Source: Mariprofundus sp.
Lineage (GTDB): Bacteria > Pseudomonadota > Zetaproteobacteria > Mariprofundales > Mariprofundaceae
Length of the DNA stretch: 64,000 nucleotides
Direction: 5' to 3'
Assembly (NCBI GenBank): GCA_021772775.1
Contig: JAJFLH010000039.1
Coordinates: 62,001-126,000 of the forward strand
Shown here: positions 1 through 64,000 of the stretch, one piece after another
Layout: every line of letters starts with the position of its first letter
Numbering within the stretch: position 1 is the first letter of the stretch
Notes under the pieces: model-generated
What the model was told of the DNA's origin: nothing
The model's input: the letters and a program-made list of their open reading frames with translations, nothing else
Database searches by the model: none
Made by a program: the position numbers and the translations under genes

Positions 1-2
1 AT

Positions 3-185
3 AAAACAGCCATTTCATTGTGGCAACAACACCGTCACTGGCCTGCTATTGAGACCTATCACCAGCAACACCTGCAAGGCAGCACATCCACCCCATTAAC
101 AGGTGAAGCACGACGCACAGAGTCCAAGCGCATGCGCCTTTTACTCGCACTTACACAATTAGAATCAATTATTGATCAGAATTAA
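3..185 (+). CDS. 3' end of an unrecognised gene (partial)
   Basis: The frame is open from the window edge to a TAA at 183-185, about 60 codons. The visible C-terminus is basic and glutamine-rich in its first half and ends in a probable amphipathic helix (the last residues read LLLALTQLESIIDQN). I do not recognise the family. It converges on the histidine kinase gene, whose stop is 17 bases away, so the two genes meet tail to tail with almost no spacer. Only an open frame and sensible codon use support it. The upstream sequence would settle its identity. Confidence 0.45.
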   Translation, partial: KTAISLWQQHRHWPAIETYHQQHLQGSTSTPLTGEARRTESKRMRLLLALTQLESIIDQN

Positions 186-202
186 TAAACCTCGTTACTA
201 TT

Positions 203-2815
203 TCAGGCTTCAGGCAGCAGAATAGCCTGTAGCTTTTCTATCAGCTTGTCCGGCTCATAAGGCTTTTGGATAAAACCAGCCAGACCTTTTCCAACGAATC
301 GATTGGTCGCATCCTGTTCATTGTAACCTGATGAAAGAATGACTTTCACATCAGGATTAATAAGCTTCAACGCACTAAAACAGGCTTTACCATCCATTTT
401 GGGCATGGTCATATCCATCAATACAGCTCTAATTTTGTCTTGATGCTGTTGAAATAGTTCAACGCCCTGGAGCCCATCATTGGCGGTAAGCACATCAAAA
501 CCGCAATCCTCCAACAGCATTGTAGCAAATTCACGTACGCCTTCCTCATCATCGACGATTAGTACGGTACCCGAACCATTGAAAACTGGAGCAATCTTCT
601 CGGATTCTGGCTCAAGCTCTACGGCATATTGATGGGAAAGGGGGAATGATATCTTAATCGATGTACCCTCACCCGGTTCAGAATAGATACGCAAGCCACC
701 ATGATGACCTTTAACTATACCAAGCATGGCACTCATGCCCAGCCCACGACCTGCAAATTTTGTAGTGAAAAACGGATCAAACACCTTCTTTTGCGTCTGC
801 ATATCCATGCCGCAGCCAGTATCGGAAACCTCCAAATAAATATAGCGCCCCGGCTCAAGGTTCTCTGCCCCAATATAACCATTGAGATAATCTTCATCGG
901 CCTGCATCAAACCGGTGGAGATAGAGATAACACCACTTTTACCCTCAATCGCCTCTGAAGCATTGGTGATTAAGTTCATTACAATTTGTTGCATTTGTGC
1001 AACATCGGCATCAATCGCAGGTAAATGCTCATGCAAATGATATTTGAGCACAACATTCTTCGCCAACGACACTTCGATCAGCTTACCCATTCTCTCCACC
1101 AATTCAGTCAAACAGATCGGTTTAACAACAAAGCGCCCCTTACCTGAATAAGCTAACATCTGTTTACACAAATCAGCCGCACTATGACTGGCATTTTCAA
1201 TGGCCTGAATGTGTTTAAAAATCGGAGACACATCATCCATATGCCGCTGTGCAAGCGAAGCATTGCCAAGTATAGCAGTAAGTAAATTATTGAAATCATG
1301 TGCTATGCCGCCTGCCAGAACCCCCAACGACTCCACGCGATCCGTATGCTGCAATTTATCTTGAACCTTGCGTAGATGTGTCACATCACGTTGTACCGAT
1401 GCAAAACCAGTCACGGCCCCTTTACTATCCATGATCGGCGTAATCGATTGTGATACTTCATATGTATCACCATTTTTAGCCTGATTGGTAAAATCACCAT
1501 GCCAGGTTTTACCAGCTAGAATAGAGTGCCACATGGCTGCATAATATTTCTCAGAGTGGTTGCTGCTTTTGATGACACGCGGTGTTTTACCCACCACCTC
1601 TTCCGCACTATAGCCGCTAATACGCTCAAAAGCCGGATTCACATATTCTATAAGGCCATCAACATCGGTTACGATGATAAGCTCATCCGTCTGATCAATT
1701 ACAGTGGCCAGCTTGGTGATTTTTGCAGAAGAAGCTTTCTGCTCAGTCACGTCTGTTGCAATTCCACAAACGGCATACATCTGTTGATTGGCATCATAGA
1801 GGGGAAATTTCAGTGAATAATATTCTCTTTCTCCACGATCGTCCGGCACACTCTCCTCAATCATCATCGCTTTACCGCTTTCAATCACTTGTGCATCGTG
1901 TTTAGCCAACTCATTCGCTAAATCAGCATCAAAGATATCAGCGTCTGTTTTGCCTTTAATATCGTCCTGAGTAATGTGAAAAAGGTCCTCATAACGACTG
2001 TTTACCAATGCATATTTACCGTCGACATCCTTAATGAAAATCACTGCGGGAGAGTGATCCATAAGACTTTTCAGCAGTGCCTCACTTTCAATCAACTGCT
2101 GACTTTTTGCTGCAATGGTCTGGTCGGCCTGCTGAATAGAAGCTGCCAACAACTTGATCTCTTCCGGCTTGCTGGAGAAACCTGCAATATCAATTCGCCC
2201 ACCACCAATATCTGCCGCAAGTTGCGATAACTGCCGTAAAGGGGCTGATACACGAAAAGACATGCCAAGAGCAAGCAGCAGCGTCACCAGCAGGGCAAAG
2301 CCAATTGATAGCGAGATATCCAGCCTTAATTCAGCCAGCTCCTCCTGAATCGAACGGGCATCAAAAACAAGCAATAGCGTCCCAATTTCACGCCCATCAG
2401 ACGGGTGTATTACAGGTTGAACAATCTGAATATGGTAATCATTCCACTGCAGCTCAGAAGTGGGCAATTCCATTTTTTTCATAATTGGATGATTGCGAGG
2501 ATCACTGTGAGTGAGCACTTTTTGCTCTGTATCCAACACAGCGAACTCAATCAAGACAATCTCAGCATCATCAACAAAACGTTGTTGAATCCGCTCCATG
2601 CGTTTCCATAAAGGAAAAGATTTACGATACAACACTTCGTTACTGATGCTCGTTGCAATAAGTTGCGTAGCCTCAATAGAATCGGCCTGTGCAAAAGCCG
2701 GTAGCTTTTCCGATTGGCTTGAATATTGGTGCCAGGCAAAACCGCCCACCACAAGCATCATACCGAACAAAAAAATCAGCCCCGTTTGCACGGATAGTTT
2801 ATTGATAAACATCAT
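203..2815 (-). CDS. Hybrid sensor histidine kinase with two PAS domains and a C-terminal receiver
   Basis: An 870-residue inner-membrane sensor kinase. A membrane segment lies at about residues 10-28, a periplasmic loop follows to about 165, and a second membrane segment lies at about 165-188 followed by a HAMP-like linker. Two PAS domains follow (about 250-370 and 375-490). The H-box reads [11 protein letters not shown] with the phospho-accepting His near residue 505. An ATPase domain (GCGMD, GRGLGMSAMLG) is next, then a receiver with acidic DDEE, acceptor Asp near 800 in MDMTMPKMDG, and Lys in QKPYE. It lies 6 bases downstream of the PhnD-like gene and is probably co-transcribed with it. 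That binding protein could present a ligand to the periplasmic loop; this is inference. No separate output regulator lies nearby. Confidence 0.9.
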   Translation of the reverse strand: MMFINKLSVQTGLIFLFGMMLVVGGFAWHQYSSQSEKLPAFAQADSIEATQLIATSISNEVLYRKSFPLWKRMERIQQRFVDDAEIVLIEFAVLDTEQKVLTHSDPRNHPIMKKMELPTSELQWNDYHIQIVQPVIHPSDGREIGTLLLVFDARSIQEELAELRLDISLSIGFALLVTLLLALGMSFRVSAPLRQLSQLAADIGGGRIDIAGFSSKPEEIKLLAASIQQADQTIAAKSQQLIESEALLKSLMDHSPAVIFIKDVDGKYALVNSRYEDLFHITQDDIKGKTDADIFDADLANELAKHDAQVIESGKAMMIEESVPDDRGEREYYSLKFPLYDANQQMYAVCGIATDVTEQKASSAKITKLATVIDQTDELIIVTDVDGLIEYVNPAFERISGYSAEEVVGKTPRVIKSSNHSEKYYAAMWHSILAGKTWHGDFTNQAKNGDTYEVSQSITPIMDSKGAVTGFASVQRDVTHLRKVQDKLQHTDRVESLGVLAGGIAHDFNNLLTAILGNASLAQRHMDDVSPIFKHIQAIENASHSAADLCKQMLAYSGKGRFVVKPICLTELVERMGKLIEVSLAKNVVLKYHLHEHLPAIDADVAQMQQIVMNLITNASEAIEGKSGVISISTGLMQADEDYLNGYIGAENLEPGRYIYLEVSDTGCGMDMQTQKKVFDPFFTTKFAGRGLGMSAMLGIVKGHHGGLRIYSEPGEGTSIKISFPLSHQYAVELEPESEKIAPVFNGSGTVLIVDDEEGVREFATMLLEDCGFDVLTANDGLQGVELFQQHQDKIRAVLMDMTMPKMDGKACFSALKLINPDVKVILSSGYNEQDATNRFVGKGLAGFIQKPYEPDKLIEKLQAILLPEA

Positions 2816-2821
2816 CGCCCC

Positions 2822-3688
2822 TTATTGTTGCAAAGCTTCAAGCATCTCTGCGATAGGCTGATAAAATGAAACCGGCTTCACAACAAAACCATCAAGGCCA
2901 AAGTGTTTGAGCATGAGAGCCCCCTTTTTATCTTCATGCATGGTAGTCAACACCTGTTGCATGCGTTGAATGGCAGCTTGAGTAACATTCTTACCTGCCA
3001 CAATCGGGGTAAAGGGGAATGGTCCAATTTTTTCCAGAATGGCAAATTTATCTCTGGCTTCCGGATTGGCTTTAAAATATTCAACAACCACATATTCATC
3101 AATATTGGCCACATCCGCTTGCCCCGCCAACAACGCTTCGATGGAGTATTCATGTAAGCCGGTATGCATCAGATGACGGAAATGCTGCTGAATATCTATA
3201 CCTTGCTGTTTTAAAATATAAGAAGGGGCAACGAAACCTGAATTGGAGCGTAGATCAGAGTATGCAAATACCTGCCCTTTAAAATCAGCTAATGATTTTT
3301 CACTACGCCCTGCCAGCGTCATCACAAACGAACGATAAGTGGGGGCACCTTTGAACAATGGCACTGCAATCAACTGCTGTTGATCTGCTGCATGATCTTC
3401 CACAAAAGGCACACCACACGTCCAGGCCAGTGACGACGGATTATCTCGCAAAGTATTACTCAGGTTTTGATAACTATCAGTAAAATGCGTCGCCAGCGGA
3501 TAGTCAGCTTTGATTGCCAGCCACTGCGTAAATTGGTTGAGCAAAGGATTATGTCCCTGCTCCAGCACCACGCCACTAAGCACCAAAGCTTCTGTTTTTT
3601 CAGCATGTGATACTGTTATCGAAAAAAAAGAGAGCAGAGAGATGAGTCCAACTATGGAAAACATATATTTCAATGAGATTGATGCCAC
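2822..3688 (-). CDS. PhnD-like periplasmic substrate-binding protein
   Basis: A 288-residue exported protein. An N-terminal signal peptide (hydrophobic core about residues 9-27, cleavage probably after SHA) precedes a two-lobed binding fold of the phosphate/phosphite/phosphonate (PhnD) type. Family-like stretches include LAWTCGVPF, the FKGQVFAYSD region with SNSG and the ADVANIDEYV region. Such proteins usually feed an ABC importer, but no permease or ATPase gene lies beside it. Instead the next gene, 6 bases on, is a membrane histidine kinase with a periplasmic domain. A role as ligand sensor for that kinase is therefore more likely than transport, though not shown. The ligand cannot be read from sequence alone. 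Confidence 0.82.
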   Translation of the reverse strand: MASISLKYMFSIVGLISLLSFFSITVSHAEKTEALVLSGVVLEQGHNPLLNQFTQWLAIKADYPLATHFTDSYQNLSNTLRDNPSSLAWTCGVPFVEDHAADQQQLIAVPLFKGAPTYRSFVMTLAGRSEKSLADFKGQVFAYSDLRSNSGFVAPSYILKQQGIDIQQHFRHLMHTGLHEYSIEALLAGQADVANIDEYVVVEYFKANPEARDKFAILEKIGPFPFTPIVAGKNVTQAAIQRMQQVLTTMHEDKKGALMLKHFGLDGFVVKPVSFYQPIAEMLEALQQ

Positions 3689-3868
3689 TCATAGCCTCCT
3701 TGATCAACTCAAACGCCGAAAAAAAACGGTGTTAGAAGCTATCACCCACTAGCAACTATTTGCCTGCGTGATCGAGATTGCAAGGCATTTTATTTCCTTT
3801 TCAACTCATACCCAACTGACATTCAGAATGCATAAAACAGAGCAATATACCCAAACTTAGTACGGGTT

Positions 3869-3885
3869 AAGACGAAGTCCGTCTT
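3869..3885 (-). terminator. Possible weak terminator hairpin after bioB
   Basis: A 6-bp inverted repeat (AAGACG/CGTCTT) with a 5-base loop lies 22 bases beyond the bioB stop. It has no clear run of T on the transcribed strand, so factor-independent termination is doubtful. It may only be a 3' end-stabilising hairpin. Confidence 0.3.
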
Positions 3886-3906
3886 ATAAACAGGCATACC
3901 TTCGAC

Positions 3907-4893
3907 TTAGGCGTTCACCATGCGGCGGCTGGATGGCGTTGCCTTCTTCATCGGCCGCAGCCCCAGCTTGGCAAAAAGCTGCTGATCATTTTCAGCATCT
4001 TTATTACCTGCGGTAAGTAACTTTTCCCCATAAAAAATCGAATTAGCACCGGCCAGAAAACAGAGCGCCTGCATCTCTTCATTCATCTCTTCACGTCCAG
4101 CGGAGAGACGCACATGGGATCCTGGCATGGTAATCCGCGCAATAGCAATGGTGCGGATGAATTCAAAAGGATCCAGATCACCGGAAAATTGTTCATCTTC
4201 GGCTACCGGTGTCCCTTCCACCTTGATCAACATATTGATCGGCACCGACTCCGGATGTGGACTCATGCGCGCCAGCTGAGCCACAAGGCCAGCACGATGG
4301 CGGCGTGTCTCACCCATACCTACAATGCCACCGCAACAGACACTCATGCCGTTAGCACGCACATGTTTCAGGGTATCCAAGCGTTCGTCATAGGTGCGAG
4401 TGGAGATAATCTCTTTGTAATAGTCTGGATCGGCATCGAGGTTATGGTTGTAATAATCCAACCCCACCTCTTTCAAACGAGCCGCCTGATCGGCATTTAA
4501 CATGCCCAGAGTAGCACAAGCCTCCATATCCATCGCCTTGATTTCCGTAATCATATCGCAGACCAGTTCAAAGGCTCTGCCCTTTGGTTCACGCCATGCA
4601 GCCCCCATACAGAAACGGGATGCCCCCTTCTCTTTGGCCACTTGGGCTGCTTTCATCACCTCTGCTTTTTTCATCAAAAGCTCAGATTCAACATCGGTAT
4701 TGTAGCGTGAGGACTGCGGGCAATATTTACAATCTTCCGGACAGCCACCGGTTTTAATAGAAAGCAGGGTGGAGAGTTGCACTTCATTGGCATCAAAATT
4801 AGCACGATGCGCCTGCTGAGCGCGCCACATCAGATCATTAAAGGGAAGCTCGAACAGAGCCTCTATTTCATTTACAGTCCAATCGTAGCGCAT
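3907..4893 (-). CDS. bioB: Biotin synthase
   Basis: A radical-SAM enzyme that inserts sulfur into dethiobiotin, the last step of biotin synthesis. The product is 328 residues, normal for BioB. The SAM-cluster cysteines are in [11 protein letters not shown] (about residues 49-59). The second-cluster region shows MGAAW, CATLGML, YYNHNLD and the [12 protein letters not shown] segment, and a basic Arg is in RLSAGRE. The ATG at 4893 is preferred over a TTG one codon upstream because GGGAGA sits seven bases before it. No other bio genes adjoin it, but the regulator/ligase birA lies at 49.3 kb and a BirA-like operator lies just upstream of this gene. Confidence 0.97.
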
Positions 4894-4913
4894 CAATCTA
4901 TCTCCCTTTCACT

Positions 4914-4943
4914 CGTTAACCTTTGAGTGCGCAAGGGTAAACA
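4914..4943. promoter_or_regulatory. Probable BirA operator upstream of bioB
   Basis: An interrupted dyad: CGTTAACC, 14 bases, GGTAAACA. The half-sites agree at six of eight positions and match the known BirA half-site pattern (TGTAAACC/GGTTTACA class) with the usual 14-base spacer. The nearer half-site ends about 20 bases before the bioB ATG, so binding would block transcription start or early elongation. The BirA encoded at 49.3 kb has an N-terminal DNA-binding domain, as this regulation requires. The site is seen; the regulation is inferred. Confidence 0.6.
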
Positions 4944-5061
4944 GCTTTGCCTGATTCAGCAAAGGTGTTTCGCTTTTATCTATTCCAAAAGAATAGTTAT
5001 AAGCACAACAGCAAAGCCATAAGAGGCCACGCTAAGGGATCATGGTTATTCCGAGGTCAGG

Positions 5062-6777
5062 CTATAAAGATGTCGGCTTATAATTCTCTCGACTCAAAAA
5101 TTGACGGACTGGCAAAATATTATTCAGGCTCATAGACAGGTGCGCCATATTCAAATTTAAAAATGTTGATGTCCATGCCGGCTTAGCAGCCAACTCTCCA
5201 CACACCGAAATTGGAATCGCTGCTCTTCTTGCGGCCGATGCGGCCATAACAATCAATTGTAAAACAGCCGATTCCCCTGCCCGATACAGGCTGGCCAACT
5301 CTTCATCATTGCGATCAATCGCTACAGTGTATTGCATCAGATCATTGGTACCAATCGAGAAAAAGTCACTCACACTTGCCATCTCTTCAGCCATCAACGC
5401 TGCCGAAGGCACTTCAATCATCGCTCCGATCGGCACGCTTTGTCTTATACCCAGACGCTTACGGCACTCTTCAACAGCCTCACGCACCTGCTCCATCTCT
5501 TCACGCGCTGTCACCATAGGCACCAGAATTTGTACAGCCCCATGCTCGGAAGCTCTTAGCATGGCCGAGATTTGAACTTTCATAAGCTCCTTATTGCGCA
5601 ACAATAATCGGATACCACGCAAACCCATTGCAGGGTTGGCACCGCCATAGTGATGACCGGCCAAATCACGGTATAACCATGGTCGATCACCGCCGACATC
5701 CAGCAAACGCATCGTCACCGGCTTACCAGCCATACGCTTCACCAATGCGGCATATTGTTTATACTGGCTCTCTTCATCCGGCATCTTTGTTTCGTTGATA
5801 AACAGGAATTCACTGCGATATAGACCCACACCATCAATGCCTATGCTCTCCGCCACATCCAGCTCTTCCGGAAACTCTATATTGGCCATCAGCTTTAATT
5901 CATGCCCATCAGCACTTAAAGATGGTTTACATGCAAAAGCCTGCAAACTTTTTTTACTGGCAGCAATCGCATCGATGAACTTCACATATGCGAGCTGTTC
6001 ATTGCTCGGAGGGTTTAATATCCACGTGCCCTGTTCTGCATCCAGAATAATGGTATCACCATCTTCAATATGAGAAAGAATTCCAGTCGCTCCAACGAGT
6101 GTTGGCAACCCCACCCCTCGGGCTACAATAATATTGTGGGCATCGGCTCCACCCTGCTCTGTAATGACACCGGCAACACCATGACGCCACATACTGACAA
6201 TATCTGTGACTGAAAAATCATCCCCGACGTAGATCACCTGTTCGCCGGCATCACCGCTATAATCAACAGACCATGCTTCATGTGCGTCTGCGGACCCCGC
6301 CTGAGCGATCAAATGCCCTAGAATCCTTCGGCCAGCATGCTCAATATCATGTTTACGATTACGCAGGTACTCATCTTCGACCTGCTCTAGTATGGTTTGA
6401 ATCGCATCCATCTCCTGACGCAATGCCCATTCTGCATTGATGCAATCATCATGAATGCGCCCAACAGCTTTATTCAACAATTCAGGATCAATAATCAACA
6501 TACGATGCACATCAAGCATCATCAACGAATCCCGAGCTCCAACCTGGCTTAAATGATCACGTTCAATATCAACATCTGTTTTGGCAGCTTCAATCGCGTC
6601 CAACAGACGGGTCACTTCATGTTCAACAAGCTCACTTACAATGCCACGCGCCGGAATAGGCTGGCGACCATGCAATAGCTTTTGTACACGCCCTATAATA
6701 ATACCTGAGCTTGAAGCAACGGCCTGCCCCTCACGTCGTATAACTGACCGCACCTCCAATCGCCGCGTTTTTTTCAT
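5062..6777 (-). CDS. ptsI: Phosphotransferase system enzyme I
   Basis: Takes phosphate from phosphoenolpyruvate and passes it to HPr. The product is 571 residues, the usual size for enzyme I without a GAF domain. The phospho-His lies in GGADAHNIIVARG near residue 215. The residue before the His is Ala where most relatives have Ser or Thr, a modest variation. PEP-binding motifs include GLYRSEFLF, RLLDVGGDRP, GLRGIRLLL, FSIGTNDLMQYT, and the catalytic Cys in SVCGELA near the end. The start ATG overlaps the ptsH stop (ATGA), which implies translational coupling. It is the last gene of the rpoN operon. Confidence 0.95.
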   Translation of the reverse strand: MKKTRRLEVRSVIRREGQAVASSSGIIIGRVQKLLHGRQPIPARGIVSELVEHEVTRLLDAIEAAKTDVDIERDHLSQVGARDSLMMLDVHRMLIIDPELLNKAVGRIHDDCINAEWALRQEMDAIQTILEQVEDEYLRNRKHDIEHAGRRILGHLIAQAGSADAHEAWSVDYSGDAGEQVIYVGDDFSVTDIVSMWRHGVAGVITEQGGADAHNIIVARGVGLPTLVGATGILSHIEDGDTIILDAEQGTWILNPPSNEQLAYVKFIDAIAASKKSLQAFACKPSLSADGHELKLMANIEFPEELDVAESIGIDGVGLYRSEFLFINETKMPDEESQYKQYAALVKRMAGKPVTMRLLDVGGDRPWLYRDLAGHHYGGANPAMGLRGIRLLLRNKELMKVQISAMLRASEHGAVQILVPMVTAREEMEQVREAVEECRKRLGIRQSVPIGAMIEVPSAALMAEEMASVSDFFSIGTNDLMQYTVAIDRNDEELASLYRAGESAVLQLIVMAASAARRAAIPISVCGELAAKPAWTSTFLNLNMAHLSMSLNNILPVRQFLSRENYKPTSL

Positions 6778-7058
6778 CCCCCTTCTCCAAAATGATCTGA
6801 GACCAGGGTAGATATGGCGGTGAGCGCAGCTTCGGCATCATCACCTTCCGCCCTCAGTTTCAACGTCGTGCCTTTGCAGGCCGCAAGCATCATGATACCC
6901 ATAATGCTTTTACAATTCACCTCTATATCACCTTTAATAAGCATGATATTCGCATCAAAACGCCCCGCTTCCGTGGCCAGCTTGGCTGATGCTCTGGCGT
7001 GCAGACCAAGCTTGTTCTGAATGCAGACCGTCTGCTCATGAATCAACCCCTTACTCAT
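6774..7058 (-). CDS. ptsH: Phosphocarrier protein HPr
   Basis: A small soluble phosphocarrier, 94 residues from the chosen start. The active His is in NKLGLHARASAKLA, and the regulatory Ser that HPr kinase modifies is in CKSIMGIMMLA, so both phosphorylation sites survive. The ATG at 7058 overlaps the end of the upstream EIIA gene by 8 bases. A start four codons upstream at 7070 is possible but would lengthen the N-terminus beyond the family norm. The serine site agrees with the hprK gene in the same operon. Confidence 0.94.
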   Translation of the reverse strand: MSKGLIHEQTVCIQNKLGLHARASAKLATEAGRFDANIMLIKGDIEVNCKSIMGIMMLAACKGTTLKLRAEGDDAEAALTAISTLVSDHFGEGG

Positions 7059-7476
7059 CAGTATTCTCAACTGGCGGACTTAGCACAATAGTTGGAGCCA
7101 TCTGAATATACTGCCTGCCCGACTGCATCACCTGTTGAGCCAGACTCGACAAATCTTTCTCATGATGCCGTAAAGTGGCCGCTTTAATCAATAAGGGCAG
7201 ATTAAAACCAGAAATCAGCTCGACATGCCCGGCCTGCAAACAGCCCATTGCCACATTGCATGGTGTGCCTCCAAACATATCTGCCAACAGCAGTACGCCC
7301 TCGCCGACATCACAAGCCTGAATTTTTGTCCTCAGGATATCGGAAAGAACTTCCGGACTGCATTCATTGATAACATCAACACTCGCGATTAGGGGCTCCT
7401 CACCCACCACATGTTGCAGTGCATGCAGCATTTCACTGGCAATCCGAGAGTGACCGATCAATACAAGACCGATCAT
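7051..7476 (-). CDS. PTS EIIA component, mannose family
   Basis: A 141-residue cytoplasmic EIIA of the mannose/ManX type. The N-terminus reads IGLVLIGHSRIASEML, with the probable phospho-His at position 9. The LLADMFGGTPCNVA segment is the usual second motif of this fold. No EIIB, EIIC or EIID gene is present here, so it probably acts as a regulatory phospho-acceptor from HPr rather than in sugar uptake. The gene overlaps rapZ by four bases upstream and ptsH by eight downstream. Confidence 0.9.
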   Translation of the reverse strand: MIGLVLIGHSRIASEMLHALQHVVGEEPLIASVDVINECSPEVLSDILRTKIQACDVGEGVLLLADMFGGTPCNVAMGCLQAGHVELISGFNLPLLIKAATLRHHEKDLSSLAQQVMQSGRQYIQMAPTIVLSPPVENTDE

Positions 7477-8399
7477 ACTTCATCCTCTGCTTGCTCAGGC
7501 TTTAACATCGCGTATTGCACAATACCAAGCTCACGATGTTGAATCGCGGGCTCCGCCACACGGTTATGCTGTAGCCATCCCGCCAGCTGTTCAGCCATAT
7601 ATACCGAGCGATGACGACCTCCACTACAACCAAAAGCCAGTGTGAAATAGTGTTTTCTCTCTTTCAACAATTGAGGCCAAATGAATGCAAGCCACTGCTG
7701 AATATACTCTTCAGCTTGCCTGACTTCCTGATAAGACTGTAAAAATGCAATCACCCCGGCATCCCGTCCAGTAGATGCAGCCAGTTCAGGCTGATAGTGA
7801 GGGTTGGGTAAAAAGCGCATATCAAAAACAATATCAGCATGCGCAGGCAAGCCATTTTTATAGCTAAAAGACATCACCGTACATGCCATCGCCTGTGCCT
7901 TCTGCCGACTCTCTTTCGCCGTTCGCAAACGGAACATATCCACCTTTTCAGCCAGCTCGTACGGCGTCAAATGGCTGCTATCAAGAATGATATCAGCCAT
8001 ATCCCTGAGTAACTTCAAACTTTCCCGCTCCAACTGAATAGATGCCATCAAATCATCTCTGCCTGGATAGGGGTGACGACGCCTGACTGTTGAAAAACGG
8101 CGCTGCAATATCTCATCTTCTGCTTCAATAAAAACAAACTGCCAATCCGACGGCACGGCCATATCTTCAATCACCGCTTTGATTGCCCTGGCACTAAAAC
8201 CACTGCGCGTATCAAGGCAAACTGCAGCCTGTTTATTTCGCCCCTGCATGCTCAAAATCCACTCCTGCAACATCTCCAGAGGTAGATTGTCTGTACAGAA
8301 AAAACCAGCATCTTCCAGCGCATGCAACACAGTACTTTTACCTGCTCCAGATAGGCCACTAATCAACAATATATCGGTCATTTGAGCAGCTTCTTTCAT
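7473..8399 (-). CDS. rapZ: RNase adapter / nucleotide-binding protein RapZ
   Basis: A 308-residue P-loop protein of the RapZ (YvcJ) family. A Walker A motif GLSGAGKST is followed by the family's CTDNLP motif. The C-terminal domain carries FGCSGGRHRSVYMAEQLA, the conserved anion-binding region. In enterobacteria RapZ senses glucosamine-6-phosphate and guides RNase E to the sRNA GlmZ; whether that holds here is unknown. The ATG at 8399 overlaps the hprK stop (ATGA). A start at codon 7 (8381) would match the N-terminus of many relatives. Confidence 0.93.
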   Translation of the reverse strand: MKEAAQMTDILLISGLSGAGKSTVLHALEDAGFFCTDNLPLEMLQEWILSMQGRNKQAAVCLDTRSGFSARAIKAVIEDMAVPSDWQFVFIEAEDEILQRRFSTVRRRHPYPGRDDLMASIQLERESLKLLRDMADIILDSSHLTPYELAEKVDMFRLRTAKESRQKAQAMACTVMSFSYKNGLPAHADIVFDMRFLPNPHYQPELAASTGRDAGVIAFLQSYQEVRQAEEYIQQWLAFIWPQLLKERKHYFTLAFGCSGGRHRSVYMAEQLAGWLQHNRVAEPAIQHRELGIVQYAMLKPEQAEDEV

Positions 8400-9343
8400 A
8401 CCGAGCCTTGCTCTATCTTATCCTGCAAGCGTTGCACAAACTCCTTGCCGCTATGAATACCACGCTGTTTTAACAACTGATTACGTGTTGCCACCTCAAT
8501 CAACACCGCTAACGAGCGCCCAGAACGAATAGGAATAGGAACACGTGGTATTTTCACGTCCATAAAATCAGTTTCACGTTCACCACCCAGCACCCGGTCT
8601 TCAGGTTTAATCTGGTCCCAAGGTACCAGCTCTACCACCAGCGTCAGGCGCTTGGTGTCTGTAATCGCAGCGGCACCATACAGATCCCTAATATTTAAAA
8701 TGCCTAAACCACGAATTTCCATATGATAACGTAAGGTTTCAGGGCTACGCCCCACCACGATCTTTTGACTCTCTCGCGTAAACTCCACCATATCATCGGC
8801 AACCAAACGATGGCCTCGCGAAATTAATTCCAGTCCAATTTCACTTTTCCCAATGCCGCTGGCTCCGGTGATCAATACTCCGAGACCAAAAACATCCATA
8901 TACACACCATGTTGATGCTGCATCGGGGCCAAACGATGGGATAGATAGAGCATCATATTGGTCATAAAAACAGAGGATGAAAAAGAGGAGACCATCAACG
9001 GCGTATCGGTACGTCGGGCAGCCTGAAGAATAATATCCGGCGGAGTCTGGTCACGTGTAATGACCACACCGGCCAGTTGCAGATCAAACACGGCATCAAT
9101 CACTTGCTTTTGTTCGCGGGGACCGCGAGTCGCCAAAAACTTGAGCTCAGTACTACCTATGATTTGTAAGCGGTAATCACTTAAATTCTCAAGAAAGCCG
9201 GCAAAAGCCAACGATGGTTTTTGCATGCGAGGATGATCAATATAACGATGCAGACCAGCCTCTCCAGCCAGCAACTGCATTTTAGCAGCCTCGCCCTGCT
9301 CACTCAGCAGCTCACGAATCGTGATCCTGCGTTGTTGAAGCAT
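8396..9343 (-). CDS. hprK: HPr kinase/phosphorylase
   Basis: A 315-residue bifunctional enzyme that phosphorylates and dephosphorylates the regulatory serine of HPr. The N-terminal domain spans about residues 1-130. The P-loop is GASGIGKSEIGLEL, followed by the signature MEIRGLGILNIRDLYG and the C-terminal stretch VLGGERETDFMDVKIPRVPI. It is full length, unlike the truncated HprK found in many Alphaproteobacteria. The start overlaps the ptsN stop by one base (TGATG). With an HPr that keeps its serine next door, a serine-phosphorylation branch of the PTS is likely. Confidence 0.95.
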   Translation of the reverse strand: MLQQRRITIRELLSEQGEAAKMQLLAGEAGLHRYIDHPRMQKPSLAFAGFLENLSDYRLQIIGSTELKFLATRGPREQKQVIDAVFDLQLAGVVITRDQTPPDIILQAARRTDTPLMVSSFSSSVFMTNMMLYLSHRLAPMQHQHGVYMDVFGLGVLITGASGIGKSEIGLELISRGHRLVADDMVEFTRESQKIVVGRSPETLRYHMEIRGLGILNIRDLYGAAAITDTKRLTLVVELVPWDQIKPEDRVLGGERETDFMDVKIPRVPIPIRSGRSLAVLIEVATRNQLLKQRGIHSGKEFVQRLQDKIEQGSV

Positions 9344-9777
9344 CAGTCTATGGTGACCTTACCGGCGAACAGCGCTGCCATAGCGGCACAATCTTCGGCC
9401 TGCATAATCTGATTTCGGAAGCTCTCTTGCTGTAAATTTCTTGCCAGTTGCGCCAGCAGCTCAAGATGTTGTCGATCATCTGAATCTGGTACCAGCAATA
9501 GCACTACAATATGTACAGGTTTGCCATCAATAGAATCAAAATCAACGCCTTCAGCATGTCGTGCCAAGACAAGCACTGGACCCGCCAGGTCTGGCATACG
9601 ACCATGAGGAATAGCTACCCCATGGCCGATACCAGTACTTCCCAGCTTTTCACGCGCCATCACCACATCCATGACACTGTCCGGATCAATCGAACTTAAA
9701 AGGTATGCCATCTCTGTGATGATTCCACGTTTGCTATTCGCCTCTGAATTCAGGCTAATATGGTCAGTTTTGATCAT
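9343..9777 (-). CDS. ptsN: Nitrogen-regulatory PTS EIIA
   Basis: A 144-residue EIIA-Ntr. The phospho-His lies in GIGHGVAIPHGRMP. The gene follows hpf by 18 bases and precedes hprK, the common rpoN-hpf-ptsN arrangement of Proteobacteria. In relatives EIIA-Ntr regulates potassium uptake, stringent-response enzymes and sigma-54-linked processes according to its phosphorylation state. A SpoT/Rel enzyme is encoded at 42.5 kb, but any contact between them is inference. Confidence 0.94.
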   Translation of the reverse strand: MIKTDHISLNSEANSKRGIITEMAYLLSSIDPDSVMDVVMAREKLGSTGIGHGVAIPHGRMPDLAGPVLVLARHAEGVDFDSIDGKPVHIVVLLLVPDSDDRQHLELLAQLARNLQQESFRNQIMQAEDCAAMAALFAGKVTID

Positions 9778-9795
9778 GATAAACCCCGCTTGAAA

Positions 9796-10356
9796 TCAAG
9801 CTTCCGGTTCAATCCAGCTAAGAGCGCCATCAGGACGACGATATACTGCATTCAACGATGAGGTTTCATCATTGGTGAAAAACATAATATCACGACTCGC
9901 CAGCTCCAGTTGCATGACTGCTTCATCTACACTCATCGGTTTGGCATCCAACTGTTCATGCCGCAAGGTCGTTGGCTGATGGTCTTCAGGCAATTCATCG
10001 TGCTGATCAGCCATATCCAACACCTTATGTGAAACTTTAATCTCACGGGTGTTCTGCTGTGCCACATTACGATGGCGACGTAATTTTGCACGATAGCGTT
10101 TCAATTGACGGTTAAGTTTATCCACCACACCATCAATCGATGCATACATATCCTCAGTTTCATGGCGACCATGAATATTGACCCCACTGGCCTGCATGCT
10201 CACTTCGCAACGCTGGCGAAACTTCTCCACCGAAAGTACAACATGAACATCAACAACATGGTCAAACGAATGTTTCAAATGCTGTAGTTTATCATCAACA
10301 TAAGCTTTCAAAGGGTCAGTGAGCTCCACATGGCGCCCTGTAATGGATACTTGCAT
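9796..10356 (-). CDS. hpf: Long-form ribosome hibernation promoting factor
   Basis: A 186-residue protein that inactivates ribosomes in stationary phase. The N-terminal domain (about residues 1-105) begins VSITGRHVELTDPLKAYV and carries the basic run KLNRQLKRYRAKLRRHR. After a linker, a C-terminal domain (about 128-184) shows KPMSVDEAVMQLEL and NAVYRRPDGALSWIEP. In long HPF this second domain dimerises 70S ribosomes into 100S particles. A strong ribosome-binding site (GGAGGAAA) precedes the ATG. It sits between rpoN and ptsN. Confidence 0.95.
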   Translation of the reverse strand: MQVSITGRHVELTDPLKAYVDDKLQHLKHSFDHVVDVHVVLSVEKFRQRCEVSMQASGVNIHGRHETEDMYASIDGVVDKLNRQLKRYRAKLRRHRNVAQQNTREIKVSHKVLDMADQHDELPEDHQPTTLRHEQLDAKPMSVDEAVMQLELASRDIMFFTNDETSSLNAVYRRPDGALSWIEPEA

Positions 10357-10411
10357 ATTTTTTCCTCCGTTCCTTCTTTAGTAACGATGCTTAAGTAGTA
10401 CTAAAGCACCT

Positions 10412-11815
10412 TTAGCGTGATTTAACGGCACGCCGCCGCTGGCTACTTGGAAGCAGCCCCAACTGTTCACGATATTTCGCAACAGTCCTTCGTGCAATTT
10501 CAATACCTTCAGCTTGCAAACGATCCGCAATCGCCTGATCAGAGATAGGTCGCCCTGCAGGTTCAGACTCAATCAGAGCTTTCACCCGCTGTTGCACCCG
10601 GTAGACTGAAATAGTGCCACCACCTCGAGTAGGTAATCCGGCCGAGAAGAAGCGACGTAGCTCAATCAAACCAATCGGAGTATCTGCATACTTACCGTTG
10701 GTGACACGCGATATCGTAGATTCATGCAGACCAACTTCTTCAGCCACATCCTGTAAGGTTAATGGTTTCAAGCCCAGCACACCAAACTCCAAAAAAGCGC
10801 GCTGACGCTGGGCCAGACACAGCGCCACTTTGAGTAGCGTTTCACTGCGTTGATCCAGTGCATGCATCAACCATTTCGCTTCTTTCATGGCTTGTAGCAT
10901 GAACTCTTTATCTTTGCCTTTCCATTCGTGATCCTTCCATTGTTCATTCAAACGGATACCACGCCAACCGGTACCAGGAATGTCCACTTCAATTTCTTGA
11001 TCATTATTACGTCTAAAAATAATTTCCGGCCGAATGTAAAAGTTATTATCCCCTCGCATGCCGTGACCCGGAAATGGATCAAGCCGGCGCATACGAGCTC
11101 TAGCCTGCTGAATGACCTCAAGACTGCACTCCACCTTTTGTGCGAGCAGATCATCGGTACCATGCAACAGATCAGAAAAGTGTAACAACAGGCGCATAAC
11201 CCAGCTATCAATCTCTTGATCACTATCGAGCTGCAGCAACAGACATTCGGTCAAATCCCTTGCGCCAAGGCCACCGGGTTCCAATTGCTGAACGACCTGT
11301 ACAAGAACCTTTTCAACACAGACTGCATCGGTAACGATTTGATCGGCTATCTCCTTCGCAAACTCGTCTGGATCGGAGCGAAAATAACCATCATCATCAA
11401 GTGAATCAATGAGGATATGGGCCAGCTCCCGCTCAAGCTCTGGCATAGGCTGACGGTTTACTTGCTCATGTAGCGATTCACTCAGGCTTAATTCACCCTG
11501 CCAAGTCTGTTCACGCTCACTAAAACCATCACCGCCGGAGTCACGGCTAGAAGATGCATACATGGACTCCCAACGATCATCACCGGTCTCTTTCCATTGC
11601 TCACGCTCCGTCATCTCCAGCGCACGCTCTTGATTGTTTGAATCACCAGGAGATGAGGCATTAAAGTCCATCTCCAAAACAGGATTGGATTCGATTGATT
11701 CTTCCAAGTAACTTTCCAGTTCCATGCAATTCATGGCCAGAACTTTCAGACTTTGGGTAAGTTGAGGTGTCAGCGCCAATCGCTGACCGAGTTTATGGCT
11801 AAGCTTAGTTTGCAT
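10412..11815 (-). CDS. rpoN: RNA polymerase sigma-54 factor
   Basis: A 467-residue sigma-54. Region I begins QTKLSHKLGQRLALTPQLTQ and is rich in Gln and Leu, as needed for activator response. An acidic region II follows (about residues 50-120). The core-binding domain, a helix-turn-helix (TLQDVAEEVGLHESTISRVT) and the RpoN box (ARRTVAKYREQLG) come after. It heads the operon. No lptB/lptA genes precede it, unlike in many Proteobacteria. A short hairpin (10401-10415) overlaps its stop and may tune expression of hpf downstream. Confidence 0.96.
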   Translation of the reverse strand: MQTKLSHKLGQRLALTPQLTQSLKVLAMNCMELESYLEESIESNPVLEMDFNASSPGDSNNQERALEMTEREQWKETGDDRWESMYASSSRDSGGDGFSEREQTWQGELSLSESLHEQVNRQPMPELERELAHILIDSLDDDGYFRSDPDEFAKEIADQIVTDAVCVEKVLVQVVQQLEPGGLGARDLTECLLLQLDSDQEIDSWVMRLLLHFSDLLHGTDDLLAQKVECSLEVIQQARARMRRLDPFPGHGMRGDNNFYIRPEIIFRRNNDQEIEVDIPGTGWRGIRLNEQWKDHEWKGKDKEFMLQAMKEAKWLMHALDQRSETLLKVALCLAQRQRAFLEFGVLGLKPLTLQDVAEEVGLHESTISRVTNGKYADTPIGLIELRRFFSAGLPTRGGGTISVYRVQQRVKALIESEPAGRPISDQAIADRLQAEGIEIARRTVAKYREQLGLLPSSQRRRAVKSR

Positions 11816-12012
11816 CAGTAGGCTAACTCAGAAGTAAATGGATTTTTTAAATTGTCGCGTTGTGGGCATGATGAGACACCACCTGCACAGAGATCAAAAT
11901 GAACAAAACCGAGATCTAACAGCATCAACACCCTAATGGTAGCTCATGGATTACCGTCATACTCAACTTAAGATAGACTGAAAGCAGTCATAACGGCGCT
12001 ACAGAGCTTAGC

Positions 12013-12339
12013 TTACCCTTCTTTTTTCAAGGGCGCTAGCAATTCTTCCAATTCACCAGCTTCATGCATTTCAGTCACAATATCACAACCGCCAACAAAC
12101 TCTGCTTTAACGTATAATTGCGGAATGGTCGGCCAATCGGAATAGGCCTTAATGCCTTCGCGCACTTCATTATTCAGCAACACATTGACTGCAGCGAATG
12201 GAATTTCATGAGCATTCAAAATGGCCGATACACGCTGTGAGAAACCACACTGAGGGAAATCAGGTGTACCCTTCATAAACAAAACAACGTCATTACTTTT
12301 TACAACCTGATCAATCTGTTGGGCAACTGAATCACTCAT
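12013..12339 (-). CDS. grxD: Monothiol glutaredoxin, Grx4 type
   Basis: A 108-residue monothiol glutaredoxin with the CGFS active site (PQCGFSQRV, about residues 30-38). Glutathione-binding features include FMKGTPDFP, WPTIPQLYV and GGCDIVTEM. Proteins of this type carry or deliver [2Fe-2S] clusters and pair with BolA proteins. The upstream gene here is a BolA homologue whose stop overlaps this start by four bases, a classic functional pairing. Iron-sulfur carriage or iron sensing is the probable role. Confidence 0.95.
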   Translation of the reverse strand: MSDSVAQQIDQVVKSNDVVLFMKGTPDFPQCGFSQRVSAILNAHEIPFAAVNVLLNNEVREGIKAYSDWPTIPQLYVKAEFVGGCDIVTEMHEAGELEELLAPLKKEG

Positions 12340-12575
12340 ATGCTCTCCTTCGGAATAGATGTTTTCAAAGCCAATGCATGGATAGCCTGCTTCATTTGGT
12401 CGCCGAGTGCGGCATAAACCATCTGATGCTGTTTAATACGAGATATACCAACAAAGCTGGCGGAAATCACCTGCATCTCAAAATGATCATCACCGGAATA
12501 GAGATTCACCTGCACATCCGCATCAGGAATGCTTCGGCGAATCATATCTGCGACTTCTTGCGGTTTTGGTGACAT
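12336..12575 (-). CDS. BolA/IbaG family protein
   Basis: A 79-residue BolA-like protein. It starts MSPKPQEVADMIRRSIPDA and has the conserved HFEMQVISASFVG region followed by SRIKQHQMVYAAL with the family His. BolA proteins form heterodimers with CGFS glutaredoxins that hold a [2Fe-2S] cluster, and grxD follows with an ATGA overlap. The short length points to the IbaG/YrbA subgroup rather than BolA itself. Confidence 0.9.
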   Translation of the reverse strand: MSPKPQEVADMIRRSIPDADVQVNLYSGDDHFEMQVISASFVGISRIKQHQMVYAALGDQMKQAIHALALKTSIPKESI

Positions 12576-12618
12576 GCATCAATCCTGTTGAACAATAGTA
12601 TTCATATTAAACAGTGAA

Positions 12619-12695
12619 TGGTGGGCTCACTAGGACTCGAACCTAGAACCAACCGGTTATGAGCCGGTTGCGCTAACCAGTTGCGCCATGAGCCC
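12619..12695 (-). tRNA. tRNA with anticodon CAU (elongator Met or Ile2)
   Basis: A 77-base cloverleaf. The acceptor stem is GGGCTCA/TGAGCCC, the anticodon stem ACCGG/CCGGT with loop CTCATAA, the T arm is intact and CCA is encoded. The first base pair is G-C, which rules out an initiator tRNA. The CAU anticodon could read AUG, or AUA after lysidine modification. Sequence alone does not settle which. Confidence 0.93.
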
Positions 12696-12772
12696 GCTTC
12701 AGTCAAACGATGGCGGCACACTAAACAGCGCTTGGTGGCGTTGCAATCACTCAGCGCGTATCATGCCGCGTC

Positions 12773-14083
12773 ATGAAACAAACCGTGCTCATCCAACCCA
12801 CTCTGTTTACAGAATTAAATCTTCCCGATGCTTTGCTAAAAGGCATTGATGAACTCGGTTTCACCGAGATGACCGACGTGCAGCAAACGGCCCTGCCATT
12901 GACTTTAGCAGGCAAAGATGTGGCTGGACAGGGCCGCACAGGAACGGGGAAGACGGCCACTTTTTTAATTACAGCCATCAATCGCTTGCTCACAACTGAA
13001 CCCAAAAAGGGCCACAGCAAACATCATCCCCGGGTACTGGTTATTGCACCGACCCGTGAACTGGTTGTGCAAATCTCTGAAGATGCCAAGAAGTTGGCCA
13101 AACATACTGATTTGAAATTACACACGGTATATGGTGGTGTTGATTATGAGAAACAGCGCTTAGCTTTTGATGACGGTGTCGACATTCTGATTGGCACTCC
13201 CGGCCGACTGATCGACTATTTAAAGAAACGCGTATACTCCCTCTCCAAGGCTGACATGCTGATTATTGATGAAGCAGACCGCATGTTTGATCTCGGCTTT
13301 ATCAAAGATCTACGTTTTATGTTGCACCGCTTGCCCAAATACGATGAGCGCCAATCACTCATGTTTTCTGCCACCCTATCGCATCGGGTATTAGAACTGG
13401 CTTATGAGCATATGAATTCACCTGAAAAGCTGCGTGCCGAAGAAGGTGACTTGATCGCCTCTGGCATCACCGAATCGATGTATCACACCAGCATGGAAGA
13501 TAAATTCCCGATACTTGTTCATCTATTACGCGCCGCCAATGTCGAACGCGGCATGGTATTTATCAATGAAAAACGCACCGGTGAGCGCGTTGCCCGCAAT
13601 CTGGCGCGTTATGGTTTCTCGGTTGGTATTTTATCCGGCGATGTACGTCAAAAGAAACGCATGCGTATTTTAGAAGATTTCACCAATGGAAAACTACATC
13701 TTCTGGTTGCAACTGATGTAGCTAGCCGTGGCCTGCACATTGATGGTGTGACTCACGTATTCAATTACGATCTGCCGGAAGATGCTGAAAATTATGTGCA
13801 TCGCATTGGGCGCACTGCCCGTGCTGGTGCCAGTGGCACTGCCATCTCTTTCTCCTGCGAACGTTTCTGTTTCGGACTACCCGATATCGAAACCTACATC
13901 AGCCGCCAAATCCCCATTTGCCACATCGATCCGGACATGCTGGAGATAGGCAAACCTACCGCACCAGATGCAACTGCAGAAGGCATGCAGGCAGGTGATC
14001 GCACTGAACAACACAACAAACCTGCAGGCCGCCCTAATCCCAACAGACAAAACAGAGGCCGAGCAAGAAGACCCCAGCGCTAA
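12773..14083 (+). CDS. rhlB: DEAD-box ATP-dependent RNA helicase, RhlB-like
   Basis: A 436-residue RNA helicase. The motifs appear in order: the Q motif region (GFTEMTDVQQTALP), Walker A GRTGTGKT, PTRELVVQI, DEAD, SAT, then domain II with VATDVASRGLHIDGV and HRIGRTARAG. The N-terminal region matches RhlB more closely than RhlE or DeaD. A basic, glutamine- and arginine-rich tail (from about residue 400) ends in RGRARRPQR, as in RhlB, where the tail binds RNA and the degradosome. No Shine-Dalgarno is evident, so the start is chosen by homology to the family N-terminus. Confidence 0.92.
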   Translation: MKQTVLIQPTLFTELNLPDALLKGIDELGFTEMTDVQQTALPLTLAGKDVAGQGRTGTGKTATFLITAINRLLTTEPKKGHSKHHPRVLVIAPTRELVVQISEDAKKLAKHTDLKLHTVYGGVDYEKQRLAFDDGVDILIGTPGRLIDYLKKRVYSLSKADMLIIDEADRMFDLGFIKDLRFMLHRLPKYDERQSLMFSATLSHRVLELAYEHMNSPEKLRAEEGDLIASGITESMYHTSMEDKFPILVHLLRAANVERGMVFINEKRTGERVARNLARYGFSVGILSGDVRQKKRMRILEDFTNGKLHLLVATDVASRGLHIDGVTHVFNYDLPEDAENYVHRIGRTARAGASGTAISFSCERFCFGLPDIETYISRQIPICHIDPDMLEIGKPTAPDATAEGMQAGDRTEQHNKPAGRPNPNRQNRGRARRPQR

Positions 14084-14261
14084 GCATCACATCGACTTTA
14101 CTGGCCTCGGTCTCCAAAAAACACAGCCTACAGCACAAGCAACAACAGCTGGGAGTAATCACCTCCTGCTGATTGGCTTATGCAATAGACAGCATGAAAG
14201 TGGATGCATCCGCCTAGGCGTTTGCGCAGAGAAAAACTTAGGCGTGGGTCGAAACCCTCGT

Positions 14262-15080
14262 TTACACTTTAGGCATTACTCTTGAAGAGCTAAAGCACAA
14301 AATGAAATCAGCTGGCAACATACGCTTAAGCTGAGCAATAAACACCACCAGAAACAAACTAATGCCCAGCATTTCAAGAAACTCCTCCAGAGATCTGGCA
14401 AAATGATCAACCGTATAACTCTCAAGCAGATAAGTTTGTTTGAACCAACTATATACGTTGAAGGCGTGTTCCTCCGATAAACCTTCAATAAAATCAAGCA
14501 ACACAGCGCAAGCAAGAGAGCAGAACGCCACCAGAACCAACAATAAAGAACGTTTATCTGAACCTAAAGCCCGCCAAAGAAACCAGAGCATAAACACCCC
14601 CATCAGCACGAAAAATGGCAGTAATAACTGCCACTCGTAACTGGGAAACACCGCCATCCATTGTGCCAAAGCACCACTGCCATCCACCTTATCGGCCTCA
14701 AGCATCTCTTCAAACATCGAACCCATGCGCTCATGAATAAGCGCCCCATCATCAGCTGACATATAGGTAAAAAACAGTGCCATGAGCAACCAGCCCCTAC
14801 GATCAAGGGCAGCCACCCCATCAATATGATGACTCAGGCCGTAAATAAACCACAGGATCAAGGCTGCCAACAAGGTTTGCGAAGTCATAAACCAACCTGC
14901 AAGTCCATCTTCTCTGGCAATATTAAAAAGCTCGTGGATCGAGCTGTACTGAATGACTTCAAAGTAATTGATCACAATATCGAGAACAACAAACAGCAAC
15001 TCAAAACAGACCAGTACCAACAACAGTCTTTTACTTAAATGATCCGCATCCACGATCAAACGGCGCTGCTCACTCATCAT
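14262..15080 (-). CDS. Multipass inner-membrane protein of unknown function
   Basis: A 272-residue protein with about six hydrophobic segments (near residues 20-40, 62-85, 95-112, 148-170, 180-200 and 238-258). I do not recognise a named family. Charged residues are clustered next to membrane segments: SADDGALIHERMGSMFEE after segment 3, DFIEGLSEEH after segment 5 and SLEEFLEMLG before the last. This recurring Asp/Glu/His pattern could bind metal, but that is speculation. It converges on rhlB and lies 149 bases downstream of the secreted repeat-protein gene, with a terminator between them, so it is probably transcribed on its own. Confidence 0.8.
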   Translation of the reverse strand: MMSEQRRLIVDADHLSKRLLLVLVCFELLFVVLDIVINYFEVIQYSSIHELFNIAREDGLAGWFMTSQTLLAALILWFIYGLSHHIDGVAALDRRGWLLMALFFTYMSADDGALIHERMGSMFEEMLEADKVDGSGALAQWMAVFPSYEWQLLLPFFVLMGVFMLWFLWRALGSDKRSLLLVLVAFCSLACAVLLDFIEGLSEEHAFNVYSWFKQTYLLESYTVDHFARSLEEFLEMLGISLFLVVFIAQLKRMLPADFILCFSSSRVMPKV

Positions 15081-15166
15081 AAAACTCCCTAGTCAGACAA
15101 AATACTATGACTTAAAACAGATCATTGCCCTTAGTAACATCCAAAGCAGATAGCCCCCCTAGCTCT

Positions 15167-15206
15167 AAAAAAACGGCGCCTTACCCTCTAAAGGAAAGAC
15201 GCCGTT
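15167..15206 (-). terminator. Rho-independent terminator of the repeat-protein gene
   Basis: On the minus strand a 7-bp stem AACGGCG/CGCCGTT (with further pairing CCTT/AAGG inside) is followed by seven T. It lies 24 bases after the stop of the 15230-15946 gene. Confidence 0.8.
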
Positions 15207-15229
15207 AGCGTTACTTCAATCCATCCAAA

Positions 15230-15946
15230 TCAGTCACCCATGATTTCACGATGAGAGGAGGAAGCCCCTCCAGAAACACCCGGATTTGGATCACCTGGAG
15301 TACCATCGGCACAAGTACAAACGCATACACCTAACGGGCAAACACAACTTGGAATATTCGTGCATGCGCCCAATGTATCGCCATGCGCCTGATGAGCCGG
15401 CCAGGCAGATGTGCTCACAGTAATTGTAACTGTCTTATTCGGCGTGCAGCTAGAGTTGGACTTGCTGTCTGACTCGGACTTGCTGTCTGACTCGGACTTG
15501 CTGTCTGACTCGGACTTGCTGTCTGACTTGGACTTACTATCTGACTCGGACTTGCTGTCTGACTTGGACTTACTATCTGACTTGGACTTACTATCTGACT
15601 TGGACTTACTATCTGACTTGGACTTACTATCTGACTTGGACTTACTATCTGACTCGGACTTACTATCTGACTTGGACTTACTATCTGACTTGGACTTACT
15701 ATCTGACTCGGACTTGCTGTCTGACTTGGACTTACTATCTGACTCGGACTTGCTGTCTGACTTGGATGTATCATGGCAGATAGTTACTTTATCCGCCCCA
15801 TGATCTTCTGATTTGGATTCATGATCGGACTCATTATCTGATTCGGCATATGCCGATGAAACATTCAGACTAATCATTCCCGATTCACTACTGAACGCAA
15901 ACGTCAGTAACGCTGCAAAAAAGATCACCAATGCACTGTTTTTCAT
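15230..15946 (-). CDS. Secreted Ser/Asp/Lys/Glu-repeat protein with split CH...HGD motif
   Basis: A 238-residue exported protein. A signal peptide (about residues 1-34, ending in a SAYAES-type site) is followed by an acidic stretch. Then comes DKVTICH, a block of 17 six-residue units (SDSKSE or SDSKSK, about residues 63-164), and KTVTITVSTSAWPAHQAHGD with LGAC. The C-terminus is Cys-rich (CTNIPSCVCPLGVCVCTC) and ends in a Gly/Ser tail. I recall VTICH...TITVS..A..AH..HGD..G.C as a recurrent motif of bacterial secreted proteins, normally with only a short gap between its halves. Here the repeat sits in that gap. The clustered Cys and His suggest metal binding or disulfides; function unknown. 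A clear terminator follows. Confidence 0.85.
   Translation of the reverse strand: MKNSALVIFFAALLTFAFSSESGMISLNVSSAYAESDNESDHESKSEDHGADKVTICHDTSKSDSKSESDSKSKSDSKSESDSKSKSDSKSKSDSKSESDSKSKSDSKSKSDSKSKSDSKSKSDSKSKSDSKSESDSKSKSDSKSESDSKSESDSKSESDSKSNSSCTPNKTVTITVSTSAWPAHQAHGDTLGACTNIPSCVCPLGVCVCTCADGTPGDPNPGVSGGASSSHREIMGD
15455..15760 (-). repeat. 17 tandem 18-bp coding repeats
   Basis: Direct 18-base units encode the hexamer SDSKS(K/E/N). Two main variants alternate irregularly, differing in the synonymous Ser/Ser choice (TTACTA against TTGCTG) and in the K/E codon. This looks like expansion from older mixed units. In-frame copy-number change is possible by slippage without breaking the reading frame. 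Confidence 0.92.
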
Positions 15947-16226
15947 ATTTCACTCCTCTCTCAACACGCTCAATCAATCGACAAAATATCTGCCCAACAA
16001 TCATTCAATCATGTGACCCTAGTCACAAATATCAATATAAATTATTATAACATCGTGGCATAGGTAGATATTTCATTGAAAAGCTCATCGCTATCATATG
16101 ATTCAACCATTATTTTGAACCTCCTTTTGCAAACTTGATGCGTCACTTTGCCTAAATTTCGTTTCGAGCGTTTTTAATCGCCAAAACGTATGCTAAGATG
16201 TCTCCTGTTTTTTGAGGGAGATATTT

Positions 16227-17036
16227 ATGACAGATCAGAAAGAGTCCTTGGCTCGTCCTAATAAAATGAGCGCAAAAGAGTATGAAGCCGCCCTTTCAGA
16301 GATTTATGAAGAACTGGTAAAGTGGCAACACTGGATCAAAGATCAGGGTTTGCGCGTGGTTTTGATTTTCGAAGGCCGAGACGCCGCGGGGAAAGGAGGC
16401 ACCATTAAACGCTTAATGGAGCCATTGAACCCTCGCGGTTGCAATGTAGTTGCATTGCCAGCCCCTTCAGACCGACAAAAAACGCAATGGTATTTTCAGC
16501 GCTATATTGAACACTTCCCAGCCGCTGGTGAGATCGCCGTATTTGACCGCAGCTGGTACAACCGTGCCGGCGTTGAGCGTGTTATGGGATTTTGCACTGA
16601 CAAAGAGTACCGCGAATTTATGCGCTCTTGCCCTGAATTCGAGAGAATGATTGTGCGCTCAGGTATTATCCTTATTAAATACTGGTTCTCAGTCGGTGAT
16701 GAAGAGCAAGAGCGCCGTTTTCAAAAACGTGCCACAGATAAAACCAAACACTGGAAGCTCAGCCCTATGGATCTGGAGTCCCGTGATCGCTGGATGGAAT
16801 ATTCAAAGGCCAAGGATGAGATGTTCTTCTATACTGACATCAACGAAGCGCCCTGGAATGTTGTCATTGCCGACAACAAAAAGCGCGCGCGTCTCAACTG
16901 CTTAACTCATATTCTACAATCAATTCCTTATAAAGATGTGATGCCTAAACCGCAGCCGCTTCGCCCAAGAAAAGAGCAGCCTAATTATAAACGGCCGGAC
17001 ATTAACGATCAGAATTTTGTTCCAAATAAATTCTAA
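16227..17036 (+). CDS. ppk2: Polyphosphate kinase 2
   Basis: Transfers phosphate between polyphosphate and nucleoside diphosphates. The 269-residue product is a single-domain PPK2. Walker A is FEGRDAAGKGGTIKRLMEP, Walker B and lid region are AVFDRSWYNRAGVERVMGF, and the family motif WKLSPMDLESRDRW follows. The ATG at 16227 has GGGAG six bases before it, so the in-frame TTG five codons upstream is rejected. The 280 bases between this gene and the divergent repeat-protein gene hold both promoters. I see no other coding sequence there. Confidence 0.95.
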   Translation: MTDQKESLARPNKMSAKEYEAALSEIYEELVKWQHWIKDQGLRVVLIFEGRDAAGKGGTIKRLMEPLNPRGCNVVALPAPSDRQKTQWYFQRYIEHFPAAGEIAVFDRSWYNRAGVERVMGFCTDKEYREFMRSCPEFERMIVRSGIILIKYWFSVGDEEQERRFQKRATDKTKHWKLSPMDLESRDRWMEYSKAKDEMFFYTDINEAPWNVVIADNKKRARLNCLTHILQSIPYKDVMPKPQPLRPRKEQPNYKRPDINDQNFVPNKF

Positions 17037-17163
17037 GGCAAAAACATGCGACATACACAGCTCATCGTTTCCTCCAGAGCGTCCTGTTAACCGAACCTAA
17101 AAAGGAAAGAAGATAAACAGCGATATGATTGTTAAGCTTGCCCTCTTTCCACAAGGAGCATCA

Positions 17164-18336
17164 GTGAGCTTAAACAGTTATCAAACAGTAGATAGAAAAC
17201 AGCTGGCAAAAGATCTGGATGAAATTCATCAGGATGTCTTATCACGCACGGGTGAAGGGGACTTTCTTCATTTAAAAAAAATGGAACGCTGGGGACGCAT
17301 TTGCTCATTTCTGGGTTACGCAACGGCATGGATTTTCCCTAACCCGATTTCTGCGCTGTTGATCAGTCAGGGTATTTTCACACGTTGGACGCAGATGACC
17401 CATCCGATTGTCCATAAAGGCTATGATAAAGTCGCCAATATCCCGGATGCCTATACCAGCAAAAAGTTTGCACAAGGCTGGCGACGCTTTATTGACTGGC
17501 CGGACTGGGTCACCCCGGCGGCCTGGCACCAGGAACATGATGTGTTGCACCATTATAATTTAGGCGAGAAGCTTGACCCTGATCATCTGCAACACAATAT
17601 GAAATGGTTACGCGAATCAAACATCCCCATATTTTTACGCGTAACTATGATTGCTCTTTTCACGACAGTTTGGAAGGTGGTGTATTATGCTCCAAGAGCA
17701 CATAAAGAGCTGCGCATAAGCCAAGCCCGACAACAGGGCGAACCCGCCCCAAACATGGAAAGAGGCGGCGGCTGGAGCCCATTCACCATACGAGGGAGGG
17801 CAATGTGGCTGCAAAGCATTTTCCCTTATATTGCCTTCCGCTTTGTTTTGATTCCTCTGCTGTTTTTACCACTGGGCACTTCTGCTGTCTTAGCCGTTTT
17901 ACTCACCTCAATCATGGCCGAAATCTTCACCAATATGCACTCCTTTTTAGTGATTGTGCCCAATCATGCCGGCGATGATGTAATGATGTTTGAAGAACGA
18001 GGTAAGGGACGTGGAGAGTTCTATTTAAGACAGATCCTCGGATCAGTGAATTACCCAACAGGCTCTAACATCAATGATTTCTTTTATGGCTGGTTAAACT
18101 ATCAGGTGGAACATCATCTATGGCCCGATATTCCGCTCAGCCAATATCAATATGTGCAGCCCCGGGTTGTCGAAGTCTGTAAAAAACACGGCATCCCTTA
18201 CTGTCAGCAATCCGTTTTCAAACGCATGTTGAAAGCTGTTGATATCATGGTTGGGCGCAGTTCAATGTTAAAACCGCTGAAATCCAGCCAAGGGCAGCAC
18301 GATAACACAATCATGGCGCAGGCTAGGAGTGACTGA
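17164..18336 (+). CDS. Membrane fatty acid desaturase
   Basis: A membrane-bound di-iron desaturase. Histidine boxes are visible: HPIVHKGYDK, HDVLHHYN and QVEHHLWPD, with an additional NHAGDD near the third membrane pair. Hydrophobic segments lie at about residues 45-70, 155-180 and 220-265 of the 390-residue product. The GTG at 17164 is preferred because AAGGAG stands five bases before it. An in-frame ATG at 17125 would add 13 residues but has a poorly placed ribosome-binding site. Substrate and double-bond position cannot be told from sequence. Confidence 0.9.
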   Translation: MSLNSYQTVDRKQLAKDLDEIHQDVLSRTGEGDFLHLKKMERWGRICSFLGYATAWIFPNPISALLISQGIFTRWTQMTHPIVHKGYDKVANIPDAYTSKKFAQGWRRFIDWPDWVTPAAWHQEHDVLHHYNLGEKLDPDHLQHNMKWLRESNIPIFLRVTMIALFTTVWKVVYYAPRAHKELRISQARQQGEPAPNMERGGGWSPFTIRGRAMWLQSIFPYIAFRFVLIPLLFLPLGTSAVLAVLLTSIMAEIFTNMHSFLVIVPNHAGDDVMMFEERGKGRGEFYLRQILGSVNYPTGSNINDFFYGWLNYQVEHHLWPDIPLSQYQYVQPRVVEVCKKHGIPYCQQSVFKRMLKAVDIMVGRSSMLKPLKSSQGQHDNTIMAQARSD

Positions 18337-18340
18337 AAAC

Positions 18341-18586
18341 ATGCCCGAGAACAATGCAGATTCAGCAAACAATAACCATAGCACTCGACAACAATCAGAG
18401 TCCCCGCAACGGCGCAACGCCACCGCGCCCAATACCCAATCGACCCACGCGCCAGCCTCAGAGCCCCCCAACAGTAACGGAGCACATAAACACCGCCGCA
18501 TACCGCACCCTCCACATAAAAAACATCAGGATCCGCGCAATAAGATCAATAATCGCGTCTTATTCTTTGGGCTAAAGTTATTGTGA
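18341..18586 (+). CDS. Small Pro/Asn/His-rich protein, possibly frameshifted before its membrane anchor
   Basis: The frame begins just after the desaturase, with AGGAG eleven bases before the ATG. It encodes 81 hydrophilic residues rich in Asn, Pro, His and Gln, ending NNRVLFFGLKLL. The frame then stops. Another frame that overlaps it continues with VIGILVISISITIRT, a typical membrane segment, up to a TGA at 18664-18666. A one-base change near 18583 would join them into a protein of about 108 residues with a C-terminal membrane anchor. It may be a damaged gene, a sequencing error or chance. No family is recognised. Confidence 0.4.
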   Translation: MPENNADSANNNHSTRQQSESPQRRNATAPNTQSTHAPASEPPNSNGAHKHRRIPHPPHKKHQDPRNKINNRVLFFGLKLL

Positions 18587-18882
18587 TCGGCATTCTGGTC
18601 ATATCTATCAGCATTACTATTCGAACCATGGTCACAATCAATGCAGAGCATAGGGGCAGCTCCTGAACGCAAGAGTTACAGTAGGGAAACATCGACAGCG
18701 CTGAAGAGAAGTTTTTCATGCTTACATCAAATGCTGCCGATCACGTTTTCGAATCACTGAGACCCTTATTGCAGATTTCAAAGCGGCTCTGCCACATTTG
18801 AGCGAACAATATTAATGGGCACCTTGTCCTTAGCATCTTGCTGATTAGAGTCATGCCTACTATTTTTTAGAGGTTAGAACTT
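18587..18882 (+). other. Mostly non-coding stretch
   Basis: The first 80 bases carry the out-of-frame membrane-like reading frame described for the preceding gene (18583-18666). The rest, up to the small lipoprotein gene, shows no convincing gene, tRNA or strong terminator. An AGAGG about ten bases before 18883 serves the lipoprotein start. Confidence 0.5.
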
Positions 18883-19026
18883 ATGCGTTTGCTTGCTGTT
18901 TTATGCTTGTCCCTATTTATGCTCTCGTCATGCACTTATATTCGCGCTGGCTTGGTAACAACCTTCGACGTCATTACCGCCCCATATCACTATATTGTTG
19001 ATAGTGAAGAGGATCTTGACGATTAA
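18883..19026 (+). CDS. Small lipoprotein, 47 residues
   Basis: A very short exported lipoprotein. The hydrophobic signal LLAVLCLSLFM is followed by a lipobox MLSSC, so the mature protein would start at Cys 17 and be about 31 residues long. It ends in an acidic tail (SEEDLDD). AGAGG precedes the ATG at a sensible distance. Position +2 after the Cys is Thr, not Asp, which in enterobacteria would favour outer-membrane sorting. No family is recognised. The ElyC-like gene starts 61 bases later. Confidence 0.65.
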   Translation: MRLLAVLCLSLFMLSSCTYIRAGLVTTFDVITAPYHYIVDSEEDLDD

Positions 19027-19087
19027 ATGTCTGGATTAACGCAATCATACTGATGCCATCTATATCCAGCCACCGACTACCTTGAGC

Positions 19088-19867
19088 ATGTTATTCGTCA
19101 CAAAAGCCATTGGCCTGCTACTGCTTCCGCCTGCAAGTCTGATTATACTTGCCACCATCGGCCTACTATTTTGGAAATATCGTGGAGCCAAAGGCTTAGT
19201 TGTCATTTCACTACTACTTCTCTGGATACTTTCCACTGAGCCTGTCCGTGATGCATTAATATCACCCCTGGAAAACCACTACCCGACGTTAAACTTGAAC
19301 CATCAAACCCAACAACAGCTGAGCAAGGATAACATTGCAATAGTCGTGTTGGGCGGGGGTATTTATGAAAATGCACCTGAATTCCATGGCCGTAATGCGC
19401 TAGCCAGCCATGCTTTAATGCGCACCATTTATGCCGCTGAATTAGCCCAAAAAACGGCACTTGATGTTTATACCACAGGTGGCGCAGGAGTGTCAGGAGA
19501 CAAAGAGGCAGAAGGCAAAGTCATGCAGCGCTGGCTGATTAAATTTGGCGTGGAGTCCGATAAAGTTTTCCATGAAGACAGTGCCAAGACCACATGGGAA
19601 AACGCCACCAACATCAAACGCATCATGAAGGATAAGGAGATAAACAGAATAATTCTGGTCACAACTGCCTGGCATATGCCACGTGCCATCCACATATTTA
19701 AGTCACTGGGAGTGCAGGTGATACCGGCTCCCTGCGCTTATGTTGCCAAACAGGGGGCATACAACCTGCTCAGCTATCTGCCCAGAGCGCATGTATTGGC
19801 AGATAGTAGTGATGCACTACATGAATATATCGGTATCATCTGGTATCAATGGGCTTATGCAGAGTAA
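19088..19867 (+). CDS. ElyC/SanA/YdcF-family (DUF218) membrane protein
   Basis: A 259-residue protein with two N-terminal membrane segments (about residues 5-27 and 34-52) and a large periplasmic DUF218 domain. Family motifs are IAIVVLGGGI, YTTGGAG, ENATNIKRI and LVTTAWHMPRA. ElyC of E. coli supports peptidoglycan synthesis and envelope integrity, so a cell-wall role is plausible. The ATG at 19088 is chosen over a TTG two codons earlier. No strong ribosome-binding site is visible for either. Confidence 0.88.
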   Translation: MLFVTKAIGLLLLPPASLIILATIGLLFWKYRGAKGLVVISLLLLWILSTEPVRDALISPLENHYPTLNLNHQTQQQLSKDNIAIVVLGGGIYENAPEFHGRNALASHALMRTIYAAELAQKTALDVYTTGGAGVSGDKEAEGKVMQRWLIKFGVESDKVFHEDSAKTTWENATNIKRIMKDKEINRIILVTTAWHMPRAIHIFKSLGVQVIPAPCAYVAKQGAYNLLSYLPRAHVLADSSDALHEYIGIIWYQWAYAE

Positions 19868-19930
19868 ATAAAAGTATTAGGGTAGCTACTCAATTAACGT
19901 CATAACACGATGGTTGTATCTGGAGGTCAT

Positions 19931-22774
19931 GTGAGCGGGAATAATTCAACGAACGATACTACTCAAGATGAGCTATGCAGCGCCGGTGGCGAATATCTTG
20001 AAGAGCTACACGCACAATATTTAAAACAACCTGAGTCCATCCCAGCCCAATGGGCCAGCTATTTTTCTGAGTTTGAAGAACAGCGTGGTAGAGAAGATCA
20101 AAGTCATCAGCTTATGTTAGAGAAGATGCGCCCTATAAGCGCTGCAAAAAAGCAGCAGAGTTCTCCTCCAGCTTCAGATAGCAATCAAGGCAATATTGAG
20201 TTTCCTTCGCGTGCCATCTATATGATTCAAGCTTATCGCATGCATGGTCATCTGCATGCCGAACTTGATCCACTCAAACTCAACCCCCGCACGGCAAGTC
20301 CTGAACTGGACCTAGCTTATTATGGCCTCTCTGAAGCTGATTTGAATGAATCATTTCCAACCGGCAACCTTACCGGTGATGATTATATGCCGCTGCGCGA
20401 TATCCTCTCCCTGTTGCAGCACACCTATTGTGGGCATATCGGCCCTGAGTTTATGCACATCACCAATTCCGCGCGCCGCCACTGGATTCAATCGCGGTTG
20501 GAACGCATTCGCTCCAAACCCAGTTATGATGCCGAAACACGCCGCCATATTTTTGGCCGTGTCATGCATGCCGAAGAGTTTGAACGCTTTCTACACACAC
20601 GCTATGTCGGCCAGAAACGTTTTTCGCTTGAGGGCGGTGAAAGCCTGATCCCCATGCTGGATACGCTGATTCAAAGTGCCGGAAGCAGCCATACCAAAGA
20701 GATCATTTTGGGCATGGCGCATCGTGGCCGCTTGAATGTACTGGCCAATATCATGGGGAAATCCTTAGCCGATATCTTCTCAGAGTTTGAAGGCGCCCAT
20801 TTTGAAGATGATGTACAAGGCCAGGGCGATGTTAAATATCACCTGGGGTTCTCATCCGATGTTCCCAGTCCCGGTGGTGTGGTGCATATGTCGCTGGGAT
20901 TTAATCCCTCGCATCTTGAGATCATCACGCCTGTTGTTCTCGGCAGTGTGCGGGCGCGTCAATGCCGCCGCAAAGATAAAACCAAACGTGAAGTGATGAG
21001 TGTGTTATTGCATGGTGATGCAGCATTTGCAGGGCAAGGCGTGGTGGCAGAATCGCTGGAACTCTCCAAACTACGCGGCTTCCGCACCGGTGGCACCATT
21101 CATATCGTCATCAACAATCAGATCGGCTTCACGGTAAATCCGCACGATGCCCGTTCATCTACCTATTGCACCGATATTGCCAAAATCGTGCAAGCACCCA
21201 TTCTGCATGTGAATGGAGATGATCCGGAAGCCTGCTGCCTGGCCACCGAGATCGCCGTCGAATATCGCAACACATTCCATGAGGACATCGTACTGGATCT
21301 GGTCTGTTATCGTCGCCACGGCCATAACGAGTCGGATTCACCGGAAGTAACTCAACCCTTGATGTACCACCGCATTGCCAACCATCCGACGGTCGGTTTG
21401 ATCTATCGTGATCATCTTATAGCTGATGGGGTAATCAGTGATGACGAATATCATGCCATGGTCACCACTTACCGTGATTGTCTAGATAAGGTACGGCGCA
21501 GCATTGACCGACCCGCACCCAACCCGGTCAATAGCCTACAGGGCCGCTGGGAAGGGTTTGTGCCCGACGGTGCGGATGAACCGGCGACTACAGTAGATCC
21601 AGATAGCCTGGCTAAGCTGGCGCGCAAGGTGCATCGATTACCGGCTGAATTTTCTTTGCATGCCCGAGTAGAAAAAATATTTGATAGCCGCATTCAAATG
21701 ATGGATGGAAAACTCCCCATCGACTGGGGCTGCGGCGAAGCCATGGCTTATGCCACGCTTGTTCATGAAGGTCACTGGGTACGTCTCTCTGGCGAAGATT
21801 CCGGACGCGGCACATTTTTCCACCGTCATGCCGTGGTTTATGATCAAAAAACTGGCAAAGGCCTCGTACCGCTACAACGGGTAGAAAATGGTGACCTGTC
21901 ACATTTTATTGTCGTCGATTCGATGTTGTCTGAAATGGCAGTGCTGGGTTACGAATATGGTTATTCAATCGCTGAACCACGAGCTCTGGTTATCTGGGAA
22001 GCGCAATATGGTGATTTTGCCAATGTTGCACAAGTCGTCATCGATCAATTTATTGCGGCTGGCGAAACAAAATGGAGTCGCATGTCCGGCTTAGTGCTGT
22101 GGCTTCCACACGGCTATGAAGGACAGGGCGCCGAACACTCATCGGCCAGATTAGAGCGTTATCTACAACTGTGCGCCGAGAATAATATGCAGGTGGTCTA
22201 TCCGACCACGCCAGCTCAGTTGTTTCACCTGTTCAGAAGGCAGTTGCTGAGTAAAGAGCGCAAACCGCTGATTATGATGGCACCAAAAAGCATGCTGCGA
22301 AACAAAGCCTCTTTTTCGAATCTTGAAGATTTCACTTCAGGCCACTTCAAACCGGTATTGCCTGAAAATGATGTTGCTATCAGCGCGGAGAAAGTACGTC
22401 GTGTCATTCTATGTTCAGGCAAAGTCTATTTCGATCTATTGGCCGAGCGCACGAAACGTGGCATCACAGACATCGCCTTGATTCGGTTGGAACGACTCTA
22501 CCCATTTCCAACCGAACTGTTGCGGCAACAGCTTGAACTTTATAAAGAGACAAAAGAGGTCTACTGGGTACAAGAAGAGCCACAGAATCAGGGTGCTTGG
22601 TTATTCCTCAACAGTCCGATTCGTCAGATCCTTTTCAAAACTCAAAAGATATATGGCATCACCCGACCTGAGTCCGCCGCTCCCGCTGTTGGTTCAGCCA
22701 AGCGTCACAAAAAGGAACTTGAGACACTGATTGATAACGCACTGAGCGATAGCATTGATAGCCCATTGGTTTAA
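19931..22774 (+). CDS. sucA: 2-oxoglutarate dehydrogenase E1 component
   Basis: The thiamine-diphosphate-dependent decarboxylase of the TCA-cycle complex, 947 residues, normal for SucA. The N-terminal E2-binding segment ends near residue 45 ([15 protein letters not shown]). Catalytic-region motifs include [36 protein letters not shown], the [13 protein letters not shown] region and [16 protein letters not shown]. The GTG at 19931 has GGAGG four bases before it; the upstream in-frame ATG at 19910 lacks one. sucB follows after 44 bases. No dihydrolipoamide dehydrogenase gene is in the window. Confidence 0.95.
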
Positions 22775-22818
22775 ACAACAATTCGGACGAACAGGAACAG
22801 ATTCAAGGAGATTTAAGC

Positions 22819-23913
22819 ATGGATATTGAAATCAAAGTCCCCAGTTTGGGGGAGTCCGAATCAGAGGCTACACTTATATCTTGGCTCAAGCAGCCCGGCG
22901 ACCCTGTAGCTATCGATGATGTACTTGCTGAAATTGAAAGCGACAAAATCACCATGGAGATCACGGCTCTCGATGCAGGCATACTTAAAAATGCATTCAA
23001 ACAGGTCGATGATCTGGTTGAGCCCGGTGAAATAATCGGCCTGATCGATGACAGCATTGTAGCTGATGCCTCCGCTCCGGCAGAACAGCCTGTTGAAACG
23101 GTGACCACCCCGGCTGCTGCCAATGAAAACAACAATGTAGAAAAAGAGAGCAGCCCAGCCCCTGTCGAAATGAAGAAAGAGTCCTCTCTCATTAAAGTGG
23201 TAGCTAGCAGTGAGCGCTGTGAAGAGCGAGTACCAATGACCCGACTGCGTAAACGCATCGCGGAACGTCTGAAGAGTGCGCAAAACACCGCTGCCATGCT
23301 CACCACATTCAATGAAGTAAACCTGCAAGCTGTCATAGATCTGCGTAGCCGTTATGGCAAAGGTTTTCAGGAGAAACATGGTGTAAAATTGGGATTCATG
23401 TCCTTTTTTGTACGTGCTGTATCTCAAGCGATCAGCAAATACCCTGCCCTGAATGCCTATATTGAAGCCGATGAGATTGTCTATCACAACTATCTGGATG
23501 TCGGCATTGCAGTGAGCACAGAAAAAGGTTTAGTGGTGCCGGCCCTACGTGATGCACATCTGATGAACCTGGCTCAAATTGAGCAGGGCATTAGTAAGCT
23601 TGCTGTCAAAGCGCGTGATGGTGGCCTACTCCCCGATGACCTGAAAGGCGGTACATTCTCCATCACCAATGGCGGTGTGTTCGGCTCCATGCTCTCCACA
23701 CCGATTTTGAATCCACCACAGAGTGGTATTCTCGGCATGCACACCATCCAAAAACGCGCTGTCGTAGAGAATGATACCATCGTTATTCGTCCGATGATGT
23801 ATCTGGCTCTCTCCTACGATCACCGCCTTATTGATGGCTCAGATGCCGTACGCTTTTTGGTAGCTGTAAAAGAAGCCCTCGAATATCCGGGCAGCCTGAC
23901 ACTCGATCTGTAG
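22819..23913 (+). CDS. sucB: Dihydrolipoamide succinyltransferase (E2) without an evident E3-binding domain
   Basis: The E2 core of the 2-oxoglutarate dehydrogenase complex. An N-terminal lipoyl domain (about residues 1-77) has the lipoyl-lysine motif [12 protein letters not shown] linker rich in Ala, Pro and Glu spans about 80-135. The catalytic domain follows directly ([25 protein letters not shown], and near the end [13 protein letters not shown] with the catalytic His and Asp). The usual roughly 40-residue peripheral-subunit-binding domain between linker and catalytic core is not visible, and the protein is 364 residues against about 400 in relatives. AAGGAG stands eight bases before the ATG. 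Confidence 0.94.
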
Positions 23914-23931
23914 CTTATCCTTGATTCATTC

Positions 23932-26028
23932 ATGGCGGGTCCTATCGTTCCGTTCATGAATGCATCCACTATAGATCCAAGCACCAATCCAATCCTGAAA
24001 GGAATCACTACTGAACTGCCGCTGTTTGATCAGATTAAGCCTGAGCATGTGTTGCCGGCTATTGATGAAGAGCTGGGCCAAGCGCGCAAGATTGTGGCTG
24101 AGCTGACGCAAATCAGTGATCCCGGTTGGGATTCGCTGATGCTACCGATGGAAGTAATCGAAGAGCGACTTGGGCGCGTATGGGGGCCGGTCAGTCATTT
24201 CAATGGAGTGTGTGATTCCGATGAGTTACGCCCTATCTATCAGCAGGGTGTGGCGAAGATGACCGAATGGTCGAGTGAGTTGGCCCAGAATGAAGAACTC
24301 TATGCTGCCATTCGCAAGGTTTCTGAGCGTGATGATTTCGCTCTCCTTTCCGAAGAGCGGCAACAGGTAGTCAACCATGCATTGCGTGATTTCAAACTCT
24401 CCGGTGCCGAGCTTGAGGGAGATGCCAAAACTCGTTTCAGTGAAATTCAGATGCGTCTCTCTGAGCTTGCTACCAATTTCAGTCAGCATGTAATGGATGC
24501 CACCCGCGCTTTTGAGCTGTATATTGAAGATGAAGCCGACGTTGCTGGCCTGCCGGAATCGGTACTAGCATCTGCTGCACAACGTGCCAGCCAATCAAAC
24601 AAGGCCAAAGCGTCTGAAAAAACAGGCTGGTTGATTACACTTGATGCCCCCTCTTACATCCCATTTATGCAGTTTGCTAAGAATCGTAGTCTACGTGAAA
24701 CGATGTATCGCGAGTATGTCACACGCGCATCATCAGGTGAGCTGGATAATAGCCCGGTCATTGATGAAACCCTTGCCCTGCGTGCGGAGGCGGCTGCGCT
24801 GCTTGGTTTTGAGCATTACGCGGCATCATCATTGGCCAGTAAAATGGCATCAGATCTCGATGAAGTGACAGGATTTTTACGTGAACTGGCTGCTAAAAGC
24901 AGACCCATCGCACAAAAAGAGTTTGCCGAGTTGCAGCGTTTTGCTGATACAGAGCTGGGCATTGATGAACTTCAAGCCTGGGATGTGGCTTATGCATCCG
25001 AAAAGCTGCGCCTGAAAACCTACGCCATCTCCCAAGAAGAATTGAAACCCTATTTCCCTGAACAGAACGTTATCAACGGCATGTTTGGACTGGTTGAAAA
25101 ACTCTACGGCATCACCATTCGTGAACGTGATGATGCGCCCGTCTGGCATGGGAGTGCCCGCTATTTTGAAGTCTGTGATGCAAGTGGAACACAGATTTCC
25201 GCCTTCTATCTCGACCCCTATGCACGCCCGCACAAACGTGGTGGTGCCTGGATGGATGAGTGTATCGTGCGCTGGCAACGCCCTGACGGGCAACTGCAAC
25301 TGCCGGTGGCTTATCTGGTCTGCAACTTCGATGCGCCGGTTGGCGACAGACCTGCCCTCTGGACCCATGACGAAGTGACCACCCTGTTCCATGAATTTGG
25401 CCATGGTTTGCATCATATGCTGACTACCGTCTCTGAGTTGGGTGTCTCCGGTATCCGTGGTGTACCATGGGATGCGGTAGAGCTGCCAAGCCAGTTTATG
25501 GAGAACTTCTGCTGGGAACGTCAGGTGGTTGACCTCTTCGCCAAGCATTATGAAACGGGTGATATTTTACCTGATGCCCTGTTTAATAAGATGCTGGCAG
25601 CCAAGAATTTTCAATCGGCCATGATCATGTTACGGCAGATCGAATTTTCACTCTTTGATGTACTTGTGCACTCGCAATTTGATGTGAACGGTGATGAATC
25701 GGTTCAGCAGCTATTGGACAGGGTGCGTGATGAAGTCTCTGTTTTTTCACCACCAGCGTTCAATCGCTTCCAAAACAGTTTCTCGCATATCTTTGCAGGA
25801 GGTTATGCTGCGGGTTATTACTCTTATAAATGGGCTGAAGTACTCTCTGCCGACGTCTACGCTACCTTTGAAGAGGAGGGGGTACTCAATGCTGATACGG
25901 CAGCTCGCCTGCGCAACGAACTCCTATCGATTGGCGGTAGTCGTGAAATCATGGATGCATTTGTAGCCTTCCGTGGTCGCAAACCATCAGTGGATGCACT
26001 TTTACGCCATTGGGGTCTCTCCGATTAA
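23932..26028 (+). CDS. prlC: Oligopeptidase A, M3 family zinc metallopeptidase
   Basis: A 698-residue cytoplasmic metallopeptidase that degrades short peptides. The zinc motif HEFGH is in TTLFHEFGHGLHHML near residue 487, with the third ligand Glu in the ELPSQFMENFCWE segment. Further family motifs are GAWMDECIVRW and, near the C-terminus, SHIFAGGYAAGYYSY. The length fits PrlC. A start at 23956 (MNASTIDPST) is equally possible; neither ATG has a strong ribosome-binding site. The gene follows sucB by 18 bases. Confidence 0.94.
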   Translation: MAGPIVPFMNASTIDPSTNPILKGITTELPLFDQIKPEHVLPAIDEELGQARKIVAELTQISDPGWDSLMLPMEVIEERLGRVWGPVSHFNGVCDSDELRPIYQQGVAKMTEWSSELAQNEELYAAIRKVSERDDFALLSEERQQVVNHALRDFKLSGAELEGDAKTRFSEIQMRLSELATNFSQHVMDATRAFELYIEDEADVAGLPESVLASAAQRASQSNKAKASEKTGWLITLDAPSYIPFMQFAKNRSLRETMYREYVTRASSGELDNSPVIDETLALRAEAAALLGFEHYAASSLASKMASDLDEVTGFLRELAAKSRPIAQKEFAELQRFADTELGIDELQAWDVAYASEKLRLKTYAISQEELKPYFPEQNVINGMFGLVEKLYGITIRERDDAPVWHGSARYFEVCDASGTQISAFYLDPYARPHKRGGAWMDECIVRWQRPDGQLQLPVAYLVCNFDAPVGDRPALWTHDEVTTLFHEFGHGLHHMLTTVSELGVSGIRGVPWDAVELPSQFMENFCWERQVVDLFAKHYETGDILPDALFNKMLAAKNFQSAMIMLRQIEFSLFDVLVHSQFDVNGDESVQQLLDRVRDEVSVFSPPAFNRFQNSFSHIFAGGYAAGYYSYKWAEVLSADVYATFEEEGVLNADTAARLRNELLSIGGSREIMDAFVAFRGRKPSVDALLRHWGLSD

Positions 26029-26093
26029 GATAAGCAATAACGATCAAGCCACAAATGGACAGAAACAGAGATCATCGCTATTCAAGCGCTTCT

Positions 26094-26122
26094 AAATCTG
26101 TGTTCATCTGCGTTAATCTGTG
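26094..26122. repeat. Short intergenic repeat-like sequence
   Basis: A stretch with internal near-repetition (AATCTGTG, CATCTGCG, AATCTGTG) lies between prlC and the parvulin gene. I recall closely similar AATCTGTGTTCATCTG-type sequences recurring between genes in unrelated bacteria. Only one copy is in this window. Confidence 0.4.
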
Positions 26123-26170
26123 CCTGATGGTTAAAAGAAACAGCAAATAAAAATTCATAAGGAGTTCCAT

Positions 26171-26473
26171 ATGTGGGGACGTAAAAAGAAAGCAACGGCA
26201 GCAGCACGACATATCCTGGTTGCATCTGAAGAGCAGTGCGAAGCACTTAAAGCAGAGATTGAAGCAGGTGCTGATTTCGCAAAACTCGCCGAAGAGCACT
26301 CTAGCTGCCCATCCGGTAAAAAGGGTGGAGATCTTGGTACATTCCGTGAGCGTCAGATGGTGAAAGAGTTTAATGATGTCGTATTTACCGATGAGCTACA
26401 TAAAGTGCATGGCCCGATCAAAACACAATTCGGCTATCATCTGATTGAGATCACCGAACGTTCAAAGGATTAA
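26171..26473 (+). CDS. ppiC: Parvulin-type peptidyl-prolyl isomerase
   Basis: A 100-residue stand-alone rotamase of the parvulin fold. Motifs are ARHILVASEEQCEALKAEI, FAKLAEEHSSCPSGKKGGDL, FNDVVFTDELHKVHGPIKT and FGYHLIEI. There is no signal peptide, so it is cytoplasmic, as E. coli PpiC is. AAGGAG stands seven bases before the ATG. The N-terminus MWGRKKKATA is unusually basic and replaces the very short N-terminus of PpiC, perhaps a nucleic-acid or membrane contact. Confidence 0.92.
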   Translation: MWGRKKKATAAARHILVASEEQCEALKAEIEAGADFAKLAEEHSSCPSGKKGGDLGTFRERQMVKEFNDVVFTDELHKVHGPIKTQFGYHLIEITERSKD

Positions 26474-26528
26474 GATGACGCCTGACTCAGCAAGAGCGAA
26501 AGCTTAGAAACAGCCTGCCTAGAGTCCT

Positions 26529-29500
26529 TCAACCTCGCCCATCTATTTTATGAAGGATCAGCTTCATCAATGTCGGAATCTGAACAGGCTTCTGCAAAGA
26601 GTCGCTGTTGGCGATTGAAGCAGCAGCTTGCAACTGTGTCTGTTCTCCATATCCAGTTTGGAAAACAATCGGCACAGTCTCATTCATATCCCTGATTTCC
26701 CGGGCTGCTACTACCCCGCCCTTGTTCGGCATCACCACGTCCATCAGTACAAGATCGATGTCTGATTCATGTTTCTCAAACACCTCCACTGCATGTTCGC
26801 CATCGCATGCCTGCAATATACGGAAACCATTGTGCCTGAGCACATCAACCAGCACCTTCCTCAATTCCTCTTCATCATCAACAAGCAATACGGTTACCCC
26901 CTGCCCATCCACTTCCGCATCATCCTGATGCTGAGGTTTTACAAACCTTGCTTGGTGTAGAGGCAGATATATGGAAAAACATGTGCCCTCTCCTGGCATA
27001 CTCTCCACGTCAATCATGCCTTTATGGTTCTGCACTGCCCCATACACCATAGCCAAGCCTAGGCCAGTACCCTCTCCCACTTCTTTAGTCGTGAAAAAGG
27101 GTTCGTAAATGCGTTCGAGAAGCTCAGCTTTGATACCACAGCCATTATCGGAAAAACTCAGACAGCACCAATCGCCATCACTAACCACTTCAGCATGGCG
27201 AGCCAGCAGCAGTGTGCCGGGTACAACCGCATCGACTTTCAGCTCAATTTCAGGCTTTTCACAATCCTTCACCGCATGAAACGCATTGGTCACCATATTC
27301 AACAACACCTGCTGTAACTGCGTAGCATCACCTCTGATCCAAAAACTCTGCCCTGAAGGGTAGTCGAGTTGGAAACTGACATTTTCCGGAATACTGGCAT
27401 GCGCCAATTTGTACGCCTCTTTAACAAAGCCTTTCAAATCCATGCCATGCATCTCGGTTCTATCCTTACGGGCAAAGGTGAGCATCTGTTGAATTAGCTG
27501 TGCACCATGCTGCACGGATGATTCCATGCCTTTGATACGACGAACGGTCTTCTCATCGTCCTGATGATGTTTTCGCAACAGATAAAGATTACCGACGATG
27601 CTGGCCAATAGGTTATTGAAATCATGTGCTACGCCACCAACCATGGTCCCAACCGCTTCCATCTTCTGCGACTGCATCATCCTTTTTTGCATGATTTCAG
27701 CTTCGGTCAGATCCTCATGTACGGCAACAAAATGGCTGATTTCCCCATTATTGGCAAAAATCGGAGCCACTGACAGATGAACGGGAAAGATAGTGCCATC
27801 TTTCCTGCGATCCAGAATACGACCTGACCACGGCTTCCCCCCTTTAATGGTCTGCCAGAACTTTTCATAAAAACCTTTGCCCTGCTGTTTGCTGTTCAGG
27901 ATTGCCGGTGTCCTTCCAATCGCCTCATTCGCTGCATAACCGGTATTACTCGTAAAGGATGGGTTAACATATTCGATGACTCCTTCTACATCGGTAATAA
28001 TAATACTCTCATTCACTGCTGCGACGGCACTCTCCAACAATCGCATCTGCTCTTCGCTGTTCAGTCTCTCAGTAATATCGCGGGCCATACCGGCTGTACC
28101 AACCACTTTTCCATCCACATCAAATATCGGTGATTTAAAGGTTTCAAAGCAATGTCTTTTACCTTCGGCTTCAACCATCTCTTCGACCTGTTTGGCTTTA
28201 CCACTACCCATCACCTCCCGGTCATCATGCCGATAGGCATTAGCCAGCTCTTGCGGCCAGATGTCGAGATCTGTTTTACCAACCAGCGCCTCTGCACGTT
28301 CAAACCCACAGGCTTGGGCAAAATTATCGTTGACGGCCAAAAAGGTACTATGCTCATCTTTCAACCATGCCAGAAACGGGAGGTTATTGAGGATTGCACG
28401 CATAGCCGAACGCTCTGACTCCAGCTGGATCTGGATAGCCTTGCGTTCAGTGACATCGCTGAGCATGCCTGTGGTTCCGGTCACCTGATCATTTTCATCC
28501 AGTGTCAGACGAGCAAACACCTCAATCCAGCGGTATCCACCATCTTTATGGCGATATCGAATTTCATGCCGACAAGACTCTTTTTTGCGATCAATCAATG
28601 GCTTGAAACGTTCTACATTCAAGTCACGATCATCTGGATAGATGTAATTGAGAAACAGTTCACCGAGGCTTTCTTCAACTTTGAAGCCAGTCACCTCCTC
28701 CCAAGCTCTGTTCAAGAATAACCAGTTCCCGTCTTCATCCGTCTGAAAAACAACCTCCTTGAGATTGTCTACAAGACTTCTGTATTTTGCCTCGCTACGT
28801 GCTAATTTTTCCTCGACTGCTTTGCGCTGGCTAATATCACGCACAACCGACACCAGAGCAGGACTGCCTTCCCACTCAATCGGAACGCTGGCTATCTCCA
28901 TCGGAAATGGTTCGGGGTTGCCTCGACTAACGCCCATCATCTCTAATCGACCTGTGGGCTCCCATTTTCGAATAGCTCTCCTAGCAACCCTGGAAGCAAA
29001 GCTGCGCTGCGCGGGCAGAAAAGCGTTCATGGCATTTTCACCAAGAGTCTCGGCCAATGAGTCATAACCAAACAGTTGCTGAGCCTGTTTATTACTGAAT
29101 ACCACTTTCTCATTCTGATGCACAATAATGCCGTCAAAATCAGCATCCAATACCCGCCGCATGCGCTCTGCCACCTGTTCAACTTCACGCTCGGAAGCTT
29201 TACGCTGGGTAAGGTCATGCATAATAGCCCGAACTGCAGTGACATTGCCCTCTTCATCAAATTGCGGTGTACCAGAGACTTCCACATCAATACAGCTGCC
29301 ATCTTTTTTACGCAAAGCTGTTTCATTTAAGAACTGGGCTTCACCAACAAAAACTTTCGCCATGCGCTTCTCTGTTTCAGCAAGGAATTCATCACAGATA
29401 AGCTCTTTCACCGGCTTGCCAATCATCTCTTCCCGAGAATAGCCCAGCGTCTCCAGTTCGATCTGATTGGCATCAATAATGCAGCCGTCCGCACCAACAA

Positions 29501-30788
29501 TATGCATCATATCACGTGCTTCATTAAACAGACTGCTGTATCTCTGTTCACTGGCCGTCAATTTTCGTTCAACCTGTCGACCCTGCGTAACATCCAGCCA
29601 TGAGCCCACCATCTCCAAAGGGACACCATCACTACCTTTGACAAGGCGAGCATGATCAAGAATCAAAACCCAATCACCTGAACTGCTACGAACCCGATAC
29701 GTTAAACTTGCCTCCCCCTTTTCAAGAATATTTTCAAGGCAAACTAGAACGGCATGCAAATCTTCAGGGTGCACATATTTAAGCCACCATGGTGTTTGCA
29801 TAAAAACAGATGGAGTATAACCCAGCATGCTCTCGAGCTGAGGGCTGAAATATGTAGAATAGAACTGCCCTCGTGCTAAATCACCCGACCACCTGCAGCG
29901 ATAGAGCACTGCGGGGGAAGCTGCAACTATTCGCTCCAACTCGGATTTTACGACCAGAAGTTCTGTTTTCTCTTCCAGTTTTTTCTCTGTTTCGGCGTAC
30001 AGACGTTTAAAGTGGCGAATACTGGATCCCTCAAGCCCGCGAATCACATCAAACTGGGTAACAATTCCAATCGGGTAATTGTCATCATCAACGATCACCA
30101 AACGCCGGGTTCCAATTTCCCGCATGGTCTGAGAAGCAAGAACAAGCATATCAAATTGGTCAAGAGTCCTTAGCGGCGAGGTCATCACCTCAGCGATCTG
30201 ACACGCCATCGTATGCTGCTTTGCAGCCAGCAATCGGGAAGCATCACGTTCTGTAAAAATACCAACAGCTTTATCATGCTCGGTAACCACTACACAGCTG
30301 ATATGCATGGAATCCATCTTCTTGATAGCATCTGCCAACGATGTATCCACTGAAACAGTCATCACATTCTGTTTCATCACATCACAGATTTTCCTGGTAT
30401 GAAGGTAATCATCAAAGTTTGTGGCTTTGAGAATATCCGACAGGGTGACAATCCCTTCCAGCACACCACACTCATCCACCACAACAAGATGACGCATCTT
30501 TCGCTCAAGTAGAAAATCATATACTTCATAGATATTCATAGCCCTGTTCACAGCGATCAGAGGTTTGGACATAAACTGTTCTATCCGGCTACTTTCTGTC
30601 TTGATACCTAATCGACAGACATGCACCAAATCAGATTCAGTCAGGATTCCTATTGGCTTTTGATCTTCAATTGCAATCAGACAACTGAATTTCCCGGCAG
30701 CCATCAGGTTGGCGGCTTCATCCAGCGTTGCTCCTGATGATGCAGTAATCACATTTCGGGTTAGCACATCTGCAATCGTCAGTACCAT
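26529..30788 (-). CDS. Giant hybrid histidine kinase with four CBS and about six PAS domains
   Basis: A 1419-residue kinase with no clear membrane segment, so probably cytoplasmic. Four CBS motifs come first (two pairs, about residues 1-250; for example VLTRNVITASSGATLDEA and KQNVMTVSVDTSLADAI). About six PAS/PAC repeats follow (290-1035). The H-box is GGVAHDFNNLLASI near 1056, the ATPase domain has GTGLGLAM, and a receiver follows with acceptor Asp near 1348 (MDVVMPNKGG) and Lys in LQKPVQ. CBS pairs usually bind adenosine nucleotides or SAM, so energy-state sensing is a fair guess. The ATG at 30788 has AGGA seven bases before it; a GTG two codons earlier is less well placed. Confidence 0.93.
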   Translation of the reverse strand: MVLTIADVLTRNVITASSGATLDEAANLMAAGKFSCLIAIEDQKPIGILTESDLVHVCRLGIKTESSRIEQFMSKPLIAVNRAMNIYEVYDFLLERKMRHLVVVDECGVLEGIVTLSDILKATNFDDYLHTRKICDVMKQNVMTVSVDTSLADAIKKMDSMHISCVVVTEHDKAVGIFTERDASRLLAAKQHTMACQIAEVMTSPLRTLDQFDMLVLASQTMREIGTRRLVIVDDDNYPIGIVTQFDVIRGLEGSSIRHFKRLYAETEKKLEEKTELLVVKSELERIVAASPAVLYRCRWSGDLARGQFYSTYFSPQLESMLGYTPSVFMQTPWWLKYVHPEDLHAVLVCLENILEKGEASLTYRVRSSSGDWVLILDHARLVKGSDGVPLEMVGSWLDVTQGRQVERKLTASEQRYSSLFNEARDMMHIVGADGCIIDANQIELETLGYSREEMIGKPVKELICDEFLAETEKRMAKVFVGEAQFLNETALRKKDGSCIDVEVSGTPQFDEEGNVTAVRAIMHDLTQRKASEREVEQVAERMRRVLDADFDGIIVHQNEKVVFSNKQAQQLFGYDSLAETLGENAMNAFLPAQRSFASRVARRAIRKWEPTGRLEMMGVSRGNPEPFPMEIASVPIEWEGSPALVSVVRDISQRKAVEEKLARSEAKYRSLVDNLKEVVFQTDEDGNWLFLNRAWEEVTGFKVEESLGELFLNYIYPDDRDLNVERFKPLIDRKKESCRHEIRYRHKDGGYRWIEVFARLTLDENDQVTGTTGMLSDVTERKAIQIQLESERSAMRAILNNLPFLAWLKDEHSTFLAVNDNFAQACGFERAEALVGKTDLDIWPQELANAYRHDDREVMGSGKAKQVEEMVEAEGKRHCFETFKSPIFDVDGKVVGTAGMARDITERLNSEEQMRLLESAVAAVNESIIITDVEGVIEYVNPSFTSNTGYAANEAIGRTPAILNSKQQGKGFYEKFWQTIKGGKPWSGRILDRRKDGTIFPVHLSVAPIFANNGEISHFVAVHEDLTEAEIMQKRMMQSQKMEAVGTMVGGVAHDFNNLLASIVGNLYLLRKHHQDDEKTVRRIKGMESSVQHGAQLIQQMLTFARKDRTEMHGMDLKGFVKEAYKLAHASIPENVSFQLDYPSGQSFWIRGDATQLQQVLLNMVTNAFHAVKDCEKPEIELKVDAVVPGTLLLARHAEVVSDGDWCCLSFSDNGCGIKAELLERIYEPFFTTKEVGEGTGLGLAMVYGAVQNHKGMIDVESMPGEGTCFSIYLPLHQARFVKPQHQDDAEVDGQGVTVLLVDDEEELRKVLVDVLRHNGFRILQACDGEHAVEVFEKHESDIDLVLMDVVMPNKGGVVAAREIRDMNETVPIVFQTGYGEQTQLQAAASIANSDSLQKPVQIPTLMKLILHKIDGRG

Positions 30789-31033
30789 AAGCACATCCTA
30801 CCTTAGATTCTGGCATGAAGAACGGCGCACCTTCAAGCCTTGGCACCCATCATTACCTGATTGAGACAAGTATGCCGAACAGTTTAAGCTTCTGCTACTA
30901 CCTGTTTGGCATTTAGCTACAAACAGTTCAATTCGAGAGATTCACATGCCATTTTGGAGAATAATGAACTTTGCAGTCGTGACTGCACTTCAATAGCGAT
31001 TAATAGTGGAGCGTAAGATACAAACTATTCAGC

Positions 31034-31456
31034 CTACGAAAGTACAGGGAATACAGCTGCATATTGATCAATCCATTCGGATGCAGCCTGATCTTGGGAG
31101 AGAAGGCGGCCTTCAGAAAGCAATATCCGCTGGCGATACTCTTCAATATGACAAAGTTGCTCTAACATGCGCATACGAAAAGCTTCTTGTTCTGATTGAA
31201 ATGACATACCAATCATAAAACCATGTTTGGACTGGGATAGTGATGAGACCTGTCCATGTAGCTCTTCCTGCGCGTTAATACTGGGAATAGAAACAGTCAA
31301 CAGCACACCTACTGCGATCATCATTGGAAAGTGAAACGTTAACTGGACGCAACCGACCAGCTTATGAGTCAGCTGATTATCTACAGCAACATCCATTGCT
31401 TTGATCTCAAGCGGGATCTCAACGGGGTGTCGAATAATATCGTCTGCATTGGCCAT
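31034..31456 (-). CDS. PilZ-domain-like protein
   Basis: A 140-residue protein. The N-terminal beta domain begins IIRHPVEIPLEIKA and contains GQVSSLSQSKHGFMIGMSF. The C-terminal helix pair reads RMLEQLCHIEEYRQRILL and ends QAASEWIDQYAAVFP. This arrangement is typical of a divergent PilZ group that mostly lacks the full c-di-GMP-binding RxxxR and D/NxSxxG residues, so binding is doubtful here. The ATG at 31456 is chosen because GGAG lies six bases upstream. Confidence 0.75.
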   Translation of the reverse strand: MANADDIIRHPVEIPLEIKAMDVAVDNQLTHKLVGCVQLTFHFPMMIAVGVLLTVSIPSINAQEELHGQVSSLSQSKHGFMIGMSFQSEQEAFRMRMLEQLCHIEEYRQRILLSEGRLLSQDQAASEWIDQYAAVFPVLS

Positions 31457-31572
31457 ACCTATCTCCATGCATATATCGTACCAAGTCAGAAAGCCTTCTT
31501 ATACGAGCCTAAACTGCCCCCTTGGGGTCAATTCTTCCGCTATAGCCACCCTAAGTGGCACATTTAACCAAC

Positions 31573-32811
31573 CTATACTTTATTCTTCGCCTCAATCCAC
31601 CTCGACATGAATTCTGTACTGCGATGCTGATGATGACGTAACATCGAACCATGGAAGTTCAACAGGCGGCTTTCATCCCTATGTTCCAGAGCATGCTCAA
31701 TGCGCTGAATCAAAGCAGCACCATTAAGCTTTAAATCGAACTGACTGCGCAAGATGTCAAAACCATGACTCTGCGCCTGATGCCAGAGTTGAGTATCTTG
31801 ATATAAAACAATCGCTGCATCAGCAAAGTCCTTGGCATCATCGGCGATACTTCCACCCCAACTCATGCCACCAGACATGCCTTCCGCCCCCACGCAGGTA
31901 GTAACAGCAGGGGTTCCATTGCGCATCGCATCGGCCAATTTAGTTTTGATGCCAGCACCAAACCTCAAGGGAGCCAAACAGACTCGAGCCTTCCGCATCA
32001 CAACATCAACATCAGCACTCCTGCCCATGATATGAAAACCGCTGGCTGGATGATGCAAAGCCGTTGCCTTGGGTGGTGCATAGGAGCCGTAAACATGCAT
32101 CACAGCTTGCGGCAATTGTGCCCGTATCAAAGGCCATATCTGTTGCTTGAGCCATAACACCGCATCCCAATTGGGTGCATGCCTGAAATTGCCAATGGTC
32201 ATAAAATGATGGCGTTGTTCATAATCAAGTAACGATTCATCTATTTTTTGTAGATCAAACATAAACGGACAGAGATGAATCAACTCAAGCGACATAGAGA
32301 AACGCTCTTGCAGTAATCTCATTTCGTAACCGGATGTGAGGATCGACAGATCAGAACGGTAGATCGAAGCTATTTCACGCCGGGCAACATCGCTATAGAG
32401 ATCAGCTGCTCCCACTTCCTGCACCACCGCAGGCTGGCGCTTGCACCGCTTGTGACGCGCTTCCCGCAAACAGTGCAGATCTATCGTTTCTAACACACGC
32501 AAGGCATTCGGGCAGACATTTTCCACCCGCCATCCAAACTGCTCTTCCATCGAAAAACGATCAAACAGTACGATATCGGGTTGCAGTTTAGCGATAAAGT
32601 CATCAAAGCCACTATCGTTCACCGCCACAGTTACACGCCGAACAGATAGCTTTTCAAGATCAGCCATGAATTCTGAATCAGCAGCTGTAGAAGCAAAGGT
32701 CACCGACCAATCCTGCTGCCTGAATAGCTGGATATACTGCATCATGCGCAAACCAGCTCCTGAAGATTCAGGTTCGGGCCAGACACTGCCGATCATAAGT
32801 AAATTTAACAT
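31573..32811 (-). CDS. Glycosyltransferase, GT4-like
   Basis: A 412-residue GT-B fold protein. The N-terminal domain starts LNLLMIGSVWPEPESSGAG, the usual glycine-rich acceptor-side loop. The C-terminal donor domain shows FMTIGNFRHAPNWDAVLW, then HIMGRSADVDVVMRKARVCLAPLRFGAGIKTK and NGTPAVTT. The acidic pair expected in the GT4 EX7E motif is not obvious. It is a lone glycosyltransferase, not in a polysaccharide cluster, so the acceptor is unknown. It lies 40 bases from the YdjM-like gene. Confidence 0.82.
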   Translation of the reverse strand: MLNLLMIGSVWPEPESSGAGLRMMQYIQLFRQQDWSVTFASTAADSEFMADLEKLSVRRVTVAVNDSGFDDFIAKLQPDIVLFDRFSMEEQFGWRVENVCPNALRVLETIDLHCLREARHKRCKRQPAVVQEVGAADLYSDVARREIASIYRSDLSILTSGYEMRLLQERFSMSLELIHLCPFMFDLQKIDESLLDYEQRHHFMTIGNFRHAPNWDAVLWLKQQIWPLIRAQLPQAVMHVYGSYAPPKATALHHPASGFHIMGRSADVDVVMRKARVCLAPLRFGAGIKTKLADAMRNGTPAVTTCVGAEGMSGGMSWGGSIADDAKDFADAAIVLYQDTQLWHQAQSHGFDILRSQFDLKLNGAALIQRIEHALEHRDESRLLNFHGSMLRHHQHRSTEFMSRWIEAKNKV

Positions 32812-32851
32812 GCGACTGACTCTAAGAGCCGGTTCAGTGGATAGGAAAGAT

Positions 32852-33499
32852 TTAAAGCAAAGAGCTCAACGTCTGCGGCAGTGGTAGAGCATAAAAACCT
32901 GCTGCCACAAGCAAATATAACAGTGTATAAGACAACCAGGATGAGGCACTAAACAGGGTCAGCGCGCTGCCAAATGAACTTTTTAGGCTCTGCCCCATAA
33001 AATTAACGCTGTAGATTTCATCAAGCAACAGATGCAACAGATAACCACCACCTGCAAAACATGCAGCCAACCAGGAAAAATTGAGGCTTAAATTAAGAGG
33101 GTATAAACAGATTGCGGCCGTAGATAAAGCTAATATCAATGCTGCCGGTAAAGAGTGAAACAGACCGCGATGCTCTGTTATGGAGGCAAAGATGGGGAAC
33201 AACAGATAGTGAACTGACAAAGCACTAACCAGCCCCAGAGCAAGCAGATAGACGAAGCTCACCTGCCCCTCAAAACAGACCAGCATCAATAGTGCAAACA
33301 GACCACTTAAGACTTTGAACAACATACGGGTAGGTACCGAGTGATCCGAATCCACGTCAGGAAGAACACCTCCTAAAGCACCAATCACTAGCAATATCAG
33401 GCCTTGTGACTGATTAACCATGCCTGCCTGTACACACAAAACTGAGGCCGCAGCGGAGCCAACTACAGCCACACTGATATGCATGCGAAAACTAGCCAT
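32852..33499 (-). CDS. YdjM/DUF457-type membrane-bound hydrolase-like protein
   Basis: A 215-residue protein with about six membrane segments. Motifs of the LexA-regulated YdjM-like family are present: an early His (FRMHISVAVVGSAAAS), GALGGVLPDVDSDHSVPTR and SITEHRGLFHSLPAALILA, giving conserved His and Asp residues that suggest a metal site, plus LLHLLLDEI. The name metal-dependent hydrolase rests on these residues; no activity is established. AGGAGA precedes the ATG. I see no LexA box, though the upstream region is short. Confidence 0.82.
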   Translation of the reverse strand: MASFRMHISVAVVGSAAASVLCVQAGMVNQSQGLILLVIGALGGVLPDVDSDHSVPTRMLFKVLSGLFALLMLVCFEGQVSFVYLLALGLVSALSVHYLLFPIFASITEHRGLFHSLPAALILALSTAAICLYPLNLSLNFSWLAACFAGGGYLLHLLLDEIYSVNFMGQSLKSSFGSALTLFSASSWLSYTLLYLLVAAGFYALPLPQTLSSLL

Positions 33500-33600
33500 C
33501 TGTTCTCCTGATAAAATAATTCAACGATTTCAGAGAACTTTATTGCCGCAGAAAAAAGCCTCCGTGATTCTGGTCACACATGAAACAAAACTATTCGATG

Positions 33601-33936
33601 CTATAACTCCAGTGATTCTGCTTCTTGTTCATCTAACATGAATGGTTTGAGCAGATGATCCAGCCACTCTTCTAGTTTTTGCACACCTTCACGCACATCA
33701 TTGAAATCATCATTCGAGAGCACACCGTCCTTATTGCGATCCATGCGATTAAACATGCTTCGAGCCGACCTCTCCAAGGTCTTCATGACCTCCTCAAAGG
33801 TGATCTGTCCATCGCTATTAACATCAAAATCATGTGATTGGCTTGGGCCTGCCCATGCAGTCGAAGCAAAGAAGAGTCCAACGATCAATAACATCGATAG
33901 AATCAACGGATTCGTTTTAGGTGTGTATTCTGACAT
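33601..33936 (-). CDS. Exported EF-hand protein
   Basis: A 111-residue protein with a signal peptide or N-terminal anchor (about residues 10-29, ending in TAWAG). Two EF-hand loops follow: DVNSDGQITFEE (about 38-49) and DRNKDGVLSNDD (about 65-76). Both keep Asp or Asn at positions 1, 3 and 5, and position 12 is Glu in the first and Asp in the second. Both should bind calcium or a similar divalent metal in the periplasm. The tail is acidic. GGAGG stands six bases before the ATG. No partner gene is evident. Confidence 0.85.
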   Translation of the reverse strand: MSEYTPKTNPLILSMLLIVGLFFASTAWAGPSQSHDFDVNSDGQITFEEVMKTLERSARSMFNRMDRNKDGVLSNDDFNDVREGVQKLEEWLDHLLKPFMLDEQEAESLEL

Positions 33937-34164
33937 GTTAACCTCCAGCTTGAATAGCCTATGCTCTCATTCTCAATATATGTGTACAGTCATGCAATTC
34001 ACCCCATCAGGTGCATAAATCTCAACAACCATTAACAAGAAACTCACGAATGATCCCTCGAACTCTCTTTCATTGCCTTGCTTTGTGCCTTTGGGGCCTC
34101 AAGCTAAATTGTAGCGACTTAAAAGAAGGTAGCCTGGGGCCTCGTGGTTAATCGAAGCTCTTAC

Positions 34165-34827
34165 TCACTTTTTCATCACCAAAGTAATGCCATCAGCAAT
34201 CGGTAGCATATTGATCTCAATGCGTTCATCAGTTTTGAGAGCTCGGTTAAATGCCCGAATGGCTACCGTACTGGCTTCGTGGTTATCATGATCCATCACA
34301 CTGCCGCCCCAAAGCACATTATCGATCACCATCAAACCACCACTGCGCATAAGATTTAGACAACGCTCAAAATAGGCCTGGTAATTCTCTTTATCCGCAT
34401 CAATAAAAGCGAAATCAAACGAGCCAGCTTCATCCTGCGCCAGCAAATGATCTAAGGTTTCCATAGCAGGGCGCAGATGTAATATAATTCTGTCTGCTAC
34501 ACCGGCCTCATCCCAAAACTGCCGCCCCACACTTGTCCACTCTTCTGAAACATCACAAGTGATAAGCTGCCCATCATTGGACATTGCCTCTGCCATCCAT
34601 AAAGTGGCATAGCCTGTATAGGTTCCGACCTCGAGAATGCGTTTAGCTCCCATCAGCTTGATCAGCATGGCCATCAGCTGTCCCTGCTCAGGAGCTGAAC
34701 GCATGACTGATAGCTCTTGATGCTCCGTTGCTTGGCGCAAGCGCTGCAAGACGACCGGTTCACGCAATCCGGCATCCAACAGATAATCATACAGCTCTTC
34801 ACTTAAACCAAAACTACGATTTGCCAC
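34165..34827 (-). CDS. SAM-dependent O-methyltransferase, COMT-like
   Basis: A 220-residue class I methyltransferase of the catechol/caffeoyl-CoA O-methyltransferase family. The SAM site is ILEVGTYTGYATLWMAEAM, metal ligands are likely in DFAFIDADKENYQAYFE and VIDNVLWGGSV, and the MLPIADGITLVMKK C-terminus is standard. The start is GTG, supported by GAGAGG five to six bases upstream. The physiological substrate is unknown. It is flanked by 228 bases without a gene on one side and the tRNA-Asp terminator on the other. Confidence 0.92.
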   Translation of the reverse strand: MANRSFGLSEELYDYLLDAGLREPVVLQRLRQATEHQELSVMRSAPEQGQLMAMLIKLMGAKRILEVGTYTGYATLWMAEAMSNDGQLITCDVSEEWTSVGRQFWDEAGVADRIILHLRPAMETLDHLLAQDEAGSFDFAFIDADKENYQAYFERCLNLMRSGGLMVIDNVLWGGSVMDHDNHEASTVAIRAFNRALKTDERIEINMLPIADGITLVMKK

Positions 34828-35037
34828 GATCTACCTCTCATACTGATGATGTTTGAATCAATAACTTAGGTAAGCCTATCAATAGGTCAATCATATTGAT
34901 TCAAACACTCTCTGAGCTATTATGATTTAGCATTTATAGAGAACAGAGCTTTTCAAGAGAATTTATTCCGACCACACCTCAATGCAGCTTATTTATGATC
35001 CGCTCTTATGAGGAGATAAATCAAACTGTACAAATAA

Positions 35038-35071
35038 AAAGAGCCCCTGATGTTTCCATCAGGGGCTCTTT
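35038..35071 (-). terminator. Terminator after tRNA-Asp
   Basis: A perfect 15-bp stem (AAAGAGCCCCTGATG and its complement) with a four-base loop, T-rich on both sides. It lies five bases beyond the tRNA-Asp 3' end. It could work in both directions and separates the tRNA from the O-methyltransferase gene. Confidence 0.9.
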
Positions 35072-35075
35072 GGTG

Positions 35076-35152
35076 TGGCGGAGCGGACGGGACTCGAACC
35101 CGCGACCTCCGGCGTGACAGGCCGGCATTCTAACCAACTGAACTACCGCTCC
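35076..35152 (-). tRNA. tRNA-Asp (GTC)
   Basis: A 77-base cloverleaf with acceptor stem GGAGCGG/CCGCTCC, anticodon loop CTGTCAC, a regular T arm (GCGGGTTCGAGTCCCGT region) and encoded CCA after discriminator G. It is highly typical of bacterial tRNA-Asp. Confidence 0.97.
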
Positions 35153-35215
35153 AGTTGTGGGTGCGCAAATTAATCATTTACGAACCTAAAATCAACCCCT
35201 AAAGATTGAATTAAA

Positions 35216-35248
35216 AATAGGTTCTGCATTTTATGCACAGAACCTATT
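35216..35248 (-). terminator. Terminator after tRNA-Val
   Basis: An 11-bp stem (AATAGGTTCTG/CAGAACCTATT), extended inward by GCAT/ATGC with one bulged base, and followed on the minus strand by TTTTTAA. It lies between tRNA-Val and tRNA-Asp, so the two tRNAs may be transcribed separately or by partial read-through. Confidence 0.85.
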
Positions 35249-35252
35249 AATA

Positions 35253-35328
35253 TGGTGGGCGCTGCAGGGTTCGAACCTGCGACCTACGGCTTGTAAGGCC
35301 GTTGCTCTCCCAGCTGAGCTAAGCGCCC
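35253..35328 (-). tRNA. tRNA-Val (TAC)
   Basis: A 76-base cloverleaf with acceptor stem GGGCGCT/AGCGCCC, anticodon loop CTTACAA, a regular D arm (TAGCTCAGCTGGGAGAGC) and encoded CCA after discriminator A. Confidence 0.97.
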
Positions 35329-35330
35329 GA

Positions 35331-35363
35331 TATAAAACAAGGGCCCGAGGCCCTTGTTTTATA
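35331..35363 (-). terminator. Terminator of hup
   Basis: A perfect 15-bp stem (TATAAAACAAGGGCC and its complement) with a three-base loop, T-rich at the 3' side on the minus strand. It lies 26 bases after the hup stop and two bases before the 5' end of tRNA-Val, so it must end hup transcription before the tRNA. Confidence 0.92.
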
Positions 35364-35389
35364 GAAAGTGAGTTACCCCACTCTCGAAT

Positions 35390-35662
35390 TTATTTAACAG
35401 CGTCCTTCAGAGCCTTACCAGCTTTGAATTTTGGAGCCTTAGATGCTGCAACTTCAATAGCTTCACCCGTACGTGGGTTGCGCGCTGTACGTGCTGCGCG
35501 GTCGGCTACTGAGAACGTGCCGAAACCTACCAAACTAACTGCGCTTCCGCCAGCTAAAGTTGATGTGATACCACCAATAACTGCTTCAACTGCATCACCA
35601 GCTGCAGCTTTGCTCAAACCAGCTGTCTCAGCTACATGATTTACCAATTCTGCTTTATTCAT
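35390..35662 (-). CDS. hup: DNA-binding protein HU
   Basis: A 90-residue histone-like protein that bends DNA and organises the nucleoid. The typical start [20 protein letters not shown], the [17 protein letters not shown] core and the arm segment [15 protein letters not shown] with the intercalating Pro are all present. It is HU rather than IHF by length and arm sequence. It follows lon with a 78-base gap, as in the common clpX-lon-hupB order, and has its own terminator. Confidence 0.97.
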
Positions 35663-35740
35663 CCTTTCCTCCCGCCACTTTCAATGGGACGCGAACTATA
35701 CGCAAACTACCCCATATCCTGTCAACATATTTTTTGTTAT

Positions 35741-38203
35741 TTAATGTGCCACTGCCGAGCTGTCATCTGTCTTCTCAGGCAATTTATCATCCAAATAAAT
35801 CCCCGCAACTACTCCCGGAACAAAACTTGCGGCCATACTCATACCGGCTGGCAGCCGAGTCAAGGCATGACCTATCACCTCATCCATATTATTCACGACA
35901 TGCAGCTCAAGACCCGCCAAAACATCTGCTTGGATCTCTTTCAAGTCCTTTGCATTCTCTTCCGGGATAATGGCTTCAGTCAAACCACCACGATGCGCTG
36001 CCAATAACTTTTCTTTCAAACCACCAATGGGGAGCGCCTTACCACGCAATGTGATCTCACCTGTCATACAGACGTTCTTCTTCACTGGGATACCAGTCAG
36101 TGCAGAGACAATCGATGTAGCCATACCCAGCCCCGCTGAAGGCCCATCTTTCGGGATTGCCCCTTCAGGTACATGCACATGAATATCAACATGTTGATGG
36201 AAATCAGCTTTTAGACCCAATTGCCCTGCACGTGATCGCACATAGGTCAGTGCAGCCTGGATCGATTCCTGCATTACATCACCCAGCTGACCTGTCACTG
36301 TCAACTTACCCTTGCCTGGCATCAGAGCTGTTTCAATCTGCAACAGCTCACCACCCACCTCTGTCCAGGCAAGGCCGGTAACCACACCTACCTGATCATC
36401 CTCTTCAGCCAGGCCGAAACGATATTTACGAACACCAAGATAGGTTTCAATATCTGTAGCACACAGGTCTATGGCTTCAGCTTGCTCTGACTGCACAATA
36501 TTACGTGCTACCTTGCGGCAAAGCTTAGCCAAGGTACGCGACAAACCACGCACACCAGCTTCCCGAGTGTAATATCTGATAATTTCAATTAAAGCCGTCT
36601 CATCAACGTTAAGCTGCTGTTTTTTGAGGCCATGGTTTTTAAGTTGCTTTTCAAGCAGGTAACGACGGGCAATTTCCAGCTTCTCATGCTCGGTATAACC
36701 TGAAATACGAATAATCTCCATACGATCCAATAGTGGACCAGGGATATTCAAACTGTTGGCTGTAGTAATAAACATTACTTCGGAAAGATCATAGTCGACT
36801 TCCATATAATGATCATTGAAGGAGTGATTCTGTTCAGGATCCAATACTTCCAATAGTGCCGAGGATGGATCACCACGAAAATCAGAACCCAGTTTATCAA
36901 TTTCATCCAGCAGAAAAAGTGGATTTTTAGTACCAGCCTTTTTCATCGATTGAATCACTTTACCCGGCATTGAACCGATATAAGTGCGACGATGACCACG
37001 AATTTCAGCCTCATCGCGCACTCCACCCAAGCTCATACGTACATACTGACGCTTGGTTGCTCGCGCTATTGATTTGGCCAGCGATGTCTTACCAACACCT
37101 GGAGGCCCTACAAAACATAGAATAGGCCCTTTCATTTCACGCACCAGCTTAAGCACAGCCAGATGCTCCAATACACGCTCTTTGACCTTCTCCAAACCAA
37201 AATGGTCTTCATCCAATATATTTTCAGCCGTTGTAATACTTTTACCTACACGGGAGCGCTTCTTCCATGGGATATCAATCAACCAGTCGAGGTAGTTGCG
37301 CACAACAGTTGCTTCTGAACTCATTGCCGGCATCATTTTCAAGCGCTTAAATTCAGCTTCAGCTTTTTCTTTAGCTTCCTTACTCAAGCCATGCTTTTGA
37401 ATTTTCTCTTCAAGCTGCTGCAGATCAGATTCACCATCTTCATCGCCCAACTCTTTCTGAATTGCTTTCATCTGCTCGGACAAATAATAATCGCGCTGAG
37501 ATTTTTCCATCTGACGCTTCACGCGACTGCGAATGCGCTTATCCACCTGCATCAGCTCCATCTCATCTTCCATATGAGCATACAGCTGTTCCAGTCTTTC
37601 CGTCACACTAGGAATTTCGAGTAAAGTCTGCTTCTCTTCGACTTTCAAATTCAGATGCGCGGCAATGGTATCTGCCAGTTTATCCGGCTCATCAACAGCT
37701 GAAACAGAAACCATCACTTCCGGTGGCAATTTCTTATTTAATTTAACATAAGTCTCGAACTTTTGGATAAGAGAACGCGCAACATTTTCCTGTTCACGTG
37801 AATCCTCAACCTTTTCAGGCATCAGTGTATAATGACCACGCAGATAGTGATCTTGCGGTATCAATTCATCAACGATTAAACGGGAGCCACCTTCAACCAG
37901 TACTTTGATCGTACCATCTGGCAACTTCAGCAGCTGCAAGATATTACCAAGCGTACCCACACTATATAAATCATCGGCACCAGGATCATCATGCGAGGCA
38001 TCTTTCTGGGCTAGCAGCAGGATTTTCTTATCCGAGGCCATCACCTCTTCCAGCGCCTTCACCGACTTTTCACGCCCAACAAACAGCGGTACGATCATGT
38101 GTGGAAAGACAACGATATCGCGCAAAGGTAAGACAGGAAGAATCCCCTCCTGCTCATTTTCAGCACTAAAGTTTTCGCCTTCGTCATTCATCCATTCGGC
38201 CAC
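35741..38203 (-). CDS. lon: ATP-dependent Lon protease
   Basis: An 820-residue AAA+ serine protease that removes damaged and regulatory proteins. The N-domain (about residues 20-300) starts LPVLPLRDIVVFPHMIVPLFVG. Walker A is GPPGVGKTSLAKSIA and Walker B is LFLLDEIDKL. The proteolytic dyad is Ser in KDGPSAGLGMA and Lys in LPIGGLKEKLLAA. The GTG at 38203 is chosen because GAGGAG lies six bases before it; ATGs in the upstream frame lack such a site. It lies between clpX and hup. Confidence 0.97.
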   Translation of the reverse strand: MAEWMNDEGENFSAENEQEGILPVLPLRDIVVFPHMIVPLFVGREKSVKALEEVMASDKKILLLAQKDASHDDPGADDLYSVGTLGNILQLLKLPDGTIKVLVEGGSRLIVDELIPQDHYLRGHYTLMPEKVEDSREQENVARSLIQKFETYVKLNKKLPPEVMVSVSAVDEPDKLADTIAAHLNLKVEEKQTLLEIPSVTERLEQLYAHMEDEMELMQVDKRIRSRVKRQMEKSQRDYYLSEQMKAIQKELGDEDGESDLQQLEEKIQKHGLSKEAKEKAEAEFKRLKMMPAMSSEATVVRNYLDWLIDIPWKKRSRVGKSITTAENILDEDHFGLEKVKERVLEHLAVLKLVREMKGPILCFVGPPGVGKTSLAKSIARATKRQYVRMSLGGVRDEAEIRGHRRTYIGSMPGKVIQSMKKAGTKNPLFLLDEIDKLGSDFRGDPSSALLEVLDPEQNHSFNDHYMEVDYDLSEVMFITTANSLNIPGPLLDRMEIIRISGYTEHEKLEIARRYLLEKQLKNHGLKKQQLNVDETALIEIIRYYTREAGVRGLSRTLAKLCRKVARNIVQSEQAEAIDLCATDIETYLGVRKYRFGLAEEDDQVGVVTGLAWTEVGGELLQIETALMPGKGKLTVTGQLGDVMQESIQAALTYVRSRAGQLGLKADFHQHVDIHVHVPEGAIPKDGPSAGLGMATSIVSALTGIPVKKNVCMTGEITLRGKALPIGGLKEKLLAAHRGGLTEAIIPEENAKDLKEIQADVLAGLELHVVNNMDEVIGHALTRLPAGMSMAASFVPGVVAGIYLDDKLPEKTDDSSAVAH

Positions 38204-38323
38204 GTGATACTCCTCATAACAGAAACCTGCCGTCTCGGGCATATGTATATTTATTCGTACAGCAGAACTTCAGCCCAATCCTGGCCAATTGAATGCTAAT
38301 AGAGTTTAACAAGAATCAGAAAA

Positions 38324-39610
38324 TCAGGAGGCTGCTTCCAGCTTCGGCGTTTCGCAATCACTGTCGGCATCATCACCATGCAATACCAATAAAGGCTTTC
38401 CTTTATCTTCTACTGCATCACGGTTAACGATACATTTCTCGACACCTGTCATGGTAGGAATGTCATACATCACATCCAGCATCACCGATTCCATAATCGC
38501 CCGCAAACCACGCGCACCGGTTTTACGTTGAAGCGCTTTTTCAGCAATCCCTTCCAATGCACCATCAGTAAAAGATAATTCAACATCATCATAAGCCATC
38601 AAAGCACTATATTGTTTTGTCAGTGCATTTTTAGGTTCTGTCAAAATACGTAACAGAGCTTCTTTGTCCAACTGGCTTAAGGTTGCCACGGCTGGTAAAC
38701 GCCCTACGAGCTCAGGAATCAAACCAAATTTAATCAGATCTTCCGGCTCAACCTGACTCAACGTCACACCGATATCTTTTTCATCTTCAGTCGAAACTTC
38801 TGCCCCAAAACCGATCGAGCGGGCTTTTCCCTTGGCTTCGATAAGTTTCTCCAATCCAGCAAATGCTCCGCCAAGCACAAACAGGATATTGGTAGTATCA
38901 ACCTGCATGAACTCCTGCTGTGGATGCTTGCGCCCACCCTGTGGTGGAACTGCTGCAACCGTACCTTCGATCAACTTCAACAGTGCCTGCTGCACACCTT
39001 CACCCGACACATCACGTGTAATGGATGGGCCTTCTGCCTTGCGAGATAGTTTATCTACTTCATCGATATAGATGATACCACGTTGTGCCTTTTCAATGTC
39101 ATAATCGGCTACCTGCAGTAGCTTTAGAATGATATTTTCAACATCCTCACCAACATAACCAGCTTCAGTCAATGTCGTCGCATCAGCCATCACGAACGGT
39201 ACATCAAACACACGCGCCAATGATTGTGCCAACAAAGTTTTACCACAGCCGGTTGGCCCCAATAGTAAAACATTGGATTTGGCGATTTCGACATCGCTAT
39301 TTTTGTTGTGCGCAATACGCTTGTAATGATTATATACAGCAACCGACAGCAGACGCTTGGAGCTCTCCTGACCAATCACATACTCATCAAGAAAGGCTGA
39401 GATTTCGGCAGGTTTAGGTAAACCCGTCGGCTCTTTATCCTCTTGTTTATTATCAGAGAGCTCTTCGACAATAATTTCATTGCACAACTCAATACATTCG
39501 TCACAGATAAAAACTGTAGGCCCAGCGATCAGTTTCTTAACATCATGCTGCGATTTTCCGCAGAATGAGCAAAATAAAGTCGTATCGCCGTTCTTACTCT
39601 GTGTCGTCAT
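38324..39610 (-). CDS. clpX: ClpX, ATPase subunit of ClpXP
   Basis: A 428-residue unfoldase that feeds substrates to ClpP. The N-terminal zinc-binding domain has four cysteines (CSFCGKS and CDECIELC). Walker A is [17 protein letters not shown], Walker B is IIYIDEVDK. The [14 protein letters not shown] sensor region and the IGF loop (SIGFGAEV) that docks on ClpP are present. The ATG at 39610 has GGAGG five bases upstream and overlaps the clpP end by 17 bases, so translation is probably coupled. Confidence 0.97.
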
Positions 39611-40217
39611 CAGAACCTCCGGCTGCAGCCGCTTCCGCACGAGAAGTCAGCACATCATCAACCAAACCGTAATCTTTTGCCTGTTGAGCGGTCAAGAAAT
39701 AATCCCGTTCCACATCATCAGACAACTTCTCTAAAGGTTGACCAGTATGCTCAGCCATCATCTCATTAAGTCGCTCTTTTAAGCTCAGAATTTCACGTGC
39801 ATGAATCTCAATATCAGTAGCCTGCCCCTGAAATCCACCCAATGGCTGATGAATCATGATACGCGCATTGGGAAGCGCATAACGCTTACCTTGAGTCCCT
39901 GCTGCCAGCAGATGTGCTCCCATACTCGCTGCTTGCCCGACGCAAAGGGTCGACACATCACAACGGATATACTGCATGGTATCATAGATAGCCATGCCGG
40001 CAGTGACCAAGCCGCCAGGACTATTGATATAAAGATAGATATCTTTATCCGGCGCTTCGGATTCCAGAAACAACAACTGGGCAACGATCAGATTTGAGAT
40101 ATGATCATCAACAGGACCGTTAAGGAAAACAATTCTCTCCTTCAGCAAACGAGAAAAGATATCGTAAGAACGCTCTCCCCGAGCAGTATGCTCAACAACA
40201 ATCGGAACTAGGCTCAT
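39594..40217 (-). CDS. clpP: ClpP protease subunit
   Basis: A 207-residue serine peptidase that forms the proteolytic barrel of ClpXP. The catalytic Ser lies in [14 protein letters not shown], the His in [11 protein letters not shown] and the Asp in the DVERDYF segment. The ATG at 40217 is chosen because AGGAGA lies four bases before it and the product then begins [19 protein letters not shown], the family N-terminus. It lies between tig and clpX. Confidence 0.97.
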
Positions 40218-40320
40218 GTATTCTCCTGTTACTCGGATGATCAAAGCACCCGACAATTACACTATGCGGTGCACCATAAGGTAAATACCGCAAAAGTCAT
40301 CCCAGAATGAATCTGGCCGC

Positions 40321-41646
40321 TTATTGCCCCTGCTCTGCCTGCCAATCAGACAAAGCCTTGGTCACAGGTTTTGTTGTAGCTTGAGCAACAACATAATCGA
40401 CGCACTTACGCTCAAGCAAGCCATCCTGCATGGATGTAATCTGTTCCTGCTGGCTCTTGATCCATGTCTTAAACTGATCACGCTGCTCTTCAGGGTACTG
40501 CTGCGATTGACGATCAATTTCAGCATCTAGTTCAGCATCATCAACACTCAGTTCAGACAGTGCGCGCACTTTCTGCAATAGAATGGATAATTTCAGACCA
40601 CGTTCAGAGCGTCCACGAATCTCCTGCATGAATGATTCGTCATTAAGCATCTCTTCAGGCGCTTCCATGCCCTGCTTCTTCATGTTTTCCAGCACACGTT
40701 TCGTAGTTTCGCGCATATCCTGCGCAACCAACGGCTCTGGCAATTCAATTGCATTCGCTGCGATCAATGCATCAAATGCCGCATCACGTGTAGCAGAGAA
40801 AGATGCTTGCTCAGCTTCTTCTTTCAAACGCTGTTGTGCATCAGCATTCAGCGCTGCGCCATCATCAAAACCAACCATTTTAGCCAGCTCATCTTCATTC
40901 GCTGCTGTAATTGGTTTTGCGACTGATTTCAGCGCCGTTGCAAATTGAGCTGCTTTACCAGCCAAATGTGCAGCCTGATAGTCTTCTGGGAAAGTCACTT
41001 CTACAGTCACATCATCACCAGCTTTCTTGCCGGTCAACTGCTCTTCAAAGCCTGGAATGAAACGTCCTTCACCCAATACCAGCGGTACATCTTCACCTTT
41101 ACCACCTTCAAATGCTTCACCGTCAATAGTACCAACAAAATCAATATGTAACTGGTCGCCTATTTCAGATGCACGTTCTGCTTCAATATCAAATTTCACC
41201 TGAGACTTCATCAAACGCTCAATGACCTGCTTAATATCATCATCGCCTACTTCAACAGTTGTTTTATCAAAGGAGAGTTCACTCAACTCTGCCAGTTCCA
41301 CAACTGGCCACACCGCAACTTTCATGGTGAATTCAAAACCTTCACTCGGCTGAACAGCAGGGATATCGATAATTGGCTGTGCCGCTGGGTTCAAGCCAGA
41401 GGATTCAATGGATGCAATAAAGTGAGTCTGAACCAATTCAGAGACTGTATCTTCATGCAGTTTAGGACCGAACTGTTTTTCAATTACATTAGCTGGAGTT
41501 TTACCCGGGCGAAAACCAGGCAATTTTGCCTGCATGCTCAGCTTATTCATATGGCCAGCATAAATCCGGTCATATTCACCCTGTGCGACAGTAACACGTA
41601 CTTCGTATTCATGCGTTGCAAGCTCTTTCACATCTGTTTTAATCAT
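40321..41646 (-). CDS. tig: Trigger factor
   Basis: A 441-residue ribosome-associated chaperone with prolyl isomerase activity. The N-terminal ribosome-binding domain contains LPGFRPGKTPANVIEKQFG, the family signature loop. The FKBP-like domain (about 150-245) shows GDQLHIDFVGTIDGEAFEGG and GFEEQLTGKKAGD. The helical C-terminal domain follows. The ATG at 41646 has GGAGA five bases upstream, so the longer open frame before it is not used. It heads the tig-clpP-clpX-lon-hup series. Confidence 0.96.
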   Translation of the reverse strand: MIKTDVKELATHEYEVRVTVAQGEYDRIYAGHMNKLSMQAKLPGFRPGKTPANVIEKQFGPKLHEDTVSELVQTHFIASIESSGLNPAAQPIIDIPAVQPSEGFEFTMKVAVWPVVELAELSELSFDKTTVEVGDDDIKQVIERLMKSQVKFDIEAERASEIGDQLHIDFVGTIDGEAFEGGKGEDVPLVLGEGRFIPGFEEQLTGKKAGDDVTVEVTFPEDYQAAHLAGKAAQFATALKSVAKPITAANEDELAKMVGFDDGAALNADAQQRLKEEAEQASFSATRDAAFDALIAANAIELPEPLVAQDMRETTKRVLENMKKQGMEAPEEMLNDESFMQEIRGRSERGLKLSILLQKVRALSELSVDDAELDAEIDRQSQQYPEEQRDQFKTWIKSQQEQITSMQDGLLERKCVDYVVAQATTKPVTKALSDWQAEQGQ

Positions 41647-41746
41647 TGAATTCTCCATTCGTACATTACAAAAAAGGATGCTCTGAATAATCAGAACATC
41701 CATTATAAACTCATGGGAAGATCATAAAGCCTAACCTTCCTTAATA

Positions 41747-41830
41747 TGGTACGAGGGGGGGGACTCGAACCCCCACATCATGGATACTGGTACCTAAAAC
41801 CAGCGCGTCTACCAATTCCGCCACCCTCGC
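41747..41830 (-). tRNA. tRNA-Leu (TAG)
   Basis: An 84-base class II tRNA with acceptor stem GCGAGGG/CCCTCGT (G-T at the first pair), anticodon loop TTTTAGG, a long variable arm and encoded CCA. It lies about 100 bases upstream of tig on the same strand. No strong terminator stands between them. Confidence 0.95.
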
Positions 41831-42070
41831 ATATTTAAAACACAACGCTTTGAAGCTTCAACTCGAGGTAGATGAGTAGAAGGAAACAGCTACACCCTCA
41901 AAACGGGCCGCGAATAATGCCACCAACTTATCTGAAATCAAGAAGCCACATCACTCAGCCATCAAAAACCTCATCAAAACATTGAAAAACTAACATTTTA
42001 AGCACTCAAATCAAAACCTTACCTGGTAAAATATTCACTTATAGCGCTTTGTAACGCCTCATCGCACTAC

Positions 42071-42460
42071 TTAATCAACAACTCGAGCAGTCACATCCAT
42101 TTCCACTTTTGCAGCCAAAGGCAATGCAGCCACAGCAACAGTCGCACGAGCAGGCCTATGTTCACCCAGCCATGCCGCATAAATCGCATTCACTTTAGGA
42201 AAGTCATTCATATCAACAAGAAAAATATTCACTTTCAGAATATCGTCCAGAGCAACTCCGGCTTCAGCCAGCACAGCCGTCAAATTCAGCGTCACTTGCT
42301 TTGCCTGAGACTCCACATCATCGGCGATAAGCTTGCCTTCCTGTGGCAACAAACCAATCTGGCCGGAGGCATACAACACCCCGCCAGAGACTACAGCCTG
42401 ACTATATGCGCCCACTGCTTTAGGCGCCTGATCCGAATGAACTACTTTAACTAAACTCAT
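42071..42460 (-). CDS. ridA: RidA family enamine/imine deaminase
   Basis: A 129-residue protein that hydrolyses reactive enamine and imine intermediates from PLP enzymes. Family motifs are GAYSQAVVSGGVLYASGQIG, VNIFLVDMNDFPKVNAIY, and RPARATVAVAALP containing the conserved Arg that binds the substrate carboxylate. It follows spoT by 11 bases and is likely co-transcribed, an arrangement found in many Proteobacteria. Confidence 0.95.
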   Translation of the reverse strand: MSLVKVVHSDQAPKAVGAYSQAVVSGGVLYASGQIGLLPQEGKLIADDVESQAKQVTLNLTAVLAEAGVALDDILKVNIFLVDMNDFPKVNAIYAAWLGEHRPARATVAVAALPLAAKVEMDVTARVVD

Positions 42461-42471
42461 TATCTCTTCCT

Positions 42472-44604
42472 TTATTTGCTTTCTTTCGATGCTTTTCGGC
42501 CCGCAAAAAAATCGCGTAAAGTCTCTCCCAAAGCACGGGTTTCCGGCTTCCCACTTAAACCGACACGATTACGACGCGACACTTTAACAACACCATCCAC
42601 ACCCTTAATCGCACGCAACACACGAGCTAAATGCACACGATCTTCCACTTCAACCAGAAACAACAGCTCAGTCACTGAACCACCGCGCTGATTTAACTTT
42701 AAATCTTCGATACTTGAGCCTGCATCAGCAATCGTGCGTGTGACATTGGCCAAACTACCGCGTTTATTTTGAGAGCGGATCTCAATACCTGTTTTGAATA
42801 ACTGACCAGGCTTTGCCTGCCAGTCGACTTCGATCCAGTCCTGCTTATTACCATCATTCATAGCATTGCACTTGCTATGATGCAGAACCATACCTTCACT
42901 GGCATTCAACTGCCCCACCACACCATCACCAGGAATAGGGTGGCAACATTCAGCCGCATGCATATAAGTACGCTTCATGCCGGTCAACTTAAGCGGCATA
43001 AGCCGCTGCTGCGGCATCGCTGCAAACAACTTATGTATACCAATATCACCACGGCCCAATCGCACTTTTAGCTCATCCAGGTCAGCACACTCACATTTTT
43101 TCAGCACATCCAGCCCAACATCTTTAACACCAACCGATTCACACAAGATCTTTTCACCCATGCGAATACTGCTATCGCGCTCCTGCCGACGAAACCATTG
43201 TCGTATAGATTGCTTGGCCCGTGGTGTTTTAACATACTGCAACCACTGCCTACTCGGCGTTTGATCAGGACTGGTCATCACCTCAATCTGATCACCGTTG
43301 CGCAATCGGACTGAAAAATCGGACACCTCACCATTGATGCGCACACCGACACAGTGCTGACCAATATCCGTATGCACAGCATAAGCAAAATCGAGAGGCC
43401 TGGCGCCACGCGGCAGAGAATAGATATCACCATCTCGACTAAAGACATAAACCTCTCGCACGAACAGGTCGAGACGCACATCTTCAAGCAATTCACCGGG
43501 ATTATCGGCATCTTTAAGCACATCAGTTAACTGCTTCAACCACTTGAAGCTATCTTGCTCCTGACTATTTTCACCCTCTTTATATGCCCAGTGAGCAGCC
43601 ACCCCATCCTCGGCATAAACATGCATAGCCTCTGTTCGAATTTGAACTTCAATACGAAAGTTTTCTGGCCCTATCACCACAGTATGCAGGGACTGGTAAC
43701 CATTGGGTTTTGGAATCGCAATATAATCTTTAAAACGTCCAGGTACCGGTCGATAGAGACTGTGCACCACACCGAGTGCCTGATAGCAGGTTGTCATATC
43801 TTCAACAATGACCCGGAAAGCCAGCAAATCAAAAATCTCTTCGAAATCAACATGCTTGCGCTGCATTTTTTCATGAATGCTATACAGGTGCTTCATGCGC
43901 CCCTGCACTTGAGCCTTTAAGCCCTGGCGCAACAGAGCTTGTTGAATCACGCTCTCCAGACGCTCTCTGGTCTGATTCAGACCTTCCAGGCGATCCTGCA
44001 TCTCAAACAGCAATGATTTATAAGCATCTGTCTCTAAATAGGAGAAGACGAGATCTTCCATCTCCTGCTTAATCCAATGAATACCCAAGCGATGCGCAAG
44101 AGGAGCATAAATCTCCAGGGTCTCTTCACCGATCACCCTGCGCTTATGCTCTGACATAAAGCCTAAAGTGCGCATATTATGCAGGCGGTCTGCCAGCTTC
44201 ACGATCAAAACACGCAAATCTTTGGCTGTTGCCAAGATCATTTTACGGAAGTTTTCAGCCTGCTTCTGCTCTTTGGATGAAAAGTGAATCTGACCTATTT
44301 TGGTCACACCATCGACAAGACCTGCCACATCAGCACCAAAATGCTGCTCCACATCAGCCAACGTAACACTGGTATCTTCAACCGTATCATGCAGCAGGCC
44401 GGTAACAATGGTCGATGTATCCATCCCCAAACTGGCCAGAATATCGGCAACAGCCAAAGGATGCGTAATATATGCTTCACCTGAATTTCGCATTTGTCCG
44501 GCATGCGAATGTGCTGCAAACACGTAAGCCCGATTAATCAGATCAATATCTGAATTTGGGGCGTAAGTTGCTACGCGCTCAGTAATTTCATAAATACGGC
44601 TCAC
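42472..44604 (-). CDS. spoT: Bifunctional (p)ppGpp synthetase/hydrolase
   Basis: A 710-residue Rel/SpoT enzyme of the stringent response. The HD hydrolase domain is intact (ITHPLAVADILASLGMD, GLLHDTVEDT), so it can degrade ppGpp. The synthetase domain shows FRVIVEDMTTCYQALGVVH and the FKDYIAIPKPNGYQSLHTV segment. TGS and ACT domains follow (RGARPLDFAYAVHTDIG; IRSQNKRGSLANVTRTIADA). It lies 42 bases downstream of rpoZ, the same order as the E. coli gmk-rpoZ-spoT operon. Both activities are likely, since no second RelA is seen here. Confidence 0.96.
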   Translation of the reverse strand: MSRIYEITERVATYAPNSDIDLINRAYVFAAHSHAGQMRNSGEAYITHPLAVADILASLGMDTSTIVTGLLHDTVEDTSVTLADVEQHFGADVAGLVDGVTKIGQIHFSSKEQKQAENFRKMILATAKDLRVLIVKLADRLHNMRTLGFMSEHKRRVIGEETLEIYAPLAHRLGIHWIKQEMEDLVFSYLETDAYKSLLFEMQDRLEGLNQTRERLESVIQQALLRQGLKAQVQGRMKHLYSIHEKMQRKHVDFEEIFDLLAFRVIVEDMTTCYQALGVVHSLYRPVPGRFKDYIAIPKPNGYQSLHTVVIGPENFRIEVQIRTEAMHVYAEDGVAAHWAYKEGENSQEQDSFKWLKQLTDVLKDADNPGELLEDVRLDLFVREVYVFSRDGDIYSLPRGARPLDFAYAVHTDIGQHCVGVRINGEVSDFSVRLRNGDQIEVMTSPDQTPSRQWLQYVKTPRAKQSIRQWFRRQERDSSIRMGEKILCESVGVKDVGLDVLKKCECADLDELKVRLGRGDIGIHKLFAAMPQQRLMPLKLTGMKRTYMHAAECCHPIPGDGVVGQLNASEGMVLHHSKCNAMNDGNKQDWIEVDWQAKPGQLFKTGIEIRSQNKRGSLANVTRTIADAGSSIEDLKLNQRGGSVTELLFLVEVEDRVHLARVLRAIKGVDGVVKVSRRNRVGLSGKPETRALGETLRDFFAGRKASKESK

Positions 44605-44646
44605 GAATCAGCAGAAACGCATAACATCAAGTGAACCATAATAAGA

Positions 44647-44910
44647 TCAGGCAGTGCCTTCAGCTTCCTCATCTGCGGCAGCTGCGGCAGCCCGACGGCG
44701 TTCCTGATCGTCCTGATCAAATAACATATCCCATGACACAAAACCTTCGCCCATTTCGCGCAATGCTTGTACTGCAGGTTTGTCACCCTCAACTTCCAAC
44801 ATAGCAGGTGCACCAGCCAGCAACTGACGGGCACGGCGGGCTGAAAGCAACACCATCTCAAAACGATTAGGATAATAACGGATACAATCTTCTACGGTTA
44901 CACGAGCCAT
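44647..44910 (-). CDS. rpoZ: RNA polymerase omega subunit
   Basis: An 87-residue omega subunit that helps assemble RNA polymerase and forms part of a ppGpp site in relatives. The N-terminus MARVTVEDCIRYYPNRFEMV and SARRARQLLAG match the family. The C-terminal half is rich in Ala and Glu. GGAGG stands eight bases before the ATG at 44910, so the longer upstream extension is rejected. It lies between gmk and spoT. Confidence 0.95.
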   Translation of the reverse strand: MARVTVEDCIRYYPNRFEMVLLSARRARQLLAGAPAMLEVEGDKPAVQALREMGEGFVSWDMLFDQDDQERRRAAAAAADEEAEGTA

Positions 44911-45022
44911 AAGGCTTACCTCCAAACAACAAAGGCTGGAAACTAGGATTGACCAGACAAATTGCAACCACCTAGGAGAATTAGCCCACGAAGCTGGAGC
45001 ATCAAACAGCCTCCAGACTGAG

Positions 45023-45574
45023 TCACCTAAGCTTAAAAATCGTCAACAGCTGCTTGAGACTCGTTTCAAAATCATCGTTGATCACACAGTAATGCGCTTC
45101 ATCAGCATGCGACATTTCTGACTCGGCCGCTGCTACCCGGCGTTGAATAACCTCATCAGAGTCCTGAGCTCGTGCAATCAAGCGCTGTCGCAACACTTCA
45201 ACAGATGGAGGCAAAATAAACAGACGCACTGCTGCAGGTATCTTCTCAGCCACCTGCTGTGCGCCCTGCCAATCAATCTCAAGCAATACATCACGACCAC
45301 TACCAAGCGTTGCTTCTACATCAGCCTGGCGTGTACCATAAAAATTACCATGCACATTGGCCGACTCCAAGAACGCACCTTCACTCGCCTGAACTTCGAA
45401 GACCTGCTTGGTTAGAAAATGATACTCTCGCCCATCAAGCTCACCGGGCCGGGGATCACGGGTCGTACAGGAGACAGCCAAACAAAGATTCTCACATTGC
45501 GCCAAAATCTCCGCACAGAGACTAGACTTACCCGCTCCAGATGGGCCTGAAATAATAAATAGACGTCCGCTCAT
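45023..45574 (-). CDS. gmk: Guanylate kinase
   Basis: A 183-residue enzyme that converts GMP to GDP. The P-loop is IISGPSGAGKSSL, the GMP-binding stretch is SCTTRDPRPGELDGREYHFL, and LEIDWQGAQQV with the RLIARAQDS lid follow. It is slightly shorter than the usual 200-210 residues, ending soon after YCVINDDFETSLKQL. The start overlaps the ferredoxin stop by four bases. It precedes rpoZ and spoT, linking nucleotide and ppGpp metabolism. Confidence 0.95.
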   Translation of the reverse strand: MSGRLFIISGPSGAGKSSLCAEILAQCENLCLAVSCTTRDPRPGELDGREYHFLTKQVFEVQASEGAFLESANVHGNFYGTRQADVEATLGSGRDVLLEIDWQGAQQVAEKIPAAVRLFILPPSVEVLRQRLIARAQDSDEVIQRRVAAAESEMSHADEAHYCVINDDFETSLKQLLTIFKLR

Positions 45575-45825
45575 ACCGCCCTCCCTGTTAACTGCTCATA
45601 TTTTCTCTGTAACGCCTCAACACTCTCAGGTCGAGCAGGATCTAGCGGAATACAATCCACAGGACAAATCAACTGGCACTGTGGCTCATCAAAATGACCA
45701 ACACACTCGGTGCAGAGTTCAGAATCAATTTCAAAGATATCCTCACCTTCAAAAATTGCCACATTAGGACACTCCGGCTCACATACCGCACAATTGATAC
45801 AATCATCTGTAATCATCAATGCCAT
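45571..45825 (-). CDS. YfhL-type 2[4Fe-4S] ferredoxin
   Basis: An 84-residue electron carrier with two cluster motifs: CINCAVCEPECP and the longer CTECVGHFDEPQCQLICPVDCI, whose insertion between the second and third Cys is characteristic of the YfhL (Alvin) ferredoxin group. The ATG at 45825 gives the standard MALMITDDC start. It overlaps gmk by four bases. The electron partner is not evident. Confidence 0.93.
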   Translation of the reverse strand: MALMITDDCINCAVCEPECPNVAIFEGEDIFEIDSELCTECVGHFDEPQCQLICPVDCIPLDPARPESVEALQRKYEQLTGRAV

Positions 45826-45881
45826 AACAAACCCCACCCCACATAAACTCGTGACCAACAACAGCTATTCATGCCGGCTCA

Positions 45882-47045
45882 TTAACTCCCATCACCCTCA
45901 TACAAAATCATCCACGGCTCAACACCACTTTTTCGAGCCATATACAATTGCTTGCGACTGCTTGCATTAAAATTACTGGATTGATAGCGCTGTTTAAATA
46001 TCACCAGCACCGCCTCTCCACCCTGGAACGGTTCAGCACTTGGGATTATCTTTATCTCGGAAAGATCAACATTGATATATGATTTTTTGCCATTCACTCG
46101 ACGTTTATATTTTACCCATGAGTTATAATCATGTTTCAATGTTTTAAAGGCTTGATGATAGTGACTCAAATAAGCCGCACTATCACGAGATTCCCAATCG
46201 CTGCGCCACGCCTCAATCGCCTTATGAACAGATTGAGACAGTGACTCTTTACTCGCCGATGTGGAGGAAGCCAGCGTTGATTTCACCTTCGCGCGCTTCA
46301 CTTGCGCGGGTTTTGGTCTCTTTTCTATCTCCTTAATCGGAAAAACTTCAATTGGTCGCAACTTGGCAAGTTTTAACTTCACCGGTTTTGGTTCAACAAC
46401 ATTCACAACAATCGGTTGAGAAACTTCAACAACAGATTTAGGCAGAGCAGTTACAGTTGGCTTGGGACGGGGGAGCTTAACAGGCTGAACAACAACGGTC
46501 TGCTTTGGAACACCCGGCCGAACAGGCTGCGTTTTAGCCACAAGTTGCGGAGACCGAACACGCTCAGTTACAGCAGGTTCATGAACCACTGGCTTCGACA
46601 AGCGCGCTTTTGGAGCATTTAATTTTACGATAAAGAGATCCAGGCGCCTATTCGCCTCATCTAAACCGGCAGTGATGCGCGCCTCTTTCAGCACACCAAT
46701 ATCTTCATCCACAGCATGAGCATAACGGCCTGCACGATCAGCCGCCTGAACTGACTGTCTGCGATAAGCTTCCGCCCTCATCAAAGCCGCCAAACGATTA
46801 TCCTTCACGACATCCGTTGTTAAAAAGCCTAGCGCCTGTTTGGTTTCCCCTTGATTCATAGCGATAGTCGCAAGAAGGATTTCCCTCTCCCCCACCGCAA
46901 GAGACTGCACTAGCGGTCTCTTCGCTGATTTGAGCAATTGATAAACATCCTGCTGATTCATTCGACTCGCCGTAGCATCTGTCACCATCAAAGGCATCAA
47001 AAGCCAGATCAATAGCCATACATATTTCATCTGATTTTTTTTCAT
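45882..47045 (-). CDS. Exported protein with Pro/Lys/Val-rich linker and NTF2-like (Cds6-type) C-terminal domain
   Basis: A 387-residue protein with a signal peptide (about residues 6-25, ending in TDATA). A helical region (27-150) resembles TPR-like repeats. A long linker of Lys, Pro and Val (about 150-265) would span the periplasm. The C-terminal domain (about 268-387) reads AIEAWRSDWESRDSAAYLSHY, SWVKYKRRVNGKKSYINVDL, FKQRYQSSNFNASSRKQLY and EPWMILYEG, matching the NTF2-like domain found on Cds6 and on L,D-transpeptidases. The ATG at 47045 overlaps the upstream peptidase stop (TGATG). A joint role in the cell wall is likely but inferred. Confidence 0.82.
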   Translation of the reverse strand: MKKNQMKYVWLLIWLLMPLMVTDATASRMNQQDVYQLLKSAKRPLVQSLAVGEREILLATIAMNQGETKQALGFLTTDVVKDNRLAALMRAEAYRRQSVQAADRAGRYAHAVDEDIGVLKEARITAGLDEANRRLDLFIVKLNAPKARLSKPVVHEPAVTERVRSPQLVAKTQPVRPGVPKQTVVVQPVKLPRPKPTVTALPKSVVEVSQPIVVNVVEPKPVKLKLAKLRPIEVFPIKEIEKRPKPAQVKRAKVKSTLASSTSASKESLSQSVHKAIEAWRSDWESRDSAAYLSHYHQAFKTLKHDYNSWVKYKRRVNGKKSYINVDLSEIKIIPSAEPFQGGEAVLVIFKQRYQSSNFNASSRKQLYMARKSGVEPWMILYEGDGS

Positions 47046-48529
47046 CAATCAATGTCCAAACTGTTAACGCTCACCACAGAGCTCTGTCTATTCCCAGTGA
47101 TCGGCATAGCCTCTATCTCTGCCACTTCCTGCTTAGTCAAACGAGGTGAAGCCAACAACGCTTCTGAAATCTGTTCAAATTCTGGATAGGCATCCACAGT
47201 CACCGGATTGGGAATATTGTGACGCAACCAGCCCACCAGATCCATCCACATACTGGAAATTTCATCTTGACTCGGCATCGCTCCAGCCGAAGGAAGCTCC
47301 ACAGTAATCACTGGAATATGATGTTGATTACCTGCCGAATTCCCCAATGAGCCGGGATATGCACCGAGCAATTTCAAATGGAGTTGACCAATTTTATTTG
47401 GAGCATCTGGAGGCCCGTCAAAATCCAGCAGACCATAAGGCGCATGCACCGAAATAATCACATCGGGTTTAAATGTACGAATCTCTTCATATAACCAGCT
47501 GCTTTCAGGCTCACTTAATGGGGCGGTGCCCGGATAGCGACGAGGATCTTTGCCTGTCTCATGCCAATAAATCGCTGTTTTTTTATACCAGTCTGGCGTC
47601 GGCATATTACGATTTAGATCAACACCATGGGCATTCAGACGCACCGCAGGACTACTCAATAATAGACCATCCGGATTAAGCAGTGGCAAGACATGCCAGT
47701 GAAAAAGACCCGAATGATACTTATCCAGTGTCTGCATCCATTTGAACACGACACTCACAGAGGAGTATTCATCACCATGCGTGCCACCAAGCAACAGCAC
47801 TCGACCAATAGGTTTGCGCTTCTCCAGCAGCGGCGGATACTCTTTTATCAATATCGCCTGCCCTTTCACCGAGCGAGCGCCTGAATCTGAGAACTGACTA
47901 TCCAAACAGCTATTAACAGTGACACTACTCAGTTTATTGCCTATACGCGTGCACTCTTCCGCGACCAGCTTTTGACCCTCTTCAGCTTTGCTTGCTTCGG
48001 TTTTGTCTACTTCAGCTTTCTCTGCTTTGGCCTTCCCTGCTTCAACCTTCCCTGCTTCAACCTTCTCTGCTTCAGCTTTCTCTGCTTCAGCTTTCTCTGC
48101 TTCAGCCTTCTCTGCTTCAGCTTTCTCTGCTTCAGCTTTCTCTGCTTCAGCCTTCTCTGCTTCAGCTTTCTCTGCTTCAGCTTTCTCTGCTTTGGCTTTC
48201 TCTGCTTTGGCTTTCTCTGCTTTGGCTTTCTCTGCTTTGGCTTTCTCTGCTTTGGCTTTCTCTGCTTTGGCTTTCTCTGCTTTGGCTTTCTCTGCTTTGG
48301 CTTTCTCTGCTTTGGCTTTTTCGGATTCAATTTCGCCGGATTCAATTTCGCCTGATTCAGACTTGTCGGCTTCAGTTTTTCTTATCTCAGCTATGGAGCC
48401 TTCGCCCCCCTTGTTGATGGCCTTGTTGGCCAACGGGGAGCCCACACCACAAGACGACATCAGCATGCATATCGAAATAAGGCAGAGAGAAAATGAAAAG
48501 GAACGCGTGGAAACAAACTGAGTCGGCAT
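47045..48529 (-). CDS. Lipoprotein with Lys/Ala/Glu repeat stalk and M14-type zinc peptidase domain (MpaA-like)
   Basis: A 494-residue protein. The N-terminus has a hydrophobic signal and lipobox (MLMSSC, Cys 27), so it is probably membrane-anchored. A stalk of 17 perfect or near-perfect AKAEK/AEAEK pentads and flanking degenerate copies forms a predicted single long helix (about residues 62-190). The catalytic domain resembles the murein-peptide amidase MpaA: zinc ligands in LLGGTHGDEYSS and SVHAPYG, Arg and Asn in NAHGVDLNRNMP, and the catalytic Glu in ITVELPSAG. Unlike MpaA, which is cytoplasmic, this one is exported, so it may trim peptidoglycan peptides in the periplasm. It overlaps the next gene by one base. 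Confidence 0.85.
   Translation of the reverse strand: MPTQFVSTRSFSFSLCLISICMLMSSCGVGSPLANKAINKGGEGSIAEIRKTEADKSESGEIESGEIESEKAKAEKAKAEKAKAEKAKAEKAKAEKAKAEKAKAEKAKAEKAKAEKAEAEKAEAEKAEAEKAEAEKAEAEKAEAEKAEAEKAEAEKVEAGKVEAGKAKAEKAEVDKTEASKAEEGQKLVAEECTRIGNKLSSVTVNSCLDSQFSDSGARSVKGQAILIKEYPPLLEKRKPIGRVLLLGGTHGDEYSSVSVVFKWMQTLDKYHSGLFHWHVLPLLNPDGLLLSSPAVRLNAHGVDLNRNMPTPDWYKKTAIYWHETGKDPRRYPGTAPLSEPESSWLYEEIRTFKPDVIISVHAPYGLLDFDGPPDAPNKIGQLHLKLLGAYPGSLGNSAGNQHHIPVITVELPSAGAMPSQDEISSMWMDLVGWLRHNIPNPVTVDAYPEFEQISEALLASPRLTKQEVAEIEAMPITGNRQSSVVSVNSLDID
48062..48316 (-). repeat. 17 tandem 15-bp coding repeats
   Basis: Eight units encoding AEAEK are followed (in + coordinates) by nine encoding AKAEK, each unit 15 bases. 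Homogeneity inside each block suggests recent expansion. Because 15 is a multiple of three, slippage changes stalk length without breaking the frame. The repeat keeps several other frames open on both strands. Confidence 0.93.
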
Positions 48530-48554
48530 GCGCCGAACGATAACTATCGGAATA

Positions 48555-49346
48555 CTAATGTGCCAATGCGAAATGTTTCTTGGCCAGCATATGCAAACCG
48601 GACAGTGTTAAATAAGGCAGGTGATGATCAATTTCAGGCAGATCAGCAATCAGCAATGAAATCAGACCACCTGTAGCGATCACCGGAGCATCCTGATAAC
48701 CGGACTCTCGCCGCAATCGTTTAATCAATCCTGACATAGCGTCCACCGCTGCCCAATAACTTCCCGACTGCAAACTGGTTGTAGTATCACGACCAATCAG
48801 CACTTCACTGCGTTTGATGGAGACTTCCGGCAACTTCGCCGCACGCCGACACAGCGCAGCCAGAGCCAATTCAATACCCGGCAAAATCAAACCTCCTGCA
48901 TAATGACCCTGGGGAGAAACCATATCAAACGTTGTTGCCGTACCACAATCCAATACAATTGCAGGGGCTCCAAACAGCTCCCGGGCAGCGATCGCATTGA
49001 CAATCCGATCAGCACCGACTTCTCTCGGGTTCTTATAATCCACTGCCATACCAATCTTCACATCACTGGCGCCAACAAAAGCCGGCTGTTTGCCACAAAT
49101 ACGTTCACAGGCGTCGGCTAATGGTACATCCAGATGCGGCACCACACTTGCAACCATGATTCCAGCCACCTGATCCGCGGCCTGAGCGGACTGCTCAAAC
49201 ATACCATGTAGCTGCCAGGCCAACTCATCTGAAGTCAGTTGACGCTCACTCGACAAACGCCAATGCGTCATCAATTCATCGCCCTCAAACAGACCAAAAA
49301 CCATTTGAGTGTTACCAATATCGACTACCAGTAGTTTTTCATTCAT
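48555..49346 (-). CDS. coaX: Type III pantothenate kinase
   Basis: A 263-residue ASKHA-fold kinase for the first step of coenzyme A synthesis. Motifs are VVDIGNTQMVFGLF, VGADRIVNAIAA, LDCGTATTFDMVS and GGLILPGIELALAAL. The start overlaps the birA stop by four bases; birA-coaX fusion or coupling is common. The type III kinase is not feedback-inhibited by CoA in studied members. It is the only pantothenate kinase in the window. Confidence 0.95.
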   Translation of the reverse strand: MNEKLLVVDIGNTQMVFGLFEGDELMTHWRLSSERQLTSDELAWQLHGMFEQSAQAADQVAGIMVASVVPHLDVPLADACERICGKQPAFVGASDVKIGMAVDYKNPREVGADRIVNAIAARELFGAPAIVLDCGTATTFDMVSPQGHYAGGLILPGIELALAALCRRAAKLPEVSIKRSEVLIGRDTTTSLQSGSYWAAVDAMSGLIKRLRRESGYQDAPVIATGGLISLLIADLPEIDHHLPYLTLSGLHMLAKKHFALAH

Positions 49347-50302
49347 AACAGCTCCAGATCTCCAGCAATAATGCGCTGAACACCCGAAGGTGTTTGCAAT
49401 AGCAGTGCCCCATCATCATCCAATGCAGTGGCAATACCCTCAACATATCCATCACCCTGATGCACTCTAACCTTCCCACCCGATGCTGCATGGGCTTGCC
49501 ACCAGGCGGTACGCACTGGCGCAAAACCGTCGGTCAAATATATATCGTACCATTGATCCAGCGCATCCAACACTGCAGTCGCTATTTCCAGCTTGCTTAC
49601 CCGCTGATACGAAACCGTCTCAACATCTGTGACTGCCTGTGTGATATCGGCAGGCCAGCCCTCTTCAGGTGCTTTTAAATTAATACCAAAACCAAGCACC
49701 ACAGCATGCACTCGCCCCGGCTCCGCGCGCATTTCAGTTAAAATACCCGCCACTTTGGCACCATGGCACAACAGGTCATTGGGCCATTTGATACGAATAT
49801 CCGGCGCATATCGACTTAATGCATCATGCAGCGCAACAGCAGTCATCAAAGATAGTTGAGGCACTTGCTCCGGCGGCAATTCAGGACGCAGCAACACACT
49901 TCCGGCCAGAGATTCAGGCACGGTATGCCATCGACGCCCCAGGCGACCTTTGCCACCGCTCTGTTGATTGGCAAAAATGACTAACCCCTCAGCAGCCCCC
50001 GCCTCGGCCTGCTGCATAATATCCTGATTGGTGGATCCCGTTTCATTGACCACCTGGCTATTCCAGTTGATACGCCCGGCATTTAGCTTGGCTTGCAATA
50101 GACCTGCACTGAACACTTCCGACTTCAGCATATAGCCTTTACCGGCATAGGCCTGAATACCGGCACCGCTCTTTTTTAACATTTGAATATGTTTCCAAAC
50201 ACCAGCTCGCGACAAGCCCAGCTCATCAGCCAGAATATCGCCTGAAACAGGCTTCTGGCTCAATGCCAAACGAGTCAAGATATGTTCACGTGCCTGATTC
50301 AT
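49343..50302 (-). CDS. birA: Bifunctional biotin ligase and biotin operon repressor
   Basis: A 319-residue class II biotin ligase. The N-terminal winged helix (about residues 1-65: ILADELGLSRAGVWKHIQML) gives DNA binding. The ligase core has SGGKGRLGRRWHTVPE, the biotinyl-AMP loop, plus IKWPNDLL and GFGINL. The C-terminal SH3-like domain (from about 270) follows. The intact DNA-binding domain agrees with the BirA-like operator upstream of bioB at 4.9 kb. It lies between nadC (11-base gap) and coaX. Confidence 0.95.
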   Translation of the reverse strand: MNQAREHILTRLALSQKPVSGDILADELGLSRAGVWKHIQMLKKSGAGIQAYAGKGYMLKSEVFSAGLLQAKLNAGRINWNSQVVNETGSTNQDIMQQAEAGAAEGLVIFANQQSGGKGRLGRRWHTVPESLAGSVLLRPELPPEQVPQLSLMTAVALHDALSRYAPDIRIKWPNDLLCHGAKVAGILTEMRAEPGRVHAVVLGFGINLKAPEEGWPADITQAVTDVETVSYQRVSKLEIATAVLDALDQWYDIYLTDGFAPVRTAWWQAHAASGGKVRVHQGDGYVEGIATALDDDGALLLQTPSGVQRIIAGDLELL

Positions 50303-50313
50303 GCTCTCTCTCT

Positions 50314-51162
50314 CTAGCTTTTGTCGGCATTGATAATGCGCATGGAGAGATCCAGTGATGGTGCCGAATGGGTGATAGCACCAATAGCGATCCGATTCAC
50401 CCCTGTCACTGCATAATCACGAGCATTGTCCAAGGTGATATTTCCACTGGCTTCAAGCAGAATAGAATCGGGCACCATAACACGAGCCTGAACAACGGTT
50501 GCCGGCGACATATTATCCAACAGAATAATATCAGGACAAACAGCAATCGCCTCACTCACTTCAACCAGCGTTTCACACTCTACTTCAATCCAGGTCTCAT
50601 GTTCAGCCTGATAACAGGCATGAATCGCATCGGTAATCGAACCACATGCTTCGATATGATTCTCTTTGATCAACATGCCACTACTCAGATCCATGCGATG
50701 ATTGATTCCACCACCATGCGAAACAGCCTTTTTTTCCAAACGCCTCAGCCCCGGCGTTGTTTTACGTGTGTCCGCAATTTTACAGCCCGTATCTGCCACC
50801 ACTTCAACGAAACTGTGCGTCGCAGTAGCTATACCGGAGAGATGCTGCAGAAAATTCAGCGCTGTCCGTTCCGCGGCCAATAGTGATCGCACAGGCCCAG
50901 CCAATTGACACAGCAGATCACCGGCCTGAACATCATCAGCATCCGACAGACGCCAGTCACAAACAATCGCCTCATCAACAGCTGCAAACACAGCATCAGC
51001 AATCGTTACTCCAGAGAGCCTGCCCGAAGACTTGGCTGTGATCGTGGCTGCACCAATCATATCAGCGGGAATGGTCGCGTTAGCGGTCAAATCATCTGCT
51101 ACAGCATCTTCTTCCAATGCGGCGCGTATGAGATCAAACGGTATGTGAGGTGAAATATCCAT
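50314..51162 (-). CDS. nadC: Nicotinate-nucleotide pyrophosphorylase
   Basis: A 282-residue quinolinate phosphoribosyltransferase that makes nicotinate mononucleotide in NAD synthesis. Conserved segments include ALEEDAVADDLTANATIP, AERTALNFLQHLSGIATAT, ADTRKTTPGLRRLEKKAV, GGGINHRMDLS and IEVECETLVE, with LLDNMSP and LEASGNITLDN at the phosphate site. It heads the nadC-birA-coaX series. nadA and nadB are not in the window. Confidence 0.96.
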   Translation of the reverse strand: MDISPHIPFDLIRAALEEDAVADDLTANATIPADMIGAATITAKSSGRLSGVTIADAVFAAVDEAIVCDWRLSDADDVQAGDLLCQLAGPVRSLLAAERTALNFLQHLSGIATATHSFVEVVADTGCKIADTRKTTPGLRRLEKKAVSHGGGINHRMDLSSGMLIKENHIEACGSITDAIHACYQAEHETWIEVECETLVEVSEAIAVCPDIILLDNMSPATVVQARVMVPDSILLEASGNITLDNARDYAVTGVNRIAIGAITHSAPSLDLSMRIINADKS

Positions 51163-51249
51163 TGGCCAACTCTAAGAGTAGCCCTCATGAATGGAAGTAA
51201 GGATTCGTGGTTTTACAGGTCCATCGCATTAAAATGCTTAAAAGCTTTT

Positions 51250-51383
51250 GCCGCAAAGGACGCAGAGTTTCGCAGAAAAAACCGCTCAAGGATCAAAAAG
51301 CAGAGCGAACCTGAGAGTAAAAGTTGAAGTTTGCATCTGTTTTCGCTGTTACTTTGCGCAACTCGGCGTCCTCTGCGGTGAAT
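51250..51383. repeat. Imperfect inverted repeat between nadC and udg
   Basis: Two arms of about 27 bases, each built on CCGCA(A/G)AGGACGC(A/C)GAGTT(T/G)CGCA, lie in opposite orientation near 51250-51278 and 51354-51383 with about four mismatches. A roughly 70-base loop separates them. The second arm ends directly at the udg stop. It may fold as a long hairpin that protects or ends the udg transcript, or be a small mobile palindrome of the REP/MITE kind. Confidence 0.6.
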
Positions 51384-51385
51384 GC

Positions 51386-52111
51386 TTATTCTGAGCTAAT
51401 CAACGCCTGGAAACGACGCTGCAATTGCCGCATGTCCTGCCAGCTCTTCTCTTTTTGGCGTGGTGAACGCAATAGATAAGCCGGATGGTAGGTAACCCAA
51501 ACAGGAATACCCTGATAATCATGCCAGCGACCACGCAATGAGCCCAGTGGCGCATCAGTTTGCAGTATGGTTTGCGCGGCAACGCGACCAAGCAGACAAA
51601 TCATCTTGGGTTGCACCATATCGAGTTGTTGATCAAACCAGAGGCTACAAGCCTGCACTTCATCCGGTCGTGGATCACGATTATTGGGCGGGCGACATTT
51701 GATGGTGTTCATAATGTACACTTTTTCACGGTCCAGCTTCAAGGCATGCAACATTCGATCCAGCAGCTGACCGGCACGGCCAATAAATGGCTCACCCTTA
51801 AGATCCTCTTCCTGCCCCGGTGCTTCACCGATAAACATCAAGTCTGCTTGCGGATTACCTACACCGAAAACAACCTGGTTTCGCGTATCCGCCAACGAGC
51901 AAAGCCGACATGTCGATGCATCCCTTGCCAAATCTTCGAGTGTTTTAAACGGTGCTGGAGCAACTTGCAGGGCTGGTGTTTCACTATCTATGACCATATC
52001 AGCGTGTTTATCATCTTTTGATTTCTCTGCCTCAAAAGTAAGAAGGGAAACCGGCGTATGCACGCCGATTTCCCTTAAATACATTTCGAGAAAGAGTTCT
52101 CTTTCTGGCAA
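51386..52111 (-). CDS. Type-4 (iron-sulfur) uracil-DNA glycosylase
   Basis: A 241-residue family 4 UDG that removes uracil from DNA. The first cluster Cys pair is CRLC, with further Cys in TIKCRPP and ACSLWF. Catalytic motif A is [20 protein letters not shown], with [11 protein letters not shown] and motif [11 protein letters not shown]. An N-terminal extension of about 75 residues of low conservation precedes the domain. It follows fbp by two bases, so the two are translated from one message. Confidence 0.93.
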
Positions 52112-52113
52112 GC

Positions 52114-53064
52114 TTAGCCCAGCAATGCGTCTACGTTAGTTTCAGAACCAAGATAAACAGGCACACGCTGATGTAGAGCTTCAGGCTCTAGATCAAGAAT
52201 CGCGATACCATCACTACTCATGGCTTTACCACCAGCATGTTCCATAATAAAGGCCATGGGAATTGCTTCATACAACAGACGCAATTTACCAGTCGTATTT
52301 TTATCATCGGCCGGATACAAAAATACGCCACCTTTAAGAATAGTACGATGCATATCAGCCACCATCGCACCAACATAACGCATACCAAGGCCAGTCTTCT
52401 CTTTCATGCCATCAAGCTTGTTACCCATATCATCTGCCCATGCATCCTTATTGGATTCATTGACTGAATAATAACCGCCTGTTTCAGGAACGATCATATC
52501 AGGATGACTGACTTCAAAACGAGCATTGTTCGGATTATAAGTATAACCGTGCACACCTTCACCAACAGAGCAGACCAGCATCAATGATGGGCCATACAGC
52601 ACATAACCAGCGGCAATTACTTCACGGCCATTCTGCAAAGTATCAGATACGTGCGGACGCTCTGAATTGGCTGTTTTACGCTTAACAACAGAGAAGATCG
52701 TTCCAACAGGACCATCAACATCCAGATTGGATGAACCATCCAACGGATCAACCAGCACCAGGTAATCTGCACTGGTATATTCTTCAATCACCAGCAGCTC
52801 TTCCTGCTCTTCAGAACCTACGGCACAGATAAAACCGGTTGAACGCATCTCTTCCAGAAAGATCTCATCGGAGAGCACATCCAGCACTTGCTGCTGCTCA
52901 CCCTGTACATTTTCACTACCGGCTCCGCCCAATGCGCCTCTAAAAACAGCGCCACGTAGCACTGCAGCAATCTCAATGGCTGCACGGCCTACGCCTTGAA
53001 TCACAGGCATCATGGCTGCGCCATGGTCTCCCTGTTTGGCAATATTGTTCATTGTACTTGGCAT
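52114..53064 (-). CDS. fbp: Fructose-1,6-bisphosphatase class I
   Basis: A 316-residue phosphatase of gluconeogenesis or the Calvin cycle. The metal and phosphate site is [20 protein letters not shown], and the substrate loop is [20 protein letters not shown] with AGGKAM. A glycine-rich segment near RGALGGAG replaces part of the allosteric N-terminus. In an autotroph it would serve CO2 fixation, but no RuBisCO gene is in the window. It lies directly before the uracil-DNA glycosylase gene. Confidence 0.95.
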
Positions 53065-53151
53065 ATCCCCTCCAATGTTGGATGTTCACAAAAGCGTGCT
53101 GATACTAGCCAAAAGTGGCCCTGAACACAAAAGTGTGATATTTAAACTAAC

Positions 53152-54552
53152 TTAAACGGCCTCTATGGCATCCAATAAACGCTGATGAATGGCTTCAAAA
53201 CCACCATTGGATAGAACCAAAATATGATCGTTCGACTTCGCCCCTGCGGCAACAGCGGCAACAATAGACGCAACAGAATCGATCAGATGCGCATGTTCAC
53301 CGATCTGATCACAAACAGCTTGAGCATCGAGCACCTCGTCCGGCTGCAAATTGCGGTCTGATGGCTTGGCAAACACCACATGATTAGCTGCATCAAAACA
53401 GAGCGGTAAACGCTCCTGATGAATACGAGTGCGCATGGTATTCGAACGCGGTTCGATAATGACCCATAACTTCCCCTCTCCACCAAGCTGCTTCATACTG
53501 GCTTTGGCGGCGCTAACCATGCCTGCAATCGCGGTCGGGTGATGCGCAAAATCATCAAACACTTTGATGCCACACGCTTCACCAACCAGCGACATGCGAC
53601 GACGAATACCTGCAAAGGATGATAATGCAGCAGCGATCACATCCAGCTCAACACCGAGTGAGCTCGCCGCCGCCGCAACAGCACAAGCATTGGCTACATT
53701 ATGCACACCAATCATCTGCCATTCGGCCTCGATGACCATTTCATCATCTCTGTAGAGGCGGAAAGCAGAGCCATCGTCGGCCATCACCTGCCACTGCCAT
53801 TGAGCACTATCGTGACCATAACGGGCAAACGACACAGTTGGCGTCCAACAGCCTCGACTCAGCACATCAGTCACATGCTCTTCATCGGCATTTGCAATAA
53901 TCGTGCCTGCAGCAGGAACAGTGCGAATCAAATGATGGAATTGTGTTTTAATCGCTTCCAGGTTTGGAAAAATATCTGCATGATCATATTCCAGATTATT
54001 CAGAATAAGCGTGCGAGCATGGTAGTGTAAGAACTTACTACGCTTATCAAAAAAGGCCGTATCGTATTCATCCCCTTCCAACACAAAGGGAGCACCCTCA
54101 CCAAGCCTGGCTCCACCGCCAAAATCTTCAGGTACGCCGCCAATCAAAAAGCCGGGCTCTAAAGCCGCCGTTTCCAGCACATGCGCCAACAGAGAAGAGG
54201 ATGTGGTTTTGCCATGTGTTCCGGCGACCACGATGGCATGTCTACCCTGTAATATATGATCGCCGACAAATTCAGGCCCTGAACAGTATGGTAAACCGGT
54301 ATCCAGAATAGTTTCCACTTCAACATTGCCACGGCTCATAGCATTACCAATCACGCAGAGATCAGGTTCAGGTTGCAAATTCGCCACATCAAACGGCGCA
54401 ATAGCAACGTCGAGCTGCTGCAAATAATCGGACATCGGAGGATAGACGCCTGCATCTGAACCGGTGACCTTCCAACCCTGTGATTTTGCCAGCGCGGCAA
54501 TTGCAGCCATAGCAGTGCCGCAAACGCCCAAAATATGTAAATGTTTTCCCAT
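53152..54552 (-). CDS. mpl: UDP-MurNAc:L-Ala-gamma-D-Glu-meso-DAP ligase
   Basis: A 466-residue Mur ligase that reattaches recycled murein tripeptide to UDP-MurNAc. The N-terminal Rossmann motif is HILGVCGTAMAAIAALA, the ATP loop is VAGTHGKTTSSSLLAHV, and EGDEYDTAFFDKRSKFLHY is diagnostic of Mpl rather than MurC. FDDFAHHPTAI and the IEPRSNTMR segment follow. The ATG at 54552 matches family N-termini; a longer frame starting at 54612 is less likely. Peptidoglycan recycling fits with the MpaA-like peptidase at 47-48.5 kb. Confidence 0.95.
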   Translation of the reverse strand: MGKHLHILGVCGTAMAAIAALAKSQGWKVTGSDAGVYPPMSDYLQQLDVAIAPFDVANLQPEPDLCVIGNAMSRGNVEVETILDTGLPYCSGPEFVGDHILQGRHAIVVAGTHGKTTSSSLLAHVLETAALEPGFLIGGVPEDFGGGARLGEGAPFVLEGDEYDTAFFDKRSKFLHYHARTLILNNLEYDHADIFPNLEAIKTQFHHLIRTVPAAGTIIANADEEHVTDVLSRGCWTPTVSFARYGHDSAQWQWQVMADDGSAFRLYRDDEMVIEAEWQMIGVHNVANACAVAAAASSLGVELDVIAAALSSFAGIRRRMSLVGEACGIKVFDDFAHHPTAIAGMVSAAKASMKQLGGEGKLWVIIEPRSNTMRTRIHQERLPLCFDAANHVVFAKPSDRNLQPDEVLDAQAVCDQIGEHAHLIDSVASIVAAVAAGAKSNDHILVLSNGGFEAIHQRLLDAIEAV

Positions 54553-54771
54553 AGCCGTAAGTGAACCACAAAGCGCGGCTGAGACAAAGTTATTCTTCAC
54601 ACATTGTGACATAGATTAAAACATCAGCCTTTCAAAGCGCCCGTTGGCAAGAGGAAAAACACACCCGTCTGTGCGATTTCGCTTCCAAGCCCCCCCTTCG
54701 GATCATGATGAGCACGATATTGGCTAGTCTCTGTAATTCCTTTATCATCTGCTATCACGGGGAGAGAGACT

Positions 54772-55623
54772 ATGCCAAACGATCCGCAATCATGGCGTCA
54801 TAGAATCATCAACAATCCAGTTCGGGACAATCTTAACCAGTGTCTGTTTGATCTATCATCACCGATAGGGCGCAAAGTGAATCAAACACTGATGTTGATC
54901 ATTATCTTCAGCGTCATCATGGGTATGATGGGCTCGCTTAAAGATGTCGAACAACAGTGGCAGACGCTGTTTCATTCCTTTGAGTACGGCATCACTCTTG
55001 TCTTTATTTTCGAATATGTGCTGCGCCTCTACTCAGCCCGCAGGCCTCTGGCTTATGCCTTTAGTATTTACGGCATCATCGATCTGGCGACCCTGCTGCC
55101 ACTACTTATATTTGGTGATTCAAACACAGTTATTCGCCTGCTGCGTGTGTTTCGGCTGCTCAAACTTATCCGCTATCTGCGCGCCCTGCAGCTATTTGTA
55201 TCATCGCTAAAAGATGTGTTTGAAATTATGGTCGTCGTGCTTGCGGCCATCATTATCATTGTTTTGGTCGCCGGTAATCTCATCTATTTTCTCGAACCTC
55301 AGAATATCAACGATGCATTTGAAGGCTGCTGGTGGGCTCTGGTCACCATGACCACTGTCGGTTACGGCGACATCGTACCACATAGCCCCGCCGGTCGACT
55401 TTTGGCTTCCTCACTTATTATTATGGGAGTCACCATATTTGCTATGCTGACAGGCACCATTTCGGTTAAAGTGAACCATGTAGTTTCATACAACCGCCAA
55501 TGCCATGAGTGCAAACGCAAGATGGTACAGGAGTTCATATATTGCCCTTATTGTGGAAGCCATCAACAACTCAAGCAACATAAGGCCATGGCCGACAAAG
55601 CAGAAAAGCAACCGTTCGAATAA
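54772..55623 (+). CDS. Voltage-gated-type potassium channel with C-terminal zinc ribbon
   Basis: A 283-residue six-segment ion channel. Hydrophobic segments S1-S6 span about residues 35-235. S4 reads VIRLLRVFRLLKLIRYLRAL with Arg or Lys at every third position, the voltage-sensor pattern. The selectivity filter TTVGYGD lies near residue 197. After S6 a cytoplasmic tail holds two Cys pairs (CHECK and CPYC) forming a rubredoxin-like zinc ribbon, an unusual end for a bacterial channel. GGGGAG precedes the ATG. Confidence 0.93.
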   Translation: MPNDPQSWRHRIINNPVRDNLNQCLFDLSSPIGRKVNQTLMLIIIFSVIMGMMGSLKDVEQQWQTLFHSFEYGITLVFIFEYVLRLYSARRPLAYAFSIYGIIDLATLLPLLIFGDSNTVIRLLRVFRLLKLIRYLRALQLFVSSLKDVFEIMVVVLAAIIIIVLVAGNLIYFLEPQNINDAFEGCWWALVTMTTVGYGDIVPHSPAGRLLASSLIIMGVTIFAMLTGTISVKVNHVVSYNRQCHECKRKMVQEFIYCPYCGSHQQLKQHKAMADKAEKQPFE

Positions 55624-55722
55624 ATCTTGAACCGCCTTATCATGCTAAACAACTGAGACCGCACTTAGCATCGGCCTGATAGATCCATTCACACATAGCA
55701 TCGATTACGTCATCATTGGCCA

Positions 55723-56394
55723 ATGACTCTGCATACACTTCCCTACATCTGCGTAGAAACCGCTCCGAATCCGCAAGCCTCTGTTATTTGGCTACATGGC
55801 CTTGGTGCCGACGGACATGATTTCGAAGCCATCGTACCCCAGCTTGGACTACCAAAGGATCTGGCTATTCGCTTTATTTTCCCGCATGCCCCATCCCTGC
55901 CTGTCAGTCTGAATGGCGGTTATATCATGCCGGCCTGGTACGACATCAAACAGAACGATCTTGGTATCGAACATGACCGCGACGGCATCATGAAATCGGC
56001 AAAATCTATTCAAATGCTGATCGAACAGCAGCAGATGCATGGCATTTCAACGCAGCGTATTATTCTGGCCGGCTTCTCTCAGGGGGCTGCCTTAGCACTG
56101 CATGTCGGGCTACGTCAGAGCGATAGGCTGGCTGGTTTGATGGCACTCTCAGGTTATCTTTTATTGCCCACAGAGACCACCGAATGGCAGATACAGGCAA
56201 AAGAGAGCTCCATTTTCATGGCACATGGCGTACACGATCCGGTTGTAACTTATGCTTTAGGCGAGAGCGCATTTCGACGACTGGAATCTGATGGTTATAA
56301 TACTGAATGGCACAGCTACCCCATGGAACACAGTGTCTGTCTGGAAGAGATCAAAGATATTGGCAAATGGATTACGAAAACCCTGCAATATTGA
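55723..56394 (+). CDS. Alpha/beta-hydrolase, carboxylesterase/phospholipase type
   Basis: A 223-residue cytosolic esterase. The fold markers are VIWLHGLGADGHDFEAIVP, the nucleophile elbow GFSQGAALALHVG (Ser near 118), the acid Asp in MAHGVHDPVVTY and the catalytic His in PMEHSVCLEE. It resembles the small carboxylesterase EstB and thioesterase APT1 groups. No signal peptide is seen. It is transcribed away from the broken kinase gene that follows and lies 100 bases after the channel gene. Confidence 0.92.
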   Translation: MTLHTLPYICVETAPNPQASVIWLHGLGADGHDFEAIVPQLGLPKDLAIRFIFPHAPSLPVSLNGGYIMPAWYDIKQNDLGIEHDRDGIMKSAKSIQMLIEQQQMHGISTQRIILAGFSQGAALALHVGLRQSDRLAGLMALSGYLLLPTETTEWQIQAKESSIFMAHGVHDPVVTYALGESAFRRLESDGYNTEWHSYPMEHSVCLEEIKDIGKWITKTLQY

Positions 56395-56480
56395 GTCTGA
56401 AAGCGTACAGATCATCGCCTACTGACTGCTATTGGGTCACCCCGGAGCCGACATTCACTATCATGCACCGTAAATGAGGG

Positions 56481-56660
56481 CTATCTGGATTCAATTAACC
56501 TTCGCAACACATGGCTTAGCTCTACAATTGAACATGGCTTGATAAGCATTTCCACATCAACAATATCTGCCTGTGATATCCAATCCTTGTCATAACCAGT
56601 AACGATTAGAACAGGGATATCAGCGTTCACTTTGCGCACGCATTGGGTCAACTCAAGCCC
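56481..56660 (-). pseudogene. Displaced C-terminal part of the receiver domain
   Basis: In the frame one base off from the kinase gene, the sequence continues [20 protein letters not shown] and VTGYDKDW, then the receiver Lys in MLIKPCS, and stops at TAG 56481-56483. Joined to the main frame, it completes a normal receiver of about 120 residues. This supports a one-base insertion in the run of eight G (C on the + strand, near 56658-56665). Confidence 0.82.
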
Positions 56661-59169
56661 CCCCCATCCTTGGCATTACAGCATCACTGATAATCGCATC
56701 AATTCCCCCTGAATTGGCTTTGAATTTTTCCAAACCATCCTCACCATCGGCTGCCAACAGAACTTTGTATCCCAGCTCTCTTAACACTTCCCCTGTTGTT
56801 TCACGGACGCTCATCTCATCATCGATCAGAAGAATGGTTTCGCCTTTGCCCTCAATAGCGATCTCCTCTACCCGCTCTACGACCACGCCATCACTCTGAG
56901 TGAGAGGCAAATAAACATGAAAGGCGGTGCCTTCTCCTTCTGTACTTTCCACCTCAATGACCCCACCATGTGTTTGAATCGAGCCATAAACCATAGAGAG
57001 GCCAAGCCCGGTGCCTTCACCCACTGCTTTGGTTGTAAAAAATGGTTCAAAAACATGGCCAAGATCCTCTTTCGAAACCCCCATACCATTATCTTCAACC
57101 TTCAAATGAGCAAGTCGCTCTGTACTGATTTCCGGGTGTCTGTGGCTGAAATCAGCATCCACATTGAACGGTTCAAGTGAGCATATGATGCTTGGCTGCT
57201 GAATATCGCGAACAGCGTCGCGCGCATTATTCAGCAGGTTAATCAATACCTGCTGAAGTTGCGTAACATCCCCATGAATGGTTAACTCTTCACTGCTCAG
57301 GTTCATGCTATAGCTGATATTTTCAGGAATAATACTTTTTGAGAGCTTAAACTCCTCATTCAAAAATGAAGTGAGCGAGAATGGTCGCGTACTCACCATA
57401 TCCTTACGTGCAAACGTCAGCAGCTGTTTCACCATCTCAGCAGCATGATCACTTAGATCCTCGATAATGCTCAGTTTGCTGTTCAGAAGTTCTTTTTTAT
57501 CTATTTGCTTCTTGGCCAGATAGAGGTTGCCCATAATCGCTGCCAGCGTGTTGTTAAAGTCGTGGGCTATGCCGCCAACCAGCGTACCGATTGCCTCCAT
57601 CTTCTGTGATTGAAGCAGCTGCTCCTCAAGCTTCTTTTGCTGTGTGATATCTACCCCCAGGCAAATAATACCCAAAACGGTTTCGCCTTGACCAATCACT
57701 TTCGCCTTAATGATCTCAACCAAATGATTTTCACCATCGATAAATGGCAGCAACTCTGCAGAGACATGAACCCCATCGGATTGCTCCAGACACTCTTTAT
57801 CTGTACGCCGATAGCTTTCCGAATTGGCCAGAGGCAAGACGTCAGAATAATGGTCTGCCTGCAAGAACTCCTGTTCCGATACGCCCGTTTCATGGCAAAA
57901 AGTCCTGTTCACAAATTGAACCTTTCCTTGCCTGTCGACCATCCAGATCCCCAGCGGCGCATTGTCCAGCACAGACTGCAACAGTGAAGTCCGTTGCCTG
58001 ACTGTCTCTTCCAGAGCCTGGTTGGTATCTTGCACAAATTCGAACATGCTTCTGAACTTGGCTGAAAGTTGATGAATTTCACCCGTACCAACCAGAGGGG
58101 GACTGGCTCCCAGGTTACCTTGCTCTATGCTCTCCATGACATGTTGAAGTTTAGTTAAAGGATTGAGAATCCAATGGTTTAGAACCACCCAAACCAACAA
58201 CACTGCCATAAGAAAAAACACCCCCAGCAACAAGGGTAATATATTCACATCTCCAAACAGGGATAGCCTCTTGGTATTCATCAGCGTCAAATCAAACCAT
58301 TCAATCTCCGGCAAATAGGCAATCCCCAGCAGGTACTGCTCACCCTTAAAGTTGACCCGCAACATTTCAGTCTGATTACTTCCGGCCTCCAACCTACCCA
58401 TCGCTTTTTGTATATTTTCCAGATCGGCACTATTTTTAAACAGAGCATCGAGTCTGATATTTTCATCAGTCGCCTTGAAAGCACTGGCATAATTAATCAG
58501 TTCTCTGTCAGGGTGGATCTGGATTGCCATATCTCTGTTCACCAGCAGATTATGGATACCGGGATAGACTGTATCGACAGCTTCATTGATAAATTCGGAA
58601 ATATCGATGCCCGTACCAATGACCCCAAGCACTTCCGCGTTATGCCTGATCAGGACATTGATCCATACCTTGGTGACACCAAGTTCACTGTCCTCATTGA
58701 CATTGATATCATATCTCTTGTTATTGGCCAGCGTAGCAAAGAACCAGTCATCACTCGTTTTCTCTCTGGACAGAGTATATCGCAGTTCTTTGCTTGCGTA
58801 CTGGTTTGTTGCATCATTTGCATAGTAGTTCCCGCTTCTGGAGAAAGCCGCAAAATAGCTGTGATCACGAAAGTTGATGCGATATTGCTCCAGAATTTCT
58901 ACACCATTTTTGACTGCTTCGGGATTACTTTCGTCCATCGCCATATTGATCAACGCCGGCTCTTTCGCCATTTTCAAAGCCAGACCAACTTCCCTGATAA
59001 TCGGCATCAGCGTTCTGTGTTTATCAAACTGAACCTGCCGCTCGGCCAGCTGCTCCGCCCACTGCTCGTTAATTCGTGATCTCAAATTCTCGGAATAAAA
59101 CCAGGCGACCAAAGAGAAGCTGCATAAAATAAGCAGCATTAACGCTACAAATCTGGTTTTTAGTTTCAT
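56653..59169 (-). CDS. Hybrid sensor histidine kinase, receiver cut short by a frameshift at a G8 run
   Basis: An 838-residue frame encodes a membrane kinase: membrane segment about 7-27, large dCACHE-like periplasmic domain (30-300, with [11 protein letters not shown]), membrane segment about 300-325, HAMP, PAS (about 395-510), H-box [14 protein letters not shown] near 536, ATPase domain ([11 protein letters not shown]) and a receiver with acceptor Asp in [12 protein letters not shown] near 826. The frame stops at a run of eight G just after that motif. Removing one base restores about 60 further residues ending the receiver. It could be a sequencing error, a phase-variable tract or a real mutation. 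Kinase activity should survive but phosphotransfer to the receiver should not. Confidence 0.88.
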
Positions 59170-59528
59170 AAGCCCCTCCCTTCACCATTATAAATGGTTT
59201 GTTCAAAACTTTCGTCTTAAGAAAAATTGCGATGGTTCAACATACTTAAGCCATCACTGCTCCCCTTCACACAACCACTGCAGGAATAAGTGAGCATTAT
59301 TTATGCCAACGACAGTATACTCGTCACCACCTCCACCATTGGTTTCGATAATAAAGGAAATACCAGATGGCAACAGCCTGGATGCCAACAGTATGATACG
59401 CTATTTATTCTCCTTTGCCATGGCGTAATACGCTGCCATGGGAATCGCGCATGGGTAGCCCTTGCGGTTAACCACCTTAATCCCTAATATCCGCCGCCCT
59501 TGTGAATGGTCGCCCTTTCACAGGGACT
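59170..59528. other. Gap between the kinase and tRNA-Ser
   Basis: No convincing gene. A 65-codon frame with GTG start (59290-59487, +) has no recognisable product and ordinary random composition. The region should hold the promoter of the kinase gene (minus) and of tRNA-Ser (plus). Just before the tRNA an imperfect CCCTTGTGAA/TTTCACAGGG hairpin can form. Confidence 0.5.
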
Positions 59529-59618
59529 GGAGAGATGTCTGAGTGGTTGAAGGAGCACGCCTGGAAAGCGTGTGTATCTTAACGGGTACCGAGGGTTCGA
59601 ATCCCTCTCTCTCCGCCA
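59529..59618 (+). tRNA. tRNA-Ser (GGA)
   Basis: A 90-base class II tRNA. The acceptor stem is GGAGAGA/TCTCTCC, the anticodon loop CTGGAAA, the variable arm is long and the discriminator G is followed by encoded CCA. Confidence 0.97.
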
Positions 59619-59654
59619 GTTTTTTTATCAACGCATGGCAAGCCATACATTGAT

Positions 59655-59728
59655 AAAAACTCGAGGATAAAGAGTCATGACCCGAATCAATCCCTCTCGG
59701 TTCAGTGACTCTAAACCCTTGAGTTTTT
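59655..59728 (+). other. Long imperfect hairpin after tRNA-Ser, possible terminator
   Basis: A nearly continuous stem: AAAAACTC pairs with GAGTTTTT, AGAGTCA with TGACTCT, and TGACCCGA with TCGGTTCA (one mismatch), around an 11-base loop. The 3' arm ends in five T followed by AAA, so it may terminate the tRNA-Ser transcript, although it is much longer than usual. A second inverted repeat (TTTTTATCAA/TTGATAAAAA, with ATGGC/GCCAT inside) fills the space between it and the tRNA. Confidence 0.6.
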
Positions 59729-59794
59729 AAATGGTTCTGAGAACATATCTCAAAATCATGATACCAGCTTCCACCCAAGTGGAACCCAAGTATC

Positions 59795-59902
59795 GCCCAG
59801 GTCGGGCCCCGCACGGTGGACCCCTGTGAACCCCGTCAGATCCGGAAGGAAGCAGCGGCAGCAGGACGAAGCGCGTTGCGGATCTGTCCGGCCTGGGTGG
59901 TG
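59795..59902 (+). ncRNA. ffs: Signal recognition particle RNA (4.5S type)
   Basis: The small bacterial SRP RNA that binds Ffh for membrane-protein targeting. The conserved apical loop TCCGGAAGGAAGCAGC is present and flanked by GTCAGA and GGCAGCAGGACG, as in other SRP RNAs. The ends pair through GCCCAGG and CCTGGGT. Six T follow at 59905-59910 as terminator. The exact ends are estimated from the closing stem. Confidence 0.93.
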
Positions 59903-60046
59903 CATTTTTTATAACTACAAGCACCCCAAAAAGATCTGAACAACAGCAGATCAATTTCATATCTGTTTTCGGTTTTCACTTCAACCGGCAAGCAATCCTC
60001 TCCCTATGCACTGTATCAATTAAAATATTGCATCAAAGAGGAACGA

Positions 60047-60199
60047 ATGGGACCCCCTTATGATCGCGCCGCAAATCGAACTCACGCCAATAGTCGCGAT
60101 GACTTAGCCGATGGCCTTGAACAGCGCCTTGACCGAAAGCATCGGGCTCGAGTTACTCACAAAGCAGCTAAAGCACATATTATGCCTTCGTATCGTTAA
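60047..60199 (+). CDS. Small basic hypothetical protein, 50 residues
   Basis: A short frame with GAGG four bases before its ATG. The product is rich in Arg, Ala and His (DDLADGLEQRLDRKHRARV) and ends HIMPSYR. It has no signal or membrane segment and I recognise no family. The good ribosome-binding site is the main support. Confidence 0.45.
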   Translation: MGPPYDRAANRTHANSRDDLADGLEQRLDRKHRARVTHKAAKAHIMPSYR

Positions 60200-60252
60200 T
60201 AATCTAATGGAGATGAAAGATTATTGGCCACACCGCGCTATTGCTGATCTGT

Positions 60253-60423
60253 ATGATTCCACAGCAACAGCTTGATTTGGCTGATCATACTTGGATAACT
60301 TATCTGGCAAACCATGCAATAAACATCGAAGATAGCGGCATGCTTGCATCTGATATTGAACTGGAGTCACTCGAAGAGCTTGAGTTTTACCAATGGTTAG
60401 AGGAGTACAAACATGCCGATTAA
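60253..60423 (+). CDS. Small acidic hypothetical protein, first gene of the DUF3106 operon
   Basis: A 56-residue acidic product (IELESLEELEFYQWLEEY near the C-terminus) of unknown family. The start is uncertain: a TTG at 60241 is also possible. It overlaps the next gene by 11 bases, which supports that it is translated. In other Proteobacteria DUF3106 genes are often preceded by a sigma factor and an anti-sigma-like gene. Whether this small protein stands in for one cannot be said. Confidence 0.45.
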   Translation: MIPQQQLDLADHTWITYLANHAINIEDSGMLASDIELESLEELEFYQWLEEYKHAD

Positions 60424-60658
60424 ACAGATCATAATATGTTTCTTTGTCAGCCTTTTAATCTCCACCCCTCTTCAATCTGAAGAGAGTAGTGCCAATAGAG
60501 TCGCGACAGAGATCGAACTTTTTGAATTCATCGCCGATTGGGAGAGTAATGATGGCCAATGGGTTGAGCCTTCGGTTTTTGAACAGACAAAAGTGAAAGA
60601 TGTTGAAGCTGGAGACCTGCCCATGACAACCACACAGGAGGGGCATTATGGTTTTTAA
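60413..60658 (+). CDS. Small exported protein of the DUF3106 operon
   Basis: An 81-residue protein with an N-terminal signal peptide (about residues 4-22, cleavage near LQSEES). The mature part carries LFEFIADWESNDGQWVEP, a pattern I associate with small proteins encoded beside DUF3106 genes. GAGGAG stands seven bases before the ATG. It overlaps both neighbours by 11 bases. Function unknown. Confidence 0.7.
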   Translation: MPIKQIIICFFVSLLISTPLQSEESSANRVATEIELFEFIADWESNDGQWVEPSVFEQTKVKDVEAGDLPMTTTQEGHYGF

Positions 60659-61160
60659 AACACGATATCTCATAATGATGTTAGCTCTGATATCTCCCAC
60701 ACAGAGCATCGCAGCTGAGCAATCACTATCGTGGTCATCCTTATCGCTACAAGAACAGCACACGCTACAGCAGTTTCAAAATAGCTGGGATAAAATAGCC
60801 GCCAAACGTCAAATCAAGTTGCGCAAAGGTGCCAAACGTTGGGCTGCAATGAATCCAGATCAAAAACAGCGCGCCAAAGCAGAACTTCAACGCTGGAAAG
60901 AAGTACCCAAAGATAAACGTATCGTGATGCGGCAGCGCTTCAAACGATTCCAAAACCTGCCTCCGGAAAAACGGCGCGAAATCAGAAGTAAGCGAAAGTG
61001 GTTCAAATCACTGCCGGAAGGAAAGCGTTTTGATTTACGCCAACGCTGGCAACAGATGGAGCCGGCTCAAGGCCAGAGGTTGCGTCATTCATGGAGAAAC
61101 AACGCTCCGCAACAGCGCAGCAAACCTTTCACCATGCAGCAACCCAATCAGAAACAGTAA
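60648..61160 (+). CDS. DUF3106 family exported protein
   Basis: A 170-residue protein with a signal peptide (about residues 4-24, ending SIAAE). The mature part is very basic and made of Trp-containing repeats (WDKIAAKRQIKLRKGAKRW, RWKEVPKDKRIVMRQRFKRF, KWFKSLPEGKRFDLRQRW), about 20-30 residues apart, the pattern of DUF3106. A periplasmic helical protein is expected. GGAGGGG precedes the ATG. It is the last of three overlapping genes, and no terminator follows clearly. Confidence 0.85.
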   Translation: MVFKTRYLIMMLALISPTQSIAAEQSLSWSSLSLQEQHTLQQFQNSWDKIAAKRQIKLRKGAKRWAAMNPDQKQRAKAELQRWKEVPKDKRIVMRQRFKRFQNLPPEKRREIRSKRKWFKSLPEGKRFDLRQRWQQMEPAQGQRLRHSWRNNAPQQRSKPFTMQQPNQKQ

Positions 61161-61200
61161 AGTGAGGCTCCAAAAAACAGTGGGTACTAAAAACCTTTTA

Positions 61201-61464
61201 ATGGGCGAGCACATCCAAACATGTACAACCAGCATCCGCATGGACGAATAATTGGCGCATCGGTTGGACGATGCTGCAGCTAAGCTTCATAGGCGCAAGA
61301 ATGGTATTATCATCCATACAATTGAAGAGTATCTGGATAAGAATGCAGCAAAATTACTGCAGGAAGAGGCCCAAAAACAATCACTGCGAACCAACCAGCT
61401 AGATGCAATGGATGAAAACAGTGCATGGGAAGACTCACATGATGAGATGGGCCGGCATCCATGA
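61201..61464 (+). pseudogene. Broken RHH-type antitoxin
   Basis: From the ATG at 61201 the frame reads TCTTSIRMDE, then TAA (61249-61251), then LAHRLDDAAAKLHRRKNGII and IEEYLDKNAAKL. Read through the stop, it gives an 87-codon ribbon-helix-helix antitoxin with N-terminal strand and two helices. The TAA stands where relatives have Glu or Gln, so CAA to TAA is the simplest explanation. A restart at the TTG after the stop would lack the DNA-binding strand. The stop overlaps the toxin ATG (ATGA). Confidence 0.72.
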
Positions 61465-61781
61465 AGCGAGGAGACATCATCATCTGTGCATTAAGCGGCG
61501 ATTACGGCAACCCCAGGCCAGCGGTGATTATCCAGTCTGATCTGTTTAACCCAACGCATGCCAGTATTGTTGTTTGCCCCATCACTTCACACATTATAGA
61601 GGCCCCCTTGTTTCGCCTGAGCCTAGCGGCCAATAGCAAGACAGGTCTGGAAAAAAGTGCCTAAATCATGATTGATAAGGTTACGGCTATCCGAGCAGAG
61701 TGTATCAAAGAGCGCATTGGCACCTTAAATACGAAACAAAAGAAGCAACTAGATCAAGCAATCAAACTTTGGCTATCGTAA
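61461..61781 (+). pseudogene. Broken MazF/PemK-type toxin
   Basis: The frame starts KRGDIIICALSGDYGNPRPA and continues VIIQSDLFNPTHASIVVCPI, the normal MazF fold core, to TGLEKSA. There an in-frame TAA (61662-61664) stops it. The same frame then continues IMIDKVTAIRAECIKERIG to a TAA at 61779-61781, completing a normal-length mRNA interferase of 106 sense positions. Relatives have SQIMIDK at this point, so CAA to TAA is likely. The toxin would lack its last third and be inactive unless the stop is read through. Confidence 0.75.
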
Positions 61782-61850
61782 AAAGGGCGCGGTAGACCTC
61801 CTCACACCAGACAGCAAGGATCAGAAGTGCAAAGCCTGCTACAGCTTGCT

Positions 61851-62603
61851 TTACTCACCCTTATCGCTGCCGCCCAGCGATGGCGCACAGGCAATAATTC
61901 GATCCGCCATGCGCGAGAATGGCAGACTCTGAAGCCACACTTTTCCAGTGCCACTCAGCGTAGCCATGAACAGCCCTTCTCCACCAAAAACCATGCTTTT
62001 AAGATTACCTGCCGCTTCGATGTCGTATTCAACCGAGGGCTCGAATGCGACCAGGCAGCCGGTATCCACGCGCAGGGTTTCGTTATTCAGTTCTTTTTCG
62101 ATCATCGTTCCACCGGCATGAATAAACGCCATGCCGTCACCGCTCAACTGTTCCAAAATAAAACCCTCGCCGCCGAAAAAACCGGCTCCGAGCTTTTTGG
62201 TAAAGGCGATATCCAGTTTCGTACCGAGTGCTGCACAGAGAAAAGCATCCTTTTGGCACAACAGTTCGCCTCCAATACTGGAGAGATCAATAGGAATTAC
62301 CGAACCCGGATAGGGTGCAGAAAACGCGACATGGCTCTTGCCACTACCGGTTTGAGTGAAATGGGTCATAAACAGAGATTCTCCGGCAATGGCGCGTTTA
62401 CCCGCATTAAACAACTTACCGAACAGGCCGCTTTCCGCCTCAGAGCCATCACCCATTTTTGCTTCGAAAGCGATGCCCTCTTCCATATAGGTCATTGCAC
62501 CAGCCTCGGCGATCACAGTTTCGCCGGGATCCAGCTCCACCTCAACCAACTGCATATCGTGGCCGATGATTTTGTAATCCACTTCATGACATTTTCTACT
62601 CAT
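61851..62603 (-). CDS. AIM24/TIGR00266 family protein
   Basis: A 250-residue cytoplasmic beta-rich protein. Family motifs include [71 protein letters not shown] and [16 protein letters not shown], with internal repetition of GGEG...L.G.G. The function is unknown; the fold is shared with mitochondrial AIM24. GGAGG stands nine bases before the ATG. The long plus-strand frame opposite it (61827-62744) is a shadow. Confidence 0.9.
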
Positions 62604-62841
62604 CTCTCTGCTCCTCCGAACCCAGTGCTATTTGCGAAACTCATCTTATCGAAAAACAAGCATAGAGCAAAGTACGCCCAGCAGTCCATGCCGAAAGATT
62701 GGAAGCAGCCGGAACTGCTCTCAAACAGCCTACGGTCAAAGTAACCACCACAACTTCGCTTTTCAGTGTGACCCGAGCCTATGAGGTTTACTATCAGTAT
62801 TTATAGTTGAAATTGCTTATCTGTACCATTTGATAATTAGC

Positions 62842-63120
62842 TTATTTATCAACTCGTATCACGGATGAATTGCAGGCGGCGCAATACAATATTCTTTCGT
62901 CATTGACTGGCACGTCATCAATAAACGCATCAAGATTGAGTAAGGTTCTACACGCCTCAGCAAAATAGAGGCGCACATAGCCAGAATGCGCCACTTCACC
63001 ACAAGCGACATGACTCTTTTCAATCCCTATTATTTTACTGAACCAATACAGTATTTGATGGAATAACAGTGGCGAAGTGTGAAGCCGGTTATTTGTCGGC
63101 TTTTGTGCGATGCACCAGCA
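62842..63120 (-). pseudogene. Possible gene remnant with a CxxC motif
   Basis: A 93-codon open frame with no good start codon. The encoded stretch has protein-like character: HQILYWFSKIIGIEKSHVAC, GYVRLYFAEACRTLLNLDAF and a Cys pair in LYCAACNSSVIRV near the end. It may be the 3' part of a gene whose start is lost, or begin at a GTG late in the frame (about 50 residues). Not recognised. The remaining 240 bases of the gap towards 62604 show no gene. Confidence 0.35.
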
Positions 63121-63203
63121 TCAAGTTTTTTACGGCGCACGATTCAAAATCGGCACCTGAACATGAAAGGCTGGATTTAAACTGTTACGTTATGGCGCTA
63201 CAC

Positions 63204-63302
63204 CTAGCCCAGTTTCTTTAACTTTTTAGCGGCCTTCTTCTCTTTCGGCGTCTTTGCCGCTTGTTTCTTGCCTTCTTTGTTGTTTTTTTGTTCCTTACCC
63301 AT
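63204..63302 (-). CDS. Very small Lys-rich protein, 32 residues
   Basis: The product starts MGKEQKNNKEGKKQAAKTP and is almost half Lys, ending KKLKKLG. It is preceded by AGGAGA five bases before the ATG, an excellent ribosome-binding site. Lack of structure and high charge suggest binding to nucleic acid or ribosomes. I recall similar tiny Lys-rich proteins in other Proteobacteria but know no function. Confidence 0.6.
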   Translation of the reverse strand: MGKEQKNNKEGKKQAAKTPKEKKAAKKLKKLG

Positions 63303-63757
63303 GGTGTTCTCCTGATTATAAATCGCTGAAGTTCAGAGGACTCTCGCACCCCTGGCCGGGCTATTGCCGATGATCTCCTGATAATGCTTATGGTACGGGT
63401 GCCTGCTAGCCAGGCTACTGAAGAAGGGATGCTTAAAGGAGACTGGCCGTATCTTCCAACTAAGCAGTTATCAGCATGGTACGCCGGCTTCTACGACAAC
63501 GCTATCGATTCATCAATGCAGATGTGATTATCAACGCACTCAAAACCCGCTCTCTCACATAGGCATGAGAGCCTCATAACAACAGATCTCAAACGATGAC
63601 TCAGGGACCGTGCTGCTTATTGATTGCCGACCCTCACTGATCCAAACACAAGATCTCTGCCATTGATTCATTAATTTTTTATCTCCATACAAATAGTTAT
63701 CCATCCAAAACCAGCTTGCTATGACCTACACCAGCTCATCATATAAGCAAAGATGAA
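63303..63757. other. Stretch without a supported gene
   Basis: A plus-strand frame (63330-63527) includes PYLPTKQLSAWYAGFYDNAI, which looks protein-like, but it has no ribosome-binding site, is short, and matches nothing I recognise. It may be a remnant. The last part holds a possible promoter -10 (TATACT, 63758-63763) for the RNA candidate downstream. Confidence 0.4.
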
Positions 63758-63769
63758 TATACTTTAACG

Positions 63770-63896
63770 AATCATTCACTCACACCTAACCGAAACTCAC
63801 TAATGTTTGTCCTGTCCGGAGCGGCAACCCTCCCCCCCTCCCTCGTTTCTCCGGACAAAGTTTCACAAAAGGGCCCCTCACCGGGGGCCCTTTTTT
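63770..63896 (+). ncRNA. Candidate small RNA with C-rich hairpin loop
   Basis: A 9-bp stem (TGTCCGGAG/CTCCGGACA) encloses a loop of about 28 bases containing CCCTCCCCCCCTCCC, and is followed at once by a strong terminator. TATACT at 63758-63763 could be its -10 box, giving about 127 nucleotides. C-rich loops of this kind pair with Shine-Dalgarno sequences in known small RNAs. The alternative is a leader or attenuator of a gene starting near 63908. Confidence 0.45.
63867..63896 (+). terminator. Strong rho-independent terminator
   Basis: Stem AGGGCCCC/GGGGCCCT around a short loop, followed by TTTTTT on the plus strand. The minus strand also has a T run, so it could act in both directions. Confidence 0.88.
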
Positions 63897-64000
63897 CGTT
63901 ATTAGAGATGATCCGCTTGAGAAACCCTTTTTCGGGCGCCAACCGCGCCATTTCTGTACCATCATCAAAAATGAGTCTTGAAAGAAACATCTATGCACCC

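Follow-up and report, generated by a model that had tools for sequence, protein, structure and literature searches.

The open reading frame at positions 15230 to 15946 (minus strand) of the window, i.e., the whole 64,000-nucleotide stretch of Mariprofundus sp. DNA that was analyzed, raises the question of whether two short Cys- and His-containing motifs held apart by a long tandem repeat belong to one domain, and what a protein built in this way might do. The reading frame encodes 238 amino acids, starts with ATG, and is preceded by a strong ribosome-binding site (AGAGGAG). In its product, here called the window protein, a Sec signal peptide is followed by an AYA/E cleavage site at residues 34/35. 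Identity as a type IV pilin was considered and rejected: a Pfam scan of the window protein gave no N_methyl or PilX_N match and revealed no prepilin N-terminal methylation motif, and the protein has the AYA/E signal peptide instead. The features of the gene and its surroundings are the following.

15845 to 15946, minus strand: Sec signal peptide, residues 1 to 34 (...SSAYA/E; MKNS.LVIFFAALLTFAFSS), common to relatives; seen in sequence and alignment and as helix 2 to 21 in the model
15773 to 15790, minus strand: first half of the module, strand 1, KVTICH, residues 53 to 58, with C57 and H58 invariant (alignment, AlphaFold)
15455 to 15760, minus strand: 17 hexapeptide units SDSKS[K/E/N], residues 63 to 164, a disordered loop out of the hairpin turn (TRF, model, unit analysis)
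15446 to 15448, minus strand: Cys167 at the loop base, present only in the long-loop clade with its five members (family alignment)
15362 to 15433, minus strand: second module half, comprising strand 2 (172 to 178) and helix (179 to 187), with H185, H188, G189, D190, and C195 (alignment, model)
15293 to 15346, minus strand: Cys-rich tail CVCPLGVCVCTCADGTPG, residues 201 to 218, with one more Cys than in compact sisters (alignment)
15233 to 15250, minus strand: C-terminal tag REIMGD; consensus in the class R[ESTNQ][IVL]x[GS][QKNRED] (40 of 46 class members)
15166 to 15206, minus strand: terminator-like element with arms AACGGCG and CGCCGTT, a loop of about 21 nucleotides, and then a T tract (read by eye)
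14262 to 15080, minus strand: 272-residue polytopic membrane protein, the conserved partner directly downstream on the same strand (genome comparison)

The terminator-like element separates the window gene from its partner; a terminator scan at this site returned only a weak overlapping site, and Rfam gave no match near the window gene.

The two motifs form a module with the pattern CHxPPGNPxNxxT[IL]x[VI]...AH[LQ]AHGDxxGxC, which occurs in an exported context. A search of genome contigs found 120 relatives of this CH/HGD module, and 78 loci were kept; the phyla represented include Bacteroidota, Planctomycetota, Myxococcota, Fibrobacterota, Gemmatimonadota, and Pseudomonadota, among others. The compact motif that the earlier note had described is real, as CH lies 6 to 19 residues before the Ala of A..H..HGD in all 184 outside copies at these 78 loci (exactly 17 residues in 140 of them). 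The corresponding distance in the window protein is 122 residues and departs from the usual value of about 17; congeners bridge it with 29 to 99 residues, so that the spacing is typical of the module rather than defining, and the window protein is a variant. C57, H58, H185, H188, G189, D190, and C195 are invariant in the alignment with the window protein (92 sequences), and all seven are kept across its insert. Halves occurring independently, for which the earlier note had asked as evidence against its own reading, were sought and none was found: 151 of 153 CH halves are accompanied by an HGD half, and the remaining two are cut at a contig end. The CH/HGD module is a recurrent exported domain of many phyla without a name or catalogue entry among the databases searched. 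No module family is present in Pfam, NCBIfam, or PHROGs, a PDB sequence search with the module gave no convincing match, Foldseek/VIA searches with the compact model reached a best VIA Z of 2.9 (a fold of 52 residues is hard to search), and a full-text literature search for the motif letters returned unrelated words only. Elsewhere, CH/HGD modules are frequent in exported proteins that have no connection with pili.

AlphaFold was used to predict the structures of a compact relative and of the intact window protein, repeat included. The compact relative (pLDDT 84) consists of a strand (residues 5 to 10), a second strand (20 to 25), and a helix (26 to 34). The β-hairpin-plus-helix fold of the module is likewise predicted for the window protein, where strand 53 to 59 pairs with strand 172 to 178 and is followed by helix 179 to 187; these blocks have pLDDT values of 92 to 95, although the alignment given to the predictor for this protein already encodes the gap, which helps the halves to pack. 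The repeat has a pLDDT of approximately 45 and appears disordered. Since the two strands flank the repeat and the fold is the same as in the compact relative, the insert sits in the hairpin turn, which comprises approximately 112 residues in the window protein versus about 7 in the compact module. The proposal of the earlier note that the halves make up one domain from which the repeat is thrown out as a loop is thus borne out by the seven retained invariants, by the packing of the halves in the model, by the likeness of the compact relative, and by orthologues with loops of intermediate length. The folded part would be a CH/HGD module of approximately 40 residues, in which a hairpin of two strands is joined by a short helix. 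A disulfide between Cys57 and Cys195 probably holds the module together, and its His/Asp cluster is a candidate metal site that may bind metal.

At the DNA level, TRF reports a tandem array at positions 15456 to 15766 with a period of 18, 17.3 copies, 92% matches, and a score of 475, and with such values over 17.3 copies the array is not a product of chance. The count of 17 hexamers given in the earlier note stands, with the correction that SDSKS(K/E) describes 16 of them, the 17th unit being SDSKSN. The 17 units comprise only four different 18-mers, and their three variable sites are mostly linked, units with C/C/G encoding E and units with T/T/A encoding K; so few types with linked variants indicate that whole units were duplicated recently. 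Such recent duplication has probably replaced a turn of about 7 residues with a disordered Ser/Lys/Asp polyampholyte of approximately 112 residues that is tethered at both ends. The loop is Ser-rich and nearly neutral, with 27 K/R versus 25 D/E residues. Other repeat proteins were observed in the same genome: L006 and L008 (contigs C11 and C9) are long AEAKAKAE/ARAKALAE repeat proteins, and a lipoprotein-like reading frame of 494 residues in the window (47045 to 48529, minus strand) contains approximately 22 EKAKA/EKAEA pentapeptides (repeat at 47980 to 48312), which precede a part with a GGTHGDEYSS stretch resembling an M14-type peptidase.

Congeners provide a natural series of loop lengths. 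CH-to-Ala distances of 122 (window protein), 90 (genome G009), 98 (G006), 99 (G011), and 45 (G019) are found in proteins of one clade (support 100/96), and in the sister group from G001, G015, G016, and G020 the domains are compact and the same S/K/D tract precedes them on the N-terminal side. The loop was expanded separately in second domains of G012 (57), G008 (29), and G003 (57); among the congeners, the same hairpin turn is expanded at least three times. In the tree of the membrane partner, G019 clusters with G020, away from the other long-loop species, which reflects either early coexistence of both forms with differential loss or exchange. Each of the five long-loop proteins has a single Cys at the base of its loop and five in its tail (eight in total), and no other protein of the comparison table has a loop Cys. 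A disulfide between Cys167 and the extra tail Cys probably clamps the loop base; because the five long-loop proteins have a single evolutionary origin, the Cys correlation is suggestive of such a bond and goes no further. The genome of the window also encodes two further compact members, on C28 (without a repeat) and C22, and a third with an ESDNDN repeat ahead of a compact domain, divided between one end of contig C16 and one end of contig C6. The matching repeat ends suggest that C16 and C6 hold one gene; L003 (C16 end) and L002 (C6 end) are assembly breaks within this ESDNDN/ESNNDN repeat gene, probably encoding a single CH/HGD protein. The natural series of loop lengths, all in the one hairpin turn and running from about 7 up to 112 residues, represents a ready test of insertion tolerance in a small disulfide fold.

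Whether the loop has a role at all has to be weighed. It might be neutral, replication slippage in Ser/Lys/Asp codons expanding positions that tolerate it, such as the hairpin turn, while the module works alike without the loop. The near-identity of the DNA units (4 types among 17), the variation of length and sequence between species, the N-terminal position of the same tract in sister proteins, and the similar low-complexity tracts elsewhere in the genome would all follow from this. We nevertheless regard neutrality as possible but somewhat unlikely, since total tract length remains at about 70 to 130 residues throughout the nine-protein group, whether the tract is N-terminal or in the loop, its Ser-rich composition of mixed charge is retained across species, and none of the five long-loop proteins has lost the Cys pair. 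In the reading preferred below, the loop would serve as a hydrated spacer or brush.

The C-terminal tag R[ESTNQ][IVL]x[GS][QKNRED] of the class is found in 0 of 70 CH/HGD reading frames outside it. A genome-wide sorting signal was considered and rejected: in the genome of the window, the RE form is present only in the window gene and RS-type matches are short non-genes, so the tag looks specific to the protein group of the window gene. The RE[IV]xG[QD] form may offer a common partner something to dock onto. Secreted proteins with the tag and without a CH/HGD domain were also observed (L165/L265 of G014, L197 of G023, L247 of G025, and L026), three of them in the slot behind pilX described below.

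The membrane protein encoded downstream matched no known family. Of 23 genomes of the genus, 9 encode it, each time next to a protein from one and the same group of nine; the outer contexts of the pair are of three kinds. Residues D110, H116, E117, E199, H226, E232, E233, and E236 are conserved in ten relatives and could constitute a candidate intramembrane metal site. The window gene and the membrane partner form a cassette, which several relatives carry within a type IV pilus operon, behind pilX. In G001, G015, G016, G019, and G020, the pair is located between pilX and pilM of this operon, which was identified by PilM, PilQ, N_methyl, and weak PilX_N matches. Across 22 genomes, the slot behind pilX in the minor-pilin operon holds a CH/HGD protein in 13 and a tag-bearing cousin without CH/HGD in 3 (G014, G023, and G025), i.e., a group member in 16 of 22, preceded in a few of the 16 by one other small secreted gene. 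The exceptions are G022 and G024 as well as G000, G006, G009, and G011, in which a FadL-like gene occupies the slot and the cassette lies elsewhere. The window gene itself is outside the pilus operon, the pilX slot of its own genome containing a FadL-like gene, and together with its partner it is a relocated copy of the pilX-slot cassette.

Outside the class, G041 encodes between pilW and pilM a pilin that combines PilX_N, an acidic DNGKDND repeat, and CH/HGD, and fusions of the module to sequences of prepilin or pseudopilin type are found in two proteins from Planctomycetota and one from Omnitrophota (N_methyl, T2SSG, and N_methyl). In other Pseudomonadota, CH/HGD proteins (loci L297, L298, L299, and L293; genomes G057, G142, G168, and G171) combine the module with hydrophobic, pilin-like N termini and in some cases acidic repeats; Pfam gave no confirmation of a pilin for them. 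A membrane protein of 935 to 950 residues (ASGLAGISYEILYGR...; L237, L238, L240, L242, L243, and L266) was also observed near pilM or CH/HGD genes in several genomes.

The pilX slot could alternatively be a permissive cargo site whose CH/HGD genes are unrelated to pili, an explanation that we consider unlikely. That the slot also houses FadL-like genes, the 935- to 950-residue membrane protein, and other genes speaks for it, as does the persistence of the cassette when moved elsewhere; the recurrence of such a gene at this position in several genera, the fusion of PilX with CH/HGD in another class, and the fusions to prepilin-type N termini in Planctomycetota and Omnitrophota argue against it. 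With close relatives encoded in a type IV pilus operon, the window protein is probably a pilus-linked surface protein and not a proven iron binder. The reading that we prefer, and hold to have a somewhat better than even chance, is that this Sec-exported protein is an accessory of the type IV pilus system, located on the surface or associated with the tip, and that its disordered loop is tethered.

In Pseudomonas and Myxococcus, the gene for PilY1 accompanies those of the minor pilins, with which the protein forms a priming or tip complex (PMC5979040, PMC7541494). No PilY1 (PF05567) match was obtained in 23 genomes of the genus and 10 of the family or order; of 20 other genomes of the phylum, 7 had one. 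It is tempting, if rather doubtful, to suppose that in this class, where PilY1 is not detected, its place as the non-pilin tip partner of the minor pilins was taken by small proteins that carry CH/HGD, the tag, and a disordered charged tract, the window protein being a relocated version with the tract in the hairpin turn. For a group in which no PilY1 was found, the CH/HGD proteins offer a concrete candidate for the non-pilin component at the tip of type IV pili.

The earlier note had speculated that the repeat could bind mineral or metal, which would make the window protein a metal- or mineral-binding surface protein that, in an iron oxidizer, binds Fe minerals through its repeat. An extracellular location and the invariant Cys, His, and Asp residues would suit this role, and all kin in the class fall into one order, as we would expect for Zetaproteobacteria. 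We consider it improbable, however: the loop does not have the strong net negative charge of biomineral-binding acidic repeat proteins, the same tract is N-terminal in sister proteins, the module extends across many phyla with other lifestyles, and the gene context is pilus, not iron. With a near-neutral polyampholyte in this context, the mineral idea is unsupported. That CH and HGD are two separate motifs lying near each other by accident, as the 122-residue spacing might suggest, is scarcely credible and already contradicted by the seven invariants, both fold models, the lack of lone halves, and the intermediate loops of orthologues.

Compared with known systems, the window protein resembles the Ser-Asp repeat adhesins of the MSCRAMM type (ClfA, SdrC/D) in being exported and in its Ser-rich, charged, dipeptide-like repeat, and differs from them in having neither LPXTG nor an adhesin domain and in carrying the repeat inside a domain; Sdr/Clf identity was rejected, as the match is one of low complexity only and its score of 66 bits falls far short of the full-length family cut-off, 1150. 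PilX-type minor pilins are similar insofar as the G041 pilin combines an acidic repeat with the CH/HGD module, and they differ from the window protein in that the signal peptide of the latter is cleavable and a prepilin motif is lacking. With PilY1, a non-pilin of the type IVa minor-pilin operon, it shares export, non-pilin character, and relatives encoded behind pilX, but it is far smaller, has no PF05567 match in the Pfam scan, and is encoded outside the operon. From the unnamed CH/HGD module it deviates in its turn of approximately 112 residues instead of about 7 and in the Cys at the turn base, whereas all seven invariant residues, the predicted strand-strand-helix arrangement, and the exported context are the same.
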